This document shows, in pieces, positions 1 through 53,571 of a DNA stretch of 53,571 nt. Source of the DNA: a virus. The stretch is taken from the IMG/VR virus record IMGVR_UViG_3300003203_000001, positions 1-53,571 of that record; one strand, 5' to 3'. Numbering within the stretch: position 1 is the first letter of the stretch; the number at the start of each line of letters is the position of its first letter. A program made the position numbers and the translations under genes. The notes below the pieces were generated by a model. The model saw only the letters and a list, made by a program, of their open reading frames with translations, was not told the origin of the DNA and made no database searches.

Positions 1-78
1 GGATCGACTCGGCGACTCGCGCGACCGGCTCGCCGTCGTTCTTGCGCGGGTTCTTCGGCCATGGTCTCAGGCTCGCCG
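1..78. repeat. Terminal direct repeat, copy 1 (circle junction)
   Basis: Bases 1-78 are identical to 53494-53571. The methyltransferase reading frame continues without interruption when the two copies are merged, which shows that the contig closes into a circle. The repeat may be the overlap left by assembling a circular or circularly permuted genome. A real short terminal repeat is possible but less likely, because it lies inside a gene. Confidence 0.95.
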
Positions 79-178
79 GATCGACGTATTCGCCGGCCGG
101 GCCGGCGGACTCGGGCGCTGCTGTGAGCGGCGGAGCGCTCATCTTGCGGGCCTTTTTGGCTGCTGCTGCAGGTGTCAT
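1..178 (-). CDS. ParB-domain DNA methyltransferase, N-terminal part (continues at 53493)
   Basis: This is the first 59 codons of a 418-aa protein that continues at the other end of the contig. The ATG at 178-176 overlaps the TGA of the upstream gene (ATGA), a pattern used throughout this strand. The segment reads as an Ala/Lys-rich leader, then a stretch ending PASLRPWPKNPRKND that opens a ParB/sulfiredoxin-like domain. The rest of that domain (REIIAGHTRWKAA) and the methyltransferase lie at 52415-53493. A fold of this kind usually gives sequence binding or nucleotide handling in phage ParB-methyltransferase fusions. It is partial only because of where the contig was opened. Confidence 0.88.
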   Translation of the reverse strand, partial: MTPAAAAKKARKMSAPPLTAAPESAGPAGEYVDPASLRPWPKNPRKNDGEPVARVAESI

Positions 179-459
179 TGCGAATCTCCCGGCGCAGCCG
201 CAGCTGCAACTGCGGACGTTTTGGGAGCTCCGACCACACCCGTGACGTCGCTGTTGAGCAACCCAACGAGCTGACTCGTTTCGTCGACGAACCGGCGTTG
301 GAGCGAGACGAGTTCGATGTCGATCTCGGCAATATCGCGTTTTAGCGCTTCGAGCTGCTCGGCCTTCTGCTGCCGCTCCTTGCGCCGTTCCAGGAAACGC
401 GCGCGCGTAGACAGTCGCTGACTCCACTTCTCGTCGACCTTCGTTCCGCCGTTCGCCAT
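175..459 (-). CDS. Small coiled-coil protein
   Basis: This 94-aa protein has a strongly charged helical middle (about residues 18-70, with heptad-like Leu/Ile spacing in RDIAEIDIELVSLQRRF) and an Ala/Pro-rich tail. GAGAGGAAACT precedes the ATG as a good ribosome site. Its stop overlaps the start of the ParB-methyltransferase gene by four bases, so the two are probably translationally coupled. No family is recognised. A role as an assembly or DNA-binding accessory of the methyltransferase is conceivable but unproven. Confidence 0.75.
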   Translation of the reverse strand: MANGGTKVDEKWSQRLSTRARFLERRKERQQKAEQLEALKRDIAEIDIELVSLQRRFVDETSQLVGLLNSDVTGVVGAPKTSAVAAAAAPGDSQ

Positions 460-468
460 AGTTTCCTC

Positions 469-822
469 TCAGTCCGGGCGCTTCGCGCCGTGTTTTTCCT
501 GCCAAGCGAGCATGTCGTCGGCGCACCTGTGCGCCTCGCGTAACTTGTGGTCGGGCGTCCCGGCTTGCGCGGCGAGCTTCGCCCAATGGCGGATCACGAG
601 CGGGGCGAGCTGGTCCTGCGCTCGCAGCACGAAGATCGGCTCGGCGTCGCCTGCTTTCTGCAGACAGCTGTCGGTGTGCTTGTTCGACGGCGCTGCCGGC
701 TTCGCCATGAAGCCCGAGCGCAAGCCCGCACACGGCATGCGTGGCTGCGGTGCCCCCTTGGGTCGCAAGATGGCGTGCGCGTCGTATGCCTTCCCGCACC
801 AGCGGCAGATTGGGTCGGACAT
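469..822 (-). CDS. Small zinc-knuckle protein, CRWC type A
   Basis: This is a 117-aa protein. The start was set at ATG 822-820 because it shares one base with the upstream TGA (TGATG) and the residues further upstream are not protein-like. The N-terminus holds a likely metal site, SDPICRWCGKAYDAH, followed by PCAGLRSGF. The same pattern (SEPTCRWCDKPLEEH then CQGLRNRF) opens the 105-aa protein at 18064-18381 on the other strand, so the two look like paralogous domains. The C-terminal half is helical (LAPLVIRHWAKLAAQAG). Function is unknown. It could be a small DNA- or protein-binding early protein. Confidence 0.75.
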   Translation of the reverse strand: MSDPICRWCGKAYDAHAILRPKGAPQPRMPCAGLRSGFMAKPAAPSNKHTDSCLQKAGDAEPIFVLRAQDQLAPLVIRHWAKLAAQAGTPDHKLREAHRCADDMLAWQEKHGAKRPD

Positions 823-1079
823 CACGCCTCCCACGCCGTCGCGAGCGCATCCCAAAAGTCTGCGATCGCGTGCTCGAGTTGATGGTAGTGGCAGGCGTGC
901 GCGACACCCGCCGCGGTCGAAAGCAGGAATTTGATCCACGCTCGGCGAGCAGGTTCGCCTTGCACAGAGAACTCGCCTGTGTCGTTGGCCGGACGTGGCA
1001 GCACCACGCGGTACTCGTCCCACCCTGCGTCGAGATTCCTCTTGTGGAACTCGACTCGCCCGTAATCGATCGGTCTCAC
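822..1079 (-). CDS. Hypothetical early protein
   Basis: This is an 85-aa protein starting at GTG 1079, which overlaps the preceding stop as GTGA. The sequence runs from RPIDYGRVEFHKRNL to a helical end (AIADFWDALATAWEA) and includes the His-rich stretch HACHYHQLEHA near residue 65. No family is recognised. Its position in an unbroken chain of four-base overlaps supports it being expressed with its neighbours. Confidence 0.6.
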   Translation of the reverse strand: MRPIDYGRVEFHKRNLDAGWDEYRVVLPRPANDTGEFSVQGEPARRAWIKFLLSTAAGVAHACHYHQLEHAIADFWDALATAWEA

Positions 1080-1312
1080 GCTCTCCTCCTCCGGGCTTCG
1101 AACCGACGCGCGCGCTCGGCAGCCCACTTGATCACGGCAAAGAGCGTGCCGTCGTCGGCGGCCTTCGCAGCATCGTACGAGCGCCCGCACTGCTTGCAGA
1201 GAAGCAAGCCTGCCTGTGGTCGGTCGATGCAGACGACGCAAGGCTTGCAGCCGATGCAGTCACGGAAGCGCGACGGGTACAGACACTTGCAGCGCGGACA
1301 CCATTTGCTCAC
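1076..1312 (-). CDS. Zinc-ribbon protein with four Cys pairs
   Basis: This is a 78-aa protein starting at GTG 1312 (GTGA overlap with the ASCH gene). It is dominated by CxxC-type pairs: CPRC, CIGC, CVVC and CKQC, all within the first 46 residues, enough for two zinc sites of rubredoxin or ribbon type. A basic tail ends in FEARRRRA. The family and substrate are unknown. The fold suggests nucleic-acid or protein binding, as in the other small Cys-rich proteins of this phage. Confidence 0.68.
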   Translation of the reverse strand: MSKWCPRCKCLYPSRFRDCIGCKPCVVCIDRPQAGLLLCKQCGRSYDAAKAADDGTLFAVIKWAAERARRFEARRRRA

Positions 1313-1761
1313 GCTGCCACCAGCTCCTTGCTCGCGCGCATGACTTCCAACGGGACCGGCCAGAGCCCACGTGCGCCTCGGCACGGAATGGGCTCGGACA
1401 ACTCGCGCACGTCTTCGAGCACCCAGCCGTAAGGCCCGAAGAAGTATGGCGACGCTGCGGCGGCTGTCGCCTCTTCCAGCGTCAAGCTGCGACTGTGGGT
1501 CCCGAGCGACAGGCGCGTCACGGAGTCGATGGAGATCCAACCCTTCACGACCGCTGTCCCGACGATGCCCTGTCGATATGCCTCGCTCGCCGTTGCGTCG
1601 ATGGCGACGTTGTCGTCGAACACTTTGCCCGCGTGCAGCGCGATGCGTCTCCCGATCACCGCAGACCACGGGCGCCACGGTCGGTTCTCGACACGCTTGC
1701 CCATGCGCATGATCACGAACGGCCACGGCCGGTACAGCGTGAGCGCGAGCATTGGGGTCAT
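1309..1761 (-). CDS. ASCH-domain protein 1
   Basis: This is a 150-aa protein. The ATG at 1761 overlaps the stop of the J-domain gene by four bases. The opening ALTLYRPWPFVIMRMGKRVE and ENRPWRP are typical of the ASCH/PUA-like fold, which binds RNA or modified bases. IALHAGKVFD and WVLEDVRELSEPIPC follow in the order seen in this family. Phage ASCH proteins often sit, as here, among methyltransferases and helicases in early operons. No catalytic residue can be assigned with confidence. A second, longer ASCH-like protein lies at 3777-4535. Confidence 0.82.
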   Translation of the reverse strand: MTPMLALTLYRPWPFVIMRMGKRVENRPWRPWSAVIGRRIALHAGKVFDDNVAIDATASEAYRQGIVGTAVVKGWISIDSVTRLSLGTHSRSLTLEEATAAAASPYFFGPYGWVLEDVRELSEPIPCRGARGLWPVPLEVMRASKELVAA

Positions 1762-2366
1762 TGAAAGACCTCGCGTTGCGCGTCGGCGTACGCGCGATTC
1801 ACCTCGACCATTCGCTCGTGCGACCCGCCGACGTCGGGGTGAGCTGTGCGCGCGGCTTTCTTGTATGCCTCCTCCAGCTGCAGGATGCTGATCGGGCCCG
1901 GACCGAACCCGAGCACGGCGCGCCAGGAACTCGCGCCGGCCTCGGAGGGCAGCGCGGTGAAACCGGTGTACGCTCGCTCGAGCAGCTGCGATGCCCCCGA
2001 ACGCTCGATCGCTCGAAGCGCTCCAATCGCGAGACCGATGGCGCGAATGTTGCCGCGAACCGTGTTCCAGGTGTCGCAGGCCATCACCATCGGGCGGCGA
2101 TCGCGCGCCGACCAATAGACCGCCACGCCACGGTCCGGCGGCTCGCTCAGGCCGCTGCGCGGCAGCCCGTCTCGTCGCGTTGGCACGTTCGAGGTGATGA
2201 CGACGTCGCGGGCGTGCAGGCTGCGGAGCTCTCGGAGAAGCTCGTCGAGCGCTGCCTCGAGCGTCAGCTTGTACGGAGGCTTGCGCGGCGAGGCGGTGCG
2301 CTTCCAACCAGCCGGCCATGCAAGCGGATACCCCGACCTCGGCGCCTCAGCTGCTGTTTCTCTCAC
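1758..2366 (-). CDS. J-domain (DnaJ-like) protein
   Basis: This is a 202-aa protein starting at GTG 2366 (GTGA overlap with the cytosine methyltransferase). The last 50 residues form a J-domain core: a helix (ILQLEEAYKKAARTA), the invariant HPD in HPDVGGS, and a second helix (MVEVNRAYADA). J domains stimulate the ATPase of DnaK. The first 120 residues are not recognised and may be the client-binding part. They include VAVYWSARDRRPMVMACD. The J domain is C-terminal here rather than N-terminal as in DnaJ, as in several phage and DnaJ-class III proteins. Confidence 0.82.
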   Translation of the reverse strand: MRETAAEAPRSGYPLAWPAGWKRTASPRKPPYKLTLEAALDELLRELRSLHARDVVITSNVPTRRDGLPRSGLSEPPDRGVAVYWSARDRRPMVMACDTWNTVRGNIRAIGLAIGALRAIERSGASQLLERAYTGFTALPSEAGASSWRAVLGFGPGPISILQLEEAYKKAARTAHPDVGGSHERMVEVNRAYADAQREVFQ

Positions 2367-3517
2367 GCGGATTCCCTTTCTCGCCTCTGCTCCGGCGCGT
2401 TGCTCGCCCACCACTGCGCGATCGAGCGCGCAACCGCTTCGGCGAGCGGCGGCGGCATTGCTTGGCCGATCAGCGACCAGCGCGCGCGCTTCGTCTTGCC
2501 CGCGAAGTACCAGTCCTCGGGGAATCCCTGCAGGATCGCGCCGGCGCGCTCGGAGAGCTTGATCGCGTTGAAGCTCTGCGGCTCGCCCCGGCGTCCGCTC
2601 CGTCCGAAGGTCGAAACCGCAGCCCGAGTCGTGACGACAGTGCTCGGGCGGCTCCATGGCCACTCGCTGACGCACGCCCCTTGCGCGCCGCGGATGTCAC
2701 CCTTCGTGGTGATCGTGAAACTCGGCTTGTCCGGCCGGTTGATCGGGTGCTTCGGGTTCAACAGCAGCGCGCCGTCCGACGAAGGGTTGCGGGTCAGCGT
2801 GCGCGCTGGGCGTTCCGCGCGACTCGGGCGATGATCACCTCGACCCTCAGCGAGCACGGTTCGAATCCGCTTGCCGAGCGTCCGGACCGGCAAGTGCTGT
2901 AACGCATCGCGCACGGTGACGTAGGGTCGGAGCTCGGTCCCCTCGATCTGCGTCTGGTGCGCGACCGAACCGTGCGTGGACGCCGGCCACCGTAGGCACG
3001 GCGTGCCGAGCGGATGGCCAAACCAAAAGGTCCTCACGCGGTGCTGCGGCACCCCGTACGCCGCGGCGTCGAGGGACGCGTAGTCGATGCAGTAGCTGTC
3101 AGCCAGGGCTCCGATCGTGCGCTGCAGCGCGCCGATGTGCGGACCGTCGTCGGCGCCCGGCACGTTGCCGATCAGCCAGACTCGCGGTCGCCACAGCGCG
3201 AGCAGCCGGGCGGTCGTACCCATCTGGTCACGCGGATCAGAGAGCCCGAGCCGCTTGCCGGCCCTCGACCAGGGCGTGCAGGGCGGATCGGCGACGACCA
3301 GGTCGAGCCGTCCTGGCTCGGCGCCGAGCAGCTCGGTCCACCCAAGCAGATGTCGAACGTCGATCTGCAAGGGCTGGCGTCCGAGGTTGTACTCGTACGA
3401 CTCGCAGGCGTTCGTGTCGATGTCGACCGACCACTCGAAGTCGATCCCAGCGCGCCGGAAGCCCTCCGCCATCCCGCCGCTCGCGCAGAAAAGCTCGACC
3501 GCGCGTAGCGTCACCAT
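2363..3517 (-). CDS. C5-cytosine DNA methyltransferase
   Basis: This is a 384-aa protein with the C5-methyltransferase motifs in order: motif I (ELFCASGGMAEGF, residues 8-20), the catalytic PPC motif IV (ADPPCTPWSRAGK, near 97), motif VIII (GVPQHRVRTFWFG), and the C-terminal motif IX/X block (QGFPEDWYFAGK and GQAMPPPLA). Motif VI, normally ENV, reads GNV here (WLIGNVPGAD), so the glutamate that assists cytosine activation is absent. The start may be ATG 3517 or GTG 3514. No companion restriction enzyme is seen, so it is probably an orphan, anti-restriction type enzyme, if active. Confidence 0.93.
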   Translation of the reverse strand: MVTLRAVELFCASGGMAEGFRRAGIDFEWSVDIDTNACESYEYNLGRQPLQIDVRHLLGWTELLGAEPGRLDLVVADPPCTPWSRAGKRLGLSDPRDQMGTTARLLALWRPRVWLIGNVPGADDGPHIGALQRTIGALADSYCIDYASLDAAAYGVPQHRVRTFWFGHPLGTPCLRWPASTHGSVAHQTQIEGTELRPYVTVRDALQHLPVRTLGKRIRTVLAEGRGDHRPSRAERPARTLTRNPSSDGALLLNPKHPINRPDKPSFTITTKGDIRGAQGACVSEWPWSRPSTVVTTRAAVSTFGRSGRRGEPQSFNAIKLSERAGAILQGFPEDWYFAGKTKRARWSLIGQAMPPPLAEAVARSIAQWWASNAPEQRRERESA

Positions 3518-3780
3518 AGGTCCTCCGTGTAGAGGTCAGGCGGCCATTTCGGTGCACTGATTTGTCCTGCCGCGATCGCAACCTGGACCGCCTCGAGGCG
3601 ATCGACGAAGCGCTTGGTGCTGGTAAGAAAGCCCTGCTCGGCGCGCTCTTCGTCGCGTCGGTAGTCTTCGCCAAGCGCCTGCGAGAGCATGTGGAGCACG
3701 TGCCCGTGCCGGCATGGGCGTGTCAGCCACCAGACCTTGTCGCGGTACCGGACCGCCGCGCACTCGATCCGCTCGGTCAT
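3511..3780 (-). CDS. Small conserved-looking phage protein
   Basis: This is an 89-aa protein starting at ATG 3780, which overlaps the stop of the ASCH-like gene by four bases. The sequence TERIECAAVRYRDKVWWL then CRHGHVLHML resembles small phage proteins of unknown function that carry an RHG-x-V pattern. A helical middle (STKRFVDRLEAVQVAIAAG) precedes a Trp/Pro-rich end. No catalytic motif is visible. Confidence 0.68.
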   Translation of the reverse strand: MTERIECAAVRYRDKVWWLTRPCRHGHVLHMLSQALGEDYRRDEERAEQGFLTSTKRFVDRLEAVQVAIAAGQISAPKWPPDLYTEDLW

Positions 3781-4535
3781 CGATCCGCCTCGAGCCGCCG
3801 GAACGTGACCGCGATGACCCACGGATTGTCAGGCCACGCGCAGCAGCGGCGCTTGCCGTTGATCGCGTTCCAGAGTCCCGCGAAGCGATATCGCGCGGTG
3901 ATGAAGCCCTTCGCCGCCTCGCCGTTCACGCGCATCGCGCCGACATACGGCAGCACGCCCTCCGCCTCGATGTCGGCGTCGCTGATGTCCTGCAGGCGCT
4001 GGATGCGAACGTCAGTCACATCGAGCGTGATGCGCGAAGCCCAGCGAGGCATGAAGATCGAGGGACGCCAATTGCTGTGCCGTCGGTGCGCCTCCACCCA
4101 CGCGTCCGCCGAGTCGCGGCTGTTCGCGATTGCGATGAACGCTCCATCGGCAGCGAACAGAATGCCGTCGACGAGGTCTTCCTCACGCTCGAACGTACGC
4201 CACGTCTCGCGCACCCAGAGCCGATCACCGACCTGCACGCGCGAATAGACGCGGTGCACAGATTCATCGCCGCCTGGGACCTTGAGATACGGCCCGGGAT
4301 TTCCCGCCGGCGACGGTCCCGGATCGACCCACGCGGCCGCGAAATCGAGGTTTGACCAAGCCCCGATGATCCTGGGGTCCTTGCGCATGCAGGGACCCGA
4401 GCCGTTTACAAGTGAGTTCGCGCTGGTCAGCACGCGCCTGGTCTGCGTCTTCGCTCCGGCGAGGATCGCGCGCACCATCGGCGCTGAAAACAGAATCGGC
4501 CGATCGCGCGGTTCCGCTGTGATCTGGTCGCTCAC
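3777..4535 (-). CDS. ASCH/PUA-like phage protein 2
   Basis: This is a 252-aa protein starting at GTG 4535 (GTGA overlap with the Fis-like gene). The signature RPILFSAPMVRAILAGAKTQ followed by TRRV near residue 15, then VGDRLWVRETW in the middle, belongs to a widespread phage family predicted to have the ASCH (PUA-like) fold. SRITLDVTDVRIQRLQDIS and a later AGLWNAINGK match the usual C-terminal layout. The biochemical role is not established for the family. Binding of RNA or modified DNA is the common suggestion. Confidence 0.82.
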   Translation of the reverse strand: MSDQITAEPRDRPILFSAPMVRAILAGAKTQTRRVLTSANSLVNGSGPCMRKDPRIIGAWSNLDFAAAWVDPGPSPAGNPGPYLKVPGGDESVHRVYSRVQVGDRLWVRETWRTFEREEDLVDGILFAADGAFIAIANSRDSADAWVEAHRRHSNWRPSIFMPRWASRITLDVTDVRIQRLQDISDADIEAEGVLPYVGAMRVNGEAAKGFITARYRFAGLWNAINGKRRCCAWPDNPWVIAVTFRRLEADR

Positions 4536-4897
4536 GTCTGTTCTCGCTTCTTGAGCTTCTCGACCAGCGTCGTGCGCTTCATCCCCAACGCTCGAGCAGC
4601 TTGGTTTTTGTTCCAGCCGGTACGTTCGAGCGCTTGTCGAATCAGCGCGTCTTCGAACTGCGAAACGGCGCCGTGTAGGTCGATGCCGTCTTCGGGCAAC
4701 ATCGGCAGCTCGGGCAGCGCCAGTGCCGGCGAACTCGACGGGATGGATCCGAGGCGCGACATGTGACGCAGCGCCTGTGCGATCGTTCGGGCGGCTGCAA
4801 GCACATGCCTGAGCGACGCGCGGTACTCGACACTGCAAGGCATGGCTTCGACGTGCTCGATGTGTCCCTGCAGGACGCTGAGATAGCTGTCGCTCAT
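4532..4897 (-). CDS. Fis-type HTH protein
   Basis: This is a 121-aa protein starting at ATG 4897 (ATGA overlap). The last 45 residues are a Fis/HTH_8 DNA-binding domain: FEDALIRQALERTGWNKNQA then ARALGMKRTTLVEKLKK, the form that normally ends NtrC-type sigma-54 activators. The N-terminal 75 residues are helical with a Pro/Ser linker and contain no AAA+ ATPase. It therefore looks like a free-standing DNA-binding protein that may regulate the early operon or bend DNA, as Fis does. Confidence 0.82.
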   Translation of the reverse strand: MSDSYLSVLQGHIEHVEAMPCSVEYRASLRHVLAAARTIAQALRHMSRLGSIPSSSPALALPELPMLPEDGIDLHGAVSQFEDALIRQALERTGWNKNQAARALGMKRTTLVEKLKKREQT

Positions 4898-5250
4898 CGC
4901 TGCACCCGTGCCGCCTTGAGCGTCTTCAGCGCGCCGCGCAGCAGCGCTTCGGCTGCATCGAGCGCACGCTCCTTCGCCTTCGCGAGGTCCCGAGCACGAC
5001 CGCCCCGCATGCACGGCGAGAACGCTGCGCGCTGATTCGCAGTGTACCACCGCACGCGCCAGTCGCCGTTTTGCCAAACGTAGCACCGAAGCGCCGGCGA
5101 GCACTGGCATGACCAGCACTGTTCGACCTCGACGCTTTCGACGACGCCCTTGGCGTTCGGGTAGCGCTGCGTAAACGCTGGATGCTCGACCCACGTCATA
5201 GCGTCGCGCGTGCGCGCGCGCGAGGCACGATTTCGTCGCTCAGCGCGCAT
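4894..5250 (-). CDS. Small Cys-containing early protein
   Basis: This is a 118-aa protein. ATG 5250 is chosen because GAGGCGG lies six bases upstream, although it overlaps the previous gene by 11 bases. ATG 5199 is the alternative and lacks a ribosome site. The centre has CWSCQCSPALRCYVW, a possible metal site, and the C-terminal half is a charged helix (LAKAKERALDAAEALLRGAL). No family is recognised. Confidence 0.62.
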   Translation of the reverse strand: MRAERRNRASRARTRDAMTWVEHPAFTQRYPNAKGVVESVEVEQCWSCQCSPALRCYVWQNGDWRVRWYTANQRAAFSPCMRGGRARDLAKAKERALDAAEALLRGALKTLKAARVQR

Positions 5251-5614
5251 ATTCCGCCTCGAAGCCGTGCGCCTCGACGTCTTTGAGGCGACAGCGGTTG
5301 CACGACTTGGGTCGGTGGTGGATCCACGTCTTCCACTGCAGGATCCGCTTGCGTCCGCACGAGCACTGCACCTCGACGAATCGCTCGTGGTGTCCGTTCT
5401 TCCGCCGGCGGCGTAGCGTGCGGATGAAGCGACACTTCGAGCGCAGCGCGTCGGTCGGCGCCGGCGGCGAGACCGAACCTGCCAGCACGCAGCGCTTGCA
5501 GAGCCCGGCGTGGCGACGCAGCGGCTCGAGCACGACGCCGCAGGTGCAGTGTGTCGGTTCGACCGGCAACGGCTTCAGTTCGCCTTCGAAGGCGAAGTAG
5601 GGCTTGTCGCTCAT
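5240..5614 (-). CDS. Zinc-ribbon protein with two CxxC/CxC sites
   Basis: This is a 124-aa protein starting at ATG 5614 (ATGA overlap with the adenine methyltransferase). It has paired cysteines in two halves: HCTCG and CKRC in the N-terminal half, CSCG and CNRC in the C-terminal half, separated by a basic stretch (RTLRRRRKNGHHERF). The layout suggests two zinc ribbons bridged by a nucleic-acid-binding arm. Function is unknown. This is one of at least seven small Cys-pair proteins in the genome. Confidence 0.7.
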   Translation of the reverse strand: MSDKPYFAFEGELKPLPVEPTHCTCGVVLEPLRRHAGLCKRCVLAGSVSPPAPTDALRSKCRFIRTLRRRRKNGHHERFVEVQCSCGRKRILQWKTWIHHRPKSCNRCRLKDVEAHGFEAEYAR

Positions 5615-6255
5615 GGCCAATGCTCCTGCCGCACCCAGTGCGCCTCACGCTCCGTGTCCGAGAGCTCGAGGTCGAGCACCACGAAATCCGATTCGGCCTG
5701 CTTGCCTCCCGACACACCACGCCCGAAGCTCGGGCGGCTCGCGAGATAGACCATCCGCTGTACCCGCACGCGCGCCCAAAGCGTTTGGTAACGCCGCACC
5801 CCGTGCAGCAACGAGCTCTTGAAGATGCCGACCACGCGTGGCGCAAACGCAAGCGCCTTCAGTACGAACCGCTCTGCCTGCTCGTCCTCGTAAGGCGGGT
5901 TCATAAGCGCCACGTCGAACGGCTGAATGAGCAGCGGGGATTCCACCTCGAGGAAATCGGCTCGAATGGTCTGCCACTTGATCGATGTGCGCGCGCGCCG
6001 CATCCATTCCGCGAGCACGAAGGCGTGACGGGTGTCGAGCTCGACCGCCGCGACCCTCTCGCACTTGTAGGGCTTGTCGTGGATCGGTCGGATCAGCGCG
6101 CCTTGGCCGGCGGCTGGCTCGAGAACCCAGCGCGGCTGCTTTCGCTGATTGGCCCAGTGCCACACCTTCGCCGCGAGTTCCGGCTCCGTGAACCACTGCG
6201 AGAGCTCGGGGTCGCGCTGCTCGCTCTCCATCCCCGGCAGGTACAAGGCAGTCAT
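5611..6255 (-). CDS. N6-adenine DNA methyltransferase-like protein
   Basis: This is a 214-aa protein starting at ATG 6255 (ATGA overlap with the resolvase gene). It shows an AdoMet-binding motif I (VLEPAAGQGALIRPI, near residue 45) and the catalytic motif IV NPPY (VALMNPPYEDEQAERF, near residue 115), in the order of gamma-type N6-adenine enzymes. No target-recognition domain is apparent and the protein is short. It could be an orphan methyltransferase protecting phage DNA, or an RNA/protein N-methyltransferase of the same fold. Confidence 0.85.
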   Translation of the reverse strand: MTALYLPGMESEQRDPELSQWFTEPELAAKVWHWANQRKQPRWVLEPAAGQGALIRPIHDKPYKCERVAAVELDTRHAFVLAEWMRRARTSIKWQTIRADFLEVESPLLIQPFDVALMNPPYEDEQAERFVLKALAFAPRVVGIFKSSLLHGVRRYQTLWARVRVQRMVYLASRPSFGRGVSGGKQAESDFVVLDLELSDTEREAHWVRQEHWP

Positions 6256-6806
6256 GCGGTTCTCCGTGCCTTGAACGTCTTGCCCACCGCACCAGCGCGC
6301 GCAGCCCAGATGCCGATCAGCACCGCGGCTGCCTCGTCGTGCGTTAGGTCCTCTTCGTCGAGGACGCCGAGCCGCGCGTGAGCGACCCGCAACTCCTCCG
6401 CTCGCACTAGCTCGCGCGGCGCAGCGACGAACCGTCCGCCCAGCACGCGCGCACGCCACGTCGGCGGATACACACGTACCACACGCTTGGGCGACTGCCC
6501 GGCCCCACGCCATGCGACCATCCAGCGCTCGGTTGCTCGCTCGAGTCCGGCCACCGTGTGTCGCTCGCCACCGAAGGGTCGCTCAAGCACGAGTACGAGC
6601 GGTTCGCTGCGCCGCGCGGCGTATTGCAGCGCGAAGCGCACGATGTGTGTGAGCGCCGCATGGTCGTACGTGTCCGCTTCGCCGAACTCGCGCTGGTGCT
6701 CGCCTGCCCGGATCGACCAGCCGCTCATCCGCGCGGTGTCGACCGCCAGCACCACGCAGCGCCAGGGCACGAGCGAGTCGGGCAGTTGGATCCGCGCGCG
6801 CTTCAC
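6252..6806 (-). CDS. RuvC-like Holliday-junction resolvase
   Basis: This is a 184-aa protein with an RNase H-like fold. The first acidic strand is VVLAVDTARMSGWSI (D23), a second acidic site sits in LVLVLERPFGG (E75), and a C-terminal DEAAAVLIGIWAA helix carries the final Asp/Glu pair. This spacing matches RuvC-type junction resolvases, which act on branched DNA during replication or before packaging. It lies downstream of the primase-helicase with four-base overlaps on both sides. Confidence 0.78.
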   Translation of the reverse strand: MKRARIQLPDSLVPWRCVVLAVDTARMSGWSIRAGEHQREFGEADTYDHAALTHIVRFALQYAARRSEPLVLVLERPFGGERHTVAGLERATERWMVAWRGAGQSPKRVVRVYPPTWRARVLGGRFVAAPRELVRAEELRVAHARLGVLDEEDLTHDEAAAVLIGIWAARAGAVGKTFKARRTA

Positions 6807-7294
6807 ACCAGCACCTCCTCAAGGCGGGCGCCGAGGGCGCCGAGCACGCGCTCTACGGTCCATCCGCGCTCGGGCGTGCGATGCCCGAGTCCTCCGATCG
6901 CTTCCGTCTGCGTGAGCCGCCAGGCTGGCTGCTCGCGCTTCTTCGTGCACCAGCTCGCCAGTACGACCGCGTTCGCGCGGTCGTGCTCGGCCGCCAGCAC
7001 CACGGCGAACCACTCGGGTCCCACGAAGGCGAGCGCTGCTTCGGCGTTTGGTGCAGCCGATGCCGCGCGAAAGGCACAGCGCTCGCCCTCGTGGGTCGAG
7101 ACTAGGAGGGTCGCAGGCAGGGGAAGGTGAAGCAGCAGCCGCGCGTCAAAGCCAAGCACCTCGCGCTGCGCAGTCGGCAGCGCGTCCTCTGCCGACCCTA
7201 GTGCGACCGGCTCGGGATCGGGAAGCTGCGTTTCGATCGTCGCCGTCTCGAGCGGCAGCGCGGCTTTAGCCGTCAGGCGAACGCGGGGACTCAT
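6803..7294 (-). CDS. Hypothetical protein
   Basis: This is a 163-aa protein starting at ATG 7294, overlapping the preceding frame by four bases and the resolvase start by four bases. It has a hydrophobic core (LLLHLPLPATLLVSTHEGE) and a second one (FAVVLAAEHDRANAVVLASW). It may be a globular alpha/beta domain. No family or catalytic motif is recognised. Confidence 0.62.
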   Translation of the reverse strand: MSPRVRLTAKAALPLETATIETQLPDPEPVALGSAEDALPTAQREVLGFDARLLLHLPLPATLLVSTHEGERCAFRAASAAPNAEAALAFVGPEWFAVVLAAEHDRANAVVLASWCTKKREQPAWRLTQTEAIGGLGHRTPERGWTVERVLGALGARLEEVLV

Positions 7295-7578
7295 GATTGT
7301 GTCCCCAGTGTCCCCAGTTGGACTAATCGACTGGGGACAGAATTGCCTAGCAATTCTATAGTTGTCCCCAGTGTCCCCAGTGTCCCCAAAATTCTAAAGG
7401 GTCGTATGGGAGCGATTGAACCCGCGTGCGGGACTACCCCTAACGCACCTTTACAACGCGCCCCATAATAGGCTTCGAGTTCTGGGGACACCGGGGACAT
7501 TGGGGACAACGATGAAATCGCTAAGGATTTCTGTCCCCAATATGTCCCCAATGTCCCCAGTTTTGCTGACCGGGTCAT
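7291..7578 (-). CDS. Reading frame built on GGGGACA iterons
   Basis: This frame of 95 codons has a four-base ATGA overlap with the gene before it (7575-7578) and another with the gene after it (7291-7294), exactly like proven neighbours. Its content is unusual: repeated LGT units (LGTLGTYWG, LGTLGTLGT, LGTLGT) are the translation of the CTGGGGACA direct repeats. It may be a genuine product, or a frame kept open only to pass ribosomes on to the next gene while the DNA serves as an iteron array. Confidence 0.4.
   Translation of the reverse strand: MTRSAKLGTLGTYWGQKSLAISSLSPMSPVSPELEAYYGARCKGALGVVPHAGSIAPIRPFRILGTLGTLGTTIELLGNSVPSRLVQLGTLGTQS
7300..7558. repeat. Iteron cluster, candidate replication origin
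   Basis: Twelve copies of the heptamer GGGGACA or its complement TGTCCCC lie in 259 bp: TGTCCCC at 7300, 7309, 7363, 7372, 7381, 7532, 7543 and 7552; GGGGACA at 7333, 7484, 7493 and 7502. Within clusters the spacing is 9 bp, once 11. Opposed clusters flank small palindromes: GAATTGC/GCAATTC (7340-7356) and GAAATC/GATTTC (7514-7531). A third hairpin (CCCGC/GCGGG) is at 7421-7432. The array lies directly downstream of the primase-helicase gene, which fits an origin or replication-control site. Confidence 0.7.
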
Positions 7579-10118
7579 GAAGACCTCTGGTCAGGCTCGG
7601 GTGGTTCGGGTAACAGGACGACGAAGTGTGATTTGCGTCCACCAACTCGGGCGCTGCGATCGAGCCTACCGGCGTCGAGCTGCGTCCATTCGAGTCGTGC
7701 CCACTCTCGTACAACTTCTCGCGGAGCAAGTCCATGCTCGGCGCAGAAGCGTCGGAACTCGGCGGGGATGATCAGCACCGAGTCGCGCTTCTGAAAGCCG
7801 AAGTAGGTCATGCCCGGCTTGCCCGGGCGCGGTACGTCCTCCTCGCCACTCGAGCCCATGTCGAGCACCGGAAACGAGTCGGGACGGCTCAGCACCCAGT
7901 CCTCGATCAGCCGGCGCGCGCGCTGCGCGATGCCCTCCACCGCTTCGCGCATGTCGACCTTCATGAACACGCGCTCGATCGTTTGGCCCTCGGGCGAGCC
8001 GAGGCCGAGGTCGGACACGGTGCGCTCGGTGACCAGCAGCAGCGCGAAGTACGCCGCGATGCGCCCCTGCAGCGGATCCTTCGCCATGGCGCGGAGCCGC
8101 TTCACCTCCTCGGCGAGCATCGTGCGGAATTGCGCCCAGTCGCTCTCGGTGTTGGCGACCAGCGAGTCGATCCAGGCCCGACCGAAGTGGCCAGCGTTGC
8201 GAGTGCAGCGCCGGCGGAGGTCGTCGATGTCCGCCGCCTTCATGCCGCCGAAGCCTGCGACCGGCAGCTGCACGACCCGAACCTGCGCGCCGGTGGCAGT
8301 GCTCTCGTCGGCGAGCTCGCGCTCGCCCGTGCTGAGCACGACGGTGCGCCAGTTCTGCGTCTCGCGCATCGTCAGATCGCGCTGCCCGCGCGTGCGCCCG
8401 GCGCCGTTGATCAGCGCGTACACGAGGCGTTCGGTCTGCAGCGGATCGGAGCCGCCGACCTCGTCGTAGCACTGTGGAAGGTCACATAGTGTCACCGCGC
8501 GCATCTCGGCACCGACCGGCGTCACGTTCCAACTCGCGACCCAGTGCGGGTTGTCCGGATCGCCGAAGACGCTCGCAGCGATCTTGAGCATCGAGGTCTT
8601 GCCGCGCGACGACTCGCCCGGAAGGTGGATCGCGAAGTTGGGCGCGCCCAGCGGCTGCAGCATCGGCGCGGCAAGCGCGCCGCAGATCACCGCAGCGCAG
8701 ATCGGGTCGGCGGCGAAGGCCTCTTTCAGAGCCGCGAGATGCGCGTCGTAGCTGCCGCGCGGCTCAAGGGCCTCGAAAATTTTTCTGCGATCGCCGCGTT
8801 TATCGAGGGCAATCGGCAGCTCCTTCTCGTCAGCACCACGCGCCTCGTTCAGCACGAACGCCGTTCGACCATCGACGAAATGCCAACCGGCCCGGTCGAC
8901 GCTCGCGACACGCGGGATCACCTTGCTGTTCACGGCGTCCAGCGCTTCGAACCAATCAACGAGCTTTGCCGCGCTGTTCGACGTAACCGGAGCCCCGAAG
9001 GGCGCGAGCTCGCGGATCATGGTCACGCGGTCGTGGATCGCCTGGCGCGTGACGCACTGCTCGACCCAGTCATGCCCGTTGTGAAAGCACAGCTCCACGC
9101 GCCCCTCGCGCGTATACAGGTCGTTCAGGTACCGCTGCAGCAGGATCGGGCTCGGCGCGACAGGTTCGGGGCCGTGCTTCGCGCCTGCGTTCATCCGCCA
9201 AAGCGCGCCGTTCTTGCGGACTTCGTAGGCATCGGAGATGCGCAGATCGTTCGCGACCGGCGCGTCGTGCAGGAACTTGATGGTCTTGGCCCGCAGGAGC
9301 GGGTTGCGCAGGTCGGCAGGCTCGATCGGCGTCGCGCTGTCGAGCAACTTGCGCGTGCCCTCCTCGCCCCATGCCGCGAAGAAATCGTCGATGCCTTTCT
9401 GCGCAGCCGAGGGCGGAGCGCAAAAGCGCACGCTGAGCGCGCCGGCGGCGAGCAGCACCCCACAGAGGCGCGCGGCCGCCATCATCACGCGCTCGTTCTC
9501 CCTTGAATCGGCGTCGAAGCAGATCACATGGTGACGACCTGCGACGGTGCAGTGCTCCAAGATGAGCGGGTGCAGTCGCTCCTCGTTTGTCTGTTGCCGG
9601 TGCGCGACGTCGCCGAAGTTCCAAACGCCGGTCAGGCCGACGCAGCAGAGCCCCATCTGGTCGAAGACGAGCGCCTTTTTTTCGCCCTCGGTCCAATAGA
9701 CGATAAGGTCCGTGAGCTTGTACCAACCACCGGCGCGCGCGCGCGGCGTGAAATAGACCAGCACGCCAACCTGATCCGATTGGTCGTACTTGACGGGCCT
9801 GCCGTTGCGCACCTGCGGCTTGGTCGGCCGCACGCGATAGGCATAAGGCGTTGCCTCGCCCGGCAAGTAGAACGGAAACACCAGGGCGGCAAGGCAGAAC
9901 TCGGGCCATCGCTTGCGGTGGATTAGCGCTGCGATCGCGAGTCGGTTTGACTCGGTGTACAGATCGGCGAGCCGGATCGTCTCGTCGTTCAGTCCGCTTG
10001 CGCGCAGCTGTTCGAGGTGGCCCTCGTTCACCTCGCGCTTCTGCGGCAGATTCACCACTCGTGGGCGCCGCCGCCCACCACTGTTCGAACCGCCGCCCTG
10101 GTGTTGTTCTTCCGTCAC
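7575..10118 (-). CDS. Primase-helicase (TOPRIM DUF3854 plus DUF927)
   Basis: This is an 847-aa replication protein. It starts at GTG 10118 behind a strong GGGAGG site. Residues about 50-270 hold a TOPRIM-like DUF3854 region (YWTEGEKKALVFDQMG and the acidic pair in VICFDADSREN). Residues about 470-660 form a DUF927 superfamily-3-like ATPase with Walker A GESSRGKTSMLK and an acidic Walker B-like site in LPQCYDEVGGSD. The pattern resembles the P4 alpha class of primase-helicases. It likely recognises the adjacent iteron array and starts replication. Confidence 0.9.
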   Translation of the reverse strand: MTEEQHQGGGSNSGGRRRPRVVNLPQKREVNEGHLEQLRASGLNDETIRLADLYTESNRLAIAALIHRKRWPEFCLAALVFPFYLPGEATPYAYRVRPTKPQVRNGRPVKYDQSDQVGVLVYFTPRARAGGWYKLTDLIVYWTEGEKKALVFDQMGLCCVGLTGVWNFGDVAHRQQTNEERLHPLILEHCTVAGRHHVICFDADSRENERVMMAAARLCGVLLAAGALSVRFCAPPSAAQKGIDDFFAAWGEEGTRKLLDSATPIEPADLRNPLLRAKTIKFLHDAPVANDLRISDAYEVRKNGALWRMNAGAKHGPEPVAPSPILLQRYLNDLYTREGRVELCFHNGHDWVEQCVTRQAIHDRVTMIRELAPFGAPVTSNSAAKLVDWFEALDAVNSKVIPRVASVDRAGWHFVDGRTAFVLNEARGADEKELPIALDKRGDRRKIFEALEPRGSYDAHLAALKEAFAADPICAAVICGALAAPMLQPLGAPNFAIHLPGESSRGKTSMLKIAASVFGDPDNPHWVASWNVTPVGAEMRAVTLCDLPQCYDEVGGSDPLQTERLVYALINGAGRTRGQRDLTMRETQNWRTVVLSTGERELADESTATGAQVRVVQLPVAGFGGMKAADIDDLRRRCTRNAGHFGRAWIDSLVANTESDWAQFRTMLAEEVKRLRAMAKDPLQGRIAAYFALLLVTERTVSDLGLGSPEGQTIERVFMKVDMREAVEGIAQRARRLIEDWVLSRPDSFPVLDMGSSGEEDVPRPGKPGMTYFGFQKRDSVLIIPAEFRRFCAEHGLAPREVVREWARLEWTQLDAGRLDRSARVGGRKSHFVVLLPEPPEPDQRSS

Positions 10119-10135
10119 ACCGCCTCCCTTCGGTT

Positions 10136-10606
10136 CTAGGCGCTGGCGGTCGCGGTCGGATTGGGGCGTTTCTTGCGAGGCACGCGTTGCGGCGGAGTGC
10201 GAGGCGGAGGCGGCAGCTCCGTCTCGCCGTCAGCGGAGACCGGTTCTTCGAAGAGGTCGCCCGTGCGCTCGGAAGCGGTGAGCGCGCGCGTTTCGACTTC
10301 AGCTTTGGTGTCGGGGCGCACCAGGCGCATGCAGTTCTGCTTGAAGTCCTTCAGCCACTCGCACTTGACCTCGCGGTCCTCTTCGCCTGTGTCGATCACG
10401 TGGGCGAGATCGCCGCGGCGCTTCACCGCGACCCTGATCTGGTTGTTGAGGTCGGTGCGCTCGAGTTTCAGCTTCTCGATCTGCAGCTCGGATTCCGCCA
10501 TCTCCTCGCCCCGCTTCAGCAGCTCCGGTTCGGTGAGTTTGCAAGGCAACGTGCGCTGCTCGAACGAGCGTGTCTTACTGCCGCCACTACCATTCTTCTT
10601 ACCCAT
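10136..10606 (-). CDS. Coiled-coil early phage protein
   Basis: This is a 156-aa protein starting at ATG 10606 with GAGGAAT upstream. Residues 25-75 are a long charged helix (LLKRGEEMAESELQIEKLK and onward). The middle reads DTGEEDREVKCEWLKDFKQN followed by RLVRPDT, a pattern found in small conserved phage proteins of unknown function near replication genes. The tail is Pro/Arg/Lys-rich (PPPPRTPPQRVPRKKRPN). A role in replication or DNA binding is an inference from context. Confidence 0.72.
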   Translation of the reverse strand: MGKKNGSGGSKTRSFEQRTLPCKLTEPELLKRGEEMAESELQIEKLKLERTDLNNQIRVAVKRRGDLAHVIDTGEEDREVKCEWLKDFKQNCMRLVRPDTKAEVETRALTASERTGDLFEEPVSADGETELPPPPRTPPQRVPRKKRPNPTATASA

Positions 10607-10668
10607 GAGCGGGATTCCTCCATGGGTGCCCAACGGCTGCACCGGGTGTGGTTTTTTTGGGGTACGGC

Positions 10669-10687
10669 GCCGCACGACCCGTGCGGC
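10669..10687. other. Perfect 8-bp inverted repeat
   Basis: GCCGCACG and CGTGCGGC enclose a 3-base loop, 12 bases past the stop of the Cro-like gene. Seven T residues lie at 10652-10658, but on the wrong side for a Rho-independent terminator on either strand. It may slow transcription, act as an mRNA 3' hairpin, or be a protein-binding site. Confidence 0.45.
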
Positions 10688-10698
10688 ATCGAAACGCA

Positions 10699-11022
10699 TC
10701 AGGCAGTGGCCGCCGCCTCTATGTCGTCGTCGCGCGTTGTCAGCGCCGGCGTTGAAACCTGGGTTCGGCTGCGAGCACGCGCGGTCTTGCGCTTGGGTTT
10801 GAGACGCAGCGGCACGTCGGCCGAACAGTCGAACAGGACGCAGAGCTGGCGGAAGACGCCGAGGTGCGGCTGGCAATCGTCACGCTCCCACCGGCCGATA
10901 CCTCCGACCTCACGCGCGATGTTGCGACCGCCGCCGGAAACTGCGCGCAGCCGCCTGGCCAACTCAGCCTGACTCCATCCGCGGGCAAGGCGCTGGGCTC
11001 GGACCCATTTGCCGATTTTCAT
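10699..11022 (-). CDS. Cro-like XRE-family regulator
   Basis: This is a 107-aa protein that opens the leftward unit. Residues 1-60 form an XRE helix-turn-helix: KIGKWVRAQRLARGWSQAEL then ARRLRAV and IGRWERDDCQPHLG. The C-terminus is basic (LKPKRKTARARSRTQ) and likely unstructured. It faces the other XRE gene across a 109-bp gap that contains the palindromic operator-like element. The arrangement matches a phage lysis/lysogeny switch, with this protein in the Cro position. Confidence 0.85.
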   Translation of the reverse strand: MKIGKWVRAQRLARGWSQAELARRLRAVSGGGRNIAREVGGIGRWERDDCQPHLGVFRQLCVLFDCSADVPLRLKPKRKTARARSRTQVSTPALTTRDDDIEAAATA

Positions 11023-11131
11023 GACAAAGATGCCTTCGCATAAATGCCATGTCCCGTCAACATGTGGGCGATCATCCCAGCACTTCTGCTATTGCTTCGG
11101 AGCCAAAGGGCAATGCACAAACGGCAGTGTA
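11023..11131. promoter_or_regulatory. Divergent promoter/operator region of the switch
   Basis: This 109-bp non-coding gap lies between two divergent XRE regulators. It holds the 21-bp operator-like element at 11031-11051, only 9 bp ahead of the leftward start codon. On the minus strand TTGACG (11060-11055) is a possible -35 box, but no convincing -10 box at the normal distance was found. Repressor binding to the element would block the leftward leader. Confidence 0.6.
11031..11051. promoter_or_regulatory. 21-bp operator-like element, copy A
   Basis: The element contains the palindrome GCATAAATGC and matches 12016-12036 at 18 of 21 positions. The shared pattern is TGCC, two A/T bases, CGCATAAATGCC, one purine, TG. 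Its position in the divergent switch makes it the natural candidate for the binding site of the 131-aa repressor, the 107-aa Cro-like protein, or both. Confidence 0.6.
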
Positions 11132-11527
11132 ATGAGCGGAACTCTCGGCGAGCGCATCGCGGAATTGCGCGAAAAGGCTAAGAAGACCCAGCCTGAGCTC
11201 GCTCAGATGCTTGGCACGAACACGACCACAATTTCACGTTGGGAAAATAATCGAGGGAAACCTCACCTCGATCAGCTTGAGTCGCTCTCGAAGTTCTTCG
11301 GCGTGACGCTTGATTACTTGGTCTTCGGCACCTCGCACGAAAGCCCGGTTGACACGCGCGCGTTTCACGAGTTTCTCGCTACCGAATACGGACGTACTGC
11401 ACAGCGCAACGGCTGGCTCGATGCGATCAAATCGATCCGATACCCGTCTCCGCCGACGGTAGATCTCTACATCGACATGGTCATTGCGTTTGAGCGAATG
11501 CAACGCGCGAAAGGTGGCGGTAGCTAG
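11132..11527 (+). CDS. CI-like XRE-family repressor
   Basis: This is a 131-aa protein starting at ATG 11132. The N-terminal 65 residues are a canonical XRE domain: LGERIAELREKAKKTQPELA, then QMLGTNTTTISRWENNRGKP, then LSKFFGVTLDYLVFG. The C-terminal half (HEFLATEYGRTAQRNGW, IDMVIAFERMQ) is a short helical domain, without the Ser/Lys autoprotease of long CI proteins. Release from repression would therefore not be by LexA-type self-cleavage. It leads the rightward recombination-integration unit. Confidence 0.87.
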   Translation: MSGTLGERIAELREKAKKTQPELAQMLGTNTTTISRWENNRGKPHLDQLESLSKFFGVTLDYLVFGTSHESPVDTRAFHEFLATEYGRTAQRNGWLDAIKSIRYPSPPTVDLYIDMVIAFERMQRAKGGGS

Positions 11528-11638
11528 ACTAGCTACTTTCGGCCTGTGCCTGCTTGTGCGGAGCGCTGACACCAAAGTGTCGCAGCGCAGGCGGAATCTC
11601 GTAGATCGTTTTTGCCACGGTGGCGTAGATCTCAAACC

Positions 11639-11878
11639 GTGCACAGAGCGTCTGACTTCGCCGAGTACCTCAGCAGTCGTGATGCTAGCGCCGCCGACCC
11701 GCGCGAGCTCCTCACGCTGGCGCGAATGCGCGACGCATTAGGAACACCGCTCACACAGAGCGATTACGAGCGTCTGCGTGACGTGTTGCGCCTGCATGCG
11801 GAACGCACCGATGAGCAGCAGCGTGCGTCCGCACGCGATGGTTTCGCGAACGCGGACGGTACCCTGAGCCGCCGCTGA
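11639..11878 (+). CDS. Small helical protein, unknown
   Basis: This is a 79-aa frame from GTG 11639 (TTG 11612 is an upstream alternative). The text is protein-like: SDFAEYLSSRDASAADPREL, then LTQSDYERLRDVLRLHAERT. No ribosome site is obvious. A frame on the opposite strand (11738-12007) overlaps it and has a CPVCGG pair, so the coding strand here is not certain. The plus strand is preferred because it matches the direction of its neighbours. Confidence 0.45.
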   Translation: MHRASDFAEYLSSRDASAADPRELLTLARMRDALGTPLTQSDYERLRDVLRLHAERTDEQQRASARDGFANADGTLSRR

Positions 11879-12015
11879 GCCACCGCAAACAGGGCAGCGT
11901 CGTGTCAAGCGATCTGTTCCGACGTTGAAGCGATCGCCGGGGATATGCCAGCGCCGCCGATTTCGCGGCGAACAGGGCACTTTTCGCACGGAACTCCCGC
12001 TGAACATAGCACTAT

Positions 12016-12036
12016 TGCCAACGCATAAATGCCGTG
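12016..12036. promoter_or_regulatory. 21-bp operator-like element, copy B
   Basis: This is the second copy of the GCATAAATGC-centred element, 64 bp ahead of the first gene of the recombination operon. A candidate -35 TTGCCA (12015-12020) and a poor -10 TACATG (12038-12043), 17 bp apart, bracket it, so a bound repressor would sit between the promoter boxes. Flanking TTGCCA and TGGCAA arms add an outer inverted repeat. Confidence 0.55.
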
Positions 12037-12099
12037 CTACATGGCAACTATGCTGGGTTGGCGTACCGAAATTGCTCGCTTTGGCCGTGAGGGCCAGAA

Positions 12100-12318
12100 A
12101 TGAGCAGCGCCGGCAGCGTGACGCTGTGGATGCCCGCTGTCGAGCCGGACGGCTCGCAATGGCTGGTCATCACCAGTGCGACACTCCAGGCGGGGCCACC
12201 GGGCAAGGAGCGCGTCACCGTCTACGACCGTCACGGTCTTGCCGCCGGCGACATCGAGCTGCCGGCCGGGGACGGTGAAGCCCTGCTGCGCAGGCTCGGC
12301 ATGGAGCCTGTGCCATGA
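12100..12318 (+). CDS. Small protein sharing a domain with 23507-23947
   Basis: This is a 72-aa protein starting at ATG 12100 behind GAGGG. Its whole length parallels the C-terminal half of the 146-aa protein at 23507-23947. Here LVITSATLQAG is followed by RVTVYDRHGLAAGDIELPAG and GEALLRRLG. There FISSASVVAIGG is followed by VRVWTRGALAGELVLDGG and GELLARRLG. It looks like a compact beta domain. The function is unknown. Its stop overlaps the nuclease start by four bases. Confidence 0.7.
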   Translation: MSSAGSVTLWMPAVEPDGSQWLVITSATLQAGPPGKERVTVYDRHGLAAGDIELPAGDGEALLRRLGMEPVP

Positions 12319-13307
12319 GCGAGCGCCGCTTGCCGCTGATCACGAACAGCGAGCTGAAGTGCTTCCGGCGCTGCGTTCGCGAGCACTTTCACGCCTACCG
12401 CCTCGGGTTCCGGTCGCTCGGCGAGTCCGAGTCGCTCCGGTTCGGTTCCCTTTTTCACGCCGGGCTAGAGGCGTGGTGGCGCGCCGACGAGGGGGATCGC
12501 CTGAACCATGCGATCGAAGCGATTCGTCCGCTCGCCGAAGATGAATACGACTTGGTGCGGGCTGGTGTCCTGCTGCAGGGCTACGACGCTCGCTGGGCCG
12601 CCGACGACATCGAAGTGCTCGGCGTCGAGCTGCAGTTCCGCGCGCCGCTGATGAACCCGGTTACTGGTGCGGCGAGTCGCACGTACGAGGTCGCGGGCAA
12701 GCTCGATGCGCTCGTGCGCAGCCGCTCCGACGGGCTGATTTACGTGGTGGAGCACAAGACCTCGAGCGAAGACCTTTCGCCGGGTTCCTCTTACTGGCAA
12801 CGCCTGCAGCTCGATGCGCAGGTCTCGATGTACTACGCGGGCGCGCGTTCGCTCGATTTCGACGTCGCCGGCTGTCTGTACGACGTCATCGGCAAGCCGC
12901 GACACGCGCCGAAGCGCGCGACGCCCGTCGAATCGCGCAAGTACACCAAGCGCGGAGAGCTGTATGCGAACCAGCGCGCCGAAGACGAAACGCCAGATGA
13001 ATACCGGCAGCGCCTGCTCGAAGTAATCGCCGAGGCACCTGAGCAGTACTACGCGCGGCAGATCGTCGTGCGGCTCGAAGCCGAGGAGCGCGACGCCGGA
13101 TTCGACAACTGGCAAACAGCGCGCGCCATGCGCGAGGCCGAGCTCGCCCAGCGCTATCCACGCAATCCCGACGCCTGCGAGCGTTACGGCCGCATGTGCA
13201 GCTACTTCCCGGTCTGCACTGGCACCGCCTCGCTTGAAGACCCGACGCTATACCGCCGGGTCGACAACGTGCACGAAGAGCTGACCCAGGAGGCCGACGC
13301 CGCCTAG
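12315..13307 (+). CDS. PD-(D/E)XK nuclease, Cas4/RecB-like
   Basis: This is a 330-aa protein. The motifs fit the PD-(D/E)XK nuclease fold: RFGSLFHAGLEAWW (motif with His, near residue 45), VAGKLDALVRSRSDGLIYVV (catalytic Asp, near 125) then EHKTSS (catalytic Glu/Lys). The C-terminal part has CERYGRMCSYFPVC, which with an N-terminal CFRRC could hold an iron-sulfur cluster, as in Cas4 and AddB. It heads the recombination set with the Sak4-like ATPase and SSB and likely supplies the exonuclease. Confidence 0.88.
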   Translation: MSERRLPLITNSELKCFRRCVREHFHAYRLGFRSLGESESLRFGSLFHAGLEAWWRADEGDRLNHAIEAIRPLAEDEYDLVRAGVLLQGYDARWAADDIEVLGVELQFRAPLMNPVTGAASRTYEVAGKLDALVRSRSDGLIYVVEHKTSSEDLSPGSSYWQRLQLDAQVSMYYAGARSLDFDVAGCLYDVIGKPRHAPKRATPVESRKYTKRGELYANQRAEDETPDEYRQRLLEVIAEAPEQYYARQIVVRLEAEERDAGFDNWQTARAMREAELAQRYPRNPDACERYGRMCSYFPVCTGTASLEDPTLYRRVDNVHEELTQEADAA

Positions 13308-13388
13308 CAGCTCACACGCACGACATTGGACGGCTCTTGCGCTCGGCAATCTCGCCGGCGTGAGCGGAACCGAAAGAGAGGGTCTCTC

Positions 13389-14444
13389 ATGTCCAATTCA
13401 GCAGTACCAAAGGCGACAACCGCCACCGGATCGCCGCCCCCCAAAGCGACTCCCAAGCCACCGCTCCCGACTATCCCCGCCCAAGCCTCGCTGCCGGCAA
13501 GGCCGGGCGGGCGAATGTCGCTCGACTCCGTGATTCGAGGCCGCATCGAGAAGCCGATGCGCGTGCTGGTGTACGGCGTCGAAGGCGTCGGCAAGAGCAC
13601 CTTCGCCGCCTCGGCGCCGTCGACCATCTTCCTCGGCGCCGAGGACGGTACGAGCGAGCTGGACGTCGCGCGCTTCCCTGAACCCTCTAGCTGGGTCGAG
13701 GCGATGGAAGCGATCACCGAACTCACAAACGCCGACCACGACTACAAGACGCTCGCCATCGACACCCTGGACTGGCTCGAGCCGCTCTGCTGGATGCACA
13801 CCTTCCAGGGCAAGAAGGACAAGGCCGGCAAGCCAATCGAGAACATCGAGGGCTTCGGATTCGGCAAAGGCTACAGCTACGCGCTCGAACACTGGCGGCA
13901 GCTAACGGCGGCGCTTGAGCGACTGCGCACCAAGCGCGGAATGCACATGGTCCTGCTGGCGCACTCGTGGATCAAACCGTTCAAGAATCCGGCCGGCGAA
14001 GACTTCGATCGCTACGAGATGAAGCTGCACGCAAAGGCCGCCGGCCTGATGCGCGAGTGGTCCGACGCGGTGCTCTTCGCGCAGCACGAAACGCTCACGT
14101 ACGAGGCGAACGGTCGGGTCAAGGGCATCTCGAGCGGAGCGCGCGTCCTCTACACCGAGCGCTGCGCCGCATGGGACGCAAAGAACCGCTACGACCTGCC
14201 GGATCGCCTGCCGCTCGATTGGCAGAGCTTCGCCGAGGCGGTGCTTGAGCGGCGCCCGGCTGATCCGGAGCAGCTGCGCGAAAAGATCGAGGGGATGCTG
14301 GTCGGCGCGCGCGAGAAGCTCGCTGAACGAGTCCGAAACGCGCTGCAACAAGCGGGGGACAACGCCGCCGAGCTGGCGCGCATCTGGAACAAGTTGAACG
14401 CGGTCGTCGATGAGGCGCCCGCCGCAGAGGAGGCACAGTCATGA
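13389..14444 (+). CDS. Sak4-like RecA-fold ATPase (single-strand annealing/recombination)
   Basis: This is a 351-aa protein starting at ATG 13389 behind GAGAGGG. After a Pro/Ala-rich leader, the Walker A is VLVYGVEGVGKSTFAASAP (near residue 62), the Walker B-like strand is YKTLAIDTLDWLEPL, and MHMVLLAHSWIKPF is the next core strand. This is the Sak4/AAA_24 layout of phage recombinases. A C-terminal helical extension (EQLREKIEGMLVGAREKLAE) follows. It overlaps the SSB-like gene by four bases, a pairing typical of Sak4 systems. Confidence 0.87.
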   Translation: MSNSAVPKATTATGSPPPKATPKPPLPTIPAQASLPARPGGRMSLDSVIRGRIEKPMRVLVYGVEGVGKSTFAASAPSTIFLGAEDGTSELDVARFPEPSSWVEAMEAITELTNADHDYKTLAIDTLDWLEPLCWMHTFQGKKDKAGKPIENIEGFGFGKGYSYALEHWRQLTAALERLRTKRGMHMVLLAHSWIKPFKNPAGEDFDRYEMKLHAKAAGLMREWSDAVLFAQHETLTYEANGRVKGISSGARVLYTERCAAWDAKNRYDLPDRLPLDWQSFAEAVLERRPADPEQLREKIEGMLVGAREKLAERVRNALQQAGDNAAELARIWNKLNAVVDEAPAAEEAQS

Positions 14445-14977
14445 TCGCAGAGGGCACCTACAAAGCGAGAGGCGTCGAAGGCGCCCTCGGGTATGCGTCG
14501 AACGACTCGGAGCAGGTCGCGGTATCGCTCGTCCTGCTCGAGGGTCCCGACGAGGGCAAGCACATCACCTGGTACGGGTTCTTCACCGAGAAGACCACCG
14601 AGGTGACGCTCAAATCGCTGCGCACACTGGGATGGCAAGGCGACGACCTGAGCGACCTGACCGGCATCGACCAGAATGAGGTCTATGCCGTCATCGCGCA
14701 CGAGGAAGATCAAGAGGGCAATCCGCGCGCGCGAGTGCGCTGGATCAACGCCGGCGGAGGCCTCGCGCTGAAGACGCGCATGGACGATGGCGCCGCCAAG
14801 GCCTTCGCCGAGCGCATGAAGGGCCACGTGCTCGCGGCGAAGAGCCGAACGCCCGGTTCGCCGGCGGCGGCCTCAAACCAGCAATCGCGCGCAGCTGCAA
14901 ACGGCCAGCGCGGCGGCGGCGGATCCAAGGCGGAGTCGAAAGAGAAGGCCAGGGACAACGACGACATCCCGTTCTAA
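14441..14977 (+). CDS. SSB-like single-strand DNA-binding protein
   Basis: This is a 178-aa protein. The N-terminal 110 residues look like a DUF669-type beta-barrel (EGTYKARGVEGALGYAS, VAVSLVLLEGPDEGKHITWY). It ends with a Gly/Ala/Ser-rich linker and the acidic tip DNDDIPF, the hallmark of bacterial SSB tails that recruit partner proteins. It overlaps the Sak4-like gene and probably loads it on single-stranded DNA. Confidence 0.83.
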   Translation: MIAEGTYKARGVEGALGYASNDSEQVAVSLVLLEGPDEGKHITWYGFFTEKTTEVTLKSLRTLGWQGDDLSDLTGIDQNEVYAVIAHEEDQEGNPRARVRWINAGGGLALKTRMDDGAAKAFAERMKGHVLAAKSRTPGSPAAASNQQSRAAANGQRGGGGSKAESKEKARDNDDIPF

Positions 14978-14992
14978 CGGAGGAGCGCCCGA

Positions 14993-15898
14993 GTGCCAGC
15001 CATCGTCCAAGAGGTTGTAAGCCTTGTCGGGGAGCTGACCGCGTTTCGCGCGGTCGGCTCTGATGGCTGGGGCGTCGGCACGATCGTCGTCGACGGCAAA
15101 CGGCACGACTTCACCGGCAAGACGCTCGGCGCACGTCCGGGTAACACGGTCGAGCTGCAGGGCGTGTGGTCGGATCACCCGAAGTACGGCCGGCGCCTGA
15201 AGGTACGGCAGTGCGCGACCACCACGCCGCAGAGCGCCGAAGGCGTCGTCGCCTGGTTGATCACCACGCTGCCGGGAGTGGGCGAGAAGCGCGCGCGCGA
15301 GCTCGTCGTCCGCTTCGGCGCCGAACTCTGGCGGGTGATCGAGACGACGCCGGACCGACTGTGCGAGGTCGCCGGCATCTCTCCGAAAATAAGCGCGCGC
15401 ATTGCCGACGCATACCGCGAGCACCGCGCCGACCGAGATCACATGGTGACGCTGCGCGGCTGGGGCATGACCGACTCGCAGATCGCGCGCTGCATCGAGG
15501 AGTGGAAGACGCTGGAGAAGGTCATCGCCGCCGTGCGCGAGGATCCCTACCAGCTCTCGCGCGTCGTGTACGGCTTCGGCTTCAAGCGCACCGACGAGCT
15601 CGCGATGCGCGCCGGCGTTTCCTACGACTCACCGCAACGGATCGCCGCCGCCATCGAGTACCTGATCGAAGAAAGCGTCTCGGGCCAGGGCCATACTTGG
15701 TTGCCATTCGGCGAAGTCCGAGCGCGCACCGCGCGCCTGATCGGAGTGCCGGCCGAGACAGTGAACCCGGTCCTGCGGCGGCTCCTGACCGACGGCGCCC
15801 TCGTACGACACGGTCGGAGGATCTACAGCCGCCGTCTCGACGAGACCGAGCAGGACTGCGCCGCCGGCATCGAGGCGCTCCTCGAGGAGGCCTCATGA
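14993..15898 (+). CDS. recD2 (N-terminal part): RecD2 helicase, N-terminal half (split gene)
   Basis: This is a 301-aa protein starting at GTG 14993 behind GGAGGAG. It matches the N-terminal half of RecD2: an OB-like barrel (DGWGVGTIVVDGKRHDFTG, VELQGVWSDHPKYGRRLKV), then helix-hairpin-helix units (TLPGVGEKRARELVVRFG, EVAGISPKISARIADAY), then DPYQLSRVVYGFGFKRTDE and a winged-helix segment. In ordinary RecD2 this runs on into the ATPase. Here the frame stops with TGA at 15896-15898, inside an ATGA overlap with the helicase half. Confidence 0.9.
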   Translation: MPAIVQEVVSLVGELTAFRAVGSDGWGVGTIVVDGKRHDFTGKTLGARPGNTVELQGVWSDHPKYGRRLKVRQCATTTPQSAEGVVAWLITTLPGVGEKRARELVVRFGAELWRVIETTPDRLCEVAGISPKISARIADAYREHRADRDHMVTLRGWGMTDSQIARCIEEWKTLEKVIAAVREDPYQLSRVVYGFGFKRTDELAMRAGVSYDSPQRIAAAIEYLIEESVSGQGHTWLPFGEVRARTARLIGVPAETVNPVLRRLLTDGALVRHGRRIYSRRLDETEQDCAAGIEALLEEAS

Positions 15899-17118
15899 CG
15901 CCGACCCTGGTCCTGGATCCGTCGCAGCGACGCGCCGTAGACCTGACGTGCAGCGCGCGCTTCGGCATCGTCACGGGCGGACCCGGAACCGGCAAGAGCA
16001 CCTGCCTGCGCGTCGCGCTCGATCGCATGGACCAGCGGGGCACGAGCTACGCGCTCGCGTCGCCGACGGGCAAGGCGGCCAAGCGACTGACCGAGACGAC
16101 CGGGCGCGCCGCTTGCACGCTGCACCGCCTGCTCGAATTCCATCCACGCGACGGCTGGCGGCGGAACCGCGACAACCCGCTGGACGTCGAGGTGGTCATC
16201 GTCGACGAGTCGTCGATGGTCGATATCGACCTGGGCGCGGCGCTGTTTCGCGCGCTCAATCCGCGCCGCACCCGCCTCATCCTGATAGGCGACGCGGATC
16301 AGCTGCCGCCGGTCGGCCCGGGACGGCTGTTCGGTGATCTAGTCGACTGGGGTCAGGTGCCTCTGGTGCGCCTCGACACGCTGCACCGCAGCGCTACCCA
16401 GTCATGGATCCACGTCGCCGCCCAAGCGCTGCTGCGCGGGAAGAAACCCGACCTCACGCCGCGCGACGATTTTCGCTTCGCCGAGTGCCACGACGCCTCG
16501 TTCATCCTGCCGAAGATTCGTCGGCTCGCGACTGAGGTTTTCCCACACAAAATCAACGCGAGTGCACAGGTGCTGATCCCACAGCGCCCGGGCGTCGCCG
16601 GCATCGACAAGGCAAACCAAGCGCTGCAGGAGGCGCTCAATCCACGCGCGCCCAACGCACCCTACATGCCGCGCGCCAAGGGCAAATGGGAGCTGCGCCT
16701 CGGCGACCGCGTGATTCAAACGAAAAACGACTACAAGGCACAGGTCTTCAACGGCGAGGTCGGCCAGGTCATGGAGATCACCGCCGAGCAGGTGGTGGTC
16801 GAATTTCCGGACCACGCCGATCCGGTCGTCTACGACCACTCGCAGGCGACGGCGCTGCAGCTCGCCTACGCGCTGACGATCCACCGCTCGCAGGGCAGCG
16901 AGTTCGAATGGGTGATCGCCGTCGTGCACTCCACGCACTCGTTCATCCTGACGAGGCAGCTCGTTTACACCGCGATCACGCGAGCCAAGAAGGGCGTCGT
17001 GCTGGTCGGTGACCACAAAGGCCTCGAGCGCGCGCTCTCGGCGAAACACCGGACCGAGCGCAACACGACGCTGATCGAGCGGCTCGAGCATCGGCTCGAC
17101 GACCAGGAGGGTCCATGA
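15895..17118 (+). CDS. recD2 (C-terminal part): RecD2 helicase, ATPase half (split gene)
   Basis: This is a 407-aa protein whose ATG 15895 overlaps the stop of the N-terminal half. Superfamily-1B motifs are present in order: Q-motif LDPSQRRAV, motif I FGIVTGGPGTGKSTCLR, motif Ia ALASPTGKAAKRL, motif II VVIVDESSMVD, motif III LILIGDADQLPPVGPG, and motifs V/VI YALTIHRSQGSEFEWV and LVYTAITRAKKGVVLVG. All catalytic residues look intact, so the two halves could assemble into a working 5'-3' helicase. Confidence 0.92.
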   Translation: MTPTLVLDPSQRRAVDLTCSARFGIVTGGPGTGKSTCLRVALDRMDQRGTSYALASPTGKAAKRLTETTGRAACTLHRLLEFHPRDGWRRNRDNPLDVEVVIVDESSMVDIDLGAALFRALNPRRTRLILIGDADQLPPVGPGRLFGDLVDWGQVPLVRLDTLHRSATQSWIHVAAQALLRGKKPDLTPRDDFRFAECHDASFILPKIRRLATEVFPHKINASAQVLIPQRPGVAGIDKANQALQEALNPRAPNAPYMPRAKGKWELRLGDRVIQTKNDYKAQVFNGEVGQVMEITAEQVVVEFPDHADPVVYDHSQATALQLAYALTIHRSQGSEFEWVIAVVHSTHSFILTRQLVYTAITRAKKGVVLVGDHKGLERALSAKHRTERNTTLIERLEHRLDDQEGP

Positions 17119-17366
17119 GCGGCTCATCGACGTGCAAGTACTGCGGGCGCCCGATCGTTTGGGCGAAAACCGCGCGCGACAAGAACTTCTGCGTCGACCC
17201 GAATCCCCGCCCGGCGGGCGAGTTCGTGCTGGAGGCGACCGGAACGAGCAACGGTCGAGTGCAGTTCAGCGTGCGCCGCGCGCGCGCCGACGACCCGGCG
17301 AACAAGCGCTACGTCGCGCACTTCAAGAGTTGTCCGAACAGGCTGAAGGAGGACATTTGGGGATGA
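17115..17366 (+). CDS. Zinc-ribbon protein, CKYCGRPIVW type
   Basis: This is an 83-aa protein overlapping the helicase stop by four bases. It has CKYCGRPIVWAKTARDKNFC at residues 7-26 and a second Cys/His end (HFKSC, near residue 73). The same frame of conserved positions (CxxCG, W, TAR, G, then His-Cys) appears in the protein starting at 25026 on the other strand. Zinc-ribbon DNA or protein binding is likely. The specific role is unknown. Confidence 0.75.
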   Translation: MSGSSTCKYCGRPIVWAKTARDKNFCVDPNPRPAGEFVLEATGTSNGRVQFSVRRARADDPANKRYVAHFKSCPNRLKEDIWG

Positions 17367-18067
17367 ACGATCGAGAGCAACAACAGGTACTCGACTGGAT
17401 CGAGTTGGATGCGTCCGGATGCGCGGTCGCGTTTCGCACGACGCCTGCCGGGCGCGACGGTTTCGTGGTCTTAGGTCCGGAGAAGCCCAATGGGGACCTG
17501 CGGCCAGCCATCGCATCAGGCTTCGTCGATCGGCACGTCGAAGGCGCTGTAAGCTTCGAGTTCGACTTCGGCGTCGTCTACGACGGCCTGCGCCATGAGC
17601 TGATCCTCGCCTATCAAGCGTGGCGCCCGAGAGCGGCGCCCACCGCCAGCGTCGTGCGGGTCTGCATCGAAAGCCCGCTGCGCGGAGACGTCGCGCGCAA
17701 CGTGCGGTACGCGAATGCGTGCATGCTCGACTCGCTGCAGCGCGGCGAGGCGCCGTTCCTGGGGCATCGCCTCTATCCGGCGGTGCTCGACGACACGATC
17801 CCAGCGCACCGCGAGATGGGCATCGCCGCGCATCTCGCATGGTTGCGCACTTCGCACGTGGTCGCGCTCTACGTCGATCACGGCGTCAGCAGCGGCATGT
17901 CGGCGGCGCTCGACCTCGCCAAGTCACTTGGCATCCAGGTTGTCGAGCGTCGCCTTGGTGATGGCTGGGAGCAACGCTTCGCCGAGCAGACACGTCCGAC
18001 CCCGGAGTTCTGCAGTCCCGAAGAGCTCCGGGCGCTCTATCCGCTCCTCGCGGTGGAGCAGCGATGA
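17363..18067 (+). CDS. DUF4406/DUF7768-like protein, nucleoside deoxyribosyltransferase fold
   Basis: This is a 234-aa protein starting at ATG 17363 (four-base overlap). Residues about 90-200 match the DUF4406-like fold: VRVCIESPLRGDVARNVRYA (the SP-GD-xxNxxxA signature), FLGHRLYPAVLDDT, and VVALYVDHGVSSGMSAALDL. This fold is related to nucleoside 2-deoxyribosyltransferases, but a nucleotide reaction has not been shown for most phage members. The N-terminal 90 residues (VLDWIELDASGCAVAF, FRTTPAGRDGFVVLG) form an extra unidentified domain. Confidence 0.72.
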   Translation: MNDREQQQVLDWIELDASGCAVAFRTTPAGRDGFVVLGPEKPNGDLRPAIASGFVDRHVEGAVSFEFDFGVVYDGLRHELILAYQAWRPRAAPTASVVRVCIESPLRGDVARNVRYANACMLDSLQRGEAPFLGHRLYPAVLDDTIPAHREMGIAAHLAWLRTSHVVALYVDHGVSSGMSAALDLAKSLGIQVVERRLGDGWEQRFAEQTRPTPEFCSPEELRALYPLLAVEQR

Positions 18068-18381
18068 GCGAGCCGACCTGTCGCTGGTGCGACAAGCCGC
18101 TCGAAGAGCACGCCAACGAGCGATCGGTCGAGGCAAAGCGCTACGTCTGCCAGGGATTGCGAAATCGCTTCTTGCCTCGTGGTTCAGCACCGCACCTCAC
18201 CGCGCAGCGCGAGTACGAGGTGTGGCCCGTGAAGCTGCTGCTGTGCGAGGCGTGCCTGCTCGGCATGGGCGAAGTCTGCCACACGCCGGCGTGCGCGCTG
18301 TGCCGGCACGACGCCCCCGGTCCGTTCCCGATCATGCCGGAGCTGTACGAGGTCGTCGACGACGAGGACGCGTCCCAATGA
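18064..18381 (+). CDS. Small zinc-knuckle protein, CRWC type B
   Basis: This is a 105-aa protein. SEPTCRWCDKPLEEH and VCQGLRNRF at the N-terminus repeat the pattern of the protein at 469-822. A second Cys cluster follows: LLLCEACLLG, VCHTPACALCRHDAPG. That gives four to five Cys/His pairs, enough for two zinc sites. Overlaps on both sides tie it to the recombination operon. Confidence 0.72.
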   Translation: MSEPTCRWCDKPLEEHANERSVEAKRYVCQGLRNRFLPRGSAPHLTAQREYEVWPVKLLLCEACLLGMGEVCHTPACALCRHDAPGPFPIMPELYEVVDDEDASQ

Positions 18382-18650
18382 AGCCGCCAACACAGCAGCA
18401 GGGCTTCCTCGTCACCGAGGTCACGCGGTTCGCCGTCGGCATCACGCTGACGCTCGCGGCAAGTCTCGTGGTCGCCGGCCTCGACGGCTGCCTGCTCACG
18501 CTGGTGAAGGACGACCGGCTCTTCGGCCGGGCACAGGACGCCATCAATCGGTTCGTGATCAAGTCGTTGCTCTCGTCGAGGCAGGCCACTTCGAACGCCG
18601 AACTCGACAACCTGATCGAGGAGCTGAGGACGATCGCTACGGAGTCGTGA
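18378..18650 (+). CDS. Small single-pass membrane protein
   Basis: This is a 90-aa protein overlapping the preceding stop by four bases. One hydrophobic segment (FAVGITLTLAASLVVAGLDG then CLLTLV, residues 18-43) is followed by a charged helix (NAELDNLIEELRTIATES). No family is recognised. A role in superinfection exclusion or membrane anchoring is possible from its place near the integrase, but this is a guess. Confidence 0.58.
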   Translation: MKPPTQQQGFLVTEVTRFAVGITLTLAASLVVAGLDGCLLTLVKDDRLFGRAQDAINRFVIKSLLSSRQATSNAELDNLIEELRTIATES

Positions 18651-18699
18651 GGTAAACCGCCGCACGTCCTGCGGCGTTGCTGTCGAGGGAGGCGTGAGA

Positions 18700-18870
18700 A
18701 TGCAAGCACAAAAGCCGCGTCGCGACCTACTGCTCGAAGTGCCGGCCAACGACAACAACGGTGCGCAGTCCCGGTCGCAGCTCGACGCTGAAACCCGCCG
18801 CCGATTCGCCAGGGCGCTGGCGGAGCTGCTGGCCGAACGTATTCTCCGGGAGCATGGCCAGACCCAGTAG
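18700..18870 (+). CDS. Small companion protein of the serine recombinase
   Basis: This 56-aa frame has a strong ribosome site (GAGGGAGGCG) and ATG 18700. The sequence is KPRRDLLLEVPANDNNG followed by an amphipathic helix (RRRFARALAELLAERILRE). It overlaps the integrase start by 17 bases in another frame. Short proteins with a LAELLAxRI-type helix next to phage recombinases are common, and a role as an integrase partner is plausible but not shown by sequence. Confidence 0.65.
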   Translation: MQAQKPRRDLLLEVPANDNNGAQSRSQLDAETRRRFARALAELLAERILREHGQTQ

Positions 18871-20530
18871 TCCAGCTGGCACGCGCACGGCGCTGTACCT
18901 CCGACGTTCGACCGAGGACCAAGAAGAGAGCCTCGAGACGCAACGGCGGAGCGCGATGGAGTACTGCGCGGCGCGCGGCTGGCTGATCGTGGATGAGTTC
19001 GTCGACGACGCCAAGAGCCGCGCCGAGTTCAAGAAGCGGCCTGGGCTGATCCGCATGCTCAACCGCGCCCGCGACCGTCAGTTCGAGCTGGTGGTCCTTC
19101 GCGACGAGTCGCGCCTTGGCGGTGACACGTACCGTACGGGCCTGGTGATCCAGGATCTAACGGACGCTGGCGTTGGCATCGTCCACTACATCACCGACGA
19201 GCTGGTGAGCATCGACACGGCTGTCGATAAGTTTCTGGTCGCGGCGCGAAACTTCGCCAGCGAGCTTGAGCGCGAAAAAATCAGCTCGCGCACGTACGAG
19301 CACCTCATGCAGAAAGCCAAAGCAGGCAAACCCGCAGGCGGCATCAGCTACGGCTATGCGATTGTCGACAAGCGCTACGTCGTGAAGGAGCCCGAGGCGG
19401 CGATCGTGCGACGCATCTTCAGCGAATATGCTGCCGGAAGCGGGCAGCGCTCGATCGCTCATCGGCTGAACGAGGAAGGCGTGCCGTCGCCTCGCGCAGG
19501 CAGCCGTGGGACAGGTTCATGGGCGCCGAGCGCGATTCGCGCCATGCTAACGAACCCGCGGTACGTCGGCGAGGGTCGGTATAACCAGACCCGCAAAGCG
19601 TACAAGGGTGGCACGAAGGTGCGTGAGCGACGGGTCCTCGCGGAACACTTCACGTACGAGTGCCCCGCCATTGTCGACCGCGCGACTTGGGACACGGTAT
19701 CCCAACGCTTCGAAGGGAACGCCTCCTTCGGTTCGCGGTCAGACGTCGCCGGCGCGAAGCCGCGCTACCTGCTGACCGGCATCTCGCGCTGCGGGCAGTG
19801 TGGCGGGCCGATCACCGTTGGCAACCGCAAGTATGGGAGGGTCAACACGCGCGTCTACATGTGCAGCTGGCACAAAAGCCGCGGCGCGGCGGTCTGCAAC
19901 AACACGGTCGCCGAGCGCGTCGAGGTCGTCAATGAGAGGGTGATCGGCGCGCTCCGCAGGGAGATCACCCCCGAGGTCGTTGCGACGGTGATGCGGGAGT
20001 TGCGCGTGATCCTCGACGAGAAGCTCGCCGCCGTTCCCGCTGAGACCGATCGGCTCCGCCTCGAGGCAGAGAAGCTCAGGAAGGAGATGTCCCGCCTCAC
20101 GAACGCAATCGCCACGTCCGACGATCCGCCCGAGGCGCTGGTCGAAGCCTTGAATGACCGCGGCAAGCGGCTACGCAAGGCCGAACTCGAACTGGCCGCC
20201 GCCGCGGCACCAGTGGGACACGTCGACCGTGCGTTCAAGGACCTCGAGATACGCGTCCGACGCGGGCTCCGACAGCTTCAGGCGGAGTTCGATGGGAACG
20301 TGGAGGGCGCCCGGGATACCCTTGTGGCGCTCACCCATGGTGAACGCCTGCGGTTCGAAGCGGAAGATGGGCGGTTCAAGGTGTACGGGTCGGTCACCGT
20401 GTCGGGCCTCGTGCGACCCGACCCGGTTTCCGACCGTGTTGCGTCCCCAGCGGGATTTGCCACGGTAGGAAACGCGTTCGCGAGCCTAGCCGCGCCCCGC
20501 CTGCCGTTCGTGGCTGCCGCTGCGGCTTAG
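18854..20530 (+). CDS. int: Large serine integrase (site-specific recombinase)
   Basis: This is a 558-aa large serine recombinase. The nucleophile is in LYLRRSTEDQEESLETQ (Ser near residue 18). Resolvase-core motifs continue (FELVVLRDESRLGGDTYRTG, ASELEREKISSRTYE). The recombinase domain follows (GISYGYAIVDKRYVVKEPEA, VRRIFSEYAAG), then a zinc ribbon (CGQCGGPI with CSWHKSRGAAVCNN) and a coiled-coil (AETDRLRLEAEKLRKEMSRL). All parts needed for integration are present. The attP site is expected close by, but was not identified. It makes the phage temperate. Confidence 0.95.
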   Translation: MARPSSPAGTRTALYLRRSTEDQEESLETQRRSAMEYCAARGWLIVDEFVDDAKSRAEFKKRPGLIRMLNRARDRQFELVVLRDESRLGGDTYRTGLVIQDLTDAGVGIVHYITDELVSIDTAVDKFLVAARNFASELEREKISSRTYEHLMQKAKAGKPAGGISYGYAIVDKRYVVKEPEAAIVRRIFSEYAAGSGQRSIAHRLNEEGVPSPRAGSRGTGSWAPSAIRAMLTNPRYVGEGRYNQTRKAYKGGTKVRERRVLAEHFTYECPAIVDRATWDTVSQRFEGNASFGSRSDVAGAKPRYLLTGISRCGQCGGPITVGNRKYGRVNTRVYMCSWHKSRGAAVCNNTVAERVEVVNERVIGALRREITPEVVATVMRELRVILDEKLAAVPAETDRLRLEAEKLRKEMSRLTNAIATSDDPPEALVEALNDRGKRLRKAELELAAAAAPVGHVDRAFKDLEIRVRRGLRQLQAEFDGNVEGARDTLVALTHGERLRFEAEDGRFKVYGSVTVSGLVRPDPVSDRVASPAGFATVGNAFASLAAPRLPFVAAAAA

Positions 20531-20718
20531 CCCCCAGCCGCCCGAGATACGGCCGCGAGCCCAGCTGGAGCAGCAGCCCGCCTCCGGGGATTGCGGGCGA
20601 CCTGCGGGCGGTGGCAGGCTCCGTCGGGCGAGGCTGTGAGACGCGCCAGCGTCACACCGCCCGTCGCGCTGAGGTTCTCCCCCCGAGCCGGCGCGGCGGG
20701 CGGTGCTACGTTCGCCCC
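20531..20718. other. Non-coding GC-rich gap after the integrase
   Basis: The 188 bp between the integrase stop and the next plausible start have no convincing gene. Several short G/C-rich inverted elements occur, such as GACGCGCCAGCGTC around 20641. Large serine integrases usually have attP beside the gene, so this is one place to look for it. No core sequence could be singled out. Confidence 0.35.
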
Positions 20719-21117
20719 GTGGCGGGCGACGACGAGCTGCATACCGAACTGGGCGCCCGCGGCCATCGGCCGGCCCACAAAGTGCCCACGCCCCTCCGTT
20801 GGGGGGAAATCGACGACGTCCAAGAGGGCGATGTGATCATCCGCCACGACGCCGTGACATGGCACGTGATCGCCGCTGCCGAGGCGAGCGCCGTACTGTG
20901 GCGGGGCGATCTGCCGAAGGCCGACCGCCACGCAGACGCCTCCTCGAGGCCACGCGCTCGCAACTCACGTCCCGCGCGCTCGATGACCCGTTGCATGACG
21001 GTCGAGATCGCAATTGTGTGGGCTGACGGTCGAGGCGTCGTCCTCGTGGACGCGCGCGACGCGTGGCTGGCGTGGGACGGGCGGCTCGTGCGGCGCGTGC
21101 ACGTCGGCATCGCGTGA
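20719..21117 (+). CDS. Hypothetical protein, end of the rightward unit
   Basis: This is a 132-aa frame from GTG 20719. The text is partly protein-like (RWGEIDDVQEGDVIIRHDA, VTWHVIAAAEASAVLWRGD and, at the end, VEIAIVWADGRGVVLVDARD). It stops five bases before the convergent gene's stop. The two stops form a near-palindrome (TGAAGCCTTCA, 21115-21125). No family is recognised and the ribosome site is weak. Confidence 0.5.
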   Translation: MAGDDELHTELGARGHRPAHKVPTPLRWGEIDDVQEGDVIIRHDAVTWHVIAAAEASAVLWRGDLPKADRHADASSRPRARNSRPARSMTRCMTVEIAIVWADGRGVVLVDARDAWLAWDGRLVRRVHVGIA

Positions 21118-21122
21118 AGCCT

Positions 21123-21767
21123 TCAGGCCGCCCGCTTGTTACGTTCCGCAAGGATAGACATCAAGCTGCGACCCGCAGGCGGAGCGTCTTTCATCTTGCG
21201 CGTCGCATCGACTTGCGCTGAAAAGATTTCTACGGGTAACCGATAAGTCGCGAGCCAGCGCGAAGGCAGCGTGACGACCTTCCATGCCAGGTAGATGACA
21301 CCGAGCAGCTGCATTGCCGGATGCCCGAGCACCGCATAGAGGGTCAAGAATCCACGCGATCTCACCAGCGCGTCCACGATCATGTCATGCGCGCGCTGTC
21401 CCTGCTCTCCGACGAAGACATGCTGGCGCTCCGTCGAGTAGATTCGGCGCAACTCAAGAGCCCGCTGACTGGGCGCTCGCGCTGTAAGCGCGCTCGAATG
21501 CACGGCCGCACCCAGGGTCATTTCATACGGGGCGTCGCGAACGACTTTGATGAATATGCAGAAATGCGTCTCGGCATCGCGATACAACCGCGAATTGGAG
21601 GCTTCAGGAAACAAGAGCGCCGCCGAGTAAACGCGGTCGCGCAAACCGTGCATGCCGTACAGGGCGAGTAGCTTTCCCACCCAGGGAATCCATCGCCAAA
21701 GTGCGACGACGGTTACCGCGATGCAAAAAACGCCGAGAAGACCTTGGGCGTAGGCATCCAGCGTCAT
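21123..21767 (-). CDS. Membrane protein, unknown
   Basis: This is a 214-aa protein, ATG 21767 overlapping the upstream stop (ATGA). It has an N-terminal hydrophobic segment (GLLGVFCIAVTVVALWRWIP) and another near residue 155 (LLGVIYLAWKVVTLP), with a soluble middle. It is co-transcribed with the two-helix membrane protein upstream. The pair may act at the envelope in lysogens, but no family is recognised. Confidence 0.62.
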   Translation of the reverse strand: MTLDAYAQGLLGVFCIAVTVVALWRWIPWVGKLLALYGMHGLRDRVYSAALLFPEASNSRLYRDAETHFCIFIKVVRDAPYEMTLGAAVHSSALTARAPSQRALELRRIYSTERQHVFVGEQGQRAHDMIVDALVRSRGFLTLYAVLGHPAMQLLGVIYLAWKVVTLPSRWLATYRLPVEIFSAQVDATRKMKDAPPAGRSLMSILAERNKRAA

Positions 21768-22240
21768 TTCTCTTCGTCCTCCTTGGGCGTTTCCCCGAGC
21801 AGGTCGTCAAACGTCATCTGAGAGGATTGCCTAGACGGATCGTTTCGCTCGCGCAAGGCCCGGAGCTGCTCATCCTGGCTCTTACGGCGCTGGCGCTGAA
21901 CCAAAATGATCGCGGTACCCACGACCATCAGAACCGCCGACAGCACGTAACCGCCGACAGCTACGGCACTATTGCTCGCAACCTTTCCGAGCGCTTCGAC
22001 CATGGTCCGGAAGCTTTGAGCGACCGCTGGAAAGTCGCTCGGGGGGATCCGGAACATCATGGTGACCACAATCAAGGTAACGGCGACGATCCCGGCGATG
22101 AGCACCCACTCGCTGGTGAGCCGGCGCAAAAGGCCCAAGGCGCCATTCGCGATAAGAAGCACGAGCGCCAAGACGGGGTGTTTTTGCGCGATCGCGGCGA
22201 TCGCCGTCGGCAGCTCCTCGTTCGATTTGCCCGGTCGCAT
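21764..22240 (-). CDS. Membrane protein with two or three helices
   Basis: This is a 158-aa protein starting at ATG 22240. Hydrophobic stretches are HPVLALVLLIANGALGLL, WVLIAGIVAVTLIVVTMMF and VAVGGYVLSAVLMVVGTAII. The C-terminal 45 residues are charged (QRQRRKSQDEQLRALRERN, then FDDLLGETPKEDEEK). Family unknown. Its partner lies directly downstream with a four-base overlap. Confidence 0.65.
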   Translation of the reverse strand: MRPGKSNEELPTAIAAIAQKHPVLALVLLIANGALGLLRRLTSEWVLIAGIVAVTLIVVTMMFRIPPSDFPAVAQSFRTMVEALGKVASNSAVAVGGYVLSAVLMVVGTAIILVQRQRRKSQDEQLRALRERNDPSRQSSQMTFDDLLGETPKEDEEK

Positions 22241-22371
22241 TTGCGAGGCGCCCCGTTGTAGTTGACCGGACGCCGCGCGCCAACTTTCCGCGCTCCCTTG
22301 AGCCCGCACACGTCCCACTGGCCTCTCCGTGCCCGGGCGCGGCGCACGCCGCCACCCCAAAAGGAGACTCC

Positions 22372-22632
22372 GTGATCCACGAAGCGGAACACGTCGGACT
22401 CGACGGGAAAAGCCTGCATGTGCGGTGGCCCCGAACGACGCGAGCGCGAACGCGTGCGCGGCGCATGCCCCACGACATGTCCCTGCCACGAGGTCGCGCA
22501 CGCGGAGTGCCCGCTCGCGCATCCCTGCTATGGCCGATGCGGACGCCTCACCGACCGCGCATGAGAAGCCCTGCATGCCGTTACTGCCTGCACTGCAGCT
22601 CCGACCGGCGCTGGCACGTGATCGAGGACTAG
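22372..22632 (+). CDS. Doubtful small frame with a Cys motif
   Basis: This is an 86-codon frame from GTG 22372 with a good AAAAGGAG site. The two ends look protein-like (IHEAEHVGLDGKSLHVRW and ACRYCLHCSSDRRWHVIED), but the middle is an Arg/Pro-rich run typical of a wrong frame. A second frame inside it (22418-22564, 48 codons) is rich in Cys (CPTTCPCHEVAHAECPLAHPC) and its stop overlaps an ATG (22561) of the first frame as ATGA. It points against its flanking genes. The segment may hold one gene damaged by shifts, two tiny coupled genes, or none. Confidence 0.3.
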   Translation: MIHEAEHVGLDGKSLHVRWPRTTRARTRARRMPHDMSLPRGRARGVPARASLLWPMRTPHRPRMRSPACRYCLHCSSDRRWHVIED

Positions 22633-22745
22633 CCCTCGCCGCTCGAACGCGCGCCCGGCGGGCCCTGAATGCGTTGCGTCCACGCGTGCGCCAGGATCAC
22701 CAGCACCAGCGTGAGCAGAATCGTCGGGCCGACTTGGATCGTCAT
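22629..22745 (-). CDS. 38-aa single-pass membrane peptide
   Basis: ATG 22745 begins a short frame consisting of an N-terminal hydrophobic helix (VGPTILLTLVLVILAHAW) and a polar tail (TQRIQGPPGARSSGEG). It lies 28 bp past the metallopeptidase-like lipoprotein gene in the same direction. No strong ribosome site is present. Such small peptides beside secreted phage proteins can be lysis or exclusion factors, but nothing here proves it. Confidence 0.42.
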   Translation of the reverse strand: MTIQVGPTILLTLVLVILAHAWTQRIQGPPGARSSGEG

Positions 22746-22773
22746 GGCCCGTCGTACGCGCCCGAAGTAAAGG

Positions 22774-23232
22774 CTACTGACCGTGGCCCATCAGGCCTGC
22801 CCAAAGGGCCGTGTCGGCGTGGTCGGCGTCCGAGTTCGCCGTCTGGCAAGCGGCGATGCCGTGCATCACCTCGTGTACCAGCGTCTGCGCGTAGACGTCG
22901 TCGCGTACGTAGGCGACCGGGTTGTGGTCCTTGTCCGTCAGGAAGCAGCCGAGGAGACCGGTCCGCTCACAGACGCGCGCAAGCTGCTCCGTGGTGACGT
23001 ACTCGAACCGCGTGCTGCGCGCATACTCGGCGCAGTTGTGGCTGACCGCGCCGTGCACAGCGATGTAGCGCTCGATCGCGCGCTCGCTGGGCTCGCCGTG
23101 CCAGTCGTACACCGGCTTCGCGTCGGTCGCGTCGGCGGCGTTTTCCGCCGGGACCGGGCTGCAGGCCGCCGCGGCGGCAATCAGGACACAAACCGTTAGG
23201 ATTTTCAGGGTACTGCCGAACAACTCCCCCAA
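22774..23232 (-). CDS. Secreted lipoprotein with HExxH metallopeptidase-like motif
   Basis: This is a 152-aa protein. Residues 1-24 form a lipoprotein signal (TLKILTVCVLIAAAAAC, with AAAAC as lipobox and Cys24 as the lipidated residue). The mature part contains TLVHEVMHGIAAC near residue 120, a textbook HExxH zinc site, followed by acidic/His residues (NSDADHADTALW) that could give the third ligand. It resembles small zinc peptidases, but is not assignable to a family. Acting at the cell envelope, it could cut peptidoglycan cross-links or a surface protein. Confidence 0.72.
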   Translation of the reverse strand: MGELFGSTLKILTVCVLIAAAAACSPVPAENAADATDAKPVYDWHGEPSERAIERYIAVHGAVSHNCAEYARSTRFEYVTTEQLARVCERTGLLGCFLTDKDHNPVAYVRDDVYAQTLVHEVMHGIAACQTANSDADHADTALWAGLMGHGQ

Positions 23233-23281
23233 TAATTCGGCTGATTCGGGCCACGCTTTAGCCCATCCGGAACCGTCTTAG

Positions 23282-23302
23282 CGGCTATATGCTACATAGC
23301 CG
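23282..23302. promoter_or_regulatory. Perfect 7-bp inverted repeat, possible operator
   Basis: CGGCTAT and ATAGCCG are separated by 7 bases, in the 115-bp gap between the frameshifted HTH gene and the lipoprotein gene. No T-run follows on either strand, so it is more likely a protein-binding site than a terminator. Its location upstream of the lipoprotein gene suggests control of that gene. Confidence 0.4.
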
Positions 23303-23347
23303 AAAGCGTACACCTACCTGTGCCCGCATCAGAAGGTCGCGCCGCCG

Positions 23348-23510
23348 TTAGCGGCCGCGCAGCCGCCGCCGGATGGTCATTGCACTGCAGCCGAGACGCG
23401 CAGCCAACTCGGCGACGGCCAGTTCGCCCTCGCCCTAACAGCAGGCGCTTGGCAGCGGTCAGTACACGTTCGCCCAGATAGAGCATCTGCTCGAGTTGGG
23501 ATGTCGTCAT
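23348..23510 (-). pseudogene. Small HTH protein interrupted by a one-base frameshift
   Basis: The frame from ATG 23510 gives MTTSQLEQMLYLGERVLTAA then KRLLL, but turns into Arg-rich nonsense after about residue 25. In the next frame the text resumes as GEGELAVAELAARLGCSAMT and IRRRLRGR, a clear helix-turn-helix, up to the TAA at 23348. An extra base near 23435 (around TTAGGGC) separates the halves. The second frame has a TAG directly before it and no good start, so either the gene is broken, the base is a sequencing error, or a +1 shift is used. Confidence 0.62.
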
Positions 23511-23947
23511 GGTGCCTCCGGCTGCTCGCGACGTAGACCGAGCCGGCGGGCGAGCAGCTCGCCTTCACCTCCATCCAGCACGAGCTCGCCGGCGAGCGCT
23601 CCCCGCGTCCAAACCCGCACGTGGTCGTGCCCTCCGATCGCGACGACGCTGGCCGAGCTGATGAACAGATCGGAGCGCGCCGTGCCGGGTTCGGCTGGCG
23701 CCTCATACCACGTCTCGGCATCGAGCCGGCCGGCGCGCGCTTCGTTTCGGACAAGCTGCGATGTCGTGGCGCGCACGAGCCGAAGCGTTTCGCTGAGCGT
23801 CTCATGCGACGTGAACGCCTGCACGTCGAGCTGCTCGATTTCGCGCGAGTAGACCCAGCACATCACGCCCCAGTCCTTCGGGAGATACGACTCGAGGCGC
23901 TCGAGAAGCTTGCGAACCTGCTCTGTCACCGCCGCGTCGAGGTCCAT
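23507..23947 (-). CDS. Protein with a C-terminal domain shared with 12100-12318
   Basis: This is a 146-aa protein whose stop overlaps the HTH gene start (ATGA). The N-terminal half is helical (EQVRKLLERLESYLPKDWG, then VQAFTSHETLSETLRLVRA). The C-terminal half (FISSASVVAIGGHDHVRVW, TRGALAGELVLDGGEGELLA) matches the 72-aa protein at 12100-12318. The family is not recognised. The shared domain implies a common ligand or partner in both transcription units. Confidence 0.68.
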   Translation of the reverse strand: MDLDAAVTEQVRKLLERLESYLPKDWGVMCWVYSREIEQLDVQAFTSHETLSETLRLVRATTSQLVRNEARAGRLDAETWYEAPAEPGTARSDLFISSASVVAIGGHDHVRVWTRGALAGELVLDGGEGELLARRLGLRREQPEAP

Positions 23948-23983
23948 TGTCAGTTCGCCCCCTGTTTTTTCTTCGCGAGCATC

Positions 23984-24814
23984 TCACGCACCGCTGCGAC
24001 GGCGGTCGTGCCCAGCAAGTGCCTCGGCCTCGGTCGAGTACCGATCGAAAAGGCGTGGATCGTCGTGGTCGAGCTCAGGCGGAAAGCGCGGGCTGGTGGA
24101 GCCCTTCTTCAACTCGTTCTCCTCGAACGTCATGGTTTCGAAGATGATCGGCTTCTCGGAGAACGCTCCGTGATCTGCCCCGAGCCAAACGGTCGAAACG
24201 TAGATGGTTGGCGTGATCTGCGTCAGCTTCACGCGTTTGTAGCCCGCGTTCGAAAAGAGCGTGACATAGCGCCCGGCGCTGATGGGTTTCCCCTGGCGGT
24301 CGTAGTACAGCGAGCATTCGCCAGATTCCGACTCGTCCTCTTCTGGAGCGCTGACGGGCGCGATCTCGCCGCCATCCGTCGGACCCGGGAACATTTGGGC
24401 GCGCTGAACGGCGAGCTGCTCAAGCCAGCCGGCGGTCACCACCAGGATGTCGGGTGCGCCCGGGCGATAGATCGAACGAAAGGCGTCCTCGACGGCTGCC
24501 TCGCGTGTAGCAAACAGTTGGTGCAGCGGAATCGGAACGTCGCGGCGGGACTCCATCCGCTCGATCCGCTGCGAGGCGAGCACGCGAGCACGCTGCTCGG
24601 TGAGGTCGACGAAAACGCGAGAGCCGATCGCCGGCACGTACCACGGGGCGAACTGGTACTCGTCCGCTTGCAGGGGCTTGCCAGTCTCCGGGTCGCGCAC
24701 GATGTACGGCGTGACGCCGTCGCGCGAGTTCCAGATCGCTTCTTTCTTTTCGCCGCTCTTCGAGACGTAGACGATGAGGTTGAAGGCTTCGCGGTGCTGG
24801 TATCGGGTCGCCAT
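23984..24814 (-). CDS. Hypothetical protein, 276 aa
   Basis: ATG 24814 was chosen because AAGGCTAT lies just upstream and the sequence ahead of it is not protein-like. The text is well formed: ATRYQHREAFNLIVYVSKSG, WYVPAIGSRVFVDLTEQRA, then ITPTIYVSTVWLGADHGAFS. The segment YVTLFSNAGYKRVKLTQITP resembles single-stranded-DNA phage-like or accessory proteins only weakly, so no name is given. It probably contains a beta-rich core. It is preceded by the Cys-rich gene at 25026. Confidence 0.65.
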   Translation of the reverse strand: MATRYQHREAFNLIVYVSKSGEKKEAIWNSRDGVTPYIVRDPETGKPLQADEYQFAPWYVPAIGSRVFVDLTEQRARVLASQRIERMESRRDVPIPLHQLFATREAAVEDAFRSIYRPGAPDILVVTAGWLEQLAVQRAQMFPGPTDGGEIAPVSAPEEDESESGECSLYYDRQGKPISAGRYVTLFSNAGYKRVKLTQITPTIYVSTVWLGADHGAFSEKPIIFETMTFEENELKKGSTSPRFPPELDHDDPRLFDRYSTEAEALAGHDRRRSGA

Positions 24815-25026
24815 ATAGCCTTGCAGGTGGAGTGGTGATGGGTGAACAACGGAGCGCCCGGCGGGCGCTCTCGCAGGGCGATGACCGCTATTGGCTCGCC
24901 CCGGCTGTCGGGCACCAGGGCAATTGTGCCCTGCTCCGATGGGCGCAGATCGAGCACGAGCCGCGTTCCGCGCGCAGTTTCGACCCACTGCACGCGCGCG
25001 CCGCAGTGTCGGCAGCGCGTCTTCAC
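24436..25026 (-). CDS. Zinc-ribbon protein lacking a proper stop
   Basis: The first 75 residues form a real-looking zinc ribbon: RCRHCGARVQWVETARGTRL, then LVPDSRGEPIAVIALRERPP, then THHHSTCKAIW. It parallels the protein at 17115-17366 (CKYCGRPIVWAKTAR and a closing HFKSC). That relative ends a few residues after its last Cys. Here no stop occurs and the frame continues for 122 codons of Ser/Arg-rich text that overlaps the next gene in another frame. The true functional end is probably near 24800. Confidence 0.55.
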   Translation of the reverse strand: MKTRCRHCGARVQWVETARGTRLVLDLRPSEQGTIALVPDSRGEPIAVIALRERPPGAPLFTHHHSTCKAIWRPDTSTAKPSTSSSTSRRAAKRKKRSGTRATASRRTSCATRRLASPCKRTSTSSPRGTCRRSALAFSSTSPSSVLACSPRSGSSGWSPAATFRFRCTNCLLHARQPSRTPFVRSIARAHPTSWW

Positions 25027-25029
25027 GGC

Positions 25030-25416
25030 TTAGTACTCCTCGGCCAGCACGATCGTCGTGCTGGCGCGGTCCGGCGCGGTGATGATGTAGAAGCAACGGT
25101 CGACGTAGCCGACCGCGTTGCTGTCCTCCGCGTTGATCGGCCAGCTTGACAGCACCTGCCCGTCGTTGCGCGCCCGATGGTCGGTGACGGCCTGGTCCTC
25201 CTCGTCCAACAAGCCCCAGTCGCCGAGGAGATGGCGAGCGAGGCACGCCTCGGCGTGCGCCAACTTGACCTTCGCGTCGACGCCAGGCGTCACAAAGAAA
25301 CGATGGTGCGCGCGCAGCGATATTTTCACGCCTACGTCTGCGTCCCCGGCGACGTTGAGATGCTGCGCCGCCCAAGCTCGAAGGGCCGAGGTATACACCT
25401 CGTCGAAGGGGTCCAT
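25030..25416 (-). CDS. Hypothetical protein, 128 aa
   Basis: ATG 25416 follows a GTAAGGGA site. The sequence DPFDEVYTSALRAWAAQHLN, VKLAHAEACLARHLLGDWGL and YVDRCFYIITAPDRASTTIV reads as a mixed alpha/beta protein. No family is recognised. Its stop is three bases before the zinc-ribbon start, so the genes are likely coupled. Confidence 0.6.
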   Translation of the reverse strand: MDPFDEVYTSALRAWAAQHLNVAGDADVGVKISLRAHHRFFVTPGVDAKVKLAHAEACLARHLLGDWGLLDEEDQAVTDHRARNDGQVLSSWPINAEDSNAVGYVDRCFYIITAPDRASTTIVLAEEY

Positions 25417-25472
25417 TCCCTTACTCGACTTTCCCGCCGAGGGGATCTGGCCGGCCGCCCCAACCGCGTCGC

Positions 25473-25631
25473 TTAGCGAGCGGCTGGTGCTCGACGCTGA
25501 CGCCTTGCTTCTTCCAGTTCGTCCAGGACCTGCCGCCAAAACCGACCGTAGAGCGAGCTGAAATCGGCGCACATGTCCTTGAGCGAACCGAGCATGTGCA
25601 GCGTATTCGTCGCTGCAGTCGGGTCCGCCAT
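25473..25631 (-). CDS. 52-aa helical protein
   Basis: ATG 25631 follows a very strong GGAGGAAAA site. The short protein is a helix pair: NTLHMLGSLKDMCADFSSLY, then RFWRQVLDELEEARRQRRAP. It heads the downstream group of accessory genes. The family is unknown. Confidence 0.62.
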   Translation of the reverse strand: MADPTAATNTLHMLGSLKDMCADFSSLYGRFWRQVLDELEEARRQRRAPAAR

Positions 25632-25692
25632 TTTTCCTCCGAGCAGGCTTGCGGAACTCCAAGGATCATGGCGCTTTTGCTACACCGACATA

Positions 25693-25718
25693 GCATTTTT
25701 GCCTAGGCATTTTTCGCC
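25693..25718. repeat. Direct repeat GCATTTTT with palindrome-like ends
   Basis: GCATTTTTGCC (25693-25703) and GCATTTTTCGCC (25707-25718) lie 14 bp apart, in the gap upstream of the 52-aa gene. The first differs at one of ten positions from the core (GCATTTATGC) of the 21-bp operator-like elements near 11.0 and 12.0 kb. It may be a weaker repressor site controlling the accessory genes. Confidence 0.38.
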
Positions 25719-25721
25719 GGA

Positions 25722-26012
25722 TCATGCTTTTTTCGGTGGTCGCGTCGTGGGGCTCGTTTCCCACGATGGTCGGGTGGTGCCAGCCGATGCTGGATCGGAG
25801 GGTGCCGCGCCGAGTGCCGCGTCGGCATCTGGCGGGCTAACAGTCGAGCGCTCGTGCGCGTCGTAGCCGCCGCGATTGTACGCCTCCACCAGCGCGATCT
25901 GCACTTGGCGCATGAGACTCGCCGAAAGGTCACGAACGTGGCAGCCACACTCGGTAGCGACAGCGCGCAGCAGGATGTTCTGCGGGTCGGCGATTCGCTG
26001 GCGTGCACTCAC
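25722..26012 (-). CDS. Hypothetical protein of the lysis region
   Basis: This is a 96-aa protein from GTG 26012 (GTGA overlap). The helical first half reads RIADPQNILLRAVATECGCH then LSASLMRQVQIALVEAYNRG, ending in a polar Ser/Thr/Pro tail. No signal peptide or membrane helix is visible. Family unknown. It is the last gene of the late unit before the accessory block. Confidence 0.58.
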   Translation of the reverse strand: MSARQRIADPQNILLRAVATECGCHVRDLSASLMRQVQIALVEAYNRGGYDAHERSTVSPPDADAALGAAPSDPASAGTTRPSWETSPTTRPPKKA

Positions 26013-26281
26013 TCGTCCTCCGCGCTTTCGCCCGGCGGCACGCTCAGCGCGCGCGCAAGCTCGCTGGTCTCGTCGTTCTCGCGATTGAGCCGCCGGATCG
26101 CGCTAAGCAGCACCTCACTGGTGTCGCGATGCGCCCGGTTGAGCGTCTCGAGTGCGAGCTGCAGCACCTCGGTCACATCGCTAGGTGTCGGCGGGCGATC
26201 ACTCAGGTGCTCGGCCTGCTCGGCTGCCTTGGGGGACTCGTCCACCGGCGGTAGATCTACTTCGCGACGTTCTTCGGTCAT
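26009..26281 (-). CDS. Small acidic coiled-coil protein
   Basis: This is a 90-aa protein. The centre is a long helix with heptad-like pattern (VTEVLQLALETLNRAHRDTS, VLLSAIRRLNRENDETSELA). Both ends are acidic. It has a four-base overlap with the next gene. It may assist the adjacent small membrane proteins, but no family is recognised. Confidence 0.58.
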   Translation of the reverse strand: MTEERREVDLPPVDESPKAAEQAEHLSDRPPTPSDVTEVLQLALETLNRAHRDTSEVLLSAIRRLNRENDETSELARALSVPPGESAEDE

Positions 26282-26289
26282 GGCGACGA

Positions 26290-26607
26290 CTACCTTCCTG
26301 AGCGCCGGGAGCGCTCGCTGAGCACGGTCTGCAATAGCGTTTTGAGCTCCGCCGTGGCATCGGAGTTGCCGTCGATCGCCTTCACCATCAGCTCCGCAGC
26401 ACGATGTTGCGCGCCGACGAGCTCGAGCACCTGTTGTGTGAACGCCCGGGCATCCGCATGGCGTCCGTCCTGCACGGCGCTGAGCTGGGCCTGCAGCTCG
26501 TTCACGTGTGCGTACAACCGGCGGATCACCAGCGCGGCGGCGAGCAGCACGACTCCAGGCAACCCTAACGTTTGGAGCGCGATCTGATAGGCGTTCGCGG
26601 CGTCCAT
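26290..26607 (-). CDS. Single-pass membrane protein, holin or lysis accessory candidate
   Basis: This is a 105-aa protein starting at ATG 26607. An N-terminal hydrophobic helix (LPGVVLLAAALVIRRLYA, residues 15-33) is followed by a coiled-coil (HVNELQAQLSAVQDGRHADA) and a basic end (TVLSERSRRSGR). Position directly beyond the amidase and another small membrane protein suggests a lysis role. The topology could suit a signal-anchor inner-membrane spanin as well as a holin. Confidence 0.55.
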   Translation of the reverse strand: MDAANAYQIALQTLGLPGVVLLAAALVIRRLYAHVNELQAQLSAVQDGRHADARAFTQQVLELVGAQHRAAELMVKAIDGNSDATAELKTLLQTVLSERSRRSGR

Positions 26608-26615
26608 GGGGTTTC

Positions 26616-26801
26616 TCAGCTGCAGGCGCGAAAGAAGAACTGCACCACGAGCGCGGTCAGCATGGCGAGTAGGACGTAGCCCTGCAGGTTGACCTGCCGT
26701 TGCAAGGTCTCGATATGCTGCGGCAGATCCCTGAGACGGTCGAGGCGCTGCCTGGTGCTTGGACGCTCCGCCTCGGTGAACTCTTCGTCGGGCGTCATCA
26801 T
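26616..26801 (-). CDS. Small C-tail-anchored membrane protein (XhlA-like topology), holin candidate
   Basis: This is a 61-aa protein overlapping the amidase stop by four bases. An N-terminal charged helix (RQRLDRLRDLPQHIETLQRQ) precedes one membrane helix near the C-terminus (GYVLLAMLTALVVQFFF). The layout resembles XhlA-type haemolysin/holin partners of phage amidases. The assignment is by topology and position only. Confidence 0.6.
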   Translation of the reverse strand: MMTPDEEFTEAERPSTRQRLDRLRDLPQHIETLQRQVNLQGYVLLAMLTALVVQFFFRACS

Positions 26802-27424
26802 GCGCGCGCCGCCTCCAGCAGCTCGTGGATCGGGAAGTGTGGGCCCGGGTCGTAGTGCGACGTGTCCTGGGGAAAGGCTCTCGTGATCTCAGCGTGCGTT
26901 GTGACACCGGGGATCCTCGCTCGCAATTCAGTGGCGGACCGAAACTCGATGGGTATTTGAAGCACTTGGCAGCGCCAGCGAATGACATGCGCGGCGAGGT
27001 CGAGCATCGGGAGGCTGTTCGCGTCGAACCACTGCTCGCGCGTTTGATCGGCCGAACCGCAGAGTTCGATACCTTCGCCGAACTGATTGCCGGTGTGCCC
27101 GCAGTGGTACGCCTCACTCTCCCAGGGCACTGCCTGAACGACCGTCGTCGTGTCGATCGCGACGTGGCTCGACCGGCGCTTGCGCGAGGGCGTGTCCGGC
27201 GGCAGGGTCGCGAACATCTTGGCGCAGGCGAGCGCCTTACCGATCCCTTCGGCGCCGTGCGTCGCGTGCAAGATCAGCCAGCGCGCGGGCTCGCGACGTG
27301 GGCCTCGGCGGTAGAATCGCGCCTCCACGAACGCGATTTTTGGCAGCGTCGGCACCGCGACGATCTGCTTCGGAACAATCTGCAGGACGGGTGTGCGATC
27401 GTCATCGTTCGGGGATTTGGGCAT
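26798..27424 (-). CDS. Endolysin, N-acetylmuramoyl-L-alanine amidase (PGRP/Amidase_2)
   Basis: This is a 208-aa lysin. The amidase fold is shown by WLILHATHG (zinc ligand His53), SHVAIDTTTVVQAVPWESEA (substrate strand), YHCGHTGNQFGEGIELCG, GVTTHAEITRAFP (second His), and HYDPGPHFPIHELL at the end, where the third ligand normally lies. The signature is that of Amidase_2/PGRP enzymes, which cut the amide bond between muramic acid and peptide. No signal peptide is visible, so release depends on a holin. Confidence 0.9.
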   Translation of the reverse strand: MPKSPNDDDRTPVLQIVPKQIVAVPTLPKIAFVEARFYRRGPRREPARWLILHATHGAEGIGKALACAKMFATLPPDTPSRKRRSSHVAIDTTTVVQAVPWESEAYHCGHTGNQFGEGIELCGSADQTREQWFDANSLPMLDLAAHVIRWRCQVLQIPIEFRSATELRARIPGVTTHAEITRAFPQDTSHYDPGPHFPIHELLEAARA

Positions 27425-27436
27425 CGGAATCTCCGG

Positions 27437-27616
27437 TCAGTTCGTCTTGCGGTGGTGTCGCTCTCCCTCGATCTGTTCGTGGGCCTGGGCGGCGGCCGAC
27501 GGGCCCAGCCGTTTAGGGTCCTGCGGCTCGGCGGGCTGCGCCGGCGAGTCCTCGAACCCGATCAACTCGCCGATCGCGCGCGGCAGGTTCTTCAAGAGGA
27601 GCTTCCTCCAGTTCAT
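27437..27616 (-). CDS. Small lysis-cassette protein
   Basis: This is a 59-aa protein from ATG 27616 (ATGA overlap with the lipoprotein gene). The start NWRKLLLKNLPRAIGELIGF is an amphipathic helix and the rest is polar (PAQPAEPQDPKRLGP). It has no clear membrane segment. Between the lipoprotein and amidase, it could be an antiholin or a membrane-surface helper, but the evidence is only positional. Confidence 0.55.
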   Translation of the reverse strand: MNWRKLLLKNLPRAIGELIGFEDSPAQPAEPQDPKRLGPSAAAQAHEQIEGERHHRKTN

Positions 27617-28077
27617 CGCCGCCACCTCGGGATCGGGTCGTCGCGCGGCTGCAGCGCCGTAATCGCCGTGCGCACCGCCTCCTGTACGAGCGGGTCGATC
27701 GCGCTTGCACGCACCACCTCGAGGGACTTGATCAAGCTCGGTAAGCGTCGCTGCCATGCGATGAACTCGCCGCGCTGCGCCCACCGCGTGTAGGCGATCG
27801 TGAGAAGCGTGTGCTCGATACGCGCGTTCTCGATGCGCCGAAAAAGCTCCTCCTGCGCAGCGATGGCAGCGTGGTACGCCGCATCGTCCTTTGGGTACGC
27901 GGCGTCTGCCGTGCGCATCGTCTGCAGAAAGACGGGCGTGAAACGCTCGTCCACCAGCTCGAGCATGTCGCGGCTGGTCTCAAGGGCGGCACGAGCTTTG
28001 TCGAGCGACGCTCCGGTCGTTGCGCAGCCCGCGGCCGCGACTGATAGCGCGGCCGCGGCTGCTCCGAAACGCTTCAT
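27613..28077 (-). CDS. Outer-membrane lipoprotein, spanin-like candidate
   Basis: This is a 154-aa protein. RFGAAAAALSVAAAGCATTG is a lipoprotein signal with lipobox AAGC and lipidated Cys18. The mature part is almost all helix (LDKARAALETSRDMLELVDE, YHAAIAAQEELFRRIENARI). A coiled, lipid-anchored protein next to the amidase fits an outer-membrane spanin, but it is longer than Rz1 and has no Pro-rich core. Other periplasmic lysis roles remain possible. Confidence 0.62.
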   Translation of the reverse strand: MKRFGAAAAALSVAAAGCATTGASLDKARAALETSRDMLELVDERFTPVFLQTMRTADAAYPKDDAAYHAAIAAQEELFRRIENARIEHTLLTIAYTRWAQRGEFIAWQRRLPSLIKSLEVVRASAIDPLVQEAVRTAITALQPRDDPIPRWRR

Positions 28078-28460
28078 TTGTCCTGAGTCGCCGCTCGCAG
28101 CGGCAACCAGGGCGGACGTGGCGGAACGAGTGCTTGCTTGCCGGCATCGGACAGCTCGTTGTACTCGAGCTCGTTCGCCTCGACGTCGAAGTCGTAGGCG
28201 GTGCCATCCGTGAGCGTTTGTGTTCCAGCCGGCAGCGCCCGCGCGATGTCATCGAGCTGGATCACCCCACCGCCGCCGGCCTTGGGCATGCCGCCGACGT
28301 AGAGGTAGATCGGGTCCGGCGTTTCGTCGGCGCCTGGCGTGGACCAGTCCGGATACCACGGATAGGGCTTGTTGTTTTGCGCCGCCCACGCGCGCGCAAT
28401 CCATTCGAGCGTGTGCTGATAGTCCGCGTCTGTGTTCAGCTCGAGGTAGTAGGTCGTCAT
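28074..28460 (-). CDS. Hypothetical protein after the tail fibres
   Basis: This is a 128-aa protein from ATG 28460, with AAGGGA upstream. It opens TTYYLELNTDADYQHTLEWI and later YLYVGGMPKAGGGGVIQLDD. Immediately downstream of the tail-fibre genes, it might be a tail-fibre assembly or capping protein. The sequence itself offers no recognised motif. Confidence 0.58.
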   Translation of the reverse strand: MTTYYLELNTDADYQHTLEWIARAWAAQNNKPYPWYPDWSTPGADETPDPIYLYVGGMPKAGGGGVIQLDDIARALPAGTQTLTDGTAYDFDVEANELEYNELSDAGKQALVPPRPPWLPLRAATQDK

Positions 28461-28474
28461 GTTCCCTTTTCCTT

Positions 28475-29329
28475 TCACGGCAAAAACTCTGCGCGCGCCA
28501 GGCGCATCAGCGCGTCCTTCTCGGCAGTCGTCAGTGGACTCGTGGCGTAACCCCACAGCGCGATGCTGGCGTCGACCGCTTTCGTGGGAGTGCCGCCCAC
28601 GCCGACCTCGCTGCCGATCGCGAAGTAGTTCGGCCGTCCCCATCGATTTTCGGGATTGCTCGCTGGGTTTCCGTCCGCCGCGACGGTGCCAACCGCGATC
28701 CGATCCCTACGAAGCTCGTGCTGAGGGTGTCCGTTGCCAGAATCGGCAGCCAACACCAGACCGGTGTCGTAGAACCGCGGCACGGTGATGTCCTCGACTA
28801 CGCCGCTGCCCACATAACTGTTGAACGGTCCCGTGCTGACGTACAGGTTCGACTGCACGGAGACGATGCCGGTCGACGTCGCGATCAGCCGGATATTGCT
28901 GCTTCCCCCGTTGTAGTTGGGGGAGTTGATCGTCTGTATGAACGGAGAGCCGTCAGTGCCGGGCGCGGCGGACCGAGATCGCGCGACCACAAACCATCGT
29001 GGGTTATCGGTCTGCGACCCTGGTGGCGTCGGGCTCGTAACGTTCAGCGCGCCGAGGTAGCGCGGCCCGCTGATCGCGCACTGCACAACTTTGCGCTCCT
29101 TGAAATAGCCGGTATCGACCGCGAAGATCGGCGCGTTGGCCTGGGTGCCGACGGCGATGGAGATGCCGGCGAGCTGCCCCTTCCAGTTCATCACGTAGTC
29201 CACGCCGGCGGCATTGGCGAGCGTCAGCCCGTACCCGACGTGCCAGATCTCGCCGAGCTTGCCGTTGAGGCAATTGCGGTAGCTCGCAATGCCCTGCGGC
29301 AAACGTGGCGCGGCACCAGGTCGGCTCAT
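28475..29329 (-). CDS. Tail-fibre or tail-tip protein
   Basis: This is a 284-aa protein from ATG 29329 (ATGA overlap with the fibre gene). It is Ser/Gly/Asn-rich and beta-like (INSPNYNGGSSNIRLIATST, YVSTGPFNSYVGSGVV). The end SPLTTAEKDALMRLARAEFL resembles LamG-type or minor tail proteins of other phages. A receptor-binding role is inferred from location at the end of the tail module. Confidence 0.65.
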   Translation of the reverse strand: MSRPGAAPRLPQGIASYRNCLNGKLGEIWHVGYGLTLANAAGVDYVMNWKGQLAGISIAVGTQANAPIFAVDTGYFKERKVVQCAISGPRYLGALNVTSPTPPGSQTDNPRWFVVARSRSAAPGTDGSPFIQTINSPNYNGGSSNIRLIATSTGIVSVQSNLYVSTGPFNSYVGSGVVEDITVPRFYDTGLVLAADSGNGHPQHELRRDRIAVGTVAADGNPASNPENRWGRPNYFAIGSEVGVGGTPTKAVDASIALWGYATSPLTTAEKDALMRLARAEFLP

Positions 29330-30675
29330 ACCAGGAACGCCTTGGAGATGTAGACGATGTTCGCGCCGGCGACAGTCACCATCTCGTAGGTGTAAAGGGT
29401 GAAGCTGTTGGCGGCGGCCTGCGGGTTGGTGTCGCCGGCGATCGAATCCTTCACGATCGTCCATGTGCCGCTGATCGACGCGTCGAGCGCGAATGTCATC
29501 GTGCGAGAGCCAGTTGCGTCCTGCCGGACCCAAATCTTCCCGCTCCGCCCGGAAGCCGCATTCGAGAACGTGATGGTGGTGTTCGCGGTGAGCGCACCGA
29601 TCGTGAAATCGTTTTTGTTCGACGTGTCGAGCGCGATCGCAGCCGCGTAAGTCAGCGCGGTCGGCGCCTCGAAGAACGCATCGGCTGTGACCTTACCTAC
29701 CGTCGCGGCCTGACCAGTAACGAGCGAGTCCGTCTTGGACTTTGCCGCTGCGAGGTTCGCTTTGTCGGTCGCCGACATGAAGCCGTGCACCGTGGTAGTC
29801 GCGAGCGCGTGTAGATTGGGGTCCTCTTGCACGCCATGGGCGTGGACGTGGTTGGCACGCGCCGAGCTTGTCGCGTTGCCGGGAGCCGCCACCGTGCCGA
29901 CGGGCTGCGGGTCGGCGTTGGAGAGGGGCACCGCGACCGCCGCCGCCGCGGCTGTGGCTGCGGAATCGCTGTACGCCTTCGTCGCCCCATCCGTCCCGAC
30001 GCTCGGCGTGCCGACGTTGATGAGACGCTGGCCGTTGATGTTGACGGAGGCGGCAGCGGCGGCGAGCGCAGTCAGGACCTGCGCCGCCGTGATGTTGCTG
30101 CTGCCAGAGAACTGCGTGAAAAGCAGCGCGGTGGTGCCCAGGCTAATAGGATCGGCGGTGACCAACACCCAGCCCGTTCCCTTGTTCGGCGCGGTTCCAT
30201 CGGTCACCAGCGTGAACAGACCCGAGGTGACTTCGGCGCTCGTATCGGCGTCGGGCGCACGAACCCAAGCGTCCGTGCGCACAAGGTAGAGACCGTTGTC
30301 CTTGTGCGGCGTCGTCAGATTTCCGCCTTGACCCGCGACGAGTACTCGATCGTCGACCTGAAGCGAAACGCCGTCCTGGGTCTGCGTGCCGGACAAAACG
30401 ATCGGGCTTGTGGTGATCACCCGCGCTGCGAGCTTGACGTCCAAGCCCTGAGCGACGGAGTCAGCGTAGGTACGCGCCAGTGCAACCGCGGCATCCACGT
30501 ACGCCTTCGTGGACACGTCCTGCGGGTTGACTGGATCAGCGACGCTCGGGACGCGCTGTCCGCCGATCGCGGCCACGATCCGCGCGAGCGTAAGGAACCC
30601 AGCCGCGACGCCGTACTTGCCCGCGACATCGACCTCGAGCGTGGTGTTGAGCTTGGACGAAAGCGGGTTAGGCAT
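29326..30675 (-). CDS. Tail-fibre protein with repeat motif
   Basis: This is a 449-aa protein. VNPQDVSTKAYVDAAVALAR (near residue 50) and a later GTDGATKAYSDSAATAAA are the TKAYVD units common in phage tail fibres. A middle His-containing stretch (SSARANHVHAHGVQEDPNLH) and the end (TITFSNAASGRSGKIWVRQD) are beta-rich. It forms trimers in related phages and probably recognises the host. The C-terminus has a repeat-like ATGSRTMTFALDASISG. Confidence 0.82.
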   Translation of the reverse strand: MPNPLSSKLNTTLEVDVAGKYGVAAGFLTLARIVAAIGGQRVPSVADPVNPQDVSTKAYVDAAVALARTYADSVAQGLDVKLAARVITTSPIVLSGTQTQDGVSLQVDDRVLVAGQGGNLTTPHKDNGLYLVRTDAWVRAPDADTSAEVTSGLFTLVTDGTAPNKGTGWVLVTADPISLGTTALLFTQFSGSSNITAAQVLTALAAAAASVNINGQRLINVGTPSVGTDGATKAYSDSAATAAAAAVAVPLSNADPQPVGTVAAPGNATSSARANHVHAHGVQEDPNLHALATTTVHGFMSATDKANLAAAKSKTDSLVTGQAATVGKVTADAFFEAPTALTYAAAIALDTSNKNDFTIGALTANTTITFSNAASGRSGKIWVRQDATGSRTMTFALDASISGTWTIVKDSIAGDTNPQAAANSFTLYTYEMVTVAGANIVYISKAFLV

Positions 30676-30684
30676 TGGTGAGCC

Positions 30685-31347
30685 TCAGAACTCGGTGAGG
30701 AAGTCGTTGTCGTCGTCGGATGTGAGCGCGACGCCGGTTTCGTCGGCCAGCGCATTCGCCGGCGGCAAAGCCGCGAGCGGGAACAGCGGATCGCCCCCTT
30801 TGCTGATCGCCGAGAAGGCACCGTGATCGAACCCGTACGGGCTGTCCGCGACGACACCGGACTCAGGAGCGAACCGAAACGGAGTGTTGATGTACCAGTG
30901 GTAATAGAGTGCGACGCCGCGAGGCTTGGCCTGCTGCAAGAGCTTGGCGAGCTGCGCGCCGGCGACAGCATCGTAGACGGCGTCCGAGTGAATGATCGCC
31001 GTCGCCGGGTACATCTCTTCGTAGCGCACCGCCGGCGCGCCGACGGCCTTGGCGATATCGATGAGCTGTGGTGGGGTGCCTGAGCTGCGATTCACGAGCA
31101 CGCGTGCGCGAATCCAAATCAGATAGATCGCGTTGTCACGCCCCTCGCGCGCCTCGCCGACCAGACGGCCCTGCACATCGAGCTGGCGGGTCACAATCGC
31201 CTGCAGCAGATCCCAATACACGTCCTCGAGCTGCTGCACCTCGGCCAGCCAGGCCCGCAGCAGGCCCATGACCAATGGCTTCCGGTAGCGCTCGATCACG
31301 CGCGCGACGCCGCGTTCCTCGTGGTCGGTGACGTGCTCAAGGCTCAT
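30685..31347 (-). CDS. DUF2612-like baseplate protein
   Basis: This is a 220-aa protein. LDVQGRLVGEAREGRDNAIY followed by RARVLVNRSSGTPPQLIDIA matches the DUF2612 family of baseplate proteins, which follow baseplate J in simple myophages. Its start overlaps the baseplate J gene stop by four bases. It probably links the baseplate wedge to the fibre. Confidence 0.8.
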   Translation of the reverse strand: MSLEHVTDHEERGVARVIERYRKPLVMGLLRAWLAEVQQLEDVYWDLLQAIVTRQLDVQGRLVGEAREGRDNAIYLIWIRARVLVNRSSGTPPQLIDIAKAVGAPAVRYEEMYPATAIIHSDAVYDAVAGAQLAKLLQQAKPRGVALYYHWYINTPFRFAPESGVVADSPYGFDHGAFSAISKGGDPLFPLAALPPANALADETGVALTSDDDNDFLTEF

Positions 31348-32549
31348 GGGAACGCGCTGATCGTGATGCGGCTGGTGTCGACTGCGGCGAGCTCTCTGGT
31401 CGAGATCACAAGCGCGGTCGCTGCCGAGTCGAAGTTCAGGATCGGATCGAACGAGAGTCGGGCCTCGGCGTTGATCACGCCCTTCAGCGCCATCGCAGCG
31501 GCGACGATGCGGCCGGCGTAAACGTCGGCGCCGACATCCAAGTAGCCGACGGCTGTTACGTCCTGCGAAGCGAGCGCGATGGACGTCTTCGCCGCTTCGT
31601 CGCCTGCATAGCGCGAGGGATCGGTGAGCAAGCGCAGCGACACGTAGATCGGCCGCACGATAGGTCGCGAGAAGCGCACAGCGTGATCGAAGCCGTCGTT
31701 ACCGTTGACCAGGATCGCCGGCTCAGTCCCCTGCGGATAGATCCCGCTCGGCTTGCCCGTCCAGATCACCTGCGCGATCGCGTCCTCGTCGTCCGCCCCA
31801 GCGACGCTCTGCACGATCGCTTCAAACGATTTCGGAGGGAGCCCGTCGACGGTGACCTCTTCGTCGTTCTCCAGGACGTAGGCCGCATGTACCGTCTCCA
31901 GGCGTAGAAGGTCTGCTCGCAGGCCAGGGAGCGAGCCTCCTCCCTCCGCGACGAGCTCGTCCACGCGTCGCCGACGGAACGCGCTGTTGCCTTCGATGTC
32001 GCTGCCCGGTTCGGCGTCCGATGCATTCGTAACCCCGACCCAGCCCGGCAGCACCGTGTCGATCACCGTCAGCGTGCCAGCGTTCGCGAGCACAGCCCCG
32101 GTTGCGACCGAAGTAAAGGCGACGTTGAAAACGGCTTCGACGCCGGAGCTGTTCACCATGGGCTCGGCGTTCCGAAACTTCACGTCGGACTTGCCAAGCA
32201 CACTCGCTTGCGCCAGTCCGACCGCGATGTCCGCGCCCGGCGCGAGCGTCACCTGCGCGACCACTCGACTCGGCTTGGCGCCTTCGCGTGTAACACCCGT
32301 GAGCGCATACAGCGTGTCTTGCTGCACGCCCACCGCTTTGTCCGGGTCGATGGCGTCGTGCACCGCTTCCGCAAGTTCCCAAAGCTCGGCCAGCTCACTG
32401 CAGAAGATCCCATTGAGCTGACCAACCACTCCGAACTGCGTGGTGTCGAGGTTGTCGTCGATGAGCCCGCGCTGCCGAGCGGCGACGCTGTCGAGAAGCT
32501 CGGCGAGCGTCTTGACAGTGAATGAGCCGTCGGTCGCGTAGCCCGCCAT
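31344..32549 (-). CDS. Baseplate J-like wedge protein (Mu gp47-like)
   Basis: This is a 401-aa protein. The N-terminus (VKTLAELLDSVAARQRGLID, IFCSELAELWELAEAVHDAI then DPDKAVGVQQDTLYALTGVT) is the usual baseplate J opening. EGNSAFRRRRVDELVAEGGG and VHAAYVLENDEEVTVDG are central family signatures. The end (AVDTSRITISAFP) is typical. It forms the wedge of a contractile tail. Confidence 0.9.
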   Translation of the reverse strand: MAGYATDGSFTVKTLAELLDSVAARQRGLIDDNLDTTQFGVVGQLNGIFCSELAELWELAEAVHDAIDPDKAVGVQQDTLYALTGVTREGAKPSRVVAQVTLAPGADIAVGLAQASVLGKSDVKFRNAEPMVNSSGVEAVFNVAFTSVATGAVLANAGTLTVIDTVLPGWVGVTNASDAEPGSDIEGNSAFRRRRVDELVAEGGGSLPGLRADLLRLETVHAAYVLENDEEVTVDGLPPKSFEAIVQSVAGADDEDAIAQVIWTGKPSGIYPQGTEPAILVNGNDGFDHAVRFSRPIVRPIYVSLRLLTDPSRYAGDEAAKTSIALASQDVTAVGYLDVGADVYAGRIVAAAMALKGVINAEARLSFDPILNFDSAATALVISTRELAAVDTSRITISAFP

Positions 32550-32553
32550 GCGT

Positions 32554-32928
32554 TCAGAGCCCTCCGACGTTTTCCTCGAGAACGAGCTCGGTTTCCGTGC
32601 CGTCCTGCAGCGTTACCGCCGCTACGATGGTCAGCACACGAGTCGCGCGGTTGAGCGAGAACCGGAGAGTGGCGATGTCCTTGATGCCCGGCGTCGCGAG
32701 CGTCTCGCGCGCAAAGATCGCCCGAAGCACTTGCGGCCTCGGGTTCTTGATCAGGACCTGGTTCGGGTAGTCGATGCCCAGCGACGGGTCGAGGAAGCAC
32801 TCGCCCTTGAACAGCGTGAGGTGGCACGCCCAGCTCTGCGCAACCGCTTCGGCGCCGGTGCATAGGCGCGCGCGCCCTGCCTCGAGCAGCAGGTCTCCCG
32901 TCGTGGGATCGAGCGCCAGGTCGGACAT
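32554..32928 (-). CDS. Baseplate wedge protein (gp46/gpW-gp25-like)
   Basis: This is a 124-aa protein. LALDPTTGDLLLEAGRARLC, WACHLTLFKGECFLDPSLGI and PRPQVLRAIFARETLATPGI are the pattern of gp46/DUF2634-type wedge proteins, which pair with baseplate J. The text LAVVAYQRS reads in the same frame just ahead of the ATG, made by the 16-bp repeat at 32935-32950, but no earlier start codon is available. Confidence 0.85.
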   Translation of the reverse strand: MSDLALDPTTGDLLLEAGRARLCTGAEAVAQSWACHLTLFKGECFLDPSLGIDYPNQVLIKNPRPQVLRAIFARETLATPGIKDIATLRFSLNRATRVLTIVAAVTLQDGTETELVLEENVGGL

Positions 32929-32934
32929 CGACCG

Positions 32935-32950
32935 CTGGTATGCGACGACC
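32935..32950 (-). repeat. 16-bp repeat, copy 1
   Basis: CTGGTATGCGACGACC on the plus strand (GGTCGTCGCATACCAG on the coding strand) ends 6 bases before the start codon at 32928. Identical copies are at 45672-45687 and 50293-50308. Its function is unknown. Confidence 0.8.
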
Positions 32951-32994
32951 GCGAGCGGGTCAATTCGATCAGCGGCAGCGGATACTGTGGGCGG

Positions 32995-34248
32995 CTATGC
33001 GCCGACCGCGTTCGGACGGAACCGAGCGCCGGCGAGCACAACGCCGTTCCCCGAGGCGTCCTGGCCGCACACCCAGAGCTGACCGAGCACATTCTCCGCG
33101 GCATGAGGAATGATGTCGGCGATGCCAGCCAGCGTCCTTCCGCCGGTGGCCGAAGGCATATCGGGCGTATCGAACAGCAGCGCCGACGTGCTCGCCGTGG
33201 TGGTCGTCGGGATATCCAGATACACGACCTGCCGGTCGAGCAAGACCATCTTCAGGTTGGCTTCGTCGCCGAGACCGGAAGTGTTCGAGCTCGTCGACTC
33301 CGTCCAGTTGATCCCATCAGTGGATTGGATCGCGCCGACCTGTGTGCCGTTCCGGTTGTACAGCGACACGAAACCCTGGGCAGCTGAATACTTCAACTGG
33401 CACGGGAGGCAGCGGGGCGATGTGCCGGTGATCTGATAACGCGCCGTCCAGTTGATGCCGTCGGGCGAGGTCTGCACGCGGCCAGTGGCAGAGGTGACAA
33501 CGAAGAGCCCCTGTGCGAACTCGACCGCCACGAGGTCGGCACTTCCGAGCGCTCCGGTGCGCTGAGTCCAACTTGTCCCGTTCGTGCTCGTCCAGATCGC
33601 TCCGGCCTCACCGACTGCGACATACGTGCCGTTCTGCCCGAACGTGCCGGTTCGAGCCGCCGCCACCGCAAGCAGATTGGATCCGTTCAACTTGCGCGTG
33701 GTCCAGGACGATCCTTCCGGTGACTGTTGGATCTGACCGCCGAGTCCCACTGCGATCCATCCCGCGTGGCCGTTGACGACGTCCATGAATCCCGCGGTGT
33801 ACGACTGATCAGCAGTCTTTGCTCGGAAGATGTCACCCATGTCGCGCGTGACGATCGCGCCGTTATCTCCGACCGCGACGACCTGGGCCAGCGTCCCCGC
33901 GGCGTTGTTTTGACTGAATGCGAGGGCGCGCAGCGGGCTGCCGGTCACCGTGTGGAGCAACTTGAGGCGGTGCACGCCAATGCTCTCGCGCCCCTTCTCT
34001 TCGCGTACCTGCAGCGCCACGATGTTCGCCTCGAGCGCGGTGAGCCGTCCGCCGGCATCGAGCCGCTGATCGTCGAGGTAGTTGACCCACTTTGCCGCCA
34101 GGTTCTTCCACCAGTTCAGGAACTGCGCCGGCGGAGCTTCTCCTGCGAGCCAACCGAGGTTTCGCTTCGCGAGCGGGGGAAGCAAGATGCTGTCGGGCGA
34201 GGACGTTGCCCAATCGAGACTGGTATCTGGTCGCGGTACGGTGGTCAT
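32995..34248 (-). CDS. Tail protein with BNR-like beta-propeller
   Basis: This is a 417-aa protein from ATG 34248 (ATGA overlap). The middle 280 residues carry at least four Asp-box-like units: QSPEGSSWTTRK, TSTNGTSWTQRT, TSPDGINWTARY and QSTDGINWTEST, each after a strand such as WIAVGLGGQI or YVAVGEAGAIW. This is the BNR/sialidase-type propeller. The first 100 residues (KRNLGWLAGEAPPAQFLNWW, VNYLDDQRLDAGGRLTALEA) are a helical attachment part. It probably recognises a surface glycan, but no catalytic residues are identified. Confidence 0.78.
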   Translation of the reverse strand: MTTVPRPDTSLDWATSSPDSILLPPLAKRNLGWLAGEAPPAQFLNWWKNLAAKWVNYLDDQRLDAGGRLTALEANIVALQVREEKGRESIGVHRLKLLHTVTGSPLRALAFSQNNAAGTLAQVVAVGDNGAIVTRDMGDIFRAKTADQSYTAGFMDVVNGHAGWIAVGLGGQIQQSPEGSSWTTRKLNGSNLLAVAAARTGTFGQNGTYVAVGEAGAIWTSTNGTSWTQRTGALGSADLVAVEFAQGLFVVTSATGRVQTSPDGINWTARYQITGTSPRCLPCQLKYSAAQGFVSLYNRNGTQVGAIQSTDGINWTESTSSNTSGLGDEANLKMVLLDRQVVYLDIPTTTTASTSALLFDTPDMPSATGGRTLAGIADIIPHAAENVLGQLWVCGQDASGNGVVLAGARFRPNAVGA

Positions 34249-34982
34249 CGGGCCCTCACTTTGGTGCTGGCTACGCTGGCTGGACTGCTCGGGATCGCCA
34301 CCGTCGCCGAATCGAAAGTCGTCGCCGTCGGCGTTCCGTTGCCAGGCATGCAAGCCTTGAGGCCTGCGCTCACGGCTGCCTTCAATGTCTGAATATCCTG
34401 CTTGATCCGGTCAAACTCAGTGCCGCTCGCATCGGCCAGCGCGAGGGGCTTGTTGCCCTCCGCGAGGACGAGATCTCCGGAAGGTTTGACTCGCACAACG
34501 ATGCCAGCCGCGCTTCCGACGACGAGGTCAGAGGCATCGACGCCGGTCAACAGTTCTGGGCGTGGCGCAGGACCGCAGGGCAACGCGATCGCGCCTTCGA
34601 GCGTATGCGTGCCGACGTCACCTGCCGGGATCGCGCCGCCTCGGCCCTTGCGCCCGATCTGCAGCCACTGGTCCAGCGACCGCTCGGCGAACACCAGCGT
34701 GACGATGTCGCCCTTCTTCAACGGCAGCGAGATGAAAAACCCTCCGCCCTGCGGGTATGCGACCGGAACGCTCGGGATCACGGGAAGCGACTCGTCGACA
34801 TTGGCGGCCTTCTCGTCGTCCCAAACTCTCCGTTGGACGCATGGCAGCACGTCGACGAATTGCCGCTTGCTCGCCCCCTCGAGGACGCGCACGACCTCCG
34901 CCGGCATGCAGGTATGGATGGCGCCGACCGCCGAATCGACAGCCGCTTGGAGCACAGCGAGGTAGGACGGCGTGAGAGTCAT
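34245..34982 (-). CDS. Gp138-like baseplate spike protein
   Basis: This is a 245-aa protein. Its N-terminus (DVLPCVQRRVWDDEKAANVD, PVIPSVPVAYPQGGGFFISL then PLKKGDIVTLVFAERSLDQW) matches the Gp138 N-terminal OB-like domain of baseplate spikes. GGAIPAGDVGTHTLEGAIAL follows, and a Ser/Ala-rich C-terminus ends the protein. It likely forms the membrane-piercing tip below the tube. Confidence 0.85.
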   Translation of the reverse strand: MTLTPSYLAVLQAAVDSAVGAIHTCMPAEVVRVLEGASKRQFVDVLPCVQRRVWDDEKAANVDESLPVIPSVPVAYPQGGGFFISLPLKKGDIVTLVFAERSLDQWLQIGRKGRGGAIPAGDVGTHTLEGAIALPCGPAPRPELLTGVDASDLVVGSAAGIVVRVKPSGDLVLAEGNKPLALADASGTEFDRIKQDIQTLKAAVSAGLKACMPGNGTPTATTFDSATVAIPSSPASVASTKVRAR

Positions 34983-35842
34983 GTCTTCTTCGGCTTCCGC
35001 TCTTCGCTCTTCAGTTGCAGATCCGCATACCACTCGCGCTCCGCCGTCCCGCCGCGGTACTTGGCGGTCTCGATGCGGTAGATGCCTGTAACCAGCGCGG
35101 ACTCGACCTTCACTCTGCGTCCCGGACGCAGCTCCGGGATCAGCAAGCAGCGTACCTCGGTGACGCCCTTGTTTCCGCGCTCCACGCTGCCGACGAGCCC
35201 GGTCTGGGGCGTAAGCAGAACCGCCTCTTGCTGCAACGGCGCGCCGCGGTCGAGGAACTGGAGCTCGTCATCCTGGATCGACCACTCGAGGCCGCTGCTG
35301 CGCGCCAGGCGATCGACTTCGTCGCCGAGCGCGCCCGCGAGCGTGTAACCATTGAAGAACTGAGCCGCACCGGTGCCGTCGAGTTTGCGGGCGACTGTCG
35401 CCGCCGCGGTGTTGCCCAGGCGCAGTCCCATCGCCTGAGCCGCAGTCTGCAGGACCGACGTGACACTGGTGCCGGGCGCGATGCTCTGCGCGATACGACG
35501 CTTGCGCGCCGTGCGACCGCTGTCCGAGGTGATGGTGGTGATCCAGTCGCGGTTCGACTCCATCGCGCTGTTCACGTCGCGCAGCTCGCCGCGAAAGAGC
35601 ACCGCCGTACCCGTCGCTTCGTAGCCGGCCTCGAGACTCACAAACACCTTCTCGAGCTCCTGCAGTCGCTTCCTGTTGTTCGCGCTCAGGTTGTACACCT
35701 TGATCTCCGCCGAGTTCGGAGTCTTCGGCGCCAGCGACTTGGTGATCGAAAAGGACACGTCGAGCCCATCGACCTTCAGGTCGTGTACCTGCACGATCAG
35801 TCGTCTGCCGAACAGCAGACGCCTGTCGCCGAGCTCAGCCAT
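34979..35842 (-). CDS. Baseplate hub protein (gpD/gp44-like)
   Basis: This is a 287-aa protein. VHDLKVDGLDVSFSITKSLA, NSAEIKVYNLSANNRKRLQE and AGYEATGTAVLFRGELRDVN are the pattern of phage hub proteins (late control D/Mu gp44-like). It ends VTGIYRIETAKYRGGTAERE then WYADLQLK. It connects the spike to the tail tube and overlaps the next gene by 8 bases. Confidence 0.85.
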   Translation of the reverse strand: MAELGDRRLLFGRRLIVQVHDLKVDGLDVSFSITKSLAPKTPNSAEIKVYNLSANNRKRLQELEKVFVSLEAGYEATGTAVLFRGELRDVNSAMESNRDWITTITSDSGRTARKRRIAQSIAPGTSVTSVLQTAAQAMGLRLGNTAAATVARKLDGTGAAQFFNGYTLAGALGDEVDRLARSSGLEWSIQDDELQFLDRGAPLQQEAVLLTPQTGLVGSVERGNKGVTEVRCLLIPELRPGRRVKVESALVTGIYRIETAKYRGGTAEREWYADLQLKSEERKPKKT

Positions 35843-36164
35843 ACGGACCGGACGCCTCCATGTAGAAGAGCCCGAACCGGGTGCCGAACTCGTCCAGCGT
35901 GGGGTCCTCGTCCTGGCCGGTCAGGTCGATCATGTACAGCTCGCCCGGCGGCCGGATCGTCGAGATGACGCGACGCAGCAGCGGATAGCCGTTCACCAGA
36001 CGGATGTTCGTGGCGATCGGTGTGCCGTCCACCGTCCGCAGGTCCATGTGCCAGCACTCCCCGCGCTGGCTCCAGCGAAAGCGAAACGTGTACGTCGCAC
36101 CGTCCAGATCGCACTGCTGCGTCGTGTCGGGATACGAATCGAGTGGGATTTGTCGCAGGCCCAT
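35835..36164 (-). CDS. Baseplate plug protein (DUF6983-like)
   Basis: This is a 109-aa protein from ATG 36164. LRQIPLDSYPDTTQQCDLDG, ATYTFRFRWSQRGECWHMDL and RPPGELYMIDLTGQDEDPTL match the small plug family known from the Pam3-like cyanophage baseplate. It likely closes the tube above the hub. Confidence 0.8.
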   Translation of the reverse strand: MGLRQIPLDSYPDTTQQCDLDGATYTFRFRWSQRGECWHMDLRTVDGTPIATNIRLVNGYPLLRRVISTIRPPGELYMIDLTGQDEDPTLDEFGTRFGLFYMEASGPYG

Positions 36165-36171
36165 GCGGTAC

Positions 36172-37026
36172 CTACCTAAACATGCCGGCGAGGAAGTTCT
36201 TGAACTCCGCGATCCACTCTTCCTTGTGTCCGTAGCCGAAAGCGTCCTTGCTCTTCGTCGACCCTGGCGCAGGCACGGTGTTCGGATCGACCGGCGTCGT
36301 CGCTTGTTTGCCTCTGGACTTGGTCGCCTTGGCTTTCGGCAGCGTGACAACCTCACTCGCGACCATGCGCAACACGCGCCCGGTAGCGGTGAAACTCAGC
36401 TGATCGCGGCCGGTCTTGGCCGAACGCTCGACGATCAGATTCGTGAGCGCGACGTTCTGGTAGATGTGCAAGCCCGTCACGACCTCGACGAGATGGCTCT
36501 CGTCGATGATCTCGAGCAAGGCCAGATGCACCTCGGTGACGCGGTCGAACTCCTCTGTGAACCGCACCACGTTCGCGCTGACGGTGCGCCTCGCCTTCTC
36601 GTCCACCGTGTATCGGCCTGCGGCGAAGCGCCGCTTGCTGGTAATGTCGATGTGGAGCGCACCGAGCAGCGCGGTCGCCTGACCCACACCAGGCACCGGC
36701 CCGACCAGCGGTACCGCTGGCTCACCCTCGATTTCCATCGAGTCGGGCGCAATGCGCGGCAGCGGGTTTGCCGCGTAGATCAGCTGGAGCGGCTCGCTGC
36801 TCAGCTCAGCGTCGTTTGCGTGCGTGAGCGGCTTCTCGATCGGATGGTTGGTGACCATCCCCTCGATCTCGATCGTGCGGGGCAGCGGGCGCACGTGGTC
36901 CGCGATCGGCGAGCCGACTTCGACCGGGTGCTCGCTCACCTCAGCGCTCGCCTGATGCGACTCCCGGACCGACACGTCGAGCCAGATGTCGCCAATCGAG
37001 GCGTGAAACGGAGGCTCGCGCGCCAT
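36172..37026 (-). CDS. Distal tail protein, Dit-like N-terminal domain
   Basis: This is a 284-aa protein. SIGDIWLDVSVRESHQASAE then HPVEVGSPIADHVRPLPRTI and EIEGMVTNHPI are the Dit-like opening of simple myophages. IDESHLVEVVTGLHIYQNVA and RDQLSFTATGRVLRMVA are the central strands. A Lys/Pro-rich tail ends in EEWIAEFKNFLAGMFR. It links tape measure and baseplate. Confidence 0.82.
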   Translation of the reverse strand: MAREPPFHASIGDIWLDVSVRESHQASAEVSEHPVEVGSPIADHVRPLPRTIEIEGMVTNHPIEKPLTHANDAELSSEPLQLIYAANPLPRIAPDSMEIEGEPAVPLVGPVPGVGQATALLGALHIDITSKRRFAAGRYTVDEKARRTVSANVVRFTEEFDRVTEVHLALLEIIDESHLVEVVTGLHIYQNVALTNLIVERSAKTGRDQLSFTATGRVLRMVASEVVTLPKAKATKSRGKQATTPVDPNTVPAPGSTKSKDAFGYGHKEEWIAEFKNFLAGMFR

Positions 37027-37032
37027 TCGGTT

Positions 37033-38895
37033 TTACTCACTCCATGCGACGTTCGGCATGCTCGACATCGCCGCTTTGTCGCGCGACTCGAGGACGTCTT
37101 CGACGACCTTCTTCACCCGCGCGGTATCGCCGCCGTTGATGTTGATCGTGTTGGTCATGGGCCCGTTGTAGACGCTCATGTTCGCGCCGGCGGCTGCTGC
37201 GGCTGCTGCTGCCGGCGCAGGAGCAGCGGGTGCACGCACCTCGTGGCGCCCAAAGAGCGAGCGGTAGTTCGGATCGGTCGAGATGCCGAGACCGGCGTCC
37301 TCGGTCATGTCGCGCGACTGGATCGCGTCTTCGGCCGCTTGAGCGCGGTCAGCGACGCGGCGTTGCCGTCGAGCCTCCCGGGCGGCCCGCTCGGCTTCCA
37401 TGCGTTGTTGAATCTCGACGAAGCGGTCGTGGTGCCGCTTCTCGAGCTGTTCCCCGAAGCTGAGCTCGCGCGGTTCGGCCTTGTGGGACTCGATGCCGAA
37501 CAGGTCTAACAACCCGGATCCCTTGAGAGCGCCCTTCTCAGAGAGCAGCCCGCCCTCGACGCCGACCGACTTGGCGTCGATGCCGATCATGCTGGCACCC
37601 AGCTTCAGTCCTTCCCACATCGGATTCTTCAGGAAGTCCTTCAGCTTTTCGCCGACGTACTCGATCGCAAAACCGACGTCGTAGATCGCGCCCGCGAAAA
37701 GGTCCCAGCTTCCACGGAGGTCCGGCAGGTTCTCGAACGTCTCGATCAGGCTTCCCCAGCTGTCCTTGAGAGAGCGGACGAGCTCGTCGGTCGTGCCGAC
37801 GCCCTTCCACTCGTCGAGCCAGTCTCCGATGTCACTGCGCCCACCGGTGAACATCGCGCGCAGCTGATCCATCAGCCAGATTAACCCGAGTACGGCTGCG
37901 GCCGGCAGGATGAACGCGCTCACCATGTTGAATGCGAGCACTGCGGCCGTCGCCGCCAACACAGCCATCGCCACCTCGAGGATATAGCTGCCCTCCGCAA
38001 GCTTTTTGAAGCCGGCAAGCAGGTCGCGCGCCACGAAGATGGCCTTCTCGATGTACGGCAGCACCGACTGTCCCATCATCGTGCCGAGGTCGCGCAGCGA
38101 GTCCTTGAGCGCGCGCGACGCGTTCGCAAACCCGTTCGCCGTCCGTGCGGCGTCGCCCTGCGCGTTCTTCGTCGCCTGCATGATGTAGCCGTAACGCAGC
38201 TCGGTCTTCTCCGCGTTCTTCATCGCGGTGACCTTCTTCGTGATGCCCTTGCTGCGCGCGTACTCCCCCAACGTCGCATCGTTGATCACGACGCCGAAGC
38301 GCTTCAGCGACTCATACTCGCCGGTCAGACCCGAGCGCAGCGCCATCATGGCATCCTGGTCGGTGGCGTTGAAGAACGACGCCAGGTCGACTGCAAGGGT
38401 CGAGAGGCTCGTGGCCATCTCGTACGCCTTCTCCTTGTTCTGCACCATCGGATCGATGACAGCGCCGAGCGTTCCGGCGAACTGCTGCAGCGCGAACTTC
38501 GATCGGCCAACCTCCTGCCCCACCGTGGAGGACCAGTCGCGGACGCGCTGCGCGCCGGCGGGACCAAACACCTGTCCGAGCAAGCTGTCGGTCTCCTGGG
38601 CGCTACTCGCCATCTCGACCATCTGGTGCAGGACCGATGTGAGTCCGACGCCGGCGGCGAACTCACCGAGCGTCCGAAGCATGCTGGCGCTGCTCGAGCC
38701 AGCCTTGTCAGTCGCGCGCTGCGCCGCTGCGGCTTTTCGGCTCGCCGCACTCGTTTCCTGCTGCGCGGCACGCGCCGCGTCGGCGGTGCGCCGCAGAAGC
38801 CCCTTGATGGCCGAGACGCCGCGCTCGGCGGCGGTGAAACCTGATTTGTCCACCTCGAAGCCCAGCCGGGCGACCAGCTCACGTAGGACGGTCAT
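37033..38895 (-). CDS. Tape-measure protein
   Basis: This is a 620-aa protein. The start is a helical region (LVARLGFEVDKSGFTAAERG, RTADAARAAQQETSAASRKA). A hydrophobic segment near residue 310 (ILEVAMAVLAATAAVLAFNM, VSAFILPAAAVLGLIWLMDQ) may enter the host membrane. The C-terminus is a charged coiled-coil then an Ala/Pro linker (APAAPAPAAAAAAAAG). It follows the tail chaperone, the normal order. Its length suggests a fairly short tail. Confidence 0.88.
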   Translation of the reverse strand: MTVLRELVARLGFEVDKSGFTAAERGVSAIKGLLRRTADAARAAQQETSAASRKAAAAQRATDKAGSSSASMLRTLGEFAAGVGLTSVLHQMVEMASSAQETDSLLGQVFGPAGAQRVRDWSSTVGQEVGRSKFALQQFAGTLGAVIDPMVQNKEKAYEMATSLSTLAVDLASFFNATDQDAMMALRSGLTGEYESLKRFGVVINDATLGEYARSKGITKKVTAMKNAEKTELRYGYIMQATKNAQGDAARTANGFANASRALKDSLRDLGTMMGQSVLPYIEKAIFVARDLLAGFKKLAEGSYILEVAMAVLAATAAVLAFNMVSAFILPAAAVLGLIWLMDQLRAMFTGGRSDIGDWLDEWKGVGTTDELVRSLKDSWGSLIETFENLPDLRGSWDLFAGAIYDVGFAIEYVGEKLKDFLKNPMWEGLKLGASMIGIDAKSVGVEGGLLSEKGALKGSGLLDLFGIESHKAEPRELSFGEQLEKRHHDRFVEIQQRMEAERAAREARRQRRVADRAQAAEDAIQSRDMTEDAGLGISTDPNYRSLFGRHEVRAPAAPAPAAAAAAAAGANMSVYNGPMTNTININGGDTARVKKVVEDVLESRDKAAMSSMPNVAWSE

Positions 38896-38898
38896 CGC

Positions 38899-39144
38899 TC
38901 AGGTTCTCCTCTGGTGCGGCTGGGGCTGCTGGCGCTGGAGGTAGTCCAGCTCTTCGTACAGCTCCAGCACGTCGTGCGCGGCGCACAGGTCGTCGAGCGA
39001 CCACTCCCGCTCGATCGTTACGAGACTGTCGTGGTAGCGCCCGCTGGTTGCGACGCGGTGGATGTCCCAGTCGATGTCGGGCGGGACTGGGAGGCTAGGA
39101 ACATCTTCCACAGGCCGGAGAGGCTTCGGCCTGCGCTTCCGCCT
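38899..39144 (-). CDS. Frameshift extension of the tail assembly chaperone (gpGT-type)
   Basis: This is the -1 frame reached after slippage at TTTTTTA (39150-39144). It adds 81 residues: RRKRRPKPLRPVEDVPSLP, then DIDWDIHRVATSGRYHDSLV, then LDDLCAAHDVLELYEELDYL. The fused product is 214 aa. This short coding segment without a good own start, located between chaperone and tape measure, is the standard lambda gpG-T layout. The extension would recruit the tape-measure protein during tail assembly. Confidence 0.82.
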   Translation of the reverse strand, partial: RRKRRPKPLRPVEDVPSLPVPPDIDWDIHRVATSGRYHDSLVTIEREWSLDDLCAAHDVLELYEELDYLQRQQPQPHQRRT

Positions 39145-39542
39145 AAAAAACTTGAGAAGTTGATCTCCCAGCAGAAGCGCAGCCAGCGCACCATCGCGTC
39201 GTACCGCCCAGCGAAGTGATCGTCGAAGATGTCTGACAGCCGCGGCTGAAGCTCATCCGAGACGCGAACCGTCGTGTTCTTCGCGAACTCGTCGACCAGC
39301 GCAGAGATCTGCACTTCGTCCAGGCGCACCGCCATCTCGTGGACTGCTTCTCCGAAGCCTTGCGCGAGCGCGGACTCCAAGTCGCCCTGGTTCCCACGCC
39401 CGACGCCGCCGACGAACGCGCCCATGCCGGGCCCGAGCATCTTCGCCATCTGCACCAGCTTGCGAAGACCAGACTTCGTCCCGAGCTGCGTCACGTAGTA
39501 CGTGTGCTCGCCGATCGTGATCTCTCGAACCTCGATGCTCAC
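39018..39542 (-). CDS. Tail assembly chaperone (gpG-type)
   Basis: This is a 174-aa zero-frame product from GTG 39542, with GGAGGGC upstream. The sequence SIEVREITIGEHTYYVTQLG, RKLVQMAKMLGPGMGAFVGG and WLRFCWEINFSSFLGGSAG is a helical chaperone fold seen in this class. The slippery site lies at codons 132-133 (Phe-Leu). Most ribosomes read on to the TGA at 39018. A minority shift to give the longer form. Confidence 0.83.
   Translation of the reverse strand: MSIEVREITIGEHTYYVTQLGTKSGLRKLVQMAKMLGPGMGAFVGGVGRGNQGDLESALAQGFGEAVHEMAVRLDEVQISALVDEFAKNTTVRVSDELQPRLSDIFDDHFAGRYDAMVRWLRFCWEINFSSFLGGSAGRSLSGLWKMFLASQSRPTSTGTSTASQPAGATTTVS
39111..39150 (-). promoter_or_regulatory. Programmed -1 frameshift site with stem-loop
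   Basis: The slippery heptamer T TTT TTA (39150-39144) is followed, after 10 bases, by a hairpin with a perfect 7-bp stem (CAGGCCG with CGGCCTG, 39133-39127 and 39117-39111) and a 9-base loop. Codon phase is exactly right for -1 slippage (TTT-TTA in zero frame), and the shifted frame is open to 38899. This is a strong signal for the chaperone frameshift. Confidence 0.88.
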
Positions 39543-39543
39543 G

Positions 39544-39984
39544 TCAGCGCCCTCCGACAAATGTCAGTGGGTAGGCTTGGGCGAGCTGGATCTTCCATTC
39601 GAAGACCTGGATCGTTTTGCCCAGCGTTACACCGGGAAAACCCATGACCCAGGCCCGCTCGGCGCCGACGACCATGCGCCCGCGCTTGTCGCGCGCCGCG
39701 AATACGCCGGCGCCCGCGCCGTTCGGGAGCGCGAGGTCGGCATGGTGCAGCGCGCTCAGCCGGTCGTTCGCAGCCGCCGTCTGCGCGTACTTCAGCGTCA
39801 CGGTGGCGAGGAAGTTGTTCGTGTTCGCGCGCGAGACCTCGCCCTCGGCGCCGACGTACGCGACAAACTGGTCCTCCGCCCACTCGAGCGTCATGACCTC
39901 GTCCTCGGCGTAGCCACCGTCATCCAGCGGGACGGCGTTCAGGCTGAGGCACAGGTCGCGGATGTTCCAAGCCTTGAATCCCAT
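39544..39984 (-). CDS. Tail tube protein (DUF3277-like)
   Basis: This is a 146-aa protein from ATG 39984 behind GAGGAAGG. It begins KAWNIRDLCLSLNAVPLDDG and contains NTNNFLATVTLKYAQTAAAN and FEWKIQLAQAYPLTF, the features of the DUF3277 tube family that follows the sheath. It stacks to form the tail tube. Confidence 0.87.
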   Translation of the reverse strand: MGFKAWNIRDLCLSLNAVPLDDGGYAEDEVMTLEWAEDQFVAYVGAEGEVSRANTNNFLATVTLKYAQTAAANDRLSALHHADLALPNGAGAGVFAARDKRGRMVVGAERAWVMGFPGVTLGKTIQVFEWKIQLAQAYPLTFVGGR

Positions 39985-40005
39985 GAGTCGACCTTCCTCT
40001 CGTCA

Positions 40006-41049
40006 CTAGCCCGCGACGAGAACCGTTCCGATGTAGTTCACCTTGTTGACCGCGCCCTGCAGCACGAACTTGAACTTCATGCCGTTCAGGACGCGCGCGA
40101 TCTTGTCGTTCGGGTTCACCTGAGCGACGGACGGCACCGTGACGCTCCACGGCTGTGCGCCGTCGATGACTTCGGCACCGATGCCCTCGAGGATTTGCGC
40201 TTCCGCCTGCGCGCGGAAAAGCTCGATGTGCTTGTCGGTGAAGCCGATCTTGTCGGTGTTCGCCATGAGCCCGATGATGCGCTCCTGCATCCGCACCTCG
40301 AACCAGTCCATCCCGTGCGTGATGTCGGCGAAGCGCCCGCCCGAGGAGCGCCCGTCGAGGGTGAACCCGAGACCCTTGATCGCGACGTAGTAATTCAGGT
40401 TGCGGTCGCGCAGCGCTTGCCGCTGCGTATCGTCCAGCTTCATGACGTCGACGCCGGCGAGACTCTTGTTCGCCCAGTTCATCGAACCGGGCGGCTTGGG
40501 CATGATGCGCCCAGCCCATGCGGTGCCGGCGAACTGCGTCGTCGCCTTGTCGTGGTACATCGGGACCGTCCGCTTGTAGCCAGCGGTCTTCAGCTGCGCT
40601 CCAACGTCGTCGGCGTCGTCGTCTACGACGAGTGAGTCCGCGTCGTTGATCGTTGGCATGAAGAGCACGCGCTGCCCTTCCGCCCACGCGGCACCGGCCA
40701 GGATGTCCGCTTCGGTCGCGGTATCGATCGAGAACGAATACCAGTCGTCGTCGGCGGCCCGGATCGCAGCGAGATCGGCCGCGAGCCCAGCTCCCGTACG
40801 CTTCCCGATCTTGAACACCTCCGGCGAGGGCTGCTGGCTCTTCAGCGCGCGCGCCATGAGGTAAACGGGGTGGTTCGTGGGCACGTTGAACGGCGCCACG
40901 GTGAGCTCGTTGAAGTCGGAGAACGCCCGCACGCGCTCCGACCAGAAGGTGTGCGTCGCAACGAGCATCGGAACGCCGAAGCCCGCCTGCGAAACGCCAG
41001 CGTCCTTGATCTCGATGGTGCCGTTGATGATCTCGTTTTCGGTCGACAT
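40006..41049 (-). CDS. Contractile tail sheath protein (DUF3383-like)
   Basis: This is a 347-aa protein from ATG 41049, with GTAGGAG upstream. INGTIEIKDAGVSQAGFGVP, THTFWSERVRAFSDFNELTV, WYSFSIDTATEADILAGAAW then MYHDKATTQFAGTAWAGRIM are DUF3383 hallmarks. The C-terminal block (KIARVLNGMKFKFVLQGAVN) carries the sheath end. Its presence shows that the tail contracts. Confidence 0.9.
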   Translation of the reverse strand: MSTENEIINGTIEIKDAGVSQAGFGVPMLVATHTFWSERVRAFSDFNELTVAPFNVPTNHPVYLMARALKSQQPSPEVFKIGKRTGAGLAADLAAIRAADDDWYSFSIDTATEADILAGAAWAEGQRVLFMPTINDADSLVVDDDADDVGAQLKTAGYKRTVPMYHDKATTQFAGTAWAGRIMPKPPGSMNWANKSLAGVDVMKLDDTQRQALRDRNLNYYVAIKGLGFTLDGRSSGGRFADITHGMDWFEVRMQERIIGLMANTDKIGFTDKHIELFRAQAEAQILEGIGAEVIDGAQPWSVTVPSVAQVNPNDKIARVLNGMKFKFVLQGAVNKVNYIGTVLVAG

Positions 41050-41059
41050 GGGGGTTCTC

Positions 41060-41614
41060 CTACGGAAGGGTTCTGTCGGGAACGGTGCCGACCGGCTCGA
41101 CATCGCCGCCGACCACCACGTGCTCGATCGGGTCGATGGGGGCGCTGTCGTTGGCCCACTCGACCGTGTAGCCGAGCGTGATCACCAGCGTCGCGACCGA
41201 CATCTCGCGGTTGTCGACCGTCTCTCTCCCGGCCTGGGTCAGGCTCGCGCCGCGTTCGACCACTTCGAGAGCATCGAACGCCTCCGCGGTGGACTCCGCC
41301 GACAGCGCGGTGCGCACATTTTCGAGGAATGCGTCGGCGCGCGCGTTGCCGTGCAGGTCACGGGAGCGCACCGTGATCGCAAACGCGGCCGAGCGATTGC
41401 CCACGATGATCTCGACGATCCGCCCTTCGGAATCCGTGCCCTGACGTTTCTCGTCGGTGCTTCGGTCGATGTTGCTCTGGGTGAGGCGCAGATCGACCTG
41501 TGGGTACTGGCGGTAGCCGACCGGCTGGTTCTCCCAAGCGACGTCCTCCGGCGGGATAGCGCACATTCCCGCCACCCACGCCTTCAGGCCCTCCTCCAGC
41601 TGCTCCCAGTCCAT
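41060..41614 (-). CDS. Neck/tail terminator protein (gp12-like)
   Basis: This is a 184-aa protein. LKAWVAGMCAIPPEDVAWEN, YPQVDLRLTQSNIDRSTDEK and NREMSVATLVITLGYTVEW match the neck-terminator family of simple myophages. Position between the sheath and the tail-completion protein fits. It probably seals the tail top. Confidence 0.75.
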   Translation of the reverse strand: MDWEQLEEGLKAWVAGMCAIPPEDVAWENQPVGYRQYPQVDLRLTQSNIDRSTDEKRQGTDSEGRIVEIIVGNRSAAFAITVRSRDLHGNARADAFLENVRTALSAESTAEAFDALEVVERGASLTQAGRETVDNREMSVATLVITLGYTVEWANDSAPIDPIEHVVVGGDVEPVGTVPDRTLP

Positions 41615-42114
41615 CAGCCGTCCTCGATGGCGTAGGTGATGGAGTTGCGAAGCTGGCCCGTGTCGATCAGCGGCTTGCTGCTGCCCTTGCGGGCCACCGT
41701 CCGTGGTCGATTCGGCGGCTCGATGCCTCTGGCGATCCGCGATTTCAGCAACCCGACAGCGTACTCGCCAAGCAGGCTCAGGGCTTGGTGCGTCGTAAAC
41801 TTCAGCAGCAGAACGCCAGCGCCGACGAGCGTCGCGCGCTTCTGGATGCGCGAACGATGCTCGTCGATGCCGGCGCGGATGAAGCTCCGCTCGGGGATAA
41901 CAATCTCGCCGCGCCTGGTTTTGATCGTGCGACCGAACTCATGCACCGACGCGATGTCCGCGATGGTGATCCCGGTCGTGCCCTGGTGATTGGCGGCGGC
42001 CTGGGCGCCCTGCACTCCGACCAACACGTGGTAGCCACCGCCCAGCTTCAGCACAGTCTGACGGAGCTCGTCCCAGCCCTTATCGGAATCCTTGACTGTG
42101 AATGGCTGGCTCAT
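41614..42114 (-). CDS. Tail completion/neck protein (HK97 gp10-like)
   Basis: This is a 166-aa protein. The pattern TIADIASVHEFGRTIKTRRG, VIPERSFIRAGIDEHRSRIQ and PLIDTGQLRNSITYAIEDG belongs to the HK97 gp10-like/tail-completion group, in which an ERSFIR core precedes a helical rod and a C-terminal LIDTGxLRxSI. It shares one base with the terminator gene. Confidence 0.82.
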   Translation of the reverse strand: MSQPFTVKDSDKGWDELRQTVLKLGGGYHVLVGVQGAQAAANHQGTTGITIADIASVHEFGRTIKTRRGEIVIPERSFIRAGIDEHRSRIQKRATLVGAGVLLLKFTTHQALSLLGEYAVGLLKSRIARGIEPPNRPRTVARKGSSKPLIDTGQLRNSITYAIEDG

Positions 42115-42117
42115 GAG

Positions 42118-42405
42118 TCACACAACCATCGGCCCGGCGATCGAACGCTTGAGGAGGTTGAGATGTCGCTCGTACGTCGTGATCGCGCCCTGGTCGTCGG
42201 GCTTCTTGAGCCGTGCGAACTCGCCCGCCGGCGAGAGCGCGATCAGATGACACGCCTGGTACTTGATGGCCTGCTCGTAGACGTCACCGAATGCCGACTC
42301 GCTCAGCAGGTTGTACGCATCCCTGATCTTCTGCTCGATCAGGGCGACGTTCGTGCTGTTGAACTCGGGGAACTCGCTGCGGATCTGAGCGACCGTGACC
42401 GCCAC
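42118..42405 (-). CDS. Head-tail adaptor (DUF4054-like)
   Basis: This is a 95-aa protein from GTG 42405 behind AAGGAG, one base after the upstream stop. VTVAQIRSEFPEFNSTNVAL and QAIKYQACHLIALSPAGEFA are the DUF4054 pattern of neck proteins. It likely bridges capsid and tail. Confidence 0.82.
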   Translation of the reverse strand: MAVTVAQIRSEFPEFNSTNVALIEQKIRDAYNLLSESAFGDVYEQAIKYQACHLIALSPAGEFARLKKPDDQGAITTYERHLNLLKRSIAGPMVV

Positions 42406-42406
42406 C

Positions 42407-42763
42407 TCACTCCTTGCTGTCGCGCCCGCGACGACCGGTCGATTCGCTGGTCTGCGCGCCAGCGCCCGTCTGCGTCGTGGCGCCGGTCTGCGCACCAGCG
42501 CCCGTCTGCGGTGAAGAGGTCGCTGGCGCGGCGCTGCCGCTTCCGCCCGTCACGACGAGCTCGCCGGCATCGACCCACTGCTTGATCGCAGGCGAGGCGA
42601 GTGCCCGATCGAACGCTGCGCGCTCGGTATCGTTGTCGAAGGTGACCAACGTGCCGGGAACGCCATCCTCGGTCGGCGGCACGGTGATTACCTGGCCGTT
42701 GCCGAGGCCGATGTTCTTCACGTGGGCTGATTTGTTCACCAGCCGCACCTTCTGCTCTGCCAT
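42407..42763 (-). CDS. Small head-region protein with TGAGAQT repeats
   Basis: This is a 118-aa protein. The N-terminus reads QKVRLVNKSAHVKNIGLGNG, a small beta domain. The C-terminal third is low-complexity (TGAGAQTGATTQTGAGAQT) with a basic/acidic end. It lies between the capsid and neck genes, so a minor head or connector role is likely. No family is recognised. Confidence 0.65.
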   Translation of the reverse strand: MAEQKVRLVNKSAHVKNIGLGNGQVITVPPTEDGVPGTLVTFDNDTERAAFDRALASPAIKQWVDAGELVVTGGSGSAAPATSSPQTGAGAQTGATTQTGAGAQTSESTGRRGRDSKE

Positions 42764-42800
42764 GGGACACCACGCTTTCTGGCGCCTTCGGGCGCGCCGT

Positions 42801-43883
42801 TCAGAGGCCGTTGATGTAGAGCGCGGCGAGCGGGTACTCCCACGCCACGCCGCCGATGCGACCGACGGAGTTGATCTCCATCGTGAGGTTCTTCGCCTGG
42901 GGCGGCATTTCCTGCTGCTCCATCGGGATCTCGAGGTGCACGACGGTCGGATTGCGCTGATACATCAGCGCGCGCGGCTGACCGTTGTTCGCGGTGTCGC
43001 AGTACGACCACCAGTCGACGTTCTTGATGTACTTCGACTTCTCGAGGAAGACGCTCAGGATCGTGTCTTTCGGGTTCGCCGCGGCGTTGGTCGACAACGG
43101 CGTGCGATCGGCGTACCGGTAGCGCGCGAGCGGCAAGATCAGCGTGTCCGGCGGCTGCGTCATCTTCGTCGCGCTGAGGATCGCGTCTTCCGCGGCGTGG
43201 AGGTCATTCAGGATTTCGTACGGCGTCTTGTCGGCGCCGCCCCAGACCGCGCTGGATCCCGTTGCCGGTGCCGCCACACTCATTTGCGGCACGTTTGGGT
43301 GATTCAGCAGGCCTGGCGTGCCGGTGTCCTTGATGCCGATCGCGGCGATCTCCTCGATGCGCTGCTCGAAGCCGGTGCGCACGGCATCTGCTTTTCGGCT
43401 CTTGAGCGCGACGCCCGCTTTCGACGCGCGCAGCAGATCGAGCCACGACCAGTCGTAGCCCAACGCGAGCGTCTCGACCGTGTGAACGAACTTCTTCGCG
43501 AACGTGGCGACCTTCGGGATGTCATCGGCGTAGTTGGCCACGATCTTCGCCATGCCGGCGCGATCCCACTGCTGGTAGGACCACGACTCCGCGCCGGGAT
43601 CGATTTCCGAGGTAGTCGGGACGAACTGACGTGCCTTGAATGGCGGGCGCAGAATGTCCGAGACGCGCAGCCGCATCTGCTCGAGCTGCTGCGTGAGGAT
43701 CACCGACTCGTTGGCGTCGAGCCGATCCGAGCCGTAGAGCTCAGCGCGATGCAGCACGAGGTTGCGCAAGATCGAGTCGACACGTTCGGGCGTGTACAGC
43801 GGCTCCTGCGTTGTCAGCTTCATCAGCTCGGCAGCGAGCTGGGTGCGGTCGAATGGGCGAAGGGTTTGGAATCGGTGAAACAT
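42801..43883 (-). CDS. Major capsid protein (DUF2184-like)
   Basis: This is a 360-aa protein. SYQQWDRAGMAKIVANYADD, IPKVATFAKKFVHTVETLAL, YDWSWLDLLRASKAGVALKS and ILPLARYRYADRTPLS are DUF2184 (major capsid) features. The C-terminus (AKNLTMEINSVGRIGGVAWE) ends the fold. It forms the head shell by the HK97 fold. Confidence 0.9.
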   Translation of the reverse strand: MFHRFQTLRPFDRTQLAAELMKLTTQEPLYTPERVDSILRNLVLHRAELYGSDRLDANESVILTQQLEQMRLRVSDILRPPFKARQFVPTTSEIDPGAESWSYQQWDRAGMAKIVANYADDIPKVATFAKKFVHTVETLALGYDWSWLDLLRASKAGVALKSRKADAVRTGFEQRIEEIAAIGIKDTGTPGLLNHPNVPQMSVAAPATGSSAVWGGADKTPYEILNDLHAAEDAILSATKMTQPPDTLILPLARYRYADRTPLSTNAAANPKDTILSVFLEKSKYIKNVDWWSYCDTANNGQPRALMYQRNPTVVHLEIPMEQQEMPPQAKNLTMEINSVGRIGGVAWEYPLAALYINGL

Positions 43884-43931
43884 CGCTGGGTGATCTCCTG
43901 GTGCGGTGGTGCGGTCCTAGCGAGCCCGGCT

Positions 43932-44420
43932 TCAGAAGATGTCAATCTCGAGCAGGACGAGCTGCCCTGCCTGGGCATCGGTGATGAACAGCGCGTCCGT
44001 GAGCTGCGCGGCGTTGGCAGTATCGGCGTCGGCGCGAAAGCCACCGATCGTGCCGCTGCCGGTGAACCGAACGTACGGATAGGTCCAGCGCGCGACGTCG
44101 GTTTCGGCCATGACCCAGATGCGTCCGCGGCGCATCACGCCGAGCGGGCGCAGCGCCGGCCAGTCGAGGGTCGCGCCCGGCGCGATCTCGCGCGTCGCGT
44201 CGAGGATCACGATGCCCATCGCGCCGGGTCGCGCGATTTCGGCTGCGCTCGAGGGCAGCTTCGCCGCGTTGCGCACTTTGCCCGCGGTCTTGTCCGCGGT
44301 GAGCATCGTCGCCGTCTTCACCGGGACTTGCGGGATGACGGTGTCGACGTACTTCGTGAAGTCCTCGCTCATCATTCCGAGGACGGCTTCGGACTGAAAC
44401 TGCGTGTAGCTGGTCTGCAT
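43932..44420 (-). CDS. Capsid decoration/structural protein
   Basis: This is a 162-aa protein from ATG 44420. YTQFQSEAVLGMMSEDFTKY, ARPGAMGIVILDATREIAPG and DAQAGQLVLLEIDIF fit a beta-rich head protein. It precedes the capsid gene and follows the protease, as cement proteins do in this module. The assignment is from context. Confidence 0.68.
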   Translation of the reverse strand: MQTSYTQFQSEAVLGMMSEDFTKYVDTVIPQVPVKTATMLTADKTAGKVRNAAKLPSSAAEIARPGAMGIVILDATREIAPGATLDWPALRPLGVMRRGRIWVMAETDVARWTYPYVRFTGSGTIGGFRADADTANAAQLTDALFITDAQAGQLVLLEIDIF

Positions 44421-44457
44421 CGGGCTTCTCCTCGAGGCGTCGCCGGCGGGCGCGCGC

Positions 44458-45666
44458 TTAGTGGCGGTCCTTGCTGGTGGCGAGCGGTTGCTGCCATTCC
44501 GGCTTGTACGGCGGCGGCGAGTCCTGGCGTGATTCCGGCTTGCGGCCGGATTCACTGGTGAAGCGGCGCGCGTGATCGAGCGCGTCGTTGCGGTCGTTGT
44601 TTCCACCGCGCGTCTTGTTGTCGAATCGTTCGAGGATGGCGTCGAAGCGCGCGGCCACGTACTCGTCGCTCTTGCCCTTGAGCTCGAGCTTGCTGTCGTA
44701 CTTGAGCAACGCCGCTTCGTGCACCTGCCGCGGCGTCAGTCCGTCGAACTTGAACTCGTCGCCCAGGAACTTGCGCGCCGATTCCAGGAGCGCTGCGCGC
44801 TCGTTCACCGCGGAGTCGAGGCGCTTCGGATCGCTCGCCTCGGCGAGCTTCTTCTTGGTGTCCTCGAGCTCGGCGGCGGTCGTGTCGAACTTTGCCTGCA
44901 GCGTGTCACGCGCCGCCGTGAGCTGTTTGATCGAGTCGTCGCGCTGCGAGAGCGCCTTCTCGATCACCTGTCCCCACTGCTTGGGAACCTGGACGTCCAG
45001 ACCGTCCACGCGAACGTTCGTTAGATCCATGATGTCGTCTCCTCCTCGCCGCTCGGGCGCGTCGCAGATCACTCCCGCGCTCGCGTCGAGACGGTACGCT
45101 TGGCCGAGGCTCTCGGCGTCGTCGTCTTGGTCGAGGCGCAGCGCGACCTCTCGGCCGGCGCGTCCCCAGTTGCGCGGCCCAAGCGCTGCGTGGTTGTACA
45201 CGATGTCGCGCTGCACCACGTCGTACGGCTCGCCCTCGAACGTGCCTGGCGTCGCGTCGATCCGGCAGCGGTAGCCCATCGATACTTCGCGCCGCTTTCC
45301 GGCTTCGACAGCCTCGATCACCGCCTGGTCCTGGACGGTTACGCTGGTCACGACCAAGTTGCCGTCGCGCCGCGCCTGCTCGCCGAGGTGGCCGATGGCA
45401 TGCCTGCGCACGTTCGCCGGCGTCACCATCTCGCTCGGGTGCAGGTCGGTGACCGGTGCAGCCGCCAGCGTCGCGAGCGACGCCGGCGCGAAGACTTCTT
45501 CCGCCGGGCGGAACTCGCGAATGGTCGTGCCGTCGGCGCGGCGGTAGGCGAAGACGCCGACCCTCGTGACGTTTGCGGGCGCGCGGAGAAACCCCTGCGG
45601 CGTTCGCTCGGTCGCGCCGAGCGAGGCAACGTCGAAGCGCAGGACGCGCTCAGCGGGCGGGTTCAC
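44458..45666 (-). CDS. Prohead protease/scaffold (DUF2213-like)
   Basis: This is a 402-aa protein from GTG 45666. LRFDVASLGATERTPQGFLR, VTDLHPSEMVTPANVRRHAI and KRREVSMGYRCRIDATPGTF are DUF2213 protease hallmarks. The C-terminal half is a long coiled-coil scaffold (VIEKALSQRDDSIKQLTAAR). Protease and scaffold are thus fused. The 16-bp repeat lies 5 bases before the start. Confidence 0.87.
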   Translation of the reverse strand: MNPPAERVLRFDVASLGATERTPQGFLRAPANVTRVGVFAYRRADGTTIREFRPAEEVFAPASLATLAAAPVTDLHPSEMVTPANVRRHAIGHLGEQARRDGNLVVTSVTVQDQAVIEAVEAGKRREVSMGYRCRIDATPGTFEGEPYDVVQRDIVYNHAALGPRNWGRAGREVALRLDQDDDAESLGQAYRLDASAGVICDAPERRGGDDIMDLTNVRVDGLDVQVPKQWGQVIEKALSQRDDSIKQLTAARDTLQAKFDTTAAELEDTKKKLAEASDPKRLDSAVNERAALLESARKFLGDEFKFDGLTPRQVHEAALLKYDSKLELKGKSDEYVAARFDAILERFDNKTRGGNNDRNDALDHARRFTSESGRKPESRQDSPPPYKPEWQQPLATSKDRH

Positions 45667-45671
45667 GGCAG

Positions 45672-45687
45672 CTGGTATGCGACGACC
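45672..45687 (-). repeat. 16-bp repeat, copy 2
   Basis: This is identical to 32935-32950 and 50293-50308. It lies in the 50-bp gap between the MuF-like and protease genes, 5 bases before the protease start codon. In the frame of the MuF-like gene, beyond its TAA, it reads RVVAYQLP and a stop. Confidence 0.8.
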
Positions 45688-45716
45688 CGGTACGCGTCAA
45701 GGCTAGCCCTGGCGGG

Positions 45717-46703
45717 TTAGCGGCGTCGGGCGCTGGGCACGTTGGCCGGCGGTGGCTGCGGGAACCCCGGCGGAACCGCCGGGAGGGTTGGCTCGGGGTA
45801 GTCGAGCTCAACGTCCTCCGGAGCCATCAGGCCAGCTGCGACCAGCACATCGTCGACGATCGGGATCGCGGAGCACCGGCAGCGGATCGGCTGTCCAGGA
45901 TGTCCTCGCTCGCCTGTGCGCTGGTTCACGACGGGCGGCTTCGCCCACTCCTGGATCGTGCCCTCGAGCACGCGGTGGTCGTGTCGCACCTTCTCGTCTC
46001 TCGAGGTCGACCACCGGTAGCGGCGAATGCCGAGATTCTGCTGGCGAAGCTGGTTCAGCTCGCCGTTGAGCTTGCCGATCTGGTCGCTCGCGATCAATGC
46101 GGCCCGCTTCTTGGGCATCTCGAATCGCGTCTGGATCTGCTCCGCGACGACGGTGTGGTGCAGTCCCTGGCGAGCAGCGCGAATCAGAATGCCCTTCAGA
46201 TCGGCAAGGTGCTCCTCGACCATCCCAGTCACGAGCTCGACGTTCTCCGACACAAACAGGTCGAGGTGATCAGCAATCCCCGTGACGTCATCGTACAGGT
46301 TGATCTTCGCGACCTGCTGGATCTGCCGCGCGAGGTCGCTCGCCTGCCAGCGCGATGTGCGCAGCGCGGCCTGCTGCGAGAGCATGAAAATCGCGCGCTC
46401 AGGGATTGCGGTTGCGACGCTGGCTTCGAGCTGAGCGAAAGCCTTCTCGATGTCGTCCTCGGCGGCGTCTGCGCGCGCGGTTGCTTCCGGACGCATCGCG
46501 TTGTGTGGATCGAGGATCGTGGGCAGCGCCGGGAGCAGGTCGCCCCGCACGATGGCGTGCTCGACGTCGACGATGTGTGCGAGCTGCCTGTAGTACAAGA
46601 GGCGCTCGTTCGACGGAAAGCGCGGCCTCGGCCACTTGCGCAGCTTCCTTCGCCGCACACCCATTGCGGCCTGCATGCGCAGCGCGTATTCGAGCGCTCT
46701 CAC
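45717..46703 (-). CDS. MuF-like minor head protein
   Basis: This is a 328-aa protein. ASDLARQIQQVAKINLYDDV, LIRAARQGLHHTVVAEQIQT, RAALIASDQIGKLNGELNQL, YRWSTSRDEKVRHDHRVLEG and HPGQPIRCRCSAIPI give the full Phage Mu gpF/SPP1 gp7 pattern with its closing Cys-Arg-Cys. It sits next to the portal and is usually ejected or head-internal. A Pro-rich tail ends it. Confidence 0.9.
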   Translation of the reverse strand: MRALEYALRMQAAMGVRRRKLRKWPRPRFPSNERLLYYRQLAHIVDVEHAIVRGDLLPALPTILDPHNAMRPEATARADAAEDDIEKAFAQLEASVATAIPERAIFMLSQQAALRTSRWQASDLARQIQQVAKINLYDDVTGIADHLDLFVSENVELVTGMVEEHLADLKGILIRAARQGLHHTVVAEQIQTRFEMPKKRAALIASDQIGKLNGELNQLRQQNLGIRRYRWSTSRDEKVRHDHRVLEGTIQEWAKPPVVNQRTGERGHPGQPIRCRCSAIPIVDDVLVAAGLMAPEDVELDYPEPTLPAVPPGFPQPPPANVPSARRR

Positions 46704-47095
46704 GGGGACTCCGGGTCGCGCTGAATGACCACTCCACGCCGCACGAGCTCAGGCTCGATCGTCGCCAAGATGCTCGCGCACGCCTTGCGCATGGAGTCCT
46801 GACGCTCACTGAGGCGGGGAATGCGGGGCTTCGTGAGAACGATGCAGCGTTCGACCGGCGCGAGGTCGGGCTCCTGGATCAGCACCTTGCGCATCGCACG
46901 AACGACCGCGACCCCTTCGTAAATGCACTGCGCACCGGTCCGCATGCGCGTCGCGATTGCGTCGCTGCACTCGCTCCAGCCGAGGAACATGAGGTCGTCG
47001 GCATGCAGAACCGGCAAGCTCAGCTTGCCGCCGAGCTCAAGCGCGAGCGAGGTCTTGCCGGCGCGCGGCGAGCCGATGACGGCGATGCGTGTCAT
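46700..47095 (-). CDS. P-loop nucleotide-binding protein, kinase-like
   Basis: This is a 131-aa protein. The P-loop is IAVIGSPRAGKTSLALELGG (residues 4-23) and the next part ADDLMFLGWSECSDAIATRM resembles small nucleotide kinases. A possible lid region is IVLTKPRIPRLSERQDSMRK. It overlaps the MuF-like gene by four bases. A kinase inside the head module is uncommon. It might phosphorylate a nucleotide or be an adenylate-kinase-like topology enzyme. Confidence 0.75.
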   Translation of the reverse strand: MTRIAVIGSPRAGKTSLALELGGKLSLPVLHADDLMFLGWSECSDAIATRMRTGAQCIYEGVAVVRAMRKVLIQEPDLAPVERCIVLTKPRIPRLSERQDSMRKACASILATIEPELVRRGVVIQRDPESP

Positions 47096-47107
47096 CGCCG
47101 CCTGCGT

Positions 47108-47332
47108 TCAGCCCAGCCCGGCCTTCTTATCGAGGTGGCGGATGTACTCGCTGAGCGTACCGGTCCAGCCCTCAGCGTCGGCCTGCTTCTGGAGACGCCT
47201 GTGTTTTGCCGAGACCATCCACCGCTCGCCCTCGTCGGAGAGTGGGATCGTGCCTGCCGGTTCGTCCGGCGTGTCGCGATCGGAGAGCGGTAGCGCTTCC
47301 GTGGCGTCCTTAGGCGCGTTGTCGTCGGTCAT
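47108..47332 (-). CDS. Small acidic protein after the portal
   Basis: This is a 74-aa protein: acidic N-terminus (KDATEALPLSDRDTPDEPAG) then a basic helix (WMVSAKHRRLQKQADAEGWT, LSEYIRHLDKKAGLG). It lies six bases beyond the portal fusion. It could be an immunity-type or head-assembly partner of the toxin-like domain, but nothing in its sequence proves that. Confidence 0.6.
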   Translation of the reverse strand: MTDDNAPKDATEALPLSDRDTPDEPAGTIPLSDEGERWMVSAKHRRLQKQADAEGWTGTLSEYIRHLDKKAGLG

Positions 47333-47338
47333 AGCGAA

Positions 47339-50254
47339 TCAGAAACCTTTGTCAGAAACCTGCTGCTCCGCCAACAGCGAGTCGTTGAGAGTCGGATGGC
47401 TGTGTACCCGCGCGGAAATCCGGCCCTCTGGGACCACGATAGCATATTCGTCCTCAACTCCCCACAGTGCGCCTTTCTGCGAGGAATGCTCGGCAACAAC
47501 CCTGGAATAATGGACTTTCGAGGCCATGACGACCCCCGTGCTGCCGGCGAACGAGGTCGCCACGTTCGGGTCCGACGTCCAGCTCGACACCCCCCGCGTC
47601 TCGACCAACTGCGTCGAACCAACGCCACCGATCTCCTTTGACGCCTTCGCTTGGCCTGCGCTGATGCCGCGATAGAGCGTCAGGTTGCCATCGGCGTCGA
47701 CGATTCCCTGTGCGCGCAACTCGGGCAGCTTCGCTGCGATGTTCACTTGCGTGGCGTGGTAGAGCGCTTGCTCCGGCGATCCCTTCTTGCTGAGGCCTTC
47801 CACCATTTGAGTCGCGTTGGCGTCCGAGCTGGTGTCGACCCAGCGCTGCGACCACTTCATCGCGCCGTCTGCCTTCTCCGGACCAGCCGCTTTCGCGATG
47901 TTCGCCTGCGCCGAGCCGTACCACTTCAACGCCTCGGCATCCGAATGCGTTCCGTGTGCCGCTTTGATTGCGCTCGCCATGGCTGCGTCGTTCTTAGCGC
48001 CGATCAGCGAGAGTCGGCCAGTGCCGATCGCCGCGTCAGCGTCCACGTGAACGCCGAGCACCTCATGTGTTCCGCCTTCGCCATACGCCTTCGCGACTTG
48101 GTTTTCGCGCGCTCTGGCGGCTTCGAGCTTCGTCTTGGCAGTCGCCAGCCCCTGCGAGTACGTATGCTTGAGGTACGCCCCGTGCGCGGTGGCTGCGAGA
48201 CCCTCGAGCTCCTTGACGTCCGACTCGAGCTTCGTAAGCCCGTGCGGTTTCGGAAGCGGCACCGGGACCTTGGGCGCCTTGACGTTCTTGTCCTCGGCCG
48301 ACTCCTTCTTCGCGGCTTGCTTCTTCTTCTTCTGCTGCGCCGCTACCTTCGCCTGCTGCTGCTTCGTGGGCTTCTTTTTCGGCTCGCTCGCCGCAGGCTG
48401 TTTCGCAGCCGCAAGCTTCTTACCCTTCGGGCCGCTCGGCACGCCCGGCGCAGCTGAGCTAGTGGTCTTCTTCGGTGCTTTTTTGCCCTTCGCGCCGGCG
48501 CTTGTCTTCGCTGCCTTCGTCGTGCCAGCAGACTTCGCGGCCTTGGCGCCCGCCGGCTTTTTCTTCTTGGCCTTCGCCCCCGCGCCGCCTCCACTGGTCC
48601 ACCGACCATTGGCGTCGCGCGGTTGGTTTGGATTGTAGTCCTCGCGCTCGGCGTCGCTTCGACCCTCGTCGAGGTCGTCCGGCTCGTCATCGGCCTCTTC
48701 GTTTTCGTCCGGCTCGCCGTCGTCGGACTCGTCTTCCTCGTCGTCGGCGACCTCTTCGTCGTCGTCGATCTCGTCCTCTTCCGCGGGATCTGCGTCTTCC
48801 TCGTCGGCGTCGCTACGCGGTTCCTCCTCGTCCTCCTCCTCGTCTTCCGCGCCTGGAACTGGCGGTTGGGTGGTCGCCTCACCCGGGCGAAGTCCCTCGG
48901 CGAGATCAGCCTGCAGCAGCTTGCGGCGGTGCTCGGCGTCGATCTCCGGGATCACCTTCGCGAGCGCGATGCCAGCTTCGGCTTCCATCTCGATCTGCGC
49001 AGTGACCAGGGCGACGTGCATGTCCGCCTTGGTTTTCAGCATCGTCGCGTGCTCAAGCTCGGTTGGCTGCCAGAGCGGGCGGAACTTGATTGCCCAGCGC
49101 TCCGGCAACTTCCCGCGCATCGGCGAGTCCTTCGAGGACATGATCAGGCGCAGCATTCGCTCCAGTCGCGGCTTCAGCTTGTCGGTCTGCTCGTCCTCGA
49201 CCGTGTCGTACCAGCCTCGAATATCGCTCTCGCCGGTCGCGTTGAGCCCTGCCGGCGAGCGCCCATACAGCAGCGTGACCGGCATCTCTGCCGCGCTCGC
49301 CGCGCGCTGCATCATGCGGTCCATCATCTCGGGCAGGCCGGCGAAGCTCGTCGCGACGCGCTCGAAGCTCTCTCGATCAGCGTCGACGAGCAGCGCGCGG
49401 CAGACCGAGCGCGCCATGTCCATCATCTGGATCCGAGTGCGGAGCTCCTCCTGCGAGCCGGTGGCGATCAGGTCGACCAGGTTCGCGATCTTCAATACGC
49501 CCTGGCTCGCATCGCTGATCAGGTGCGCCGCCGACTGCCAGCTCATCGCAGTCTCGCGCAGCGCGTTGTGCACGACCTGCAGCACCGAGTCCTGCCATCC
49601 ATCGTTGCGTTGCCCGATCGTCGCAGCGGTGAGCGCTCCCTCAAACACGATCAGGCGCGAGGCATGGATCAAGACGCCGGTGCCAGTCGGTGCTGCGCCG
49701 TTGGTACTGGTGCGGTTCACCTCGTAGAGCAGCGGCTTGTCGAAGTCCGCCGCCGTCACGTCCTCGTTGCGCGTCTTGATCGCGAGCTGCGGGCGCTTCA
49801 TCACGTTCAGGAACTGGATCGAGCGGATCGCCTGCTCGTTCAGCGGCTGGTTCGGTTCCTGCCCGTCGTCGGCGCCGATGAACACCGCTCCGCCGCCGTA
49901 GAGACGCGCCCAGGTCCATGCCTCGCGCAGTGATGGCACCACGCCGAGCTGGCCGAGATGGTCCATCAACTCGCGGTTACGCTCGGCGCTCTCCTCGAAG
50001 GTCGCCCCCTCGAGCTCGAGCTCGAAGCCGCGCCGAGTCGCATCACGCGGCAGCTTGGTAACGATCTTCTTCGCGAGGTCGTCGTCGTTGAACAGCGACT
50101 CGAGCGTGATGTCGCTCAACCGCACGCCGGGCACGACCTGCGTGTGGATCACCTTGTCGCGCACAGTGCCGAGGCCGGTCAGCGCGTTGATCCAGCTGTC
50201 GGTGCGAACGACGGCGCTAGCGACCGCGTCCGCTACAGCGCGCGCGACGCTCAC
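47339..50254 (-). CDS. Portal protein fused to an ADP-ribosyltransferase-like domain
   Basis: This is a 971-aa protein from GTG 50254. Residues 1-455 are a DUF1073 portal (LKIANLVDLIATGSQEELRT, LLYGRSPAGLNATGESDIRG). Residues 460-535 are very acidic (EDEEEDEEEP and more). NPNQPRDANGRWTSGGG marks about 545. Residues 555-650 are Lys/Ala-rich. The C-terminus (about 800-950) shows R-S-E motifs of arginine ADP-ribosyltransferases: LTLYRGISAG (860), VSSWTSDPNVATSFAG (894) and VEDEYAIVVPEG (931, ExE). Portals are usually 450-550 aa, so half the protein is an addition. Confidence 0.87.
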   Translation of the reverse strand: MSVARAVADAVASAVVRTDSWINALTGLGTVRDKVIHTQVVPGVRLSDITLESLFNDDDLAKKIVTKLPRDATRRGFELELEGATFEESAERNRELMDHLGQLGVVPSLREAWTWARLYGGGAVFIGADDGQEPNQPLNEQAIRSIQFLNVMKRPQLAIKTRNEDVTAADFDKPLLYEVNRTSTNGAAPTGTGVLIHASRLIVFEGALTAATIGQRNDGWQDSVLQVVHNALRETAMSWQSAAHLISDASQGVLKIANLVDLIATGSQEELRTRIQMMDMARSVCRALLVDADRESFERVATSFAGLPEMMDRMMQRAASAAEMPVTLLYGRSPAGLNATGESDIRGWYDTVEDEQTDKLKPRLERMLRLIMSSKDSPMRGKLPERWAIKFRPLWQPTELEHATMLKTKADMHVALVTAQIEMEAEAGIALAKVIPEIDAEHRRKLLQADLAEGLRPGEATTQPPVPGAEDEEEDEEEPRSDADEEDADPAEEDEIDDDEEVADDEEDESDDGEPDENEEADDEPDDLDEGRSDAEREDYNPNQPRDANGRWTSGGGAGAKAKKKKPAGAKAAKSAGTTKAAKTSAGAKGKKAPKKTTSSAAPGVPSGPKGKKLAAAKQPAASEPKKKPTKQQQAKVAAQQKKKKQAAKKESAEDKNVKAPKVPVPLPKPHGLTKLESDVKELEGLAATAHGAYLKHTYSQGLATAKTKLEAARARENQVAKAYGEGGTHEVLGVHVDADAAIGTGRLSLIGAKNDAAMASAIKAAHGTHSDAEALKWYGSAQANIAKAAGPEKADGAMKWSQRWVDTSSDANATQMVEGLSKKGSPEQALYHATQVNIAAKLPELRAQGIVDADGNLTLYRGISAGQAKASKEIGGVGSTQLVETRGVSSWTSDPNVATSFAGSTGVVMASKVHYSRVVAEHSSQKGALWGVEDEYAIVVPEGRISARVHSHPTLNDSLLAEQQVSDKGF

Positions 50255-51735
50255 GCGACGCCCAGCTCCTGTGCGACATTGTGCATGGCGGTCTGGTATG
50301 CGACGACCGCCGCCTTGTGAAGCCCCATGAACGCGCGGCTACACGCGTCGACGATGTCCTTGTGCTTGCCGTCGGGAAAGGCCTCGAGTTCGGCGAAGAA
50401 CTCGTCATTCCACGGCCCCTCGACGATGTCGACGTTTCCGGCCTCAACCTGCGTGCTGAATGGCCCTGCGTAAACGAGCTTGTCTTCGCGCGCGACCTCG
50501 GACTCGACGCGGTAGCCGGCGAGCAGACTCTTGGTGAGTGTTACGTCCACCTTGCCCGCTTGCGCCGGGTCTTGCCACACCAGGATCTTCACTCGCTTGC
50601 CGTCCTGGCTCGCGGTGTTCGCCATCACCTTCAGGACCTGGCCCGGGCTGCCGCGCAGCGACTCGATGTGCAGCACGACGAATCGTCCCTCGCGCGTGAC
50701 TCCCATCTTCACGCCGCGCGTCCATGCAGGATCTGGGCTCTCGTTGGTGACCTGGGTCGCGGCTTTGTCCCAACCGCGCACGACGACGATCAGGTCCGAC
50801 GGCGCTCGCTCGATCACGCGAAACCATCCGCGCCGGAAGTACAGCCCGGCGGCGGGCTTGATCCGCCAGTTGCCGCCGGCGCCCTTGCCCAACAAGCGCT
50901 CGCGCTCAACCAGCGGCAAGCTCATCAGGCGCGCGCGATAGCCCGGGTCCTGCTTGAGCAAGATTTTGTTGTCTGCGAGGCGCCCCAAGATGAACGTGAA
51001 GCTCGTCGGAGGGATCGTCTTACCTTCATCGTCGACCATTTCGGGGAAGCGCGCGGTCAGCTCCTCCGGCGTGTCGGCCCATTCCAGCACGTCGCCGATC
51101 CGGTAGAAGTAGCGGATCACGCCGCTGCGCTCCGGGCGCGCGTACTCGCCGCGCTCGTCGAGCCACCAGAGGATCATCTTCTTGACCCAGGACTCCGGGT
51201 CCGGGTTCATCGTCGCGCGGATGTACGACTTGACGCCGCTTGTGCTGCGGCAGCGCGAGTACAGGTACCAGAACTGCGTCTCGGTAAAGTGCGGCAGCTC
51301 GTCGAAACCGATCAGCGAGTAGCCCTTGCCCTGGTGCGACTCTTTGTCGGCTTCGTGCTGCAGGTGCCCGAGCTGCAGCGACGCGCCGCTCGGGAACACC
51401 GCGCGGAACGGGTTCTGCGTGAGGCGCGCGCCGAGCGGCGGATACCACTCGCGCATCAGCTCCCAGAGCGAGCCCGGCCCCTCGAGCTGCGGTGACGTGC
51501 GCCGGAAGATGATCCCGCCGGCGCCCTTCACGTCGTAGCAGCGCATACCCTCGAGCACGAGCCCGGAGGTTTTCGAGCTGCCGGCCTCGCCGCCGTAGAA
51601 GACGATGTCGGCGGTCGAGCTGAGGAACTTCTCCTGCGAGCCCGGCTGCGCGCCGATGCGCACGACGCGGATGCGCCGCTTACGCTTCTTCGTCTTCGAC
51701 GGTTTCGTCGCCGATATCGTGCGGGCGGCGTCCAT
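50251..51735 (-). CDS. terL: Terminase large subunit
   Basis: This is a 494-aa packaging ATPase-nuclease. The Walker A-like loop is DIVFYGGEAGSSKTSGLVLE (near residue 48), Walker B is YSLIGFDELPHFTETQFWYL, and motif III follows (SYIRATMNPDPESWVKKMIL). The nuclease half has VVVRGWDKAATQ and later KILVWQDPAQAG and DIVDACSRAFMGLHKA, with acidic metal ligands. It overlaps the small subunit by 56 bases in another frame. Confidence 0.92.
   Translation of the reverse strand: MDAARTISATKPSKTKKRKRRIRVVRIGAQPGSQEKFLSSTADIVFYGGEAGSSKTSGLVLEGMRCYDVKGAGGIIFRRTSPQLEGPGSLWELMREWYPPLGARLTQNPFRAVFPSGASLQLGHLQHEADKESHQGKGYSLIGFDELPHFTETQFWYLYSRCRSTSGVKSYIRATMNPDPESWVKKMILWWLDERGEYARPERSGVIRYFYRIGDVLEWADTPEELTARFPEMVDDEGKTIPPTSFTFILGRLADNKILLKQDPGYRARLMSLPLVERERLLGKGAGGNWRIKPAAGLYFRRGWFRVIERAPSDLIVVVRGWDKAATQVTNESPDPAWTRGVKMGVTREGRFVVLHIESLRGSPGQVLKVMANTASQDGKRVKILVWQDPAQAGKVDVTLTKSLLAGYRVESEVAREDKLVYAGPFSTQVEAGNVDIVEGPWNDEFFAELEAFPDGKHKDIVDACSRAFMGLHKAAVVAYQTAMHNVAQELGVA
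50293..50308 (-). repeat. 16-bp repeat, copy 3
   Basis: This is identical to the copies at 32935-32950 and 45672-45687. Here it is coding: it gives VVAYQ in the terminase C-terminus (AAVVAYQTAMHN), 6 bases before an in-frame ATG (50286). The portal start lies 38 bases further on. Confidence 0.8.
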
Positions 51736-52147
51736 TGTCCGGCAGGTAGAACTCCACGCGCGTGCGAGTTCCGCCTCCCTCCTCGCCGTCTCGATCGTCC
51801 GAGCCGATGGAGACGCCGACGCTGGGGTTCAAATTTCGACCATACAGCTTCGGGTACTTGCGCTCGAGGTTCCACGCGGCGGCCTTCCAATCGGACAGTG
51901 CCGCCTTCGTGATCATCGCTTGGTTGCGGATGATGTCGTCAGCCTCGGCCTTCTGCACGTCGAGCGCGAACTGTCGATACCTCTTCTCGCCGGCGAGTCC
52001 TCGCTCGACCCAGTCCTTCATCGCATCGGCGCTGACGCCGGCGGCCTGCGCCGCGACCTTCTTGAATGCGCCGGCCTTCAGGTGGCGCACGATCGTCTCG
52101 TGCACCTCCCTCGAGTAGCGCGGTTTGCCCGATCCCTTGCCGCCCAT
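51680..52147 (-). CDS. terS: Terminase small subunit-like HTH protein
   Basis: This is a 155-aa protein. ATG 52147 shares one base with the upstream stop. The opening GGKGSGKPRYSREVHETIVR is typical, then LKAGAFKKVAAQAAGVSADA and MKDWVERGLAG form the DNA-binding helix-turn-helix. WKAAAWNLERKYPKLYGRNL is a conserved small-subunit signature. It probably recognises the packaging start. Confidence 0.85.
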   Translation of the reverse strand: MGGKGSGKPRYSREVHETIVRHLKAGAFKKVAAQAAGVSADAMKDWVERGLAGEKRYRQFALDVQKAEADDIIRNQAMITKAALSDWKAAAWNLERKYPKLYGRNLNPSVGVSIGSDDRDGEEGGGTRTRVEFYLPDNGRRPHDIGDETVEDEEA

Positions 52148-52407
52148 CACTGCCTCTCCAGCCACTGTTCGAGCGTTTCGCCCTCACGCACGCGCACGAG
52201 CGTCCGCACGTACGAGCAGGTTGGCTCGTGTCCACCAAGCCCAGGCTTCAGGTCAGGGCGCTGCGTGAGGTCTTGAACTGGCGCGTAGCAGCAGCGGCAA
52301 ACGTTCGACGCTCCGTAGCGAGGGTGCAGCACAAAGTGAAACAACGCACATGCGTCTTCGACGTACTCGCATGTCTCCAGGGCGTTTTCGAGTAGCAACT
52401 CGTCCAT
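52147..52407 (-). CDS. Small Cys/His zinc-binding protein
   Basis: This is an 86-aa protein. ALETCEYVEDACALFHFVLH and NVCRCCYAPVQDL with a later HEPTCSYV offer four to six metal ligands. It lies between the ParB-methyltransferase and the terminase, with a one-base overlap. The family is unknown. The location suggests a packaging or regulatory accessory. Confidence 0.65.
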   Translation of the reverse strand: MDELLLENALETCEYVEDACALFHFVLHPRYGASNVCRCCYAPVQDLTQRPDLKPGLGGHEPTCSYVRTLVRVREGETLEQWLERQ

Positions 52408-52414
52408 TCGGAGT

Positions 52415-53571
52415 TCAGCCTCGCTTCGCCTTCTCGCCGGTCAGCTTCTGCCAGCGCTCGACGATCACGTCGCAGTACGCCGGCGAGAGCTCGATTGCGA
52501 CGCAGATGCGGCCGAGGTGCTCGCAAGCCATCATCGTCGTCCCGCTGCCGCTGAACGGATCGTAAACCACGTCGCCCTGCTGGCCGTGGTTGCGGATTGG
52601 TCGCGCCATGCACTCGAGCGGCTTCTGGGTCGAGTGCTCAGTCTCCTGCTGCCCGTCCTTGCGCGCGATGTCCCAGACGGTCGACTGCTTGCGATCGCCT
52701 CCCCATTTGGCCGACTTGCCCTGGCGCACGGCGTACCAGCACGTCTCGTGTTGCCAGTGGTAGTGCCCCCGTCCCACCACGATCGATGGTTTGCGCCACA
52801 TAATGTGCGAACGTCGCTCGAAGCCGGCAGAGTCAATTTCGCGCGCGACCACGTCGCTGACCAACGCGTCACACCAGATGTAAGACACGTCTCCCGGAAA
52901 CAACTTATAGGCTTCAAGCCAGCTGGCGCGTTTGTCGTCGTTCTCGACCTTGCCGACGCGCTTGGTCCTATTGAGTCCTGCCTCCCGGCGCCACGCCGCA
53001 TCGTAGTCGACACCGTACGGCGGATCGGTGTCCATGAGTACGGGCATGAGCTTCGCGCGCGCAAGACTCACCACCCTTTCGTCCGTGCAATCACCGCAGA
53101 CCAAGCGATGTTTACCGAGCTGCCACAGATCGCCCGGCTTCGTGACCGGGTTTTTCGGTGGTTCGGGCACCTCGTCGTCGGGCAGCTCCTGCGAGTCGGC
53201 GATCGCGCGCTCGAGCTCGCGCATGTCCTTCTCGTTCCACCCCGCCAACAGCTGATCGCTGATGTCGTAGCTCGCCAGAATTGCGTGCAGCGCAGGGTCG
53301 TCCCACTCAGCGAGCTCGCCGAGTCGGTTGTCCGCCAGCGCGAGGAGGTGCGCCTCGCGCTCGCTGCAGTCGATGAAGCGCACCGGGACCTTGCTGAGCT
53401 TCAGCAGCTGCGCTGCTTTCCAGCGCGTGTGGCCGGCGATAATCTCGCGCGTCGCCTTGCGCGCGACGATCGGCGCCGCGAAGCCGAAGCGACGGATCGA
53501 CTCGGCGACTCGCGCGACCGGCTCGCCGTCGTTCTTGCGCGGGTTCTTCGGCCATGGTCTCAGGCTCGCCG
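52415..53571 (-). CDS. ParB-domain DNA methyltransferase, main part (beta class)
   Basis: This is the rest of the 418-aa protein begun at 178. From the contig end it reads VARVAESIRRFGFAAPIVAR and REIIAGHTRWKAAQLLKLSK, a ParB/Srx-type domain. After a linker (PKNPVTKPGDLWQLGKHRLV) the methyltransferase begins: catalytic DPPY in VLMDTDPPYGVDYDAAWRRE, and AdoMet-binding FSGSGTTMMACEHLGRICVA near the C-terminus. Motif IV before motif I is the beta class (N6-adenine or N4-cytosine). Its own GTG at 53383 is only an internal codon. Confidence 0.93.
   Translation of the reverse strand, partial: ASLRPWPKNPRKNDGEPVARVAESIRRFGFAAPIVARKATREIIAGHTRWKAAQLLKLSKVPVRFIDCSEREAHLLALADNRLGELAEWDDPALHAILASYDISDQLLAGWNEKDMRELERAIADSQELPDDEVPEPPKNPVTKPGDLWQLGKHRLVCGDCTDERVVSLARAKLMPVLMDTDPPYGVDYDAAWRREAGLNRTKRVGKVENDDKRASWLEAYKLFPGDVSYIWCDALVSDVVAREIDSAGFERRSHIMWRKPSIVVGRGHYHWQHETCWYAVRQGKSAKWGGDRKQSTVWDIARKDGQQETEHSTQKPLECMARPIRNHGQQGDVVYDPFSGSGTTMMACEHLGRICVAIELSPAYCDVIVERWQKLTGEKAKRG
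53494..53571. repeat. Terminal direct repeat, copy 2
   Basis: This copy is identical to bases 1-78. The frame of the methyltransferase continues from here to position 79 and on to the ATG at 178, so this end joins the start of the contig. Confidence 0.95.

Follow-up and report, generated by a model that had tools for sequence, protein, structure and literature searches.

A putative phage replication origin within a stop-free reading frame coupled to both neighboring genes

The window, i.e. the whole stretch of 53,571 nucleotides analyzed here (IMG/VR record IMGVR_UViG_3300003203_000001), is a complete temperate myophage genome, in which portal, terminase, sheath, baseplate and tape measure genes are all present. 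An exact 78-bp direct terminal repeat (1-78 and 53494-53571) points to a circular contig or a complete genome. A large serine recombinase/integrase is encoded at 18761-20530, 11 kb from the repeat array that is the subject of this work, and a gene for a C5 cytosine DNA methylase (2363-3517, minus strand) lies in the same genome region as the array.

The array is located between two genes of a minus-strand operon (Table 1). The 847-aa product of the upstream gene matched DUF927 (E-value 6e-41) and DUF3854 (4e-18) in Pfam and primase/helicase in PHROG (1e-77), and its C-terminus gave a weak match, below the cut-off, to HTH_56 (Cch HTH; 7e-4). In Foldseek searches against PDB, an AlphaFold model of this protein built from 15 relatives (pLDDT 84) ranked the SaPIBov1 Rep structure 8tch first (E-value 2e-25), followed by SCCmec Cch (5dgk) and then DnaG primase cores; the profile search was in agreement (8tch, 2e-42; 5dgk, 8e-31). 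Residues 785-835 of the model are arranged as helix-helix-strand-strand. For the downstream gene, no family was found in Pfam or PHROG searches.

Table 1. Features of the putative origin region and its neighboring genes
Feature	Coordinates	Strand	Evidence
Primase-helicase/initiator gene: DUF3854 TOPRIM-like, DUF927 helicase, putative winged-helix-like domain at the C-terminus	7575..10118	-	Pfam, PHROG, structure
Stop-free frame across the putative origin, joined to both neighbors by ATGA overlaps; likely for the passage of ribosomes and not a conserved protein	7291..7578	-	ORF, relatives, codon tests
Putative replication origin: 12 GGGGACA iterons, inverted clusters	7300..7558	.	motif count, inverted repeat, iterons in orthologous slot of relatives
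Outer iteron triplet with 11- and 9-bp steps	7532..7558	-	motif count
AT-rich hairpin spacer with GAAATC...GATTTC, 39% GC; near-identical in relative L291	7509..7531	.	
Inner iteron triplet, opposite orientation	7484..7508	+	motif count
Central iteron-free segment, 52% GC vs genome 66%; candidate melting/priming region	7388..7483	.	position conserved in relatives
Inner iteron triplet, 9-bp register	7363..7387	-	motif count
AT-rich hairpin spacer GAATTGC-CTA-GCAATTC, 35% GC, between opposed iterons	7340..7362	.	sequence, GC
Single inverted iteron	7333..7339	+	motif count
Outer iterons, 2 copies (7300-7306, 7309-7315)	7300..7315	-	motif count
Next operon gene, homologous in relatives; start codon overlaps origin-frame stop	6803..7294	-	family searches, relatives

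In total, the GGGGACA heptamer occurs 14 times in the window, compared with a mean of 4.7 and a maximum of 10 in dinucleotide shuffles of the genome, and 12 of these copies fall within the 259-bp array. Eight copies on the minus strand and four on the plus strand form inverted clusters, whose order on the transcribed minus strand is >>> hairpin <<< centre >>> hairpin < >>. The initial annotation had described twelve heptamers with 9-bp spacing in 259 bp; the count and the length are correct, whereas the uniform spacing is not, since the start-to-start step equals 9 in 6 of the 11 intervals and the others are 24, 30, 103, 30 and 11. The array as a whole forms a large inverted repeat whose 66-nt arms are 82% complementary, and its predicted RNA folding energy is -143 kcal/mol (z -9.7). 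Its GC content is 0.537 vs 0.656 for the genome, ranking 10 of 5332 among the lowest-GC 260-bp segments. An Rfam search of the array returned only below-threshold microRNA matches owed to the inverted repeat, and the GC skew along the genome has no clear switch at the array, which speaks neither for nor against an origin.

The frame that runs through the array is open for 95 codons and shares ATGA overlaps with the genes on both sides. The repeat TGGGGACAT is free of stop codons in every one of the six frames, and GGGGACA repeats therefore favor an open frame; nevertheless, with the repeats held fixed, the openness of this frame is expected by chance in only 2-6% of cases. The codon score of the frame is -0.28, vs 0.41 ± 0.19 for segments of the genome's genes. 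The statement that the repeats encode LGT units in frame holds for seven units; the inverted copies are read as SP or VP, and the 11-bp step sets one copy out of phase (read as YWGQ). The model of the encoded peptide has a pLDDT of 42 throughout, and no family match was found for it in Pfam or PHROG.

Relatives of the window were collected by a terminase scan and then by a helicase-alignment scan, and seven of them contain the full region, with helicases 48-58% identical to that of the window. Neither the window helicase nor the next gene gave a match as the query of a single-protein scan, megablast against phages detected no near relative, and a scan of genome contigs yielded distant primase fragments only. 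The slot of the array is occupied in the relatives by other iterons: 12 copies of GGCGACA in L291 (changed in all 12), 10 of GAGACCA in L287, 10 of GTAGCCA in L288, 7 of GGGACCA in L292, AGTCCAA in L294, a GGGGCC-type repeat in L301, and only a degenerate iteron array in L289; the GGGGACA array pattern itself had no match in the close relatives checked by pattern. The layout is largely retained: counted from the helicase stop, the inner clusters are located at +69..+87 and +190..+208 in the window and at +70..+88 and +193..+211 in L291, with similar positions in the other relatives. Such a concerted change of all copies within a preserved layout is expected for an array bound by an initiator, and the C-terminal domain of the helicase would have changed along with the iteron.

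In all eight phages (the window and the seven relatives), an open frame of 94-134 codons starts in overlap with the helicase stop and spans the origin. The open frame linked to both neighbors, as first described for the window, is thus borne out more strongly than expected, throughout the group. The start codon at the helicase stop is embedded in ATGA six times, in GTGA once and in TGATG once, and the stop of the frame either overlaps the next gene's start or falls inside that gene by a few codons. The two remaining frames close sooner in each of the eight; in L294, the other two forward frames have 4 and 11 stops. The next gene is homologous in all eight phages, with GC3 near 0.8 in the flanking genes; for L291 this homology comes from reading the sequence, and the automatic choice missed the ATGA start. 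By dinucleotide shuffling, the chance of openness is 0.2-15% per phage (0.4-5% with iterons fixed), and the product over eight phages is 7e-15 (1.5e-15 with iterons fixed), a value that overstates independence because the phages are kin. Despite this kinship, the iterons and most of the origin sequence have been replaced between them. The comparison shows that selection has kept stop codons out of the coupled frame.

The encoded peptides do not share this conservation. None of the eight origin frames shows a GC pattern by codon position, and the peptides have almost no similarity, with weak matches between L287 and L289 (32% over 95 aa, E-value 6e-6) and between L290 and the window (39% over 31 aa). 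One pair, L292 and L294, has helicases identical at 718 of 793 residues (90%), with changes by codon position of 52/27/250. In each of these two phages the origin frame stays open over more than 130 codons, with start and stop shared by the pair; aligned, the two frames have 77% DNA identity, only 31% of columns in phase, and changes of 6/8/10. This comparison appears decisive against a protein. The initial annotation had expected the relatives to separate an origin alone from a protein, and the outcome is a third one: the frame is kept open, and the protein is not conserved. The translated LGT-repeat protein proposed there finds no support, given the lack of peptide conservation and of a codon pattern, and the drift of phase between close relatives.

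The same design, with a primase of another family, recurs in the cultured Gordonia phages Jojo24, Reyja, Tarzan, Hibiscus, TinyDot and Hamood. CCTGGAA iterons lie inside Jojo24 gp54 and Reyja gp57, CGTGGAC iterons inside Hibiscus gp55 and Tarzan gp55, and CCGTGGACA inside TinyDot gp58; the CCAGCAA iterons of Hamood and Pimento occupy an unannotated 268-bp gap after the primase. In the two latter genomes (PQ244015.1 and PQ244022.1, our loci L312 and L313), seven copies of CCAGCAAAC and a 91-codon coupled frame were observed at 2808-3080. The Gordonia origin frames overlap the primase gene by ATGA and the next gene by ATGA or GTGA. Their substitutions are flat by codon position (9/7/9 and 7/8/9), and their pN/pS ratios are 0.63 and 0.66, vs 0.07 and 0.14 for the primases; origin-frame ratios of 0.5-0.66 are below 1, a level that constraint on the iterons as DNA can cause.

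When viral contigs were scanned for sets of three closely spaced GGGGACA copies, at least 80 loci were found. Among the 80 loci listed, 19, some of them homologous to one another, have a primase/helicase within 500 bp, always with the array at the 3' end of the gene, vs none of the 80 loci listed for the reversed heptamer ACAGGGG. The neighboring genes belong to the DUF927, Prim-Pol + DUF3987, Prim-Pol + AAA_25 and VapE-like families. In named phages, the arrays behind the primase consist of CCTGGAA, TGGGAAC, GGGGAAC, GTCAACA, GTATCCA, GGTAACC, AGGTGAA or TGTCACA; with other iterons in these phages and in the true relatives, GGGGACA was rejected as a universal iteron and is one of many iteron sequences. 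Numerous other phages whose origins are of this kind, among them L058, L067, THSA-485A, RHph_Y3_1 and FP_Epona, have no open frame over the origin region, and in the distant clade L295-L298 the frame is not consistently open. An open frame is therefore not required for origin function, and its openness is a trait of some lineages.

Several other arrangements were observed in the course of these scans. In L004 (3054-4412), the 3' end of the helicase's own frame contains a GGGGACA array, and L041 and L077 look similar. Some GGGGACA arrays, at L034, L047, L073 and similar loci, have every copy on one strand, spacing in multiples of three and a location within long open frames; they look like coding repeats and not origins. 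In L018, a tyrosine integrase that has an arm-binding domain is found near the GGGGACA array (10690-10842), which possibly represents attP arms and not an origin. The TACGCG motif, often as ATACGCGAG, is central in the origins of L289, L292, L294, L048 and L086 and is also present in the origin centers of the Gordonia phage loci L132, L133, L308 and L309; these origins belong to different primase-helicase families, and the motif could be a host-factor or priming site.

The C-terminal domain of SaPI Rep recognizes a short-iteron origin directly downstream of its gene (PMC7581432), and PICI origins, which follow the initiator gene immediately on its 3' side, comprise an AT-rich region between two iteron sets (PMC6092414). 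The module in the window resembles those of SaPIBov1 Rep and SCCmec Cch in its DUF927 initiator helicase of the same type and in the array directly 3' of the gene with two iteron sets around a lower-GC segment, the AT-richness here being relative only. The differences are that the helicase is fused to a TOPRIM primase domain, that the origin lies within an open frame coupled to both neighbors, and that the window is a complete myophage genome with structural genes, whereas PICI satellites have no full phage structural gene set. In phage lambda, the origin lies inside gene O (PMC6022878) and is activated by transcription across it (PMC3985674). The window shares with lambda iterons in presumably translated DNA that is crossed by transcription; however, the lambda frame is the conserved initiator itself, whereas the array in the window follows the helicase stop in a separate frame with no conserved peptide, and iterons in the initiator's own frame were seen in L004. 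The pRN1 plasmid and the BIP-1 phage likewise have an origin downstream of the replication gene with a large stem-loop, but theirs has no iterons (PMC4234260). The Gordonia phages share the iteron array 3' of the primase gene within a doubly coupled frame and differ in their Prim-Pol primase and in the iterons (CCTGGAA, CGTGGAC or CCAGCAA). The description of the array as origin-like is upheld by its position adjacent to the initiator gene, by iterons in the same slot of relatives and in unrelated phages, and by their concerted replacement. On the grounds of gene type, position, layout and concerted iteron change, the array is almost certainly a replication origin of the SaPI/PICI type, placed immediately behind the DUF927 primase-helicase gene.

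We consider it probable that this segment serves as a replication origin whose stop-free coupled frame is kept for the passage of ribosomes, the peptide being a by-product. The primase-helicase from the upstream gene would bind the GGGGACA iterons via its putative C-terminal winged-helix domain and assemble on the two inverted clusters; the central or AT-rich segments would then melt and replication would start, as with SaPI Rep. The origin would sit mid-way in a transcribed operon, where ribosomes finishing the helicase may re-start at the overlapping start codon, traverse the origin transcript, thereby unfolding the very stable hairpin and protecting the mRNA, and re-start again at the next gene. 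Operon coupling and continuity would most likely be the reason for the open frame, since an untranslated 300-nt stretch with a very stable hairpin inside an operon would be prone to termination and would break the link to the next gene; averting this at little cost is the likeliest function of the stop-free frame. A regulatory purpose, by which passing ribosomes would keep the inverted iterons single-stranded in RNA and adjust the transcription crossing the origin, which would let initiation follow the expression of the helicase operon, seems to us rather doubtful. Translatability of the operon is a simpler reason than the coupling of replication to ribosomes, with which the observations are compatible, and a role of the frame in timing replication is possible.

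Alternatively, the frame could be a genuine gene for a small, rapidly evolving protein, in which the origin iterons lie by coincidence, in the manner of lambda gene O with ori-lambda. The open and coupled frame in all eight phages, an SD-like AGAGG ahead of its start, the two weak peptide similarities and the annotation of the Gordonia counterparts as hypothetical proteins are in line with this. Amino-acid conservation and a codon-position signal among relatives, which mark protein-coding genes, are nevertheless absent from the origin frame; substitutions are flat by codon position, phase is largely lost between L292 and L294 although their helicases are 90% identical, and the peptide, with its low model confidence and no family match, is replaced along with the iteron. 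We regard a protein gene as unlikely. Openness by chance, aided by repeats without stops, has a likelihood of 2-6% for the window taken alone, but it is quite improbable for eight of eight phages with different iterons, some with stop triplets in other phases, given a combined chance of about 1e-15, a stop falling at the start of the next gene each time, and recurrence in five Gordonia phages.

Two further readings concern the array itself. The arms of an attP can consist of short repeats, in either orientation, on the two sides of a core, and the center here is tRNA-like in having a GGTTCAATC-like stretch on the minus strand. However, no tRNA was found, the sole integrase among the genes searched is the distant large serine recombinase, and the relatives keep the array beside the helicase and not beside an integrase; attP of a tyrosine integrase was rejected as highly improbable. 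To our knowledge, large serine recombinases do not use arm sites. A mobile REP/MITE-like repeat inserted behind the helicase would fit the large inverted repeat, but the arrays in the orthologous slot differ in sequence and have a largely similar layout, and all 19 helicase-adjacent arrays among the matches listed lie at the 3' end of the gene; with its context conserved in this way, a REP-like element was rejected and is hardly credible.

An origin of this type is already known, and lambda provides a case of an origin within a gene (PMC6022878); in the open-access literature searched, no description was found of a stop-free origin frame that is coupled on both sides and shows no protein conservation. 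The element in the window is best described as a putative "ribosome-transparent origin", in which the DNA would be selected as an origin and the frame only for lacking stops. One DNA element would be selected at two levels, as an origin and for stop-free ribosome passage, without being a protein gene. Phase drift together with flat codon positions provides a simple test for false small genes in phage annotation, and in Gordonia phages several annotated hypothetical proteins are apparently origins. The co-evolution of initiator and iterons becomes readable, as the iteron is replaced in every copy and the layout is kept, and the effect of translation across the origin on replication is now directly testable in cultured phages.

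What the first reader, a model, noticed from the sequence alone, without database searches (positions are those of the whole stretch)
47339..50254. Portal protein carrying a C-terminal ADP-ribosyltransferase-like domain
The sequence shows a full-length portal followed by acidic and Lys/Ala-rich linkers and a domain with R-S-E motifs (LYRGI, SSWTSDPNVATSFA, EDEYA). Known MuF proteins and toxin-bearing phages carry ADP-ribosyltransferases on head proteins, but the usual carrier is MuF, not the portal. Twelve copies per head would place the enzyme at the vertex. It may be injected with DNA or modify host protein at assembly.
Basis: partly seen in the sequence, partly recalled or inferred. Interest (0 to 1): 0.85.

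Follow-up and report, generated by a model that had tools for sequence, protein, structure and literature searches.

The report
Phage portal protein carrying ADP-ribosyltransferase domain
In this uncultured temperate tailed phage, the ring protein through which DNA leaves the head carries at its end what is very probably an enzyme that attaches ADP-ribose to other molecules, and close relatives carry different enzymes or none at the same place, so the ring seems to be a carrier for exchangeable cargo; such fusions are already known in outline.

Summary
The 971-residue ORF at 47339-50254 (-) is a genuine Phage_portal_3 portal (residues 50-411, E 2e-83), then an acidic linker, a junction motif, a Lys/Ala-rich stretch and a C-terminal domain. 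The ART reading is well supported although no family library calls it significantly. Portals of two other viral contigs carry a homologue (34-36% identical). R862, S890/S891 and E934-x-E936 are conserved. An alignment-based AlphaFold2 model puts them on strands in ART order, and its ten best PDB matches are all ARTs, but weakly (best E 0.02, TM 0.30). The portal's C-terminus should point into the head, as in the distant relative E217.

Portal-fused ARTs are already described (PMC9503650, PMC5512222), so the kind is known. Less expected is the context. Among portals mostly 55-71% identical in the core, the tail is ART, zincin-like, helical or absent. All 12 long tails begin with one motif; 12 short ones lack it. 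One zincin-like module is fused to the portal in one phage and is a separate gene in another.

Most likely this is a head-packaged effector that acts on host molecules early in infection. Release from the ring, ejection, activity and target are inferred, not shown.

The parts
47339..50254 (-). Portal-ART fusion gene, 971 aa, GTG start overlapping the terminase stop codon
49022..50107 (-). Portal domain (Phage_portal_3/DUF1073), residues 50-411
   Evidence: Pfam PF06381 E 2e-83; profile of this clade's portals matches the solved Pam3 portal E 3e-36 and E217 gp19 E 2e-9
48635..48859 (-). Acidic linker, residues 466-540 (48 of 75 residues D/E)
   Evidence: low-complexity DNA repeats there
48590..48634 (-). 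Junction motif NPNQPRDANGRWTSG, residues 541-555; its counterpart starts every extended portal tail of the clade
48245..48589 (-). Lys/Ala-rich basic stretch, about residues 556-670
47342..48019 (-). C-terminal ART-like module, residues 746-971 (N-terminal helices, then the alpha/beta core)
   Evidence: homologues L023, L027; AlphaFold2 with 10-row alignment, core blocks pLDDT mostly about 75-92; Foldseek
47666..47677 (-). LYRG, residues 860-863: catalytic-type Arg862 on the first core strand
47576..47587 (-). SSWT, residues 890-893: the S-T-S-type motif on a core strand
47447..47455 (-). E934-D-E936: the ExE motif at the start of a late core strand
50251..51735 (-). Terminase large subunit, context
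   Evidence: PF03237/PF17289
45717..46703 (-). MuF protein, 328 aa, without a C-terminal cargo domain
   Evidence: PF04233; compared with relatives' longer MuFs
44458..45666 (-). DUF2213 protein in the scaffold/protease position, a candidate for any head-maturation cleavage (inference)
   Evidence: PF09979 E 2e-42

Best explanation
The gene encodes a working portal subunit whose C-terminus carries an R-S-E-type mono-ADP-ribosyltransferase as head cargo. The portal domain builds the ring at the DNA vertex. Its C-terminus points into the head, so the ART is enclosed with the packaged DNA, on a long acidic-then-basic tether. After adsorption the ART acts on host protein, nucleic acid or a defence component early in infection, in the manner of T4 Alt, most simply after cleavage in the linker frees it to leave with the DNA. 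Supported here by sequence, homology and model: portal, linkers, ART-like domain with its catalytic-type residues, temperate contractile-tailed context, exchange of this tail among relatives. Inferred from solved relatives: location inside the head. Inferred only: cleavage, ejection, enzymatic activity, target.
For: Portal. ART homologues on other portals, 34-36% identical over 160-183 residues, pairwise E about 1e-26; window-free profile E 2e-26 against a decoy best of 0.19. Across six diverse sequences the only invariant columns are G, G, R862, G, S891, F, E934 and E936. L037, a protein of another viral contig that matches this profile (E 3e-6; fetched by its DADG..LYRG pattern), matches Pfam DRAT, dinitrogenase reductase ADP-ribosyltransferase, E 7e-5. 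The L027 homologue matches Pfam ART (NAD:arginine ADP-ribosyltransferase), E 0.09. AlphaFold2: R on strand 112-119, SSW on strand 144-148, then helix 151-158, ExE on strand 188-195 of the 226-residue fragment. Foldseek against PDB: the top ten are ExoS, VahC, C3 and PARPs, ART families throughout; BFVD matches down to E 4e-5 include a phage head-morphogenesis-domain protein. Location: the E217 portal barrel projects into the head, and its model ends at residue 528 of 765 (PMC10329688; PMC11042391 for Pa193). Published precedent: phage ARTs fused to head or portal proteins, enriched in myoviruses (PMC9503650). The window encodes a tail sheath, baseplate proteins and a serine-recombinase-type integrase.
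Against: No curated family recognises the window's own domain, and no PDB sequence match is relevant. The PDB fold matches have E no better than 0.02 and TM about 0.2-0.3, so the fold is indicated, not proven. The model was helped by remote sequences chosen partly for the LYRG pattern. A ring-bound domain cannot leave the head unless released, and no cleavage site or canonical prohead protease was identified. Catalytic activity may be lost; no experiment bears on it.
Confidence: 0.65

Rival explanations
1. The ART stays on the ring and is not injected: it acts in the producing cell before or during assembly, modifying host proteins, or modifies capsid or packaging components.
For: The fusion is one unbroken ORF, so every subunit should carry the domain; no cleavage site is known. 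PMC9503650 itself offers countering of immune processes that target the packaging apparatus as an alternative.
Against: Relatives hold quite different cargo (zincin-like, helical) at the same place and other cargo types on MuF, which fits delivery of effectors better than a shared assembly step; late host modification would not need a portal.
Confidence: 0.2
2. A structural or degenerate ART-like domain: the fold survives and helps pack or bind DNA, without catalysis.
For: The domain is very divergent, lies outside every curated family, and sits behind a basic, possibly DNA-binding stretch; some relatives' tails are purely helical (L007, L020, L021).
Against: At about 34% identity the R, SSW and ExE positions are kept in all three homologues, and in six diverse sequences they make up half of the invariant columns.
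Confidence: 0.12
3. A toxin for competition between bacteria, MuF-polymorphic-toxin style, with an immunity gene next door (for example the 74-aa ORF at 47108-47332).
For: Temperate phage (integrase); exchangeable C-termini; ORF74 follows directly and occurs in no other fetched locus.
Against: ORF74 has no family match and no counterpart beside the ART portals L023 and L027, where a separate motif-bearing cargo-like gene follows instead.
Confidence: 0.12
4. Not an ART: some other alpha/beta domain with R, S and E by coincidence.
For: No significant direct match to any ART family; low TM-scores.
Against: Conservation pattern, strand order and ART-only top matches together; chain to DRAT through L037.
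Confidence: 0.07

Closest known systems
Portal- and MuF-fused effectors of phages (polyvalent or head-packaged effectors; PMC5512222 and PMC9503650)
   Same: A packaging-module structural protein (portal) carries a C-terminal enzymatic domain predicted to be packaged and injected; ARTs on portal or head proteins are stated explicitly, and portals fused to PBECR, 2H, InPase, Nudix and lysozyme domains are named.
   Different: This ART subfamily is not recognised by Pfam, NCBIfam or PDB sequences. I did not find in the papers read the common junction motif or the exchange of cargo within one portal clade, but the literature search was limited to open papers.
T4 Alt / R-S-E clade ARTs
   Same: R, S and ExE active-site pattern; expected to be enclosed in the head and used early.
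   Different: Alt is a separate internal protein; here the enzyme is fused to the portal. No sequence-level relation to Alt was shown. Target unknown.
MuF polymorphic toxins of temperate phages (PMC5576092)
   Same: Temperate phage, head-vertex protein, variable C-terminal enzyme; ARTs are among MuF cargo.
   Different: The carrier is the portal; this phage's own MuF is short and bare. No immunity gene established.
E217 / Pa193 / Pam3 portals
   Same: Homologous portal domain (Pam3 and E217); E217 and Pa193 portals have about 237 C-terminal residues that are not modelled, beyond a barrel that projects into the head.
   Different: The passages read report no ART there; whether their unmodelled tails are cargo was not tested here.

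Membership tests
R-S-E clade ADP-ribosyltransferase | Arg on first core strand, S-[TSW]-[TS] on a later strand, ExE glutamates on a late strand | tested here: met
   Sequence and conservation; strand positions in the model
R-S-E clade ADP-ribosyltransferase | ART fold | tested here: inconclusive
   Top ten PDB matches are ARTs, but E 0.02 at best and TM about 0.3; BFVD E 4e-5
R-S-E clade ADP-ribosyltransferase | Significant match to a curated ART family | tested here: not met
   None for the window's domain in Pfam or NCBIfam; only through homologues (L027 Pfam ART E 0.09; L037 DRAT E 7e-5). A limit of sensitivity and not a defining biochemical feature
R-S-E clade ADP-ribosyltransferase | NAD+-dependent transfer | not testable with these tools
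   needs an enzyme assay
Portal protein (Phage_portal_3) | Full-length portal domain in a terminase-portal-MuF-capsid gene order | tested here: met
Portal-fused head effector | Enzymatic domain in the same ORF behind a complete portal domain | tested here: met
   same architecture in L023 and L027
Portal-fused head effector | Present in virions and delivered into the cell | not testable with these tools
   needs virion proteomics and an ejection assay
MuF polymorphic toxin | MuF domain as carrier | tested here: not met
   Carrier is the portal; MuF (45717-46703) is separate and 328 aa
MuF polymorphic toxin | Adjacent immunity gene | tested here: inconclusive
   ORF74 unique to the window, no family

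The most novel reading that the evidence does not exclude
In this phage clade the portal C-terminus is an exchangeable cargo slot: a conserved junction motif (R-x-P-x-G-x4-GG-[QR]-[WF] or RDxxGRWTSGG) starts every extended tail, and the same motif near the N-terminus of separate neighbouring proteins marks them as head cargo. The motif would be a packaging or processing signal at which cargo is released inside the head, and whole cargo modules would move between portal-fused and free forms, with MuF as a second carrier.
Probability: 0.35. Interest if true: 0.75.

Novelty: new member of a known kind. Interest (0 to 1): 0.5.

Why it matters
It adds a divergent ART subfamily, missed by family libraries, to the list of head-borne phage effectors, on the less usual carrier. 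The comparison among relatives makes an open question testable: how does an enzyme fused to a ring that stays in the virion get into the cell? The shared junction motif and the zincin-like module that is fused in L024 but free in L027 give a definite place to look for processing. It also suggests that the unmodelled C-terminal residues of solved portals such as E217 gp19 deserve a search for cargo.

Tried and rejected
Single-sequence AlphaFold2 was useless (pLDDT 38). Sequence searches with the C-terminal domain alone found nothing in phages, viral contigs, genome contigs or the PDB; the one PHROG match, phrog_16619 minor head protein, is weak (E 8e-4). Profile search of the PDB gave only weak, unrelated matches, venom proteins from the helical part among them. 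A portal-profile scan of bacterial genomes found no prophage, so the host is unknown. The two repeats in L003 look like ARTs (R, SWT/SWS, EAE), but a profile of them does not find the window's domain; its best window match, a baseplate hub protein at E 0.004, is chance. hhalign between the two sets gives only 69% probability, though E 5e-5, so I call L003 a probable, separate ART type. Broader LYRG DNA patterns brought mostly unrelated proteins plus a few ART-like ones. The junction motif in isolation is too short for a database search.

Full report
What is there. The window is a 53,571-base IMG/VR virus record. On the minus strand lie a ParB/methyltransferase gene, a small terminase (PHROG E 4e-19), the large terminase, the gene in question, two small genes, MuF, a DUF2213 protein, a structural cement protein and the major capsid protein. 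Elsewhere in the window are tail sheath, tape measure, baseplate hub, baseplate wedge and a serine-recombinase-type integrase, so this is probably a temperate phage with a contractile tail. The portal gene starts at GTG 50254, overlapping the terminase stop as GTGA, and runs unbroken to 47339: 971 residues.

Anatomy. Residues 50-411 are Phage_portal_3 (E 2e-83). Residues 466-540 are 64% Asp/Glu. At 541 comes NPNQPRDANGRWTSGGG, then a Lys/Ala-rich stretch to about 670, then the C-terminal part. LYRG is at 860-863, SSWT at 890-893, EDE at 934-936.

Is it an ART? The window's own domain matches no Pfam or NCBIfam family and no PDB sequence, and the phage collection has no tblastn match. The evidence came through relatives. 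Portal searches in viral contigs brought L023 and L027, whose portal tails end in homologues (34-36% identity). A profile of those two alone finds the window with E 2e-26; reversed decoys reach 0.19. R862, S890-S891-W892 and E934/E936 are among the conserved positions, and with the more distant L003 repeats and L037 added, eight columns remain invariant, four of them R, S, E, E. L037 was fetched with a DADG..LYRG pattern, so only its S and ExE count as independent; it matches DRAT, a known ART family, at E 7e-5. AlphaFold2 with ten sequences reached mean pLDDT 71, mostly 74-92 in the core, with R, SSW and ExE on strands in ART order. Foldseek's ten best PDB matches are all ARTs of several families, but with E 0.02 or worse and TM about 0.2-0.3, so this is consistent support and not proof. 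I put the ART assignment at about 0.9.

Relatives show an exchangeable tail. Among the fetched portals (most 55-71% identical to the window in the core, a few 32-34%), tails differ: window-type ART (window, L023, L027); two ART-like repeats plus a zincin-like HExxH domain (L003); zincin-like domains (L002, L014, L016, L024, L028); helical only (L007, L020, L021); short or none (L015, L017-L019, L022, L025, L029-L034). The zincin, helical and ParB labels rest on reading motifs by eye, not on family matches. The same region's MuF proteins also vary: kinase-like (L022 by eye; L015 with a weak PI3/PI4-kinase match), ParB-like (L017, L025, L034), zincin-like (L029, L030). PHROG family 19443, 'minor head protein', matches the L002 portal's zincin-like end (E 7e-7) and, in another part, a MuF (E 0.003), which suggests that portals and MuF share cargo.

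The junction. All 12 extended tails begin with a motif of the form R-x-P-x-G-x4-GG-[QR]-[WF] or RDxxGRWTSGG; none of 12 short-tailed portals has it (L023 read by eye). Some of these contigs are close relatives, so the counts are not independent. In L027 the gene after the portal-ART encodes a free 541-residue protein whose residues 51-540, from the motif on, are 49% identical to residues 480-935 of the L024 portal. The same module is thus fused in one phage and free in another, joined at the motif. Free proteins with the motif near their N-terminus also follow the portals of L017, L020, L021 and L023.

How it most likely works. In E217, whose portal is a distant homologue, the C-terminal barrel projects into the head and the model ends at residue 528 of 765 (PMC10329688); in Pa193 residues 529-765 had no density (PMC11042391). 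By inference the ART sits inside the head on a flexible tether, its basic part perhaps touching DNA. For delivery it must be freed from the ring; the junction or linker is the obvious place, and the DUF2213 protein or a host protease are candidates, untested. The target cannot be told from sequence; ExE is often seen in arginine-specific enzymes (general knowledge), no more.

What is known. [quoted passage not shown] PMC5512222 names portals fused to PBECR, 2H and InPase domains; PMC5576092 describes MuF toxins including ARTs. The finding is therefore a new member of a known kind. The in-clade exchange at a common motif I did not see described in the papers read, but eight searches of a library of open papers cannot establish priority.

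Limits. Host unknown. The relatives used for the tail comparison are uncultured viral contigs, many partial. Activity, virion content, cleavage and ejection are untested.

Noticed in passing
window 46700-47095 (-): A small P-loop kinase-like gene (weak AAA_18 and PHROG 'kinase' matches) lies between portal and MuF and has homologues in most fetched clade loci, whatever the portal tail. Role unknown.
   Followed up: partly
window 47108-47332 (-): 74-aa ORF directly behind the portal-ART gene; no family and no counterpart in any fetched locus. Possible immunity or regulatory gene, or nothing.
   Followed up: partly
L027:1836-3461: Separate zincin-like protein, 49% identical from residue 51 on to the tail of the L024 portal, with the junction motif at its start.
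   Followed up: partly
L022:9836-12061 and L015:9449-11329: MuF proteins with a C-terminal kinase-like domain (DRHxxN; PI3_PI4_kinase E 0.014 for L015) in phages with bare portals.
   Followed up: no
L003:5681-6829: Two tandem ART-like repeats (R, SWT/SWS, EAE), 38% identical to each other, inside one 1482-aa portal that also has a zincin-like end.
   Followed up: partly
L037:4154-5458: Viral-contig protein with a C-terminal domain matching DRAT, E 7e-5.
   Followed up: partly
L038:360-5708, L039:2-5161, L046:248-5434: Very large (1720-1783 aa) proteins of viral contigs with an ART-like LADADGxxxLYRG segment.
   Followed up: no
L047:6536-6964 and L049: Stand-alone ART-like ORF (LYRG, SWT, EAEF) in two viral contigs; its last 85 residues match unnamed Mycobacterium phage genes at 32% identity.
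   Followed up: no
L056:4995-5546: Methylobacterium bullatum replicon ORF (about 184 residues, unannotated) that begins with the same junction motif, ADQPRVPAGHPDGGQWTDGG; the motif may be wider than this phage clade.
   Followed up: no
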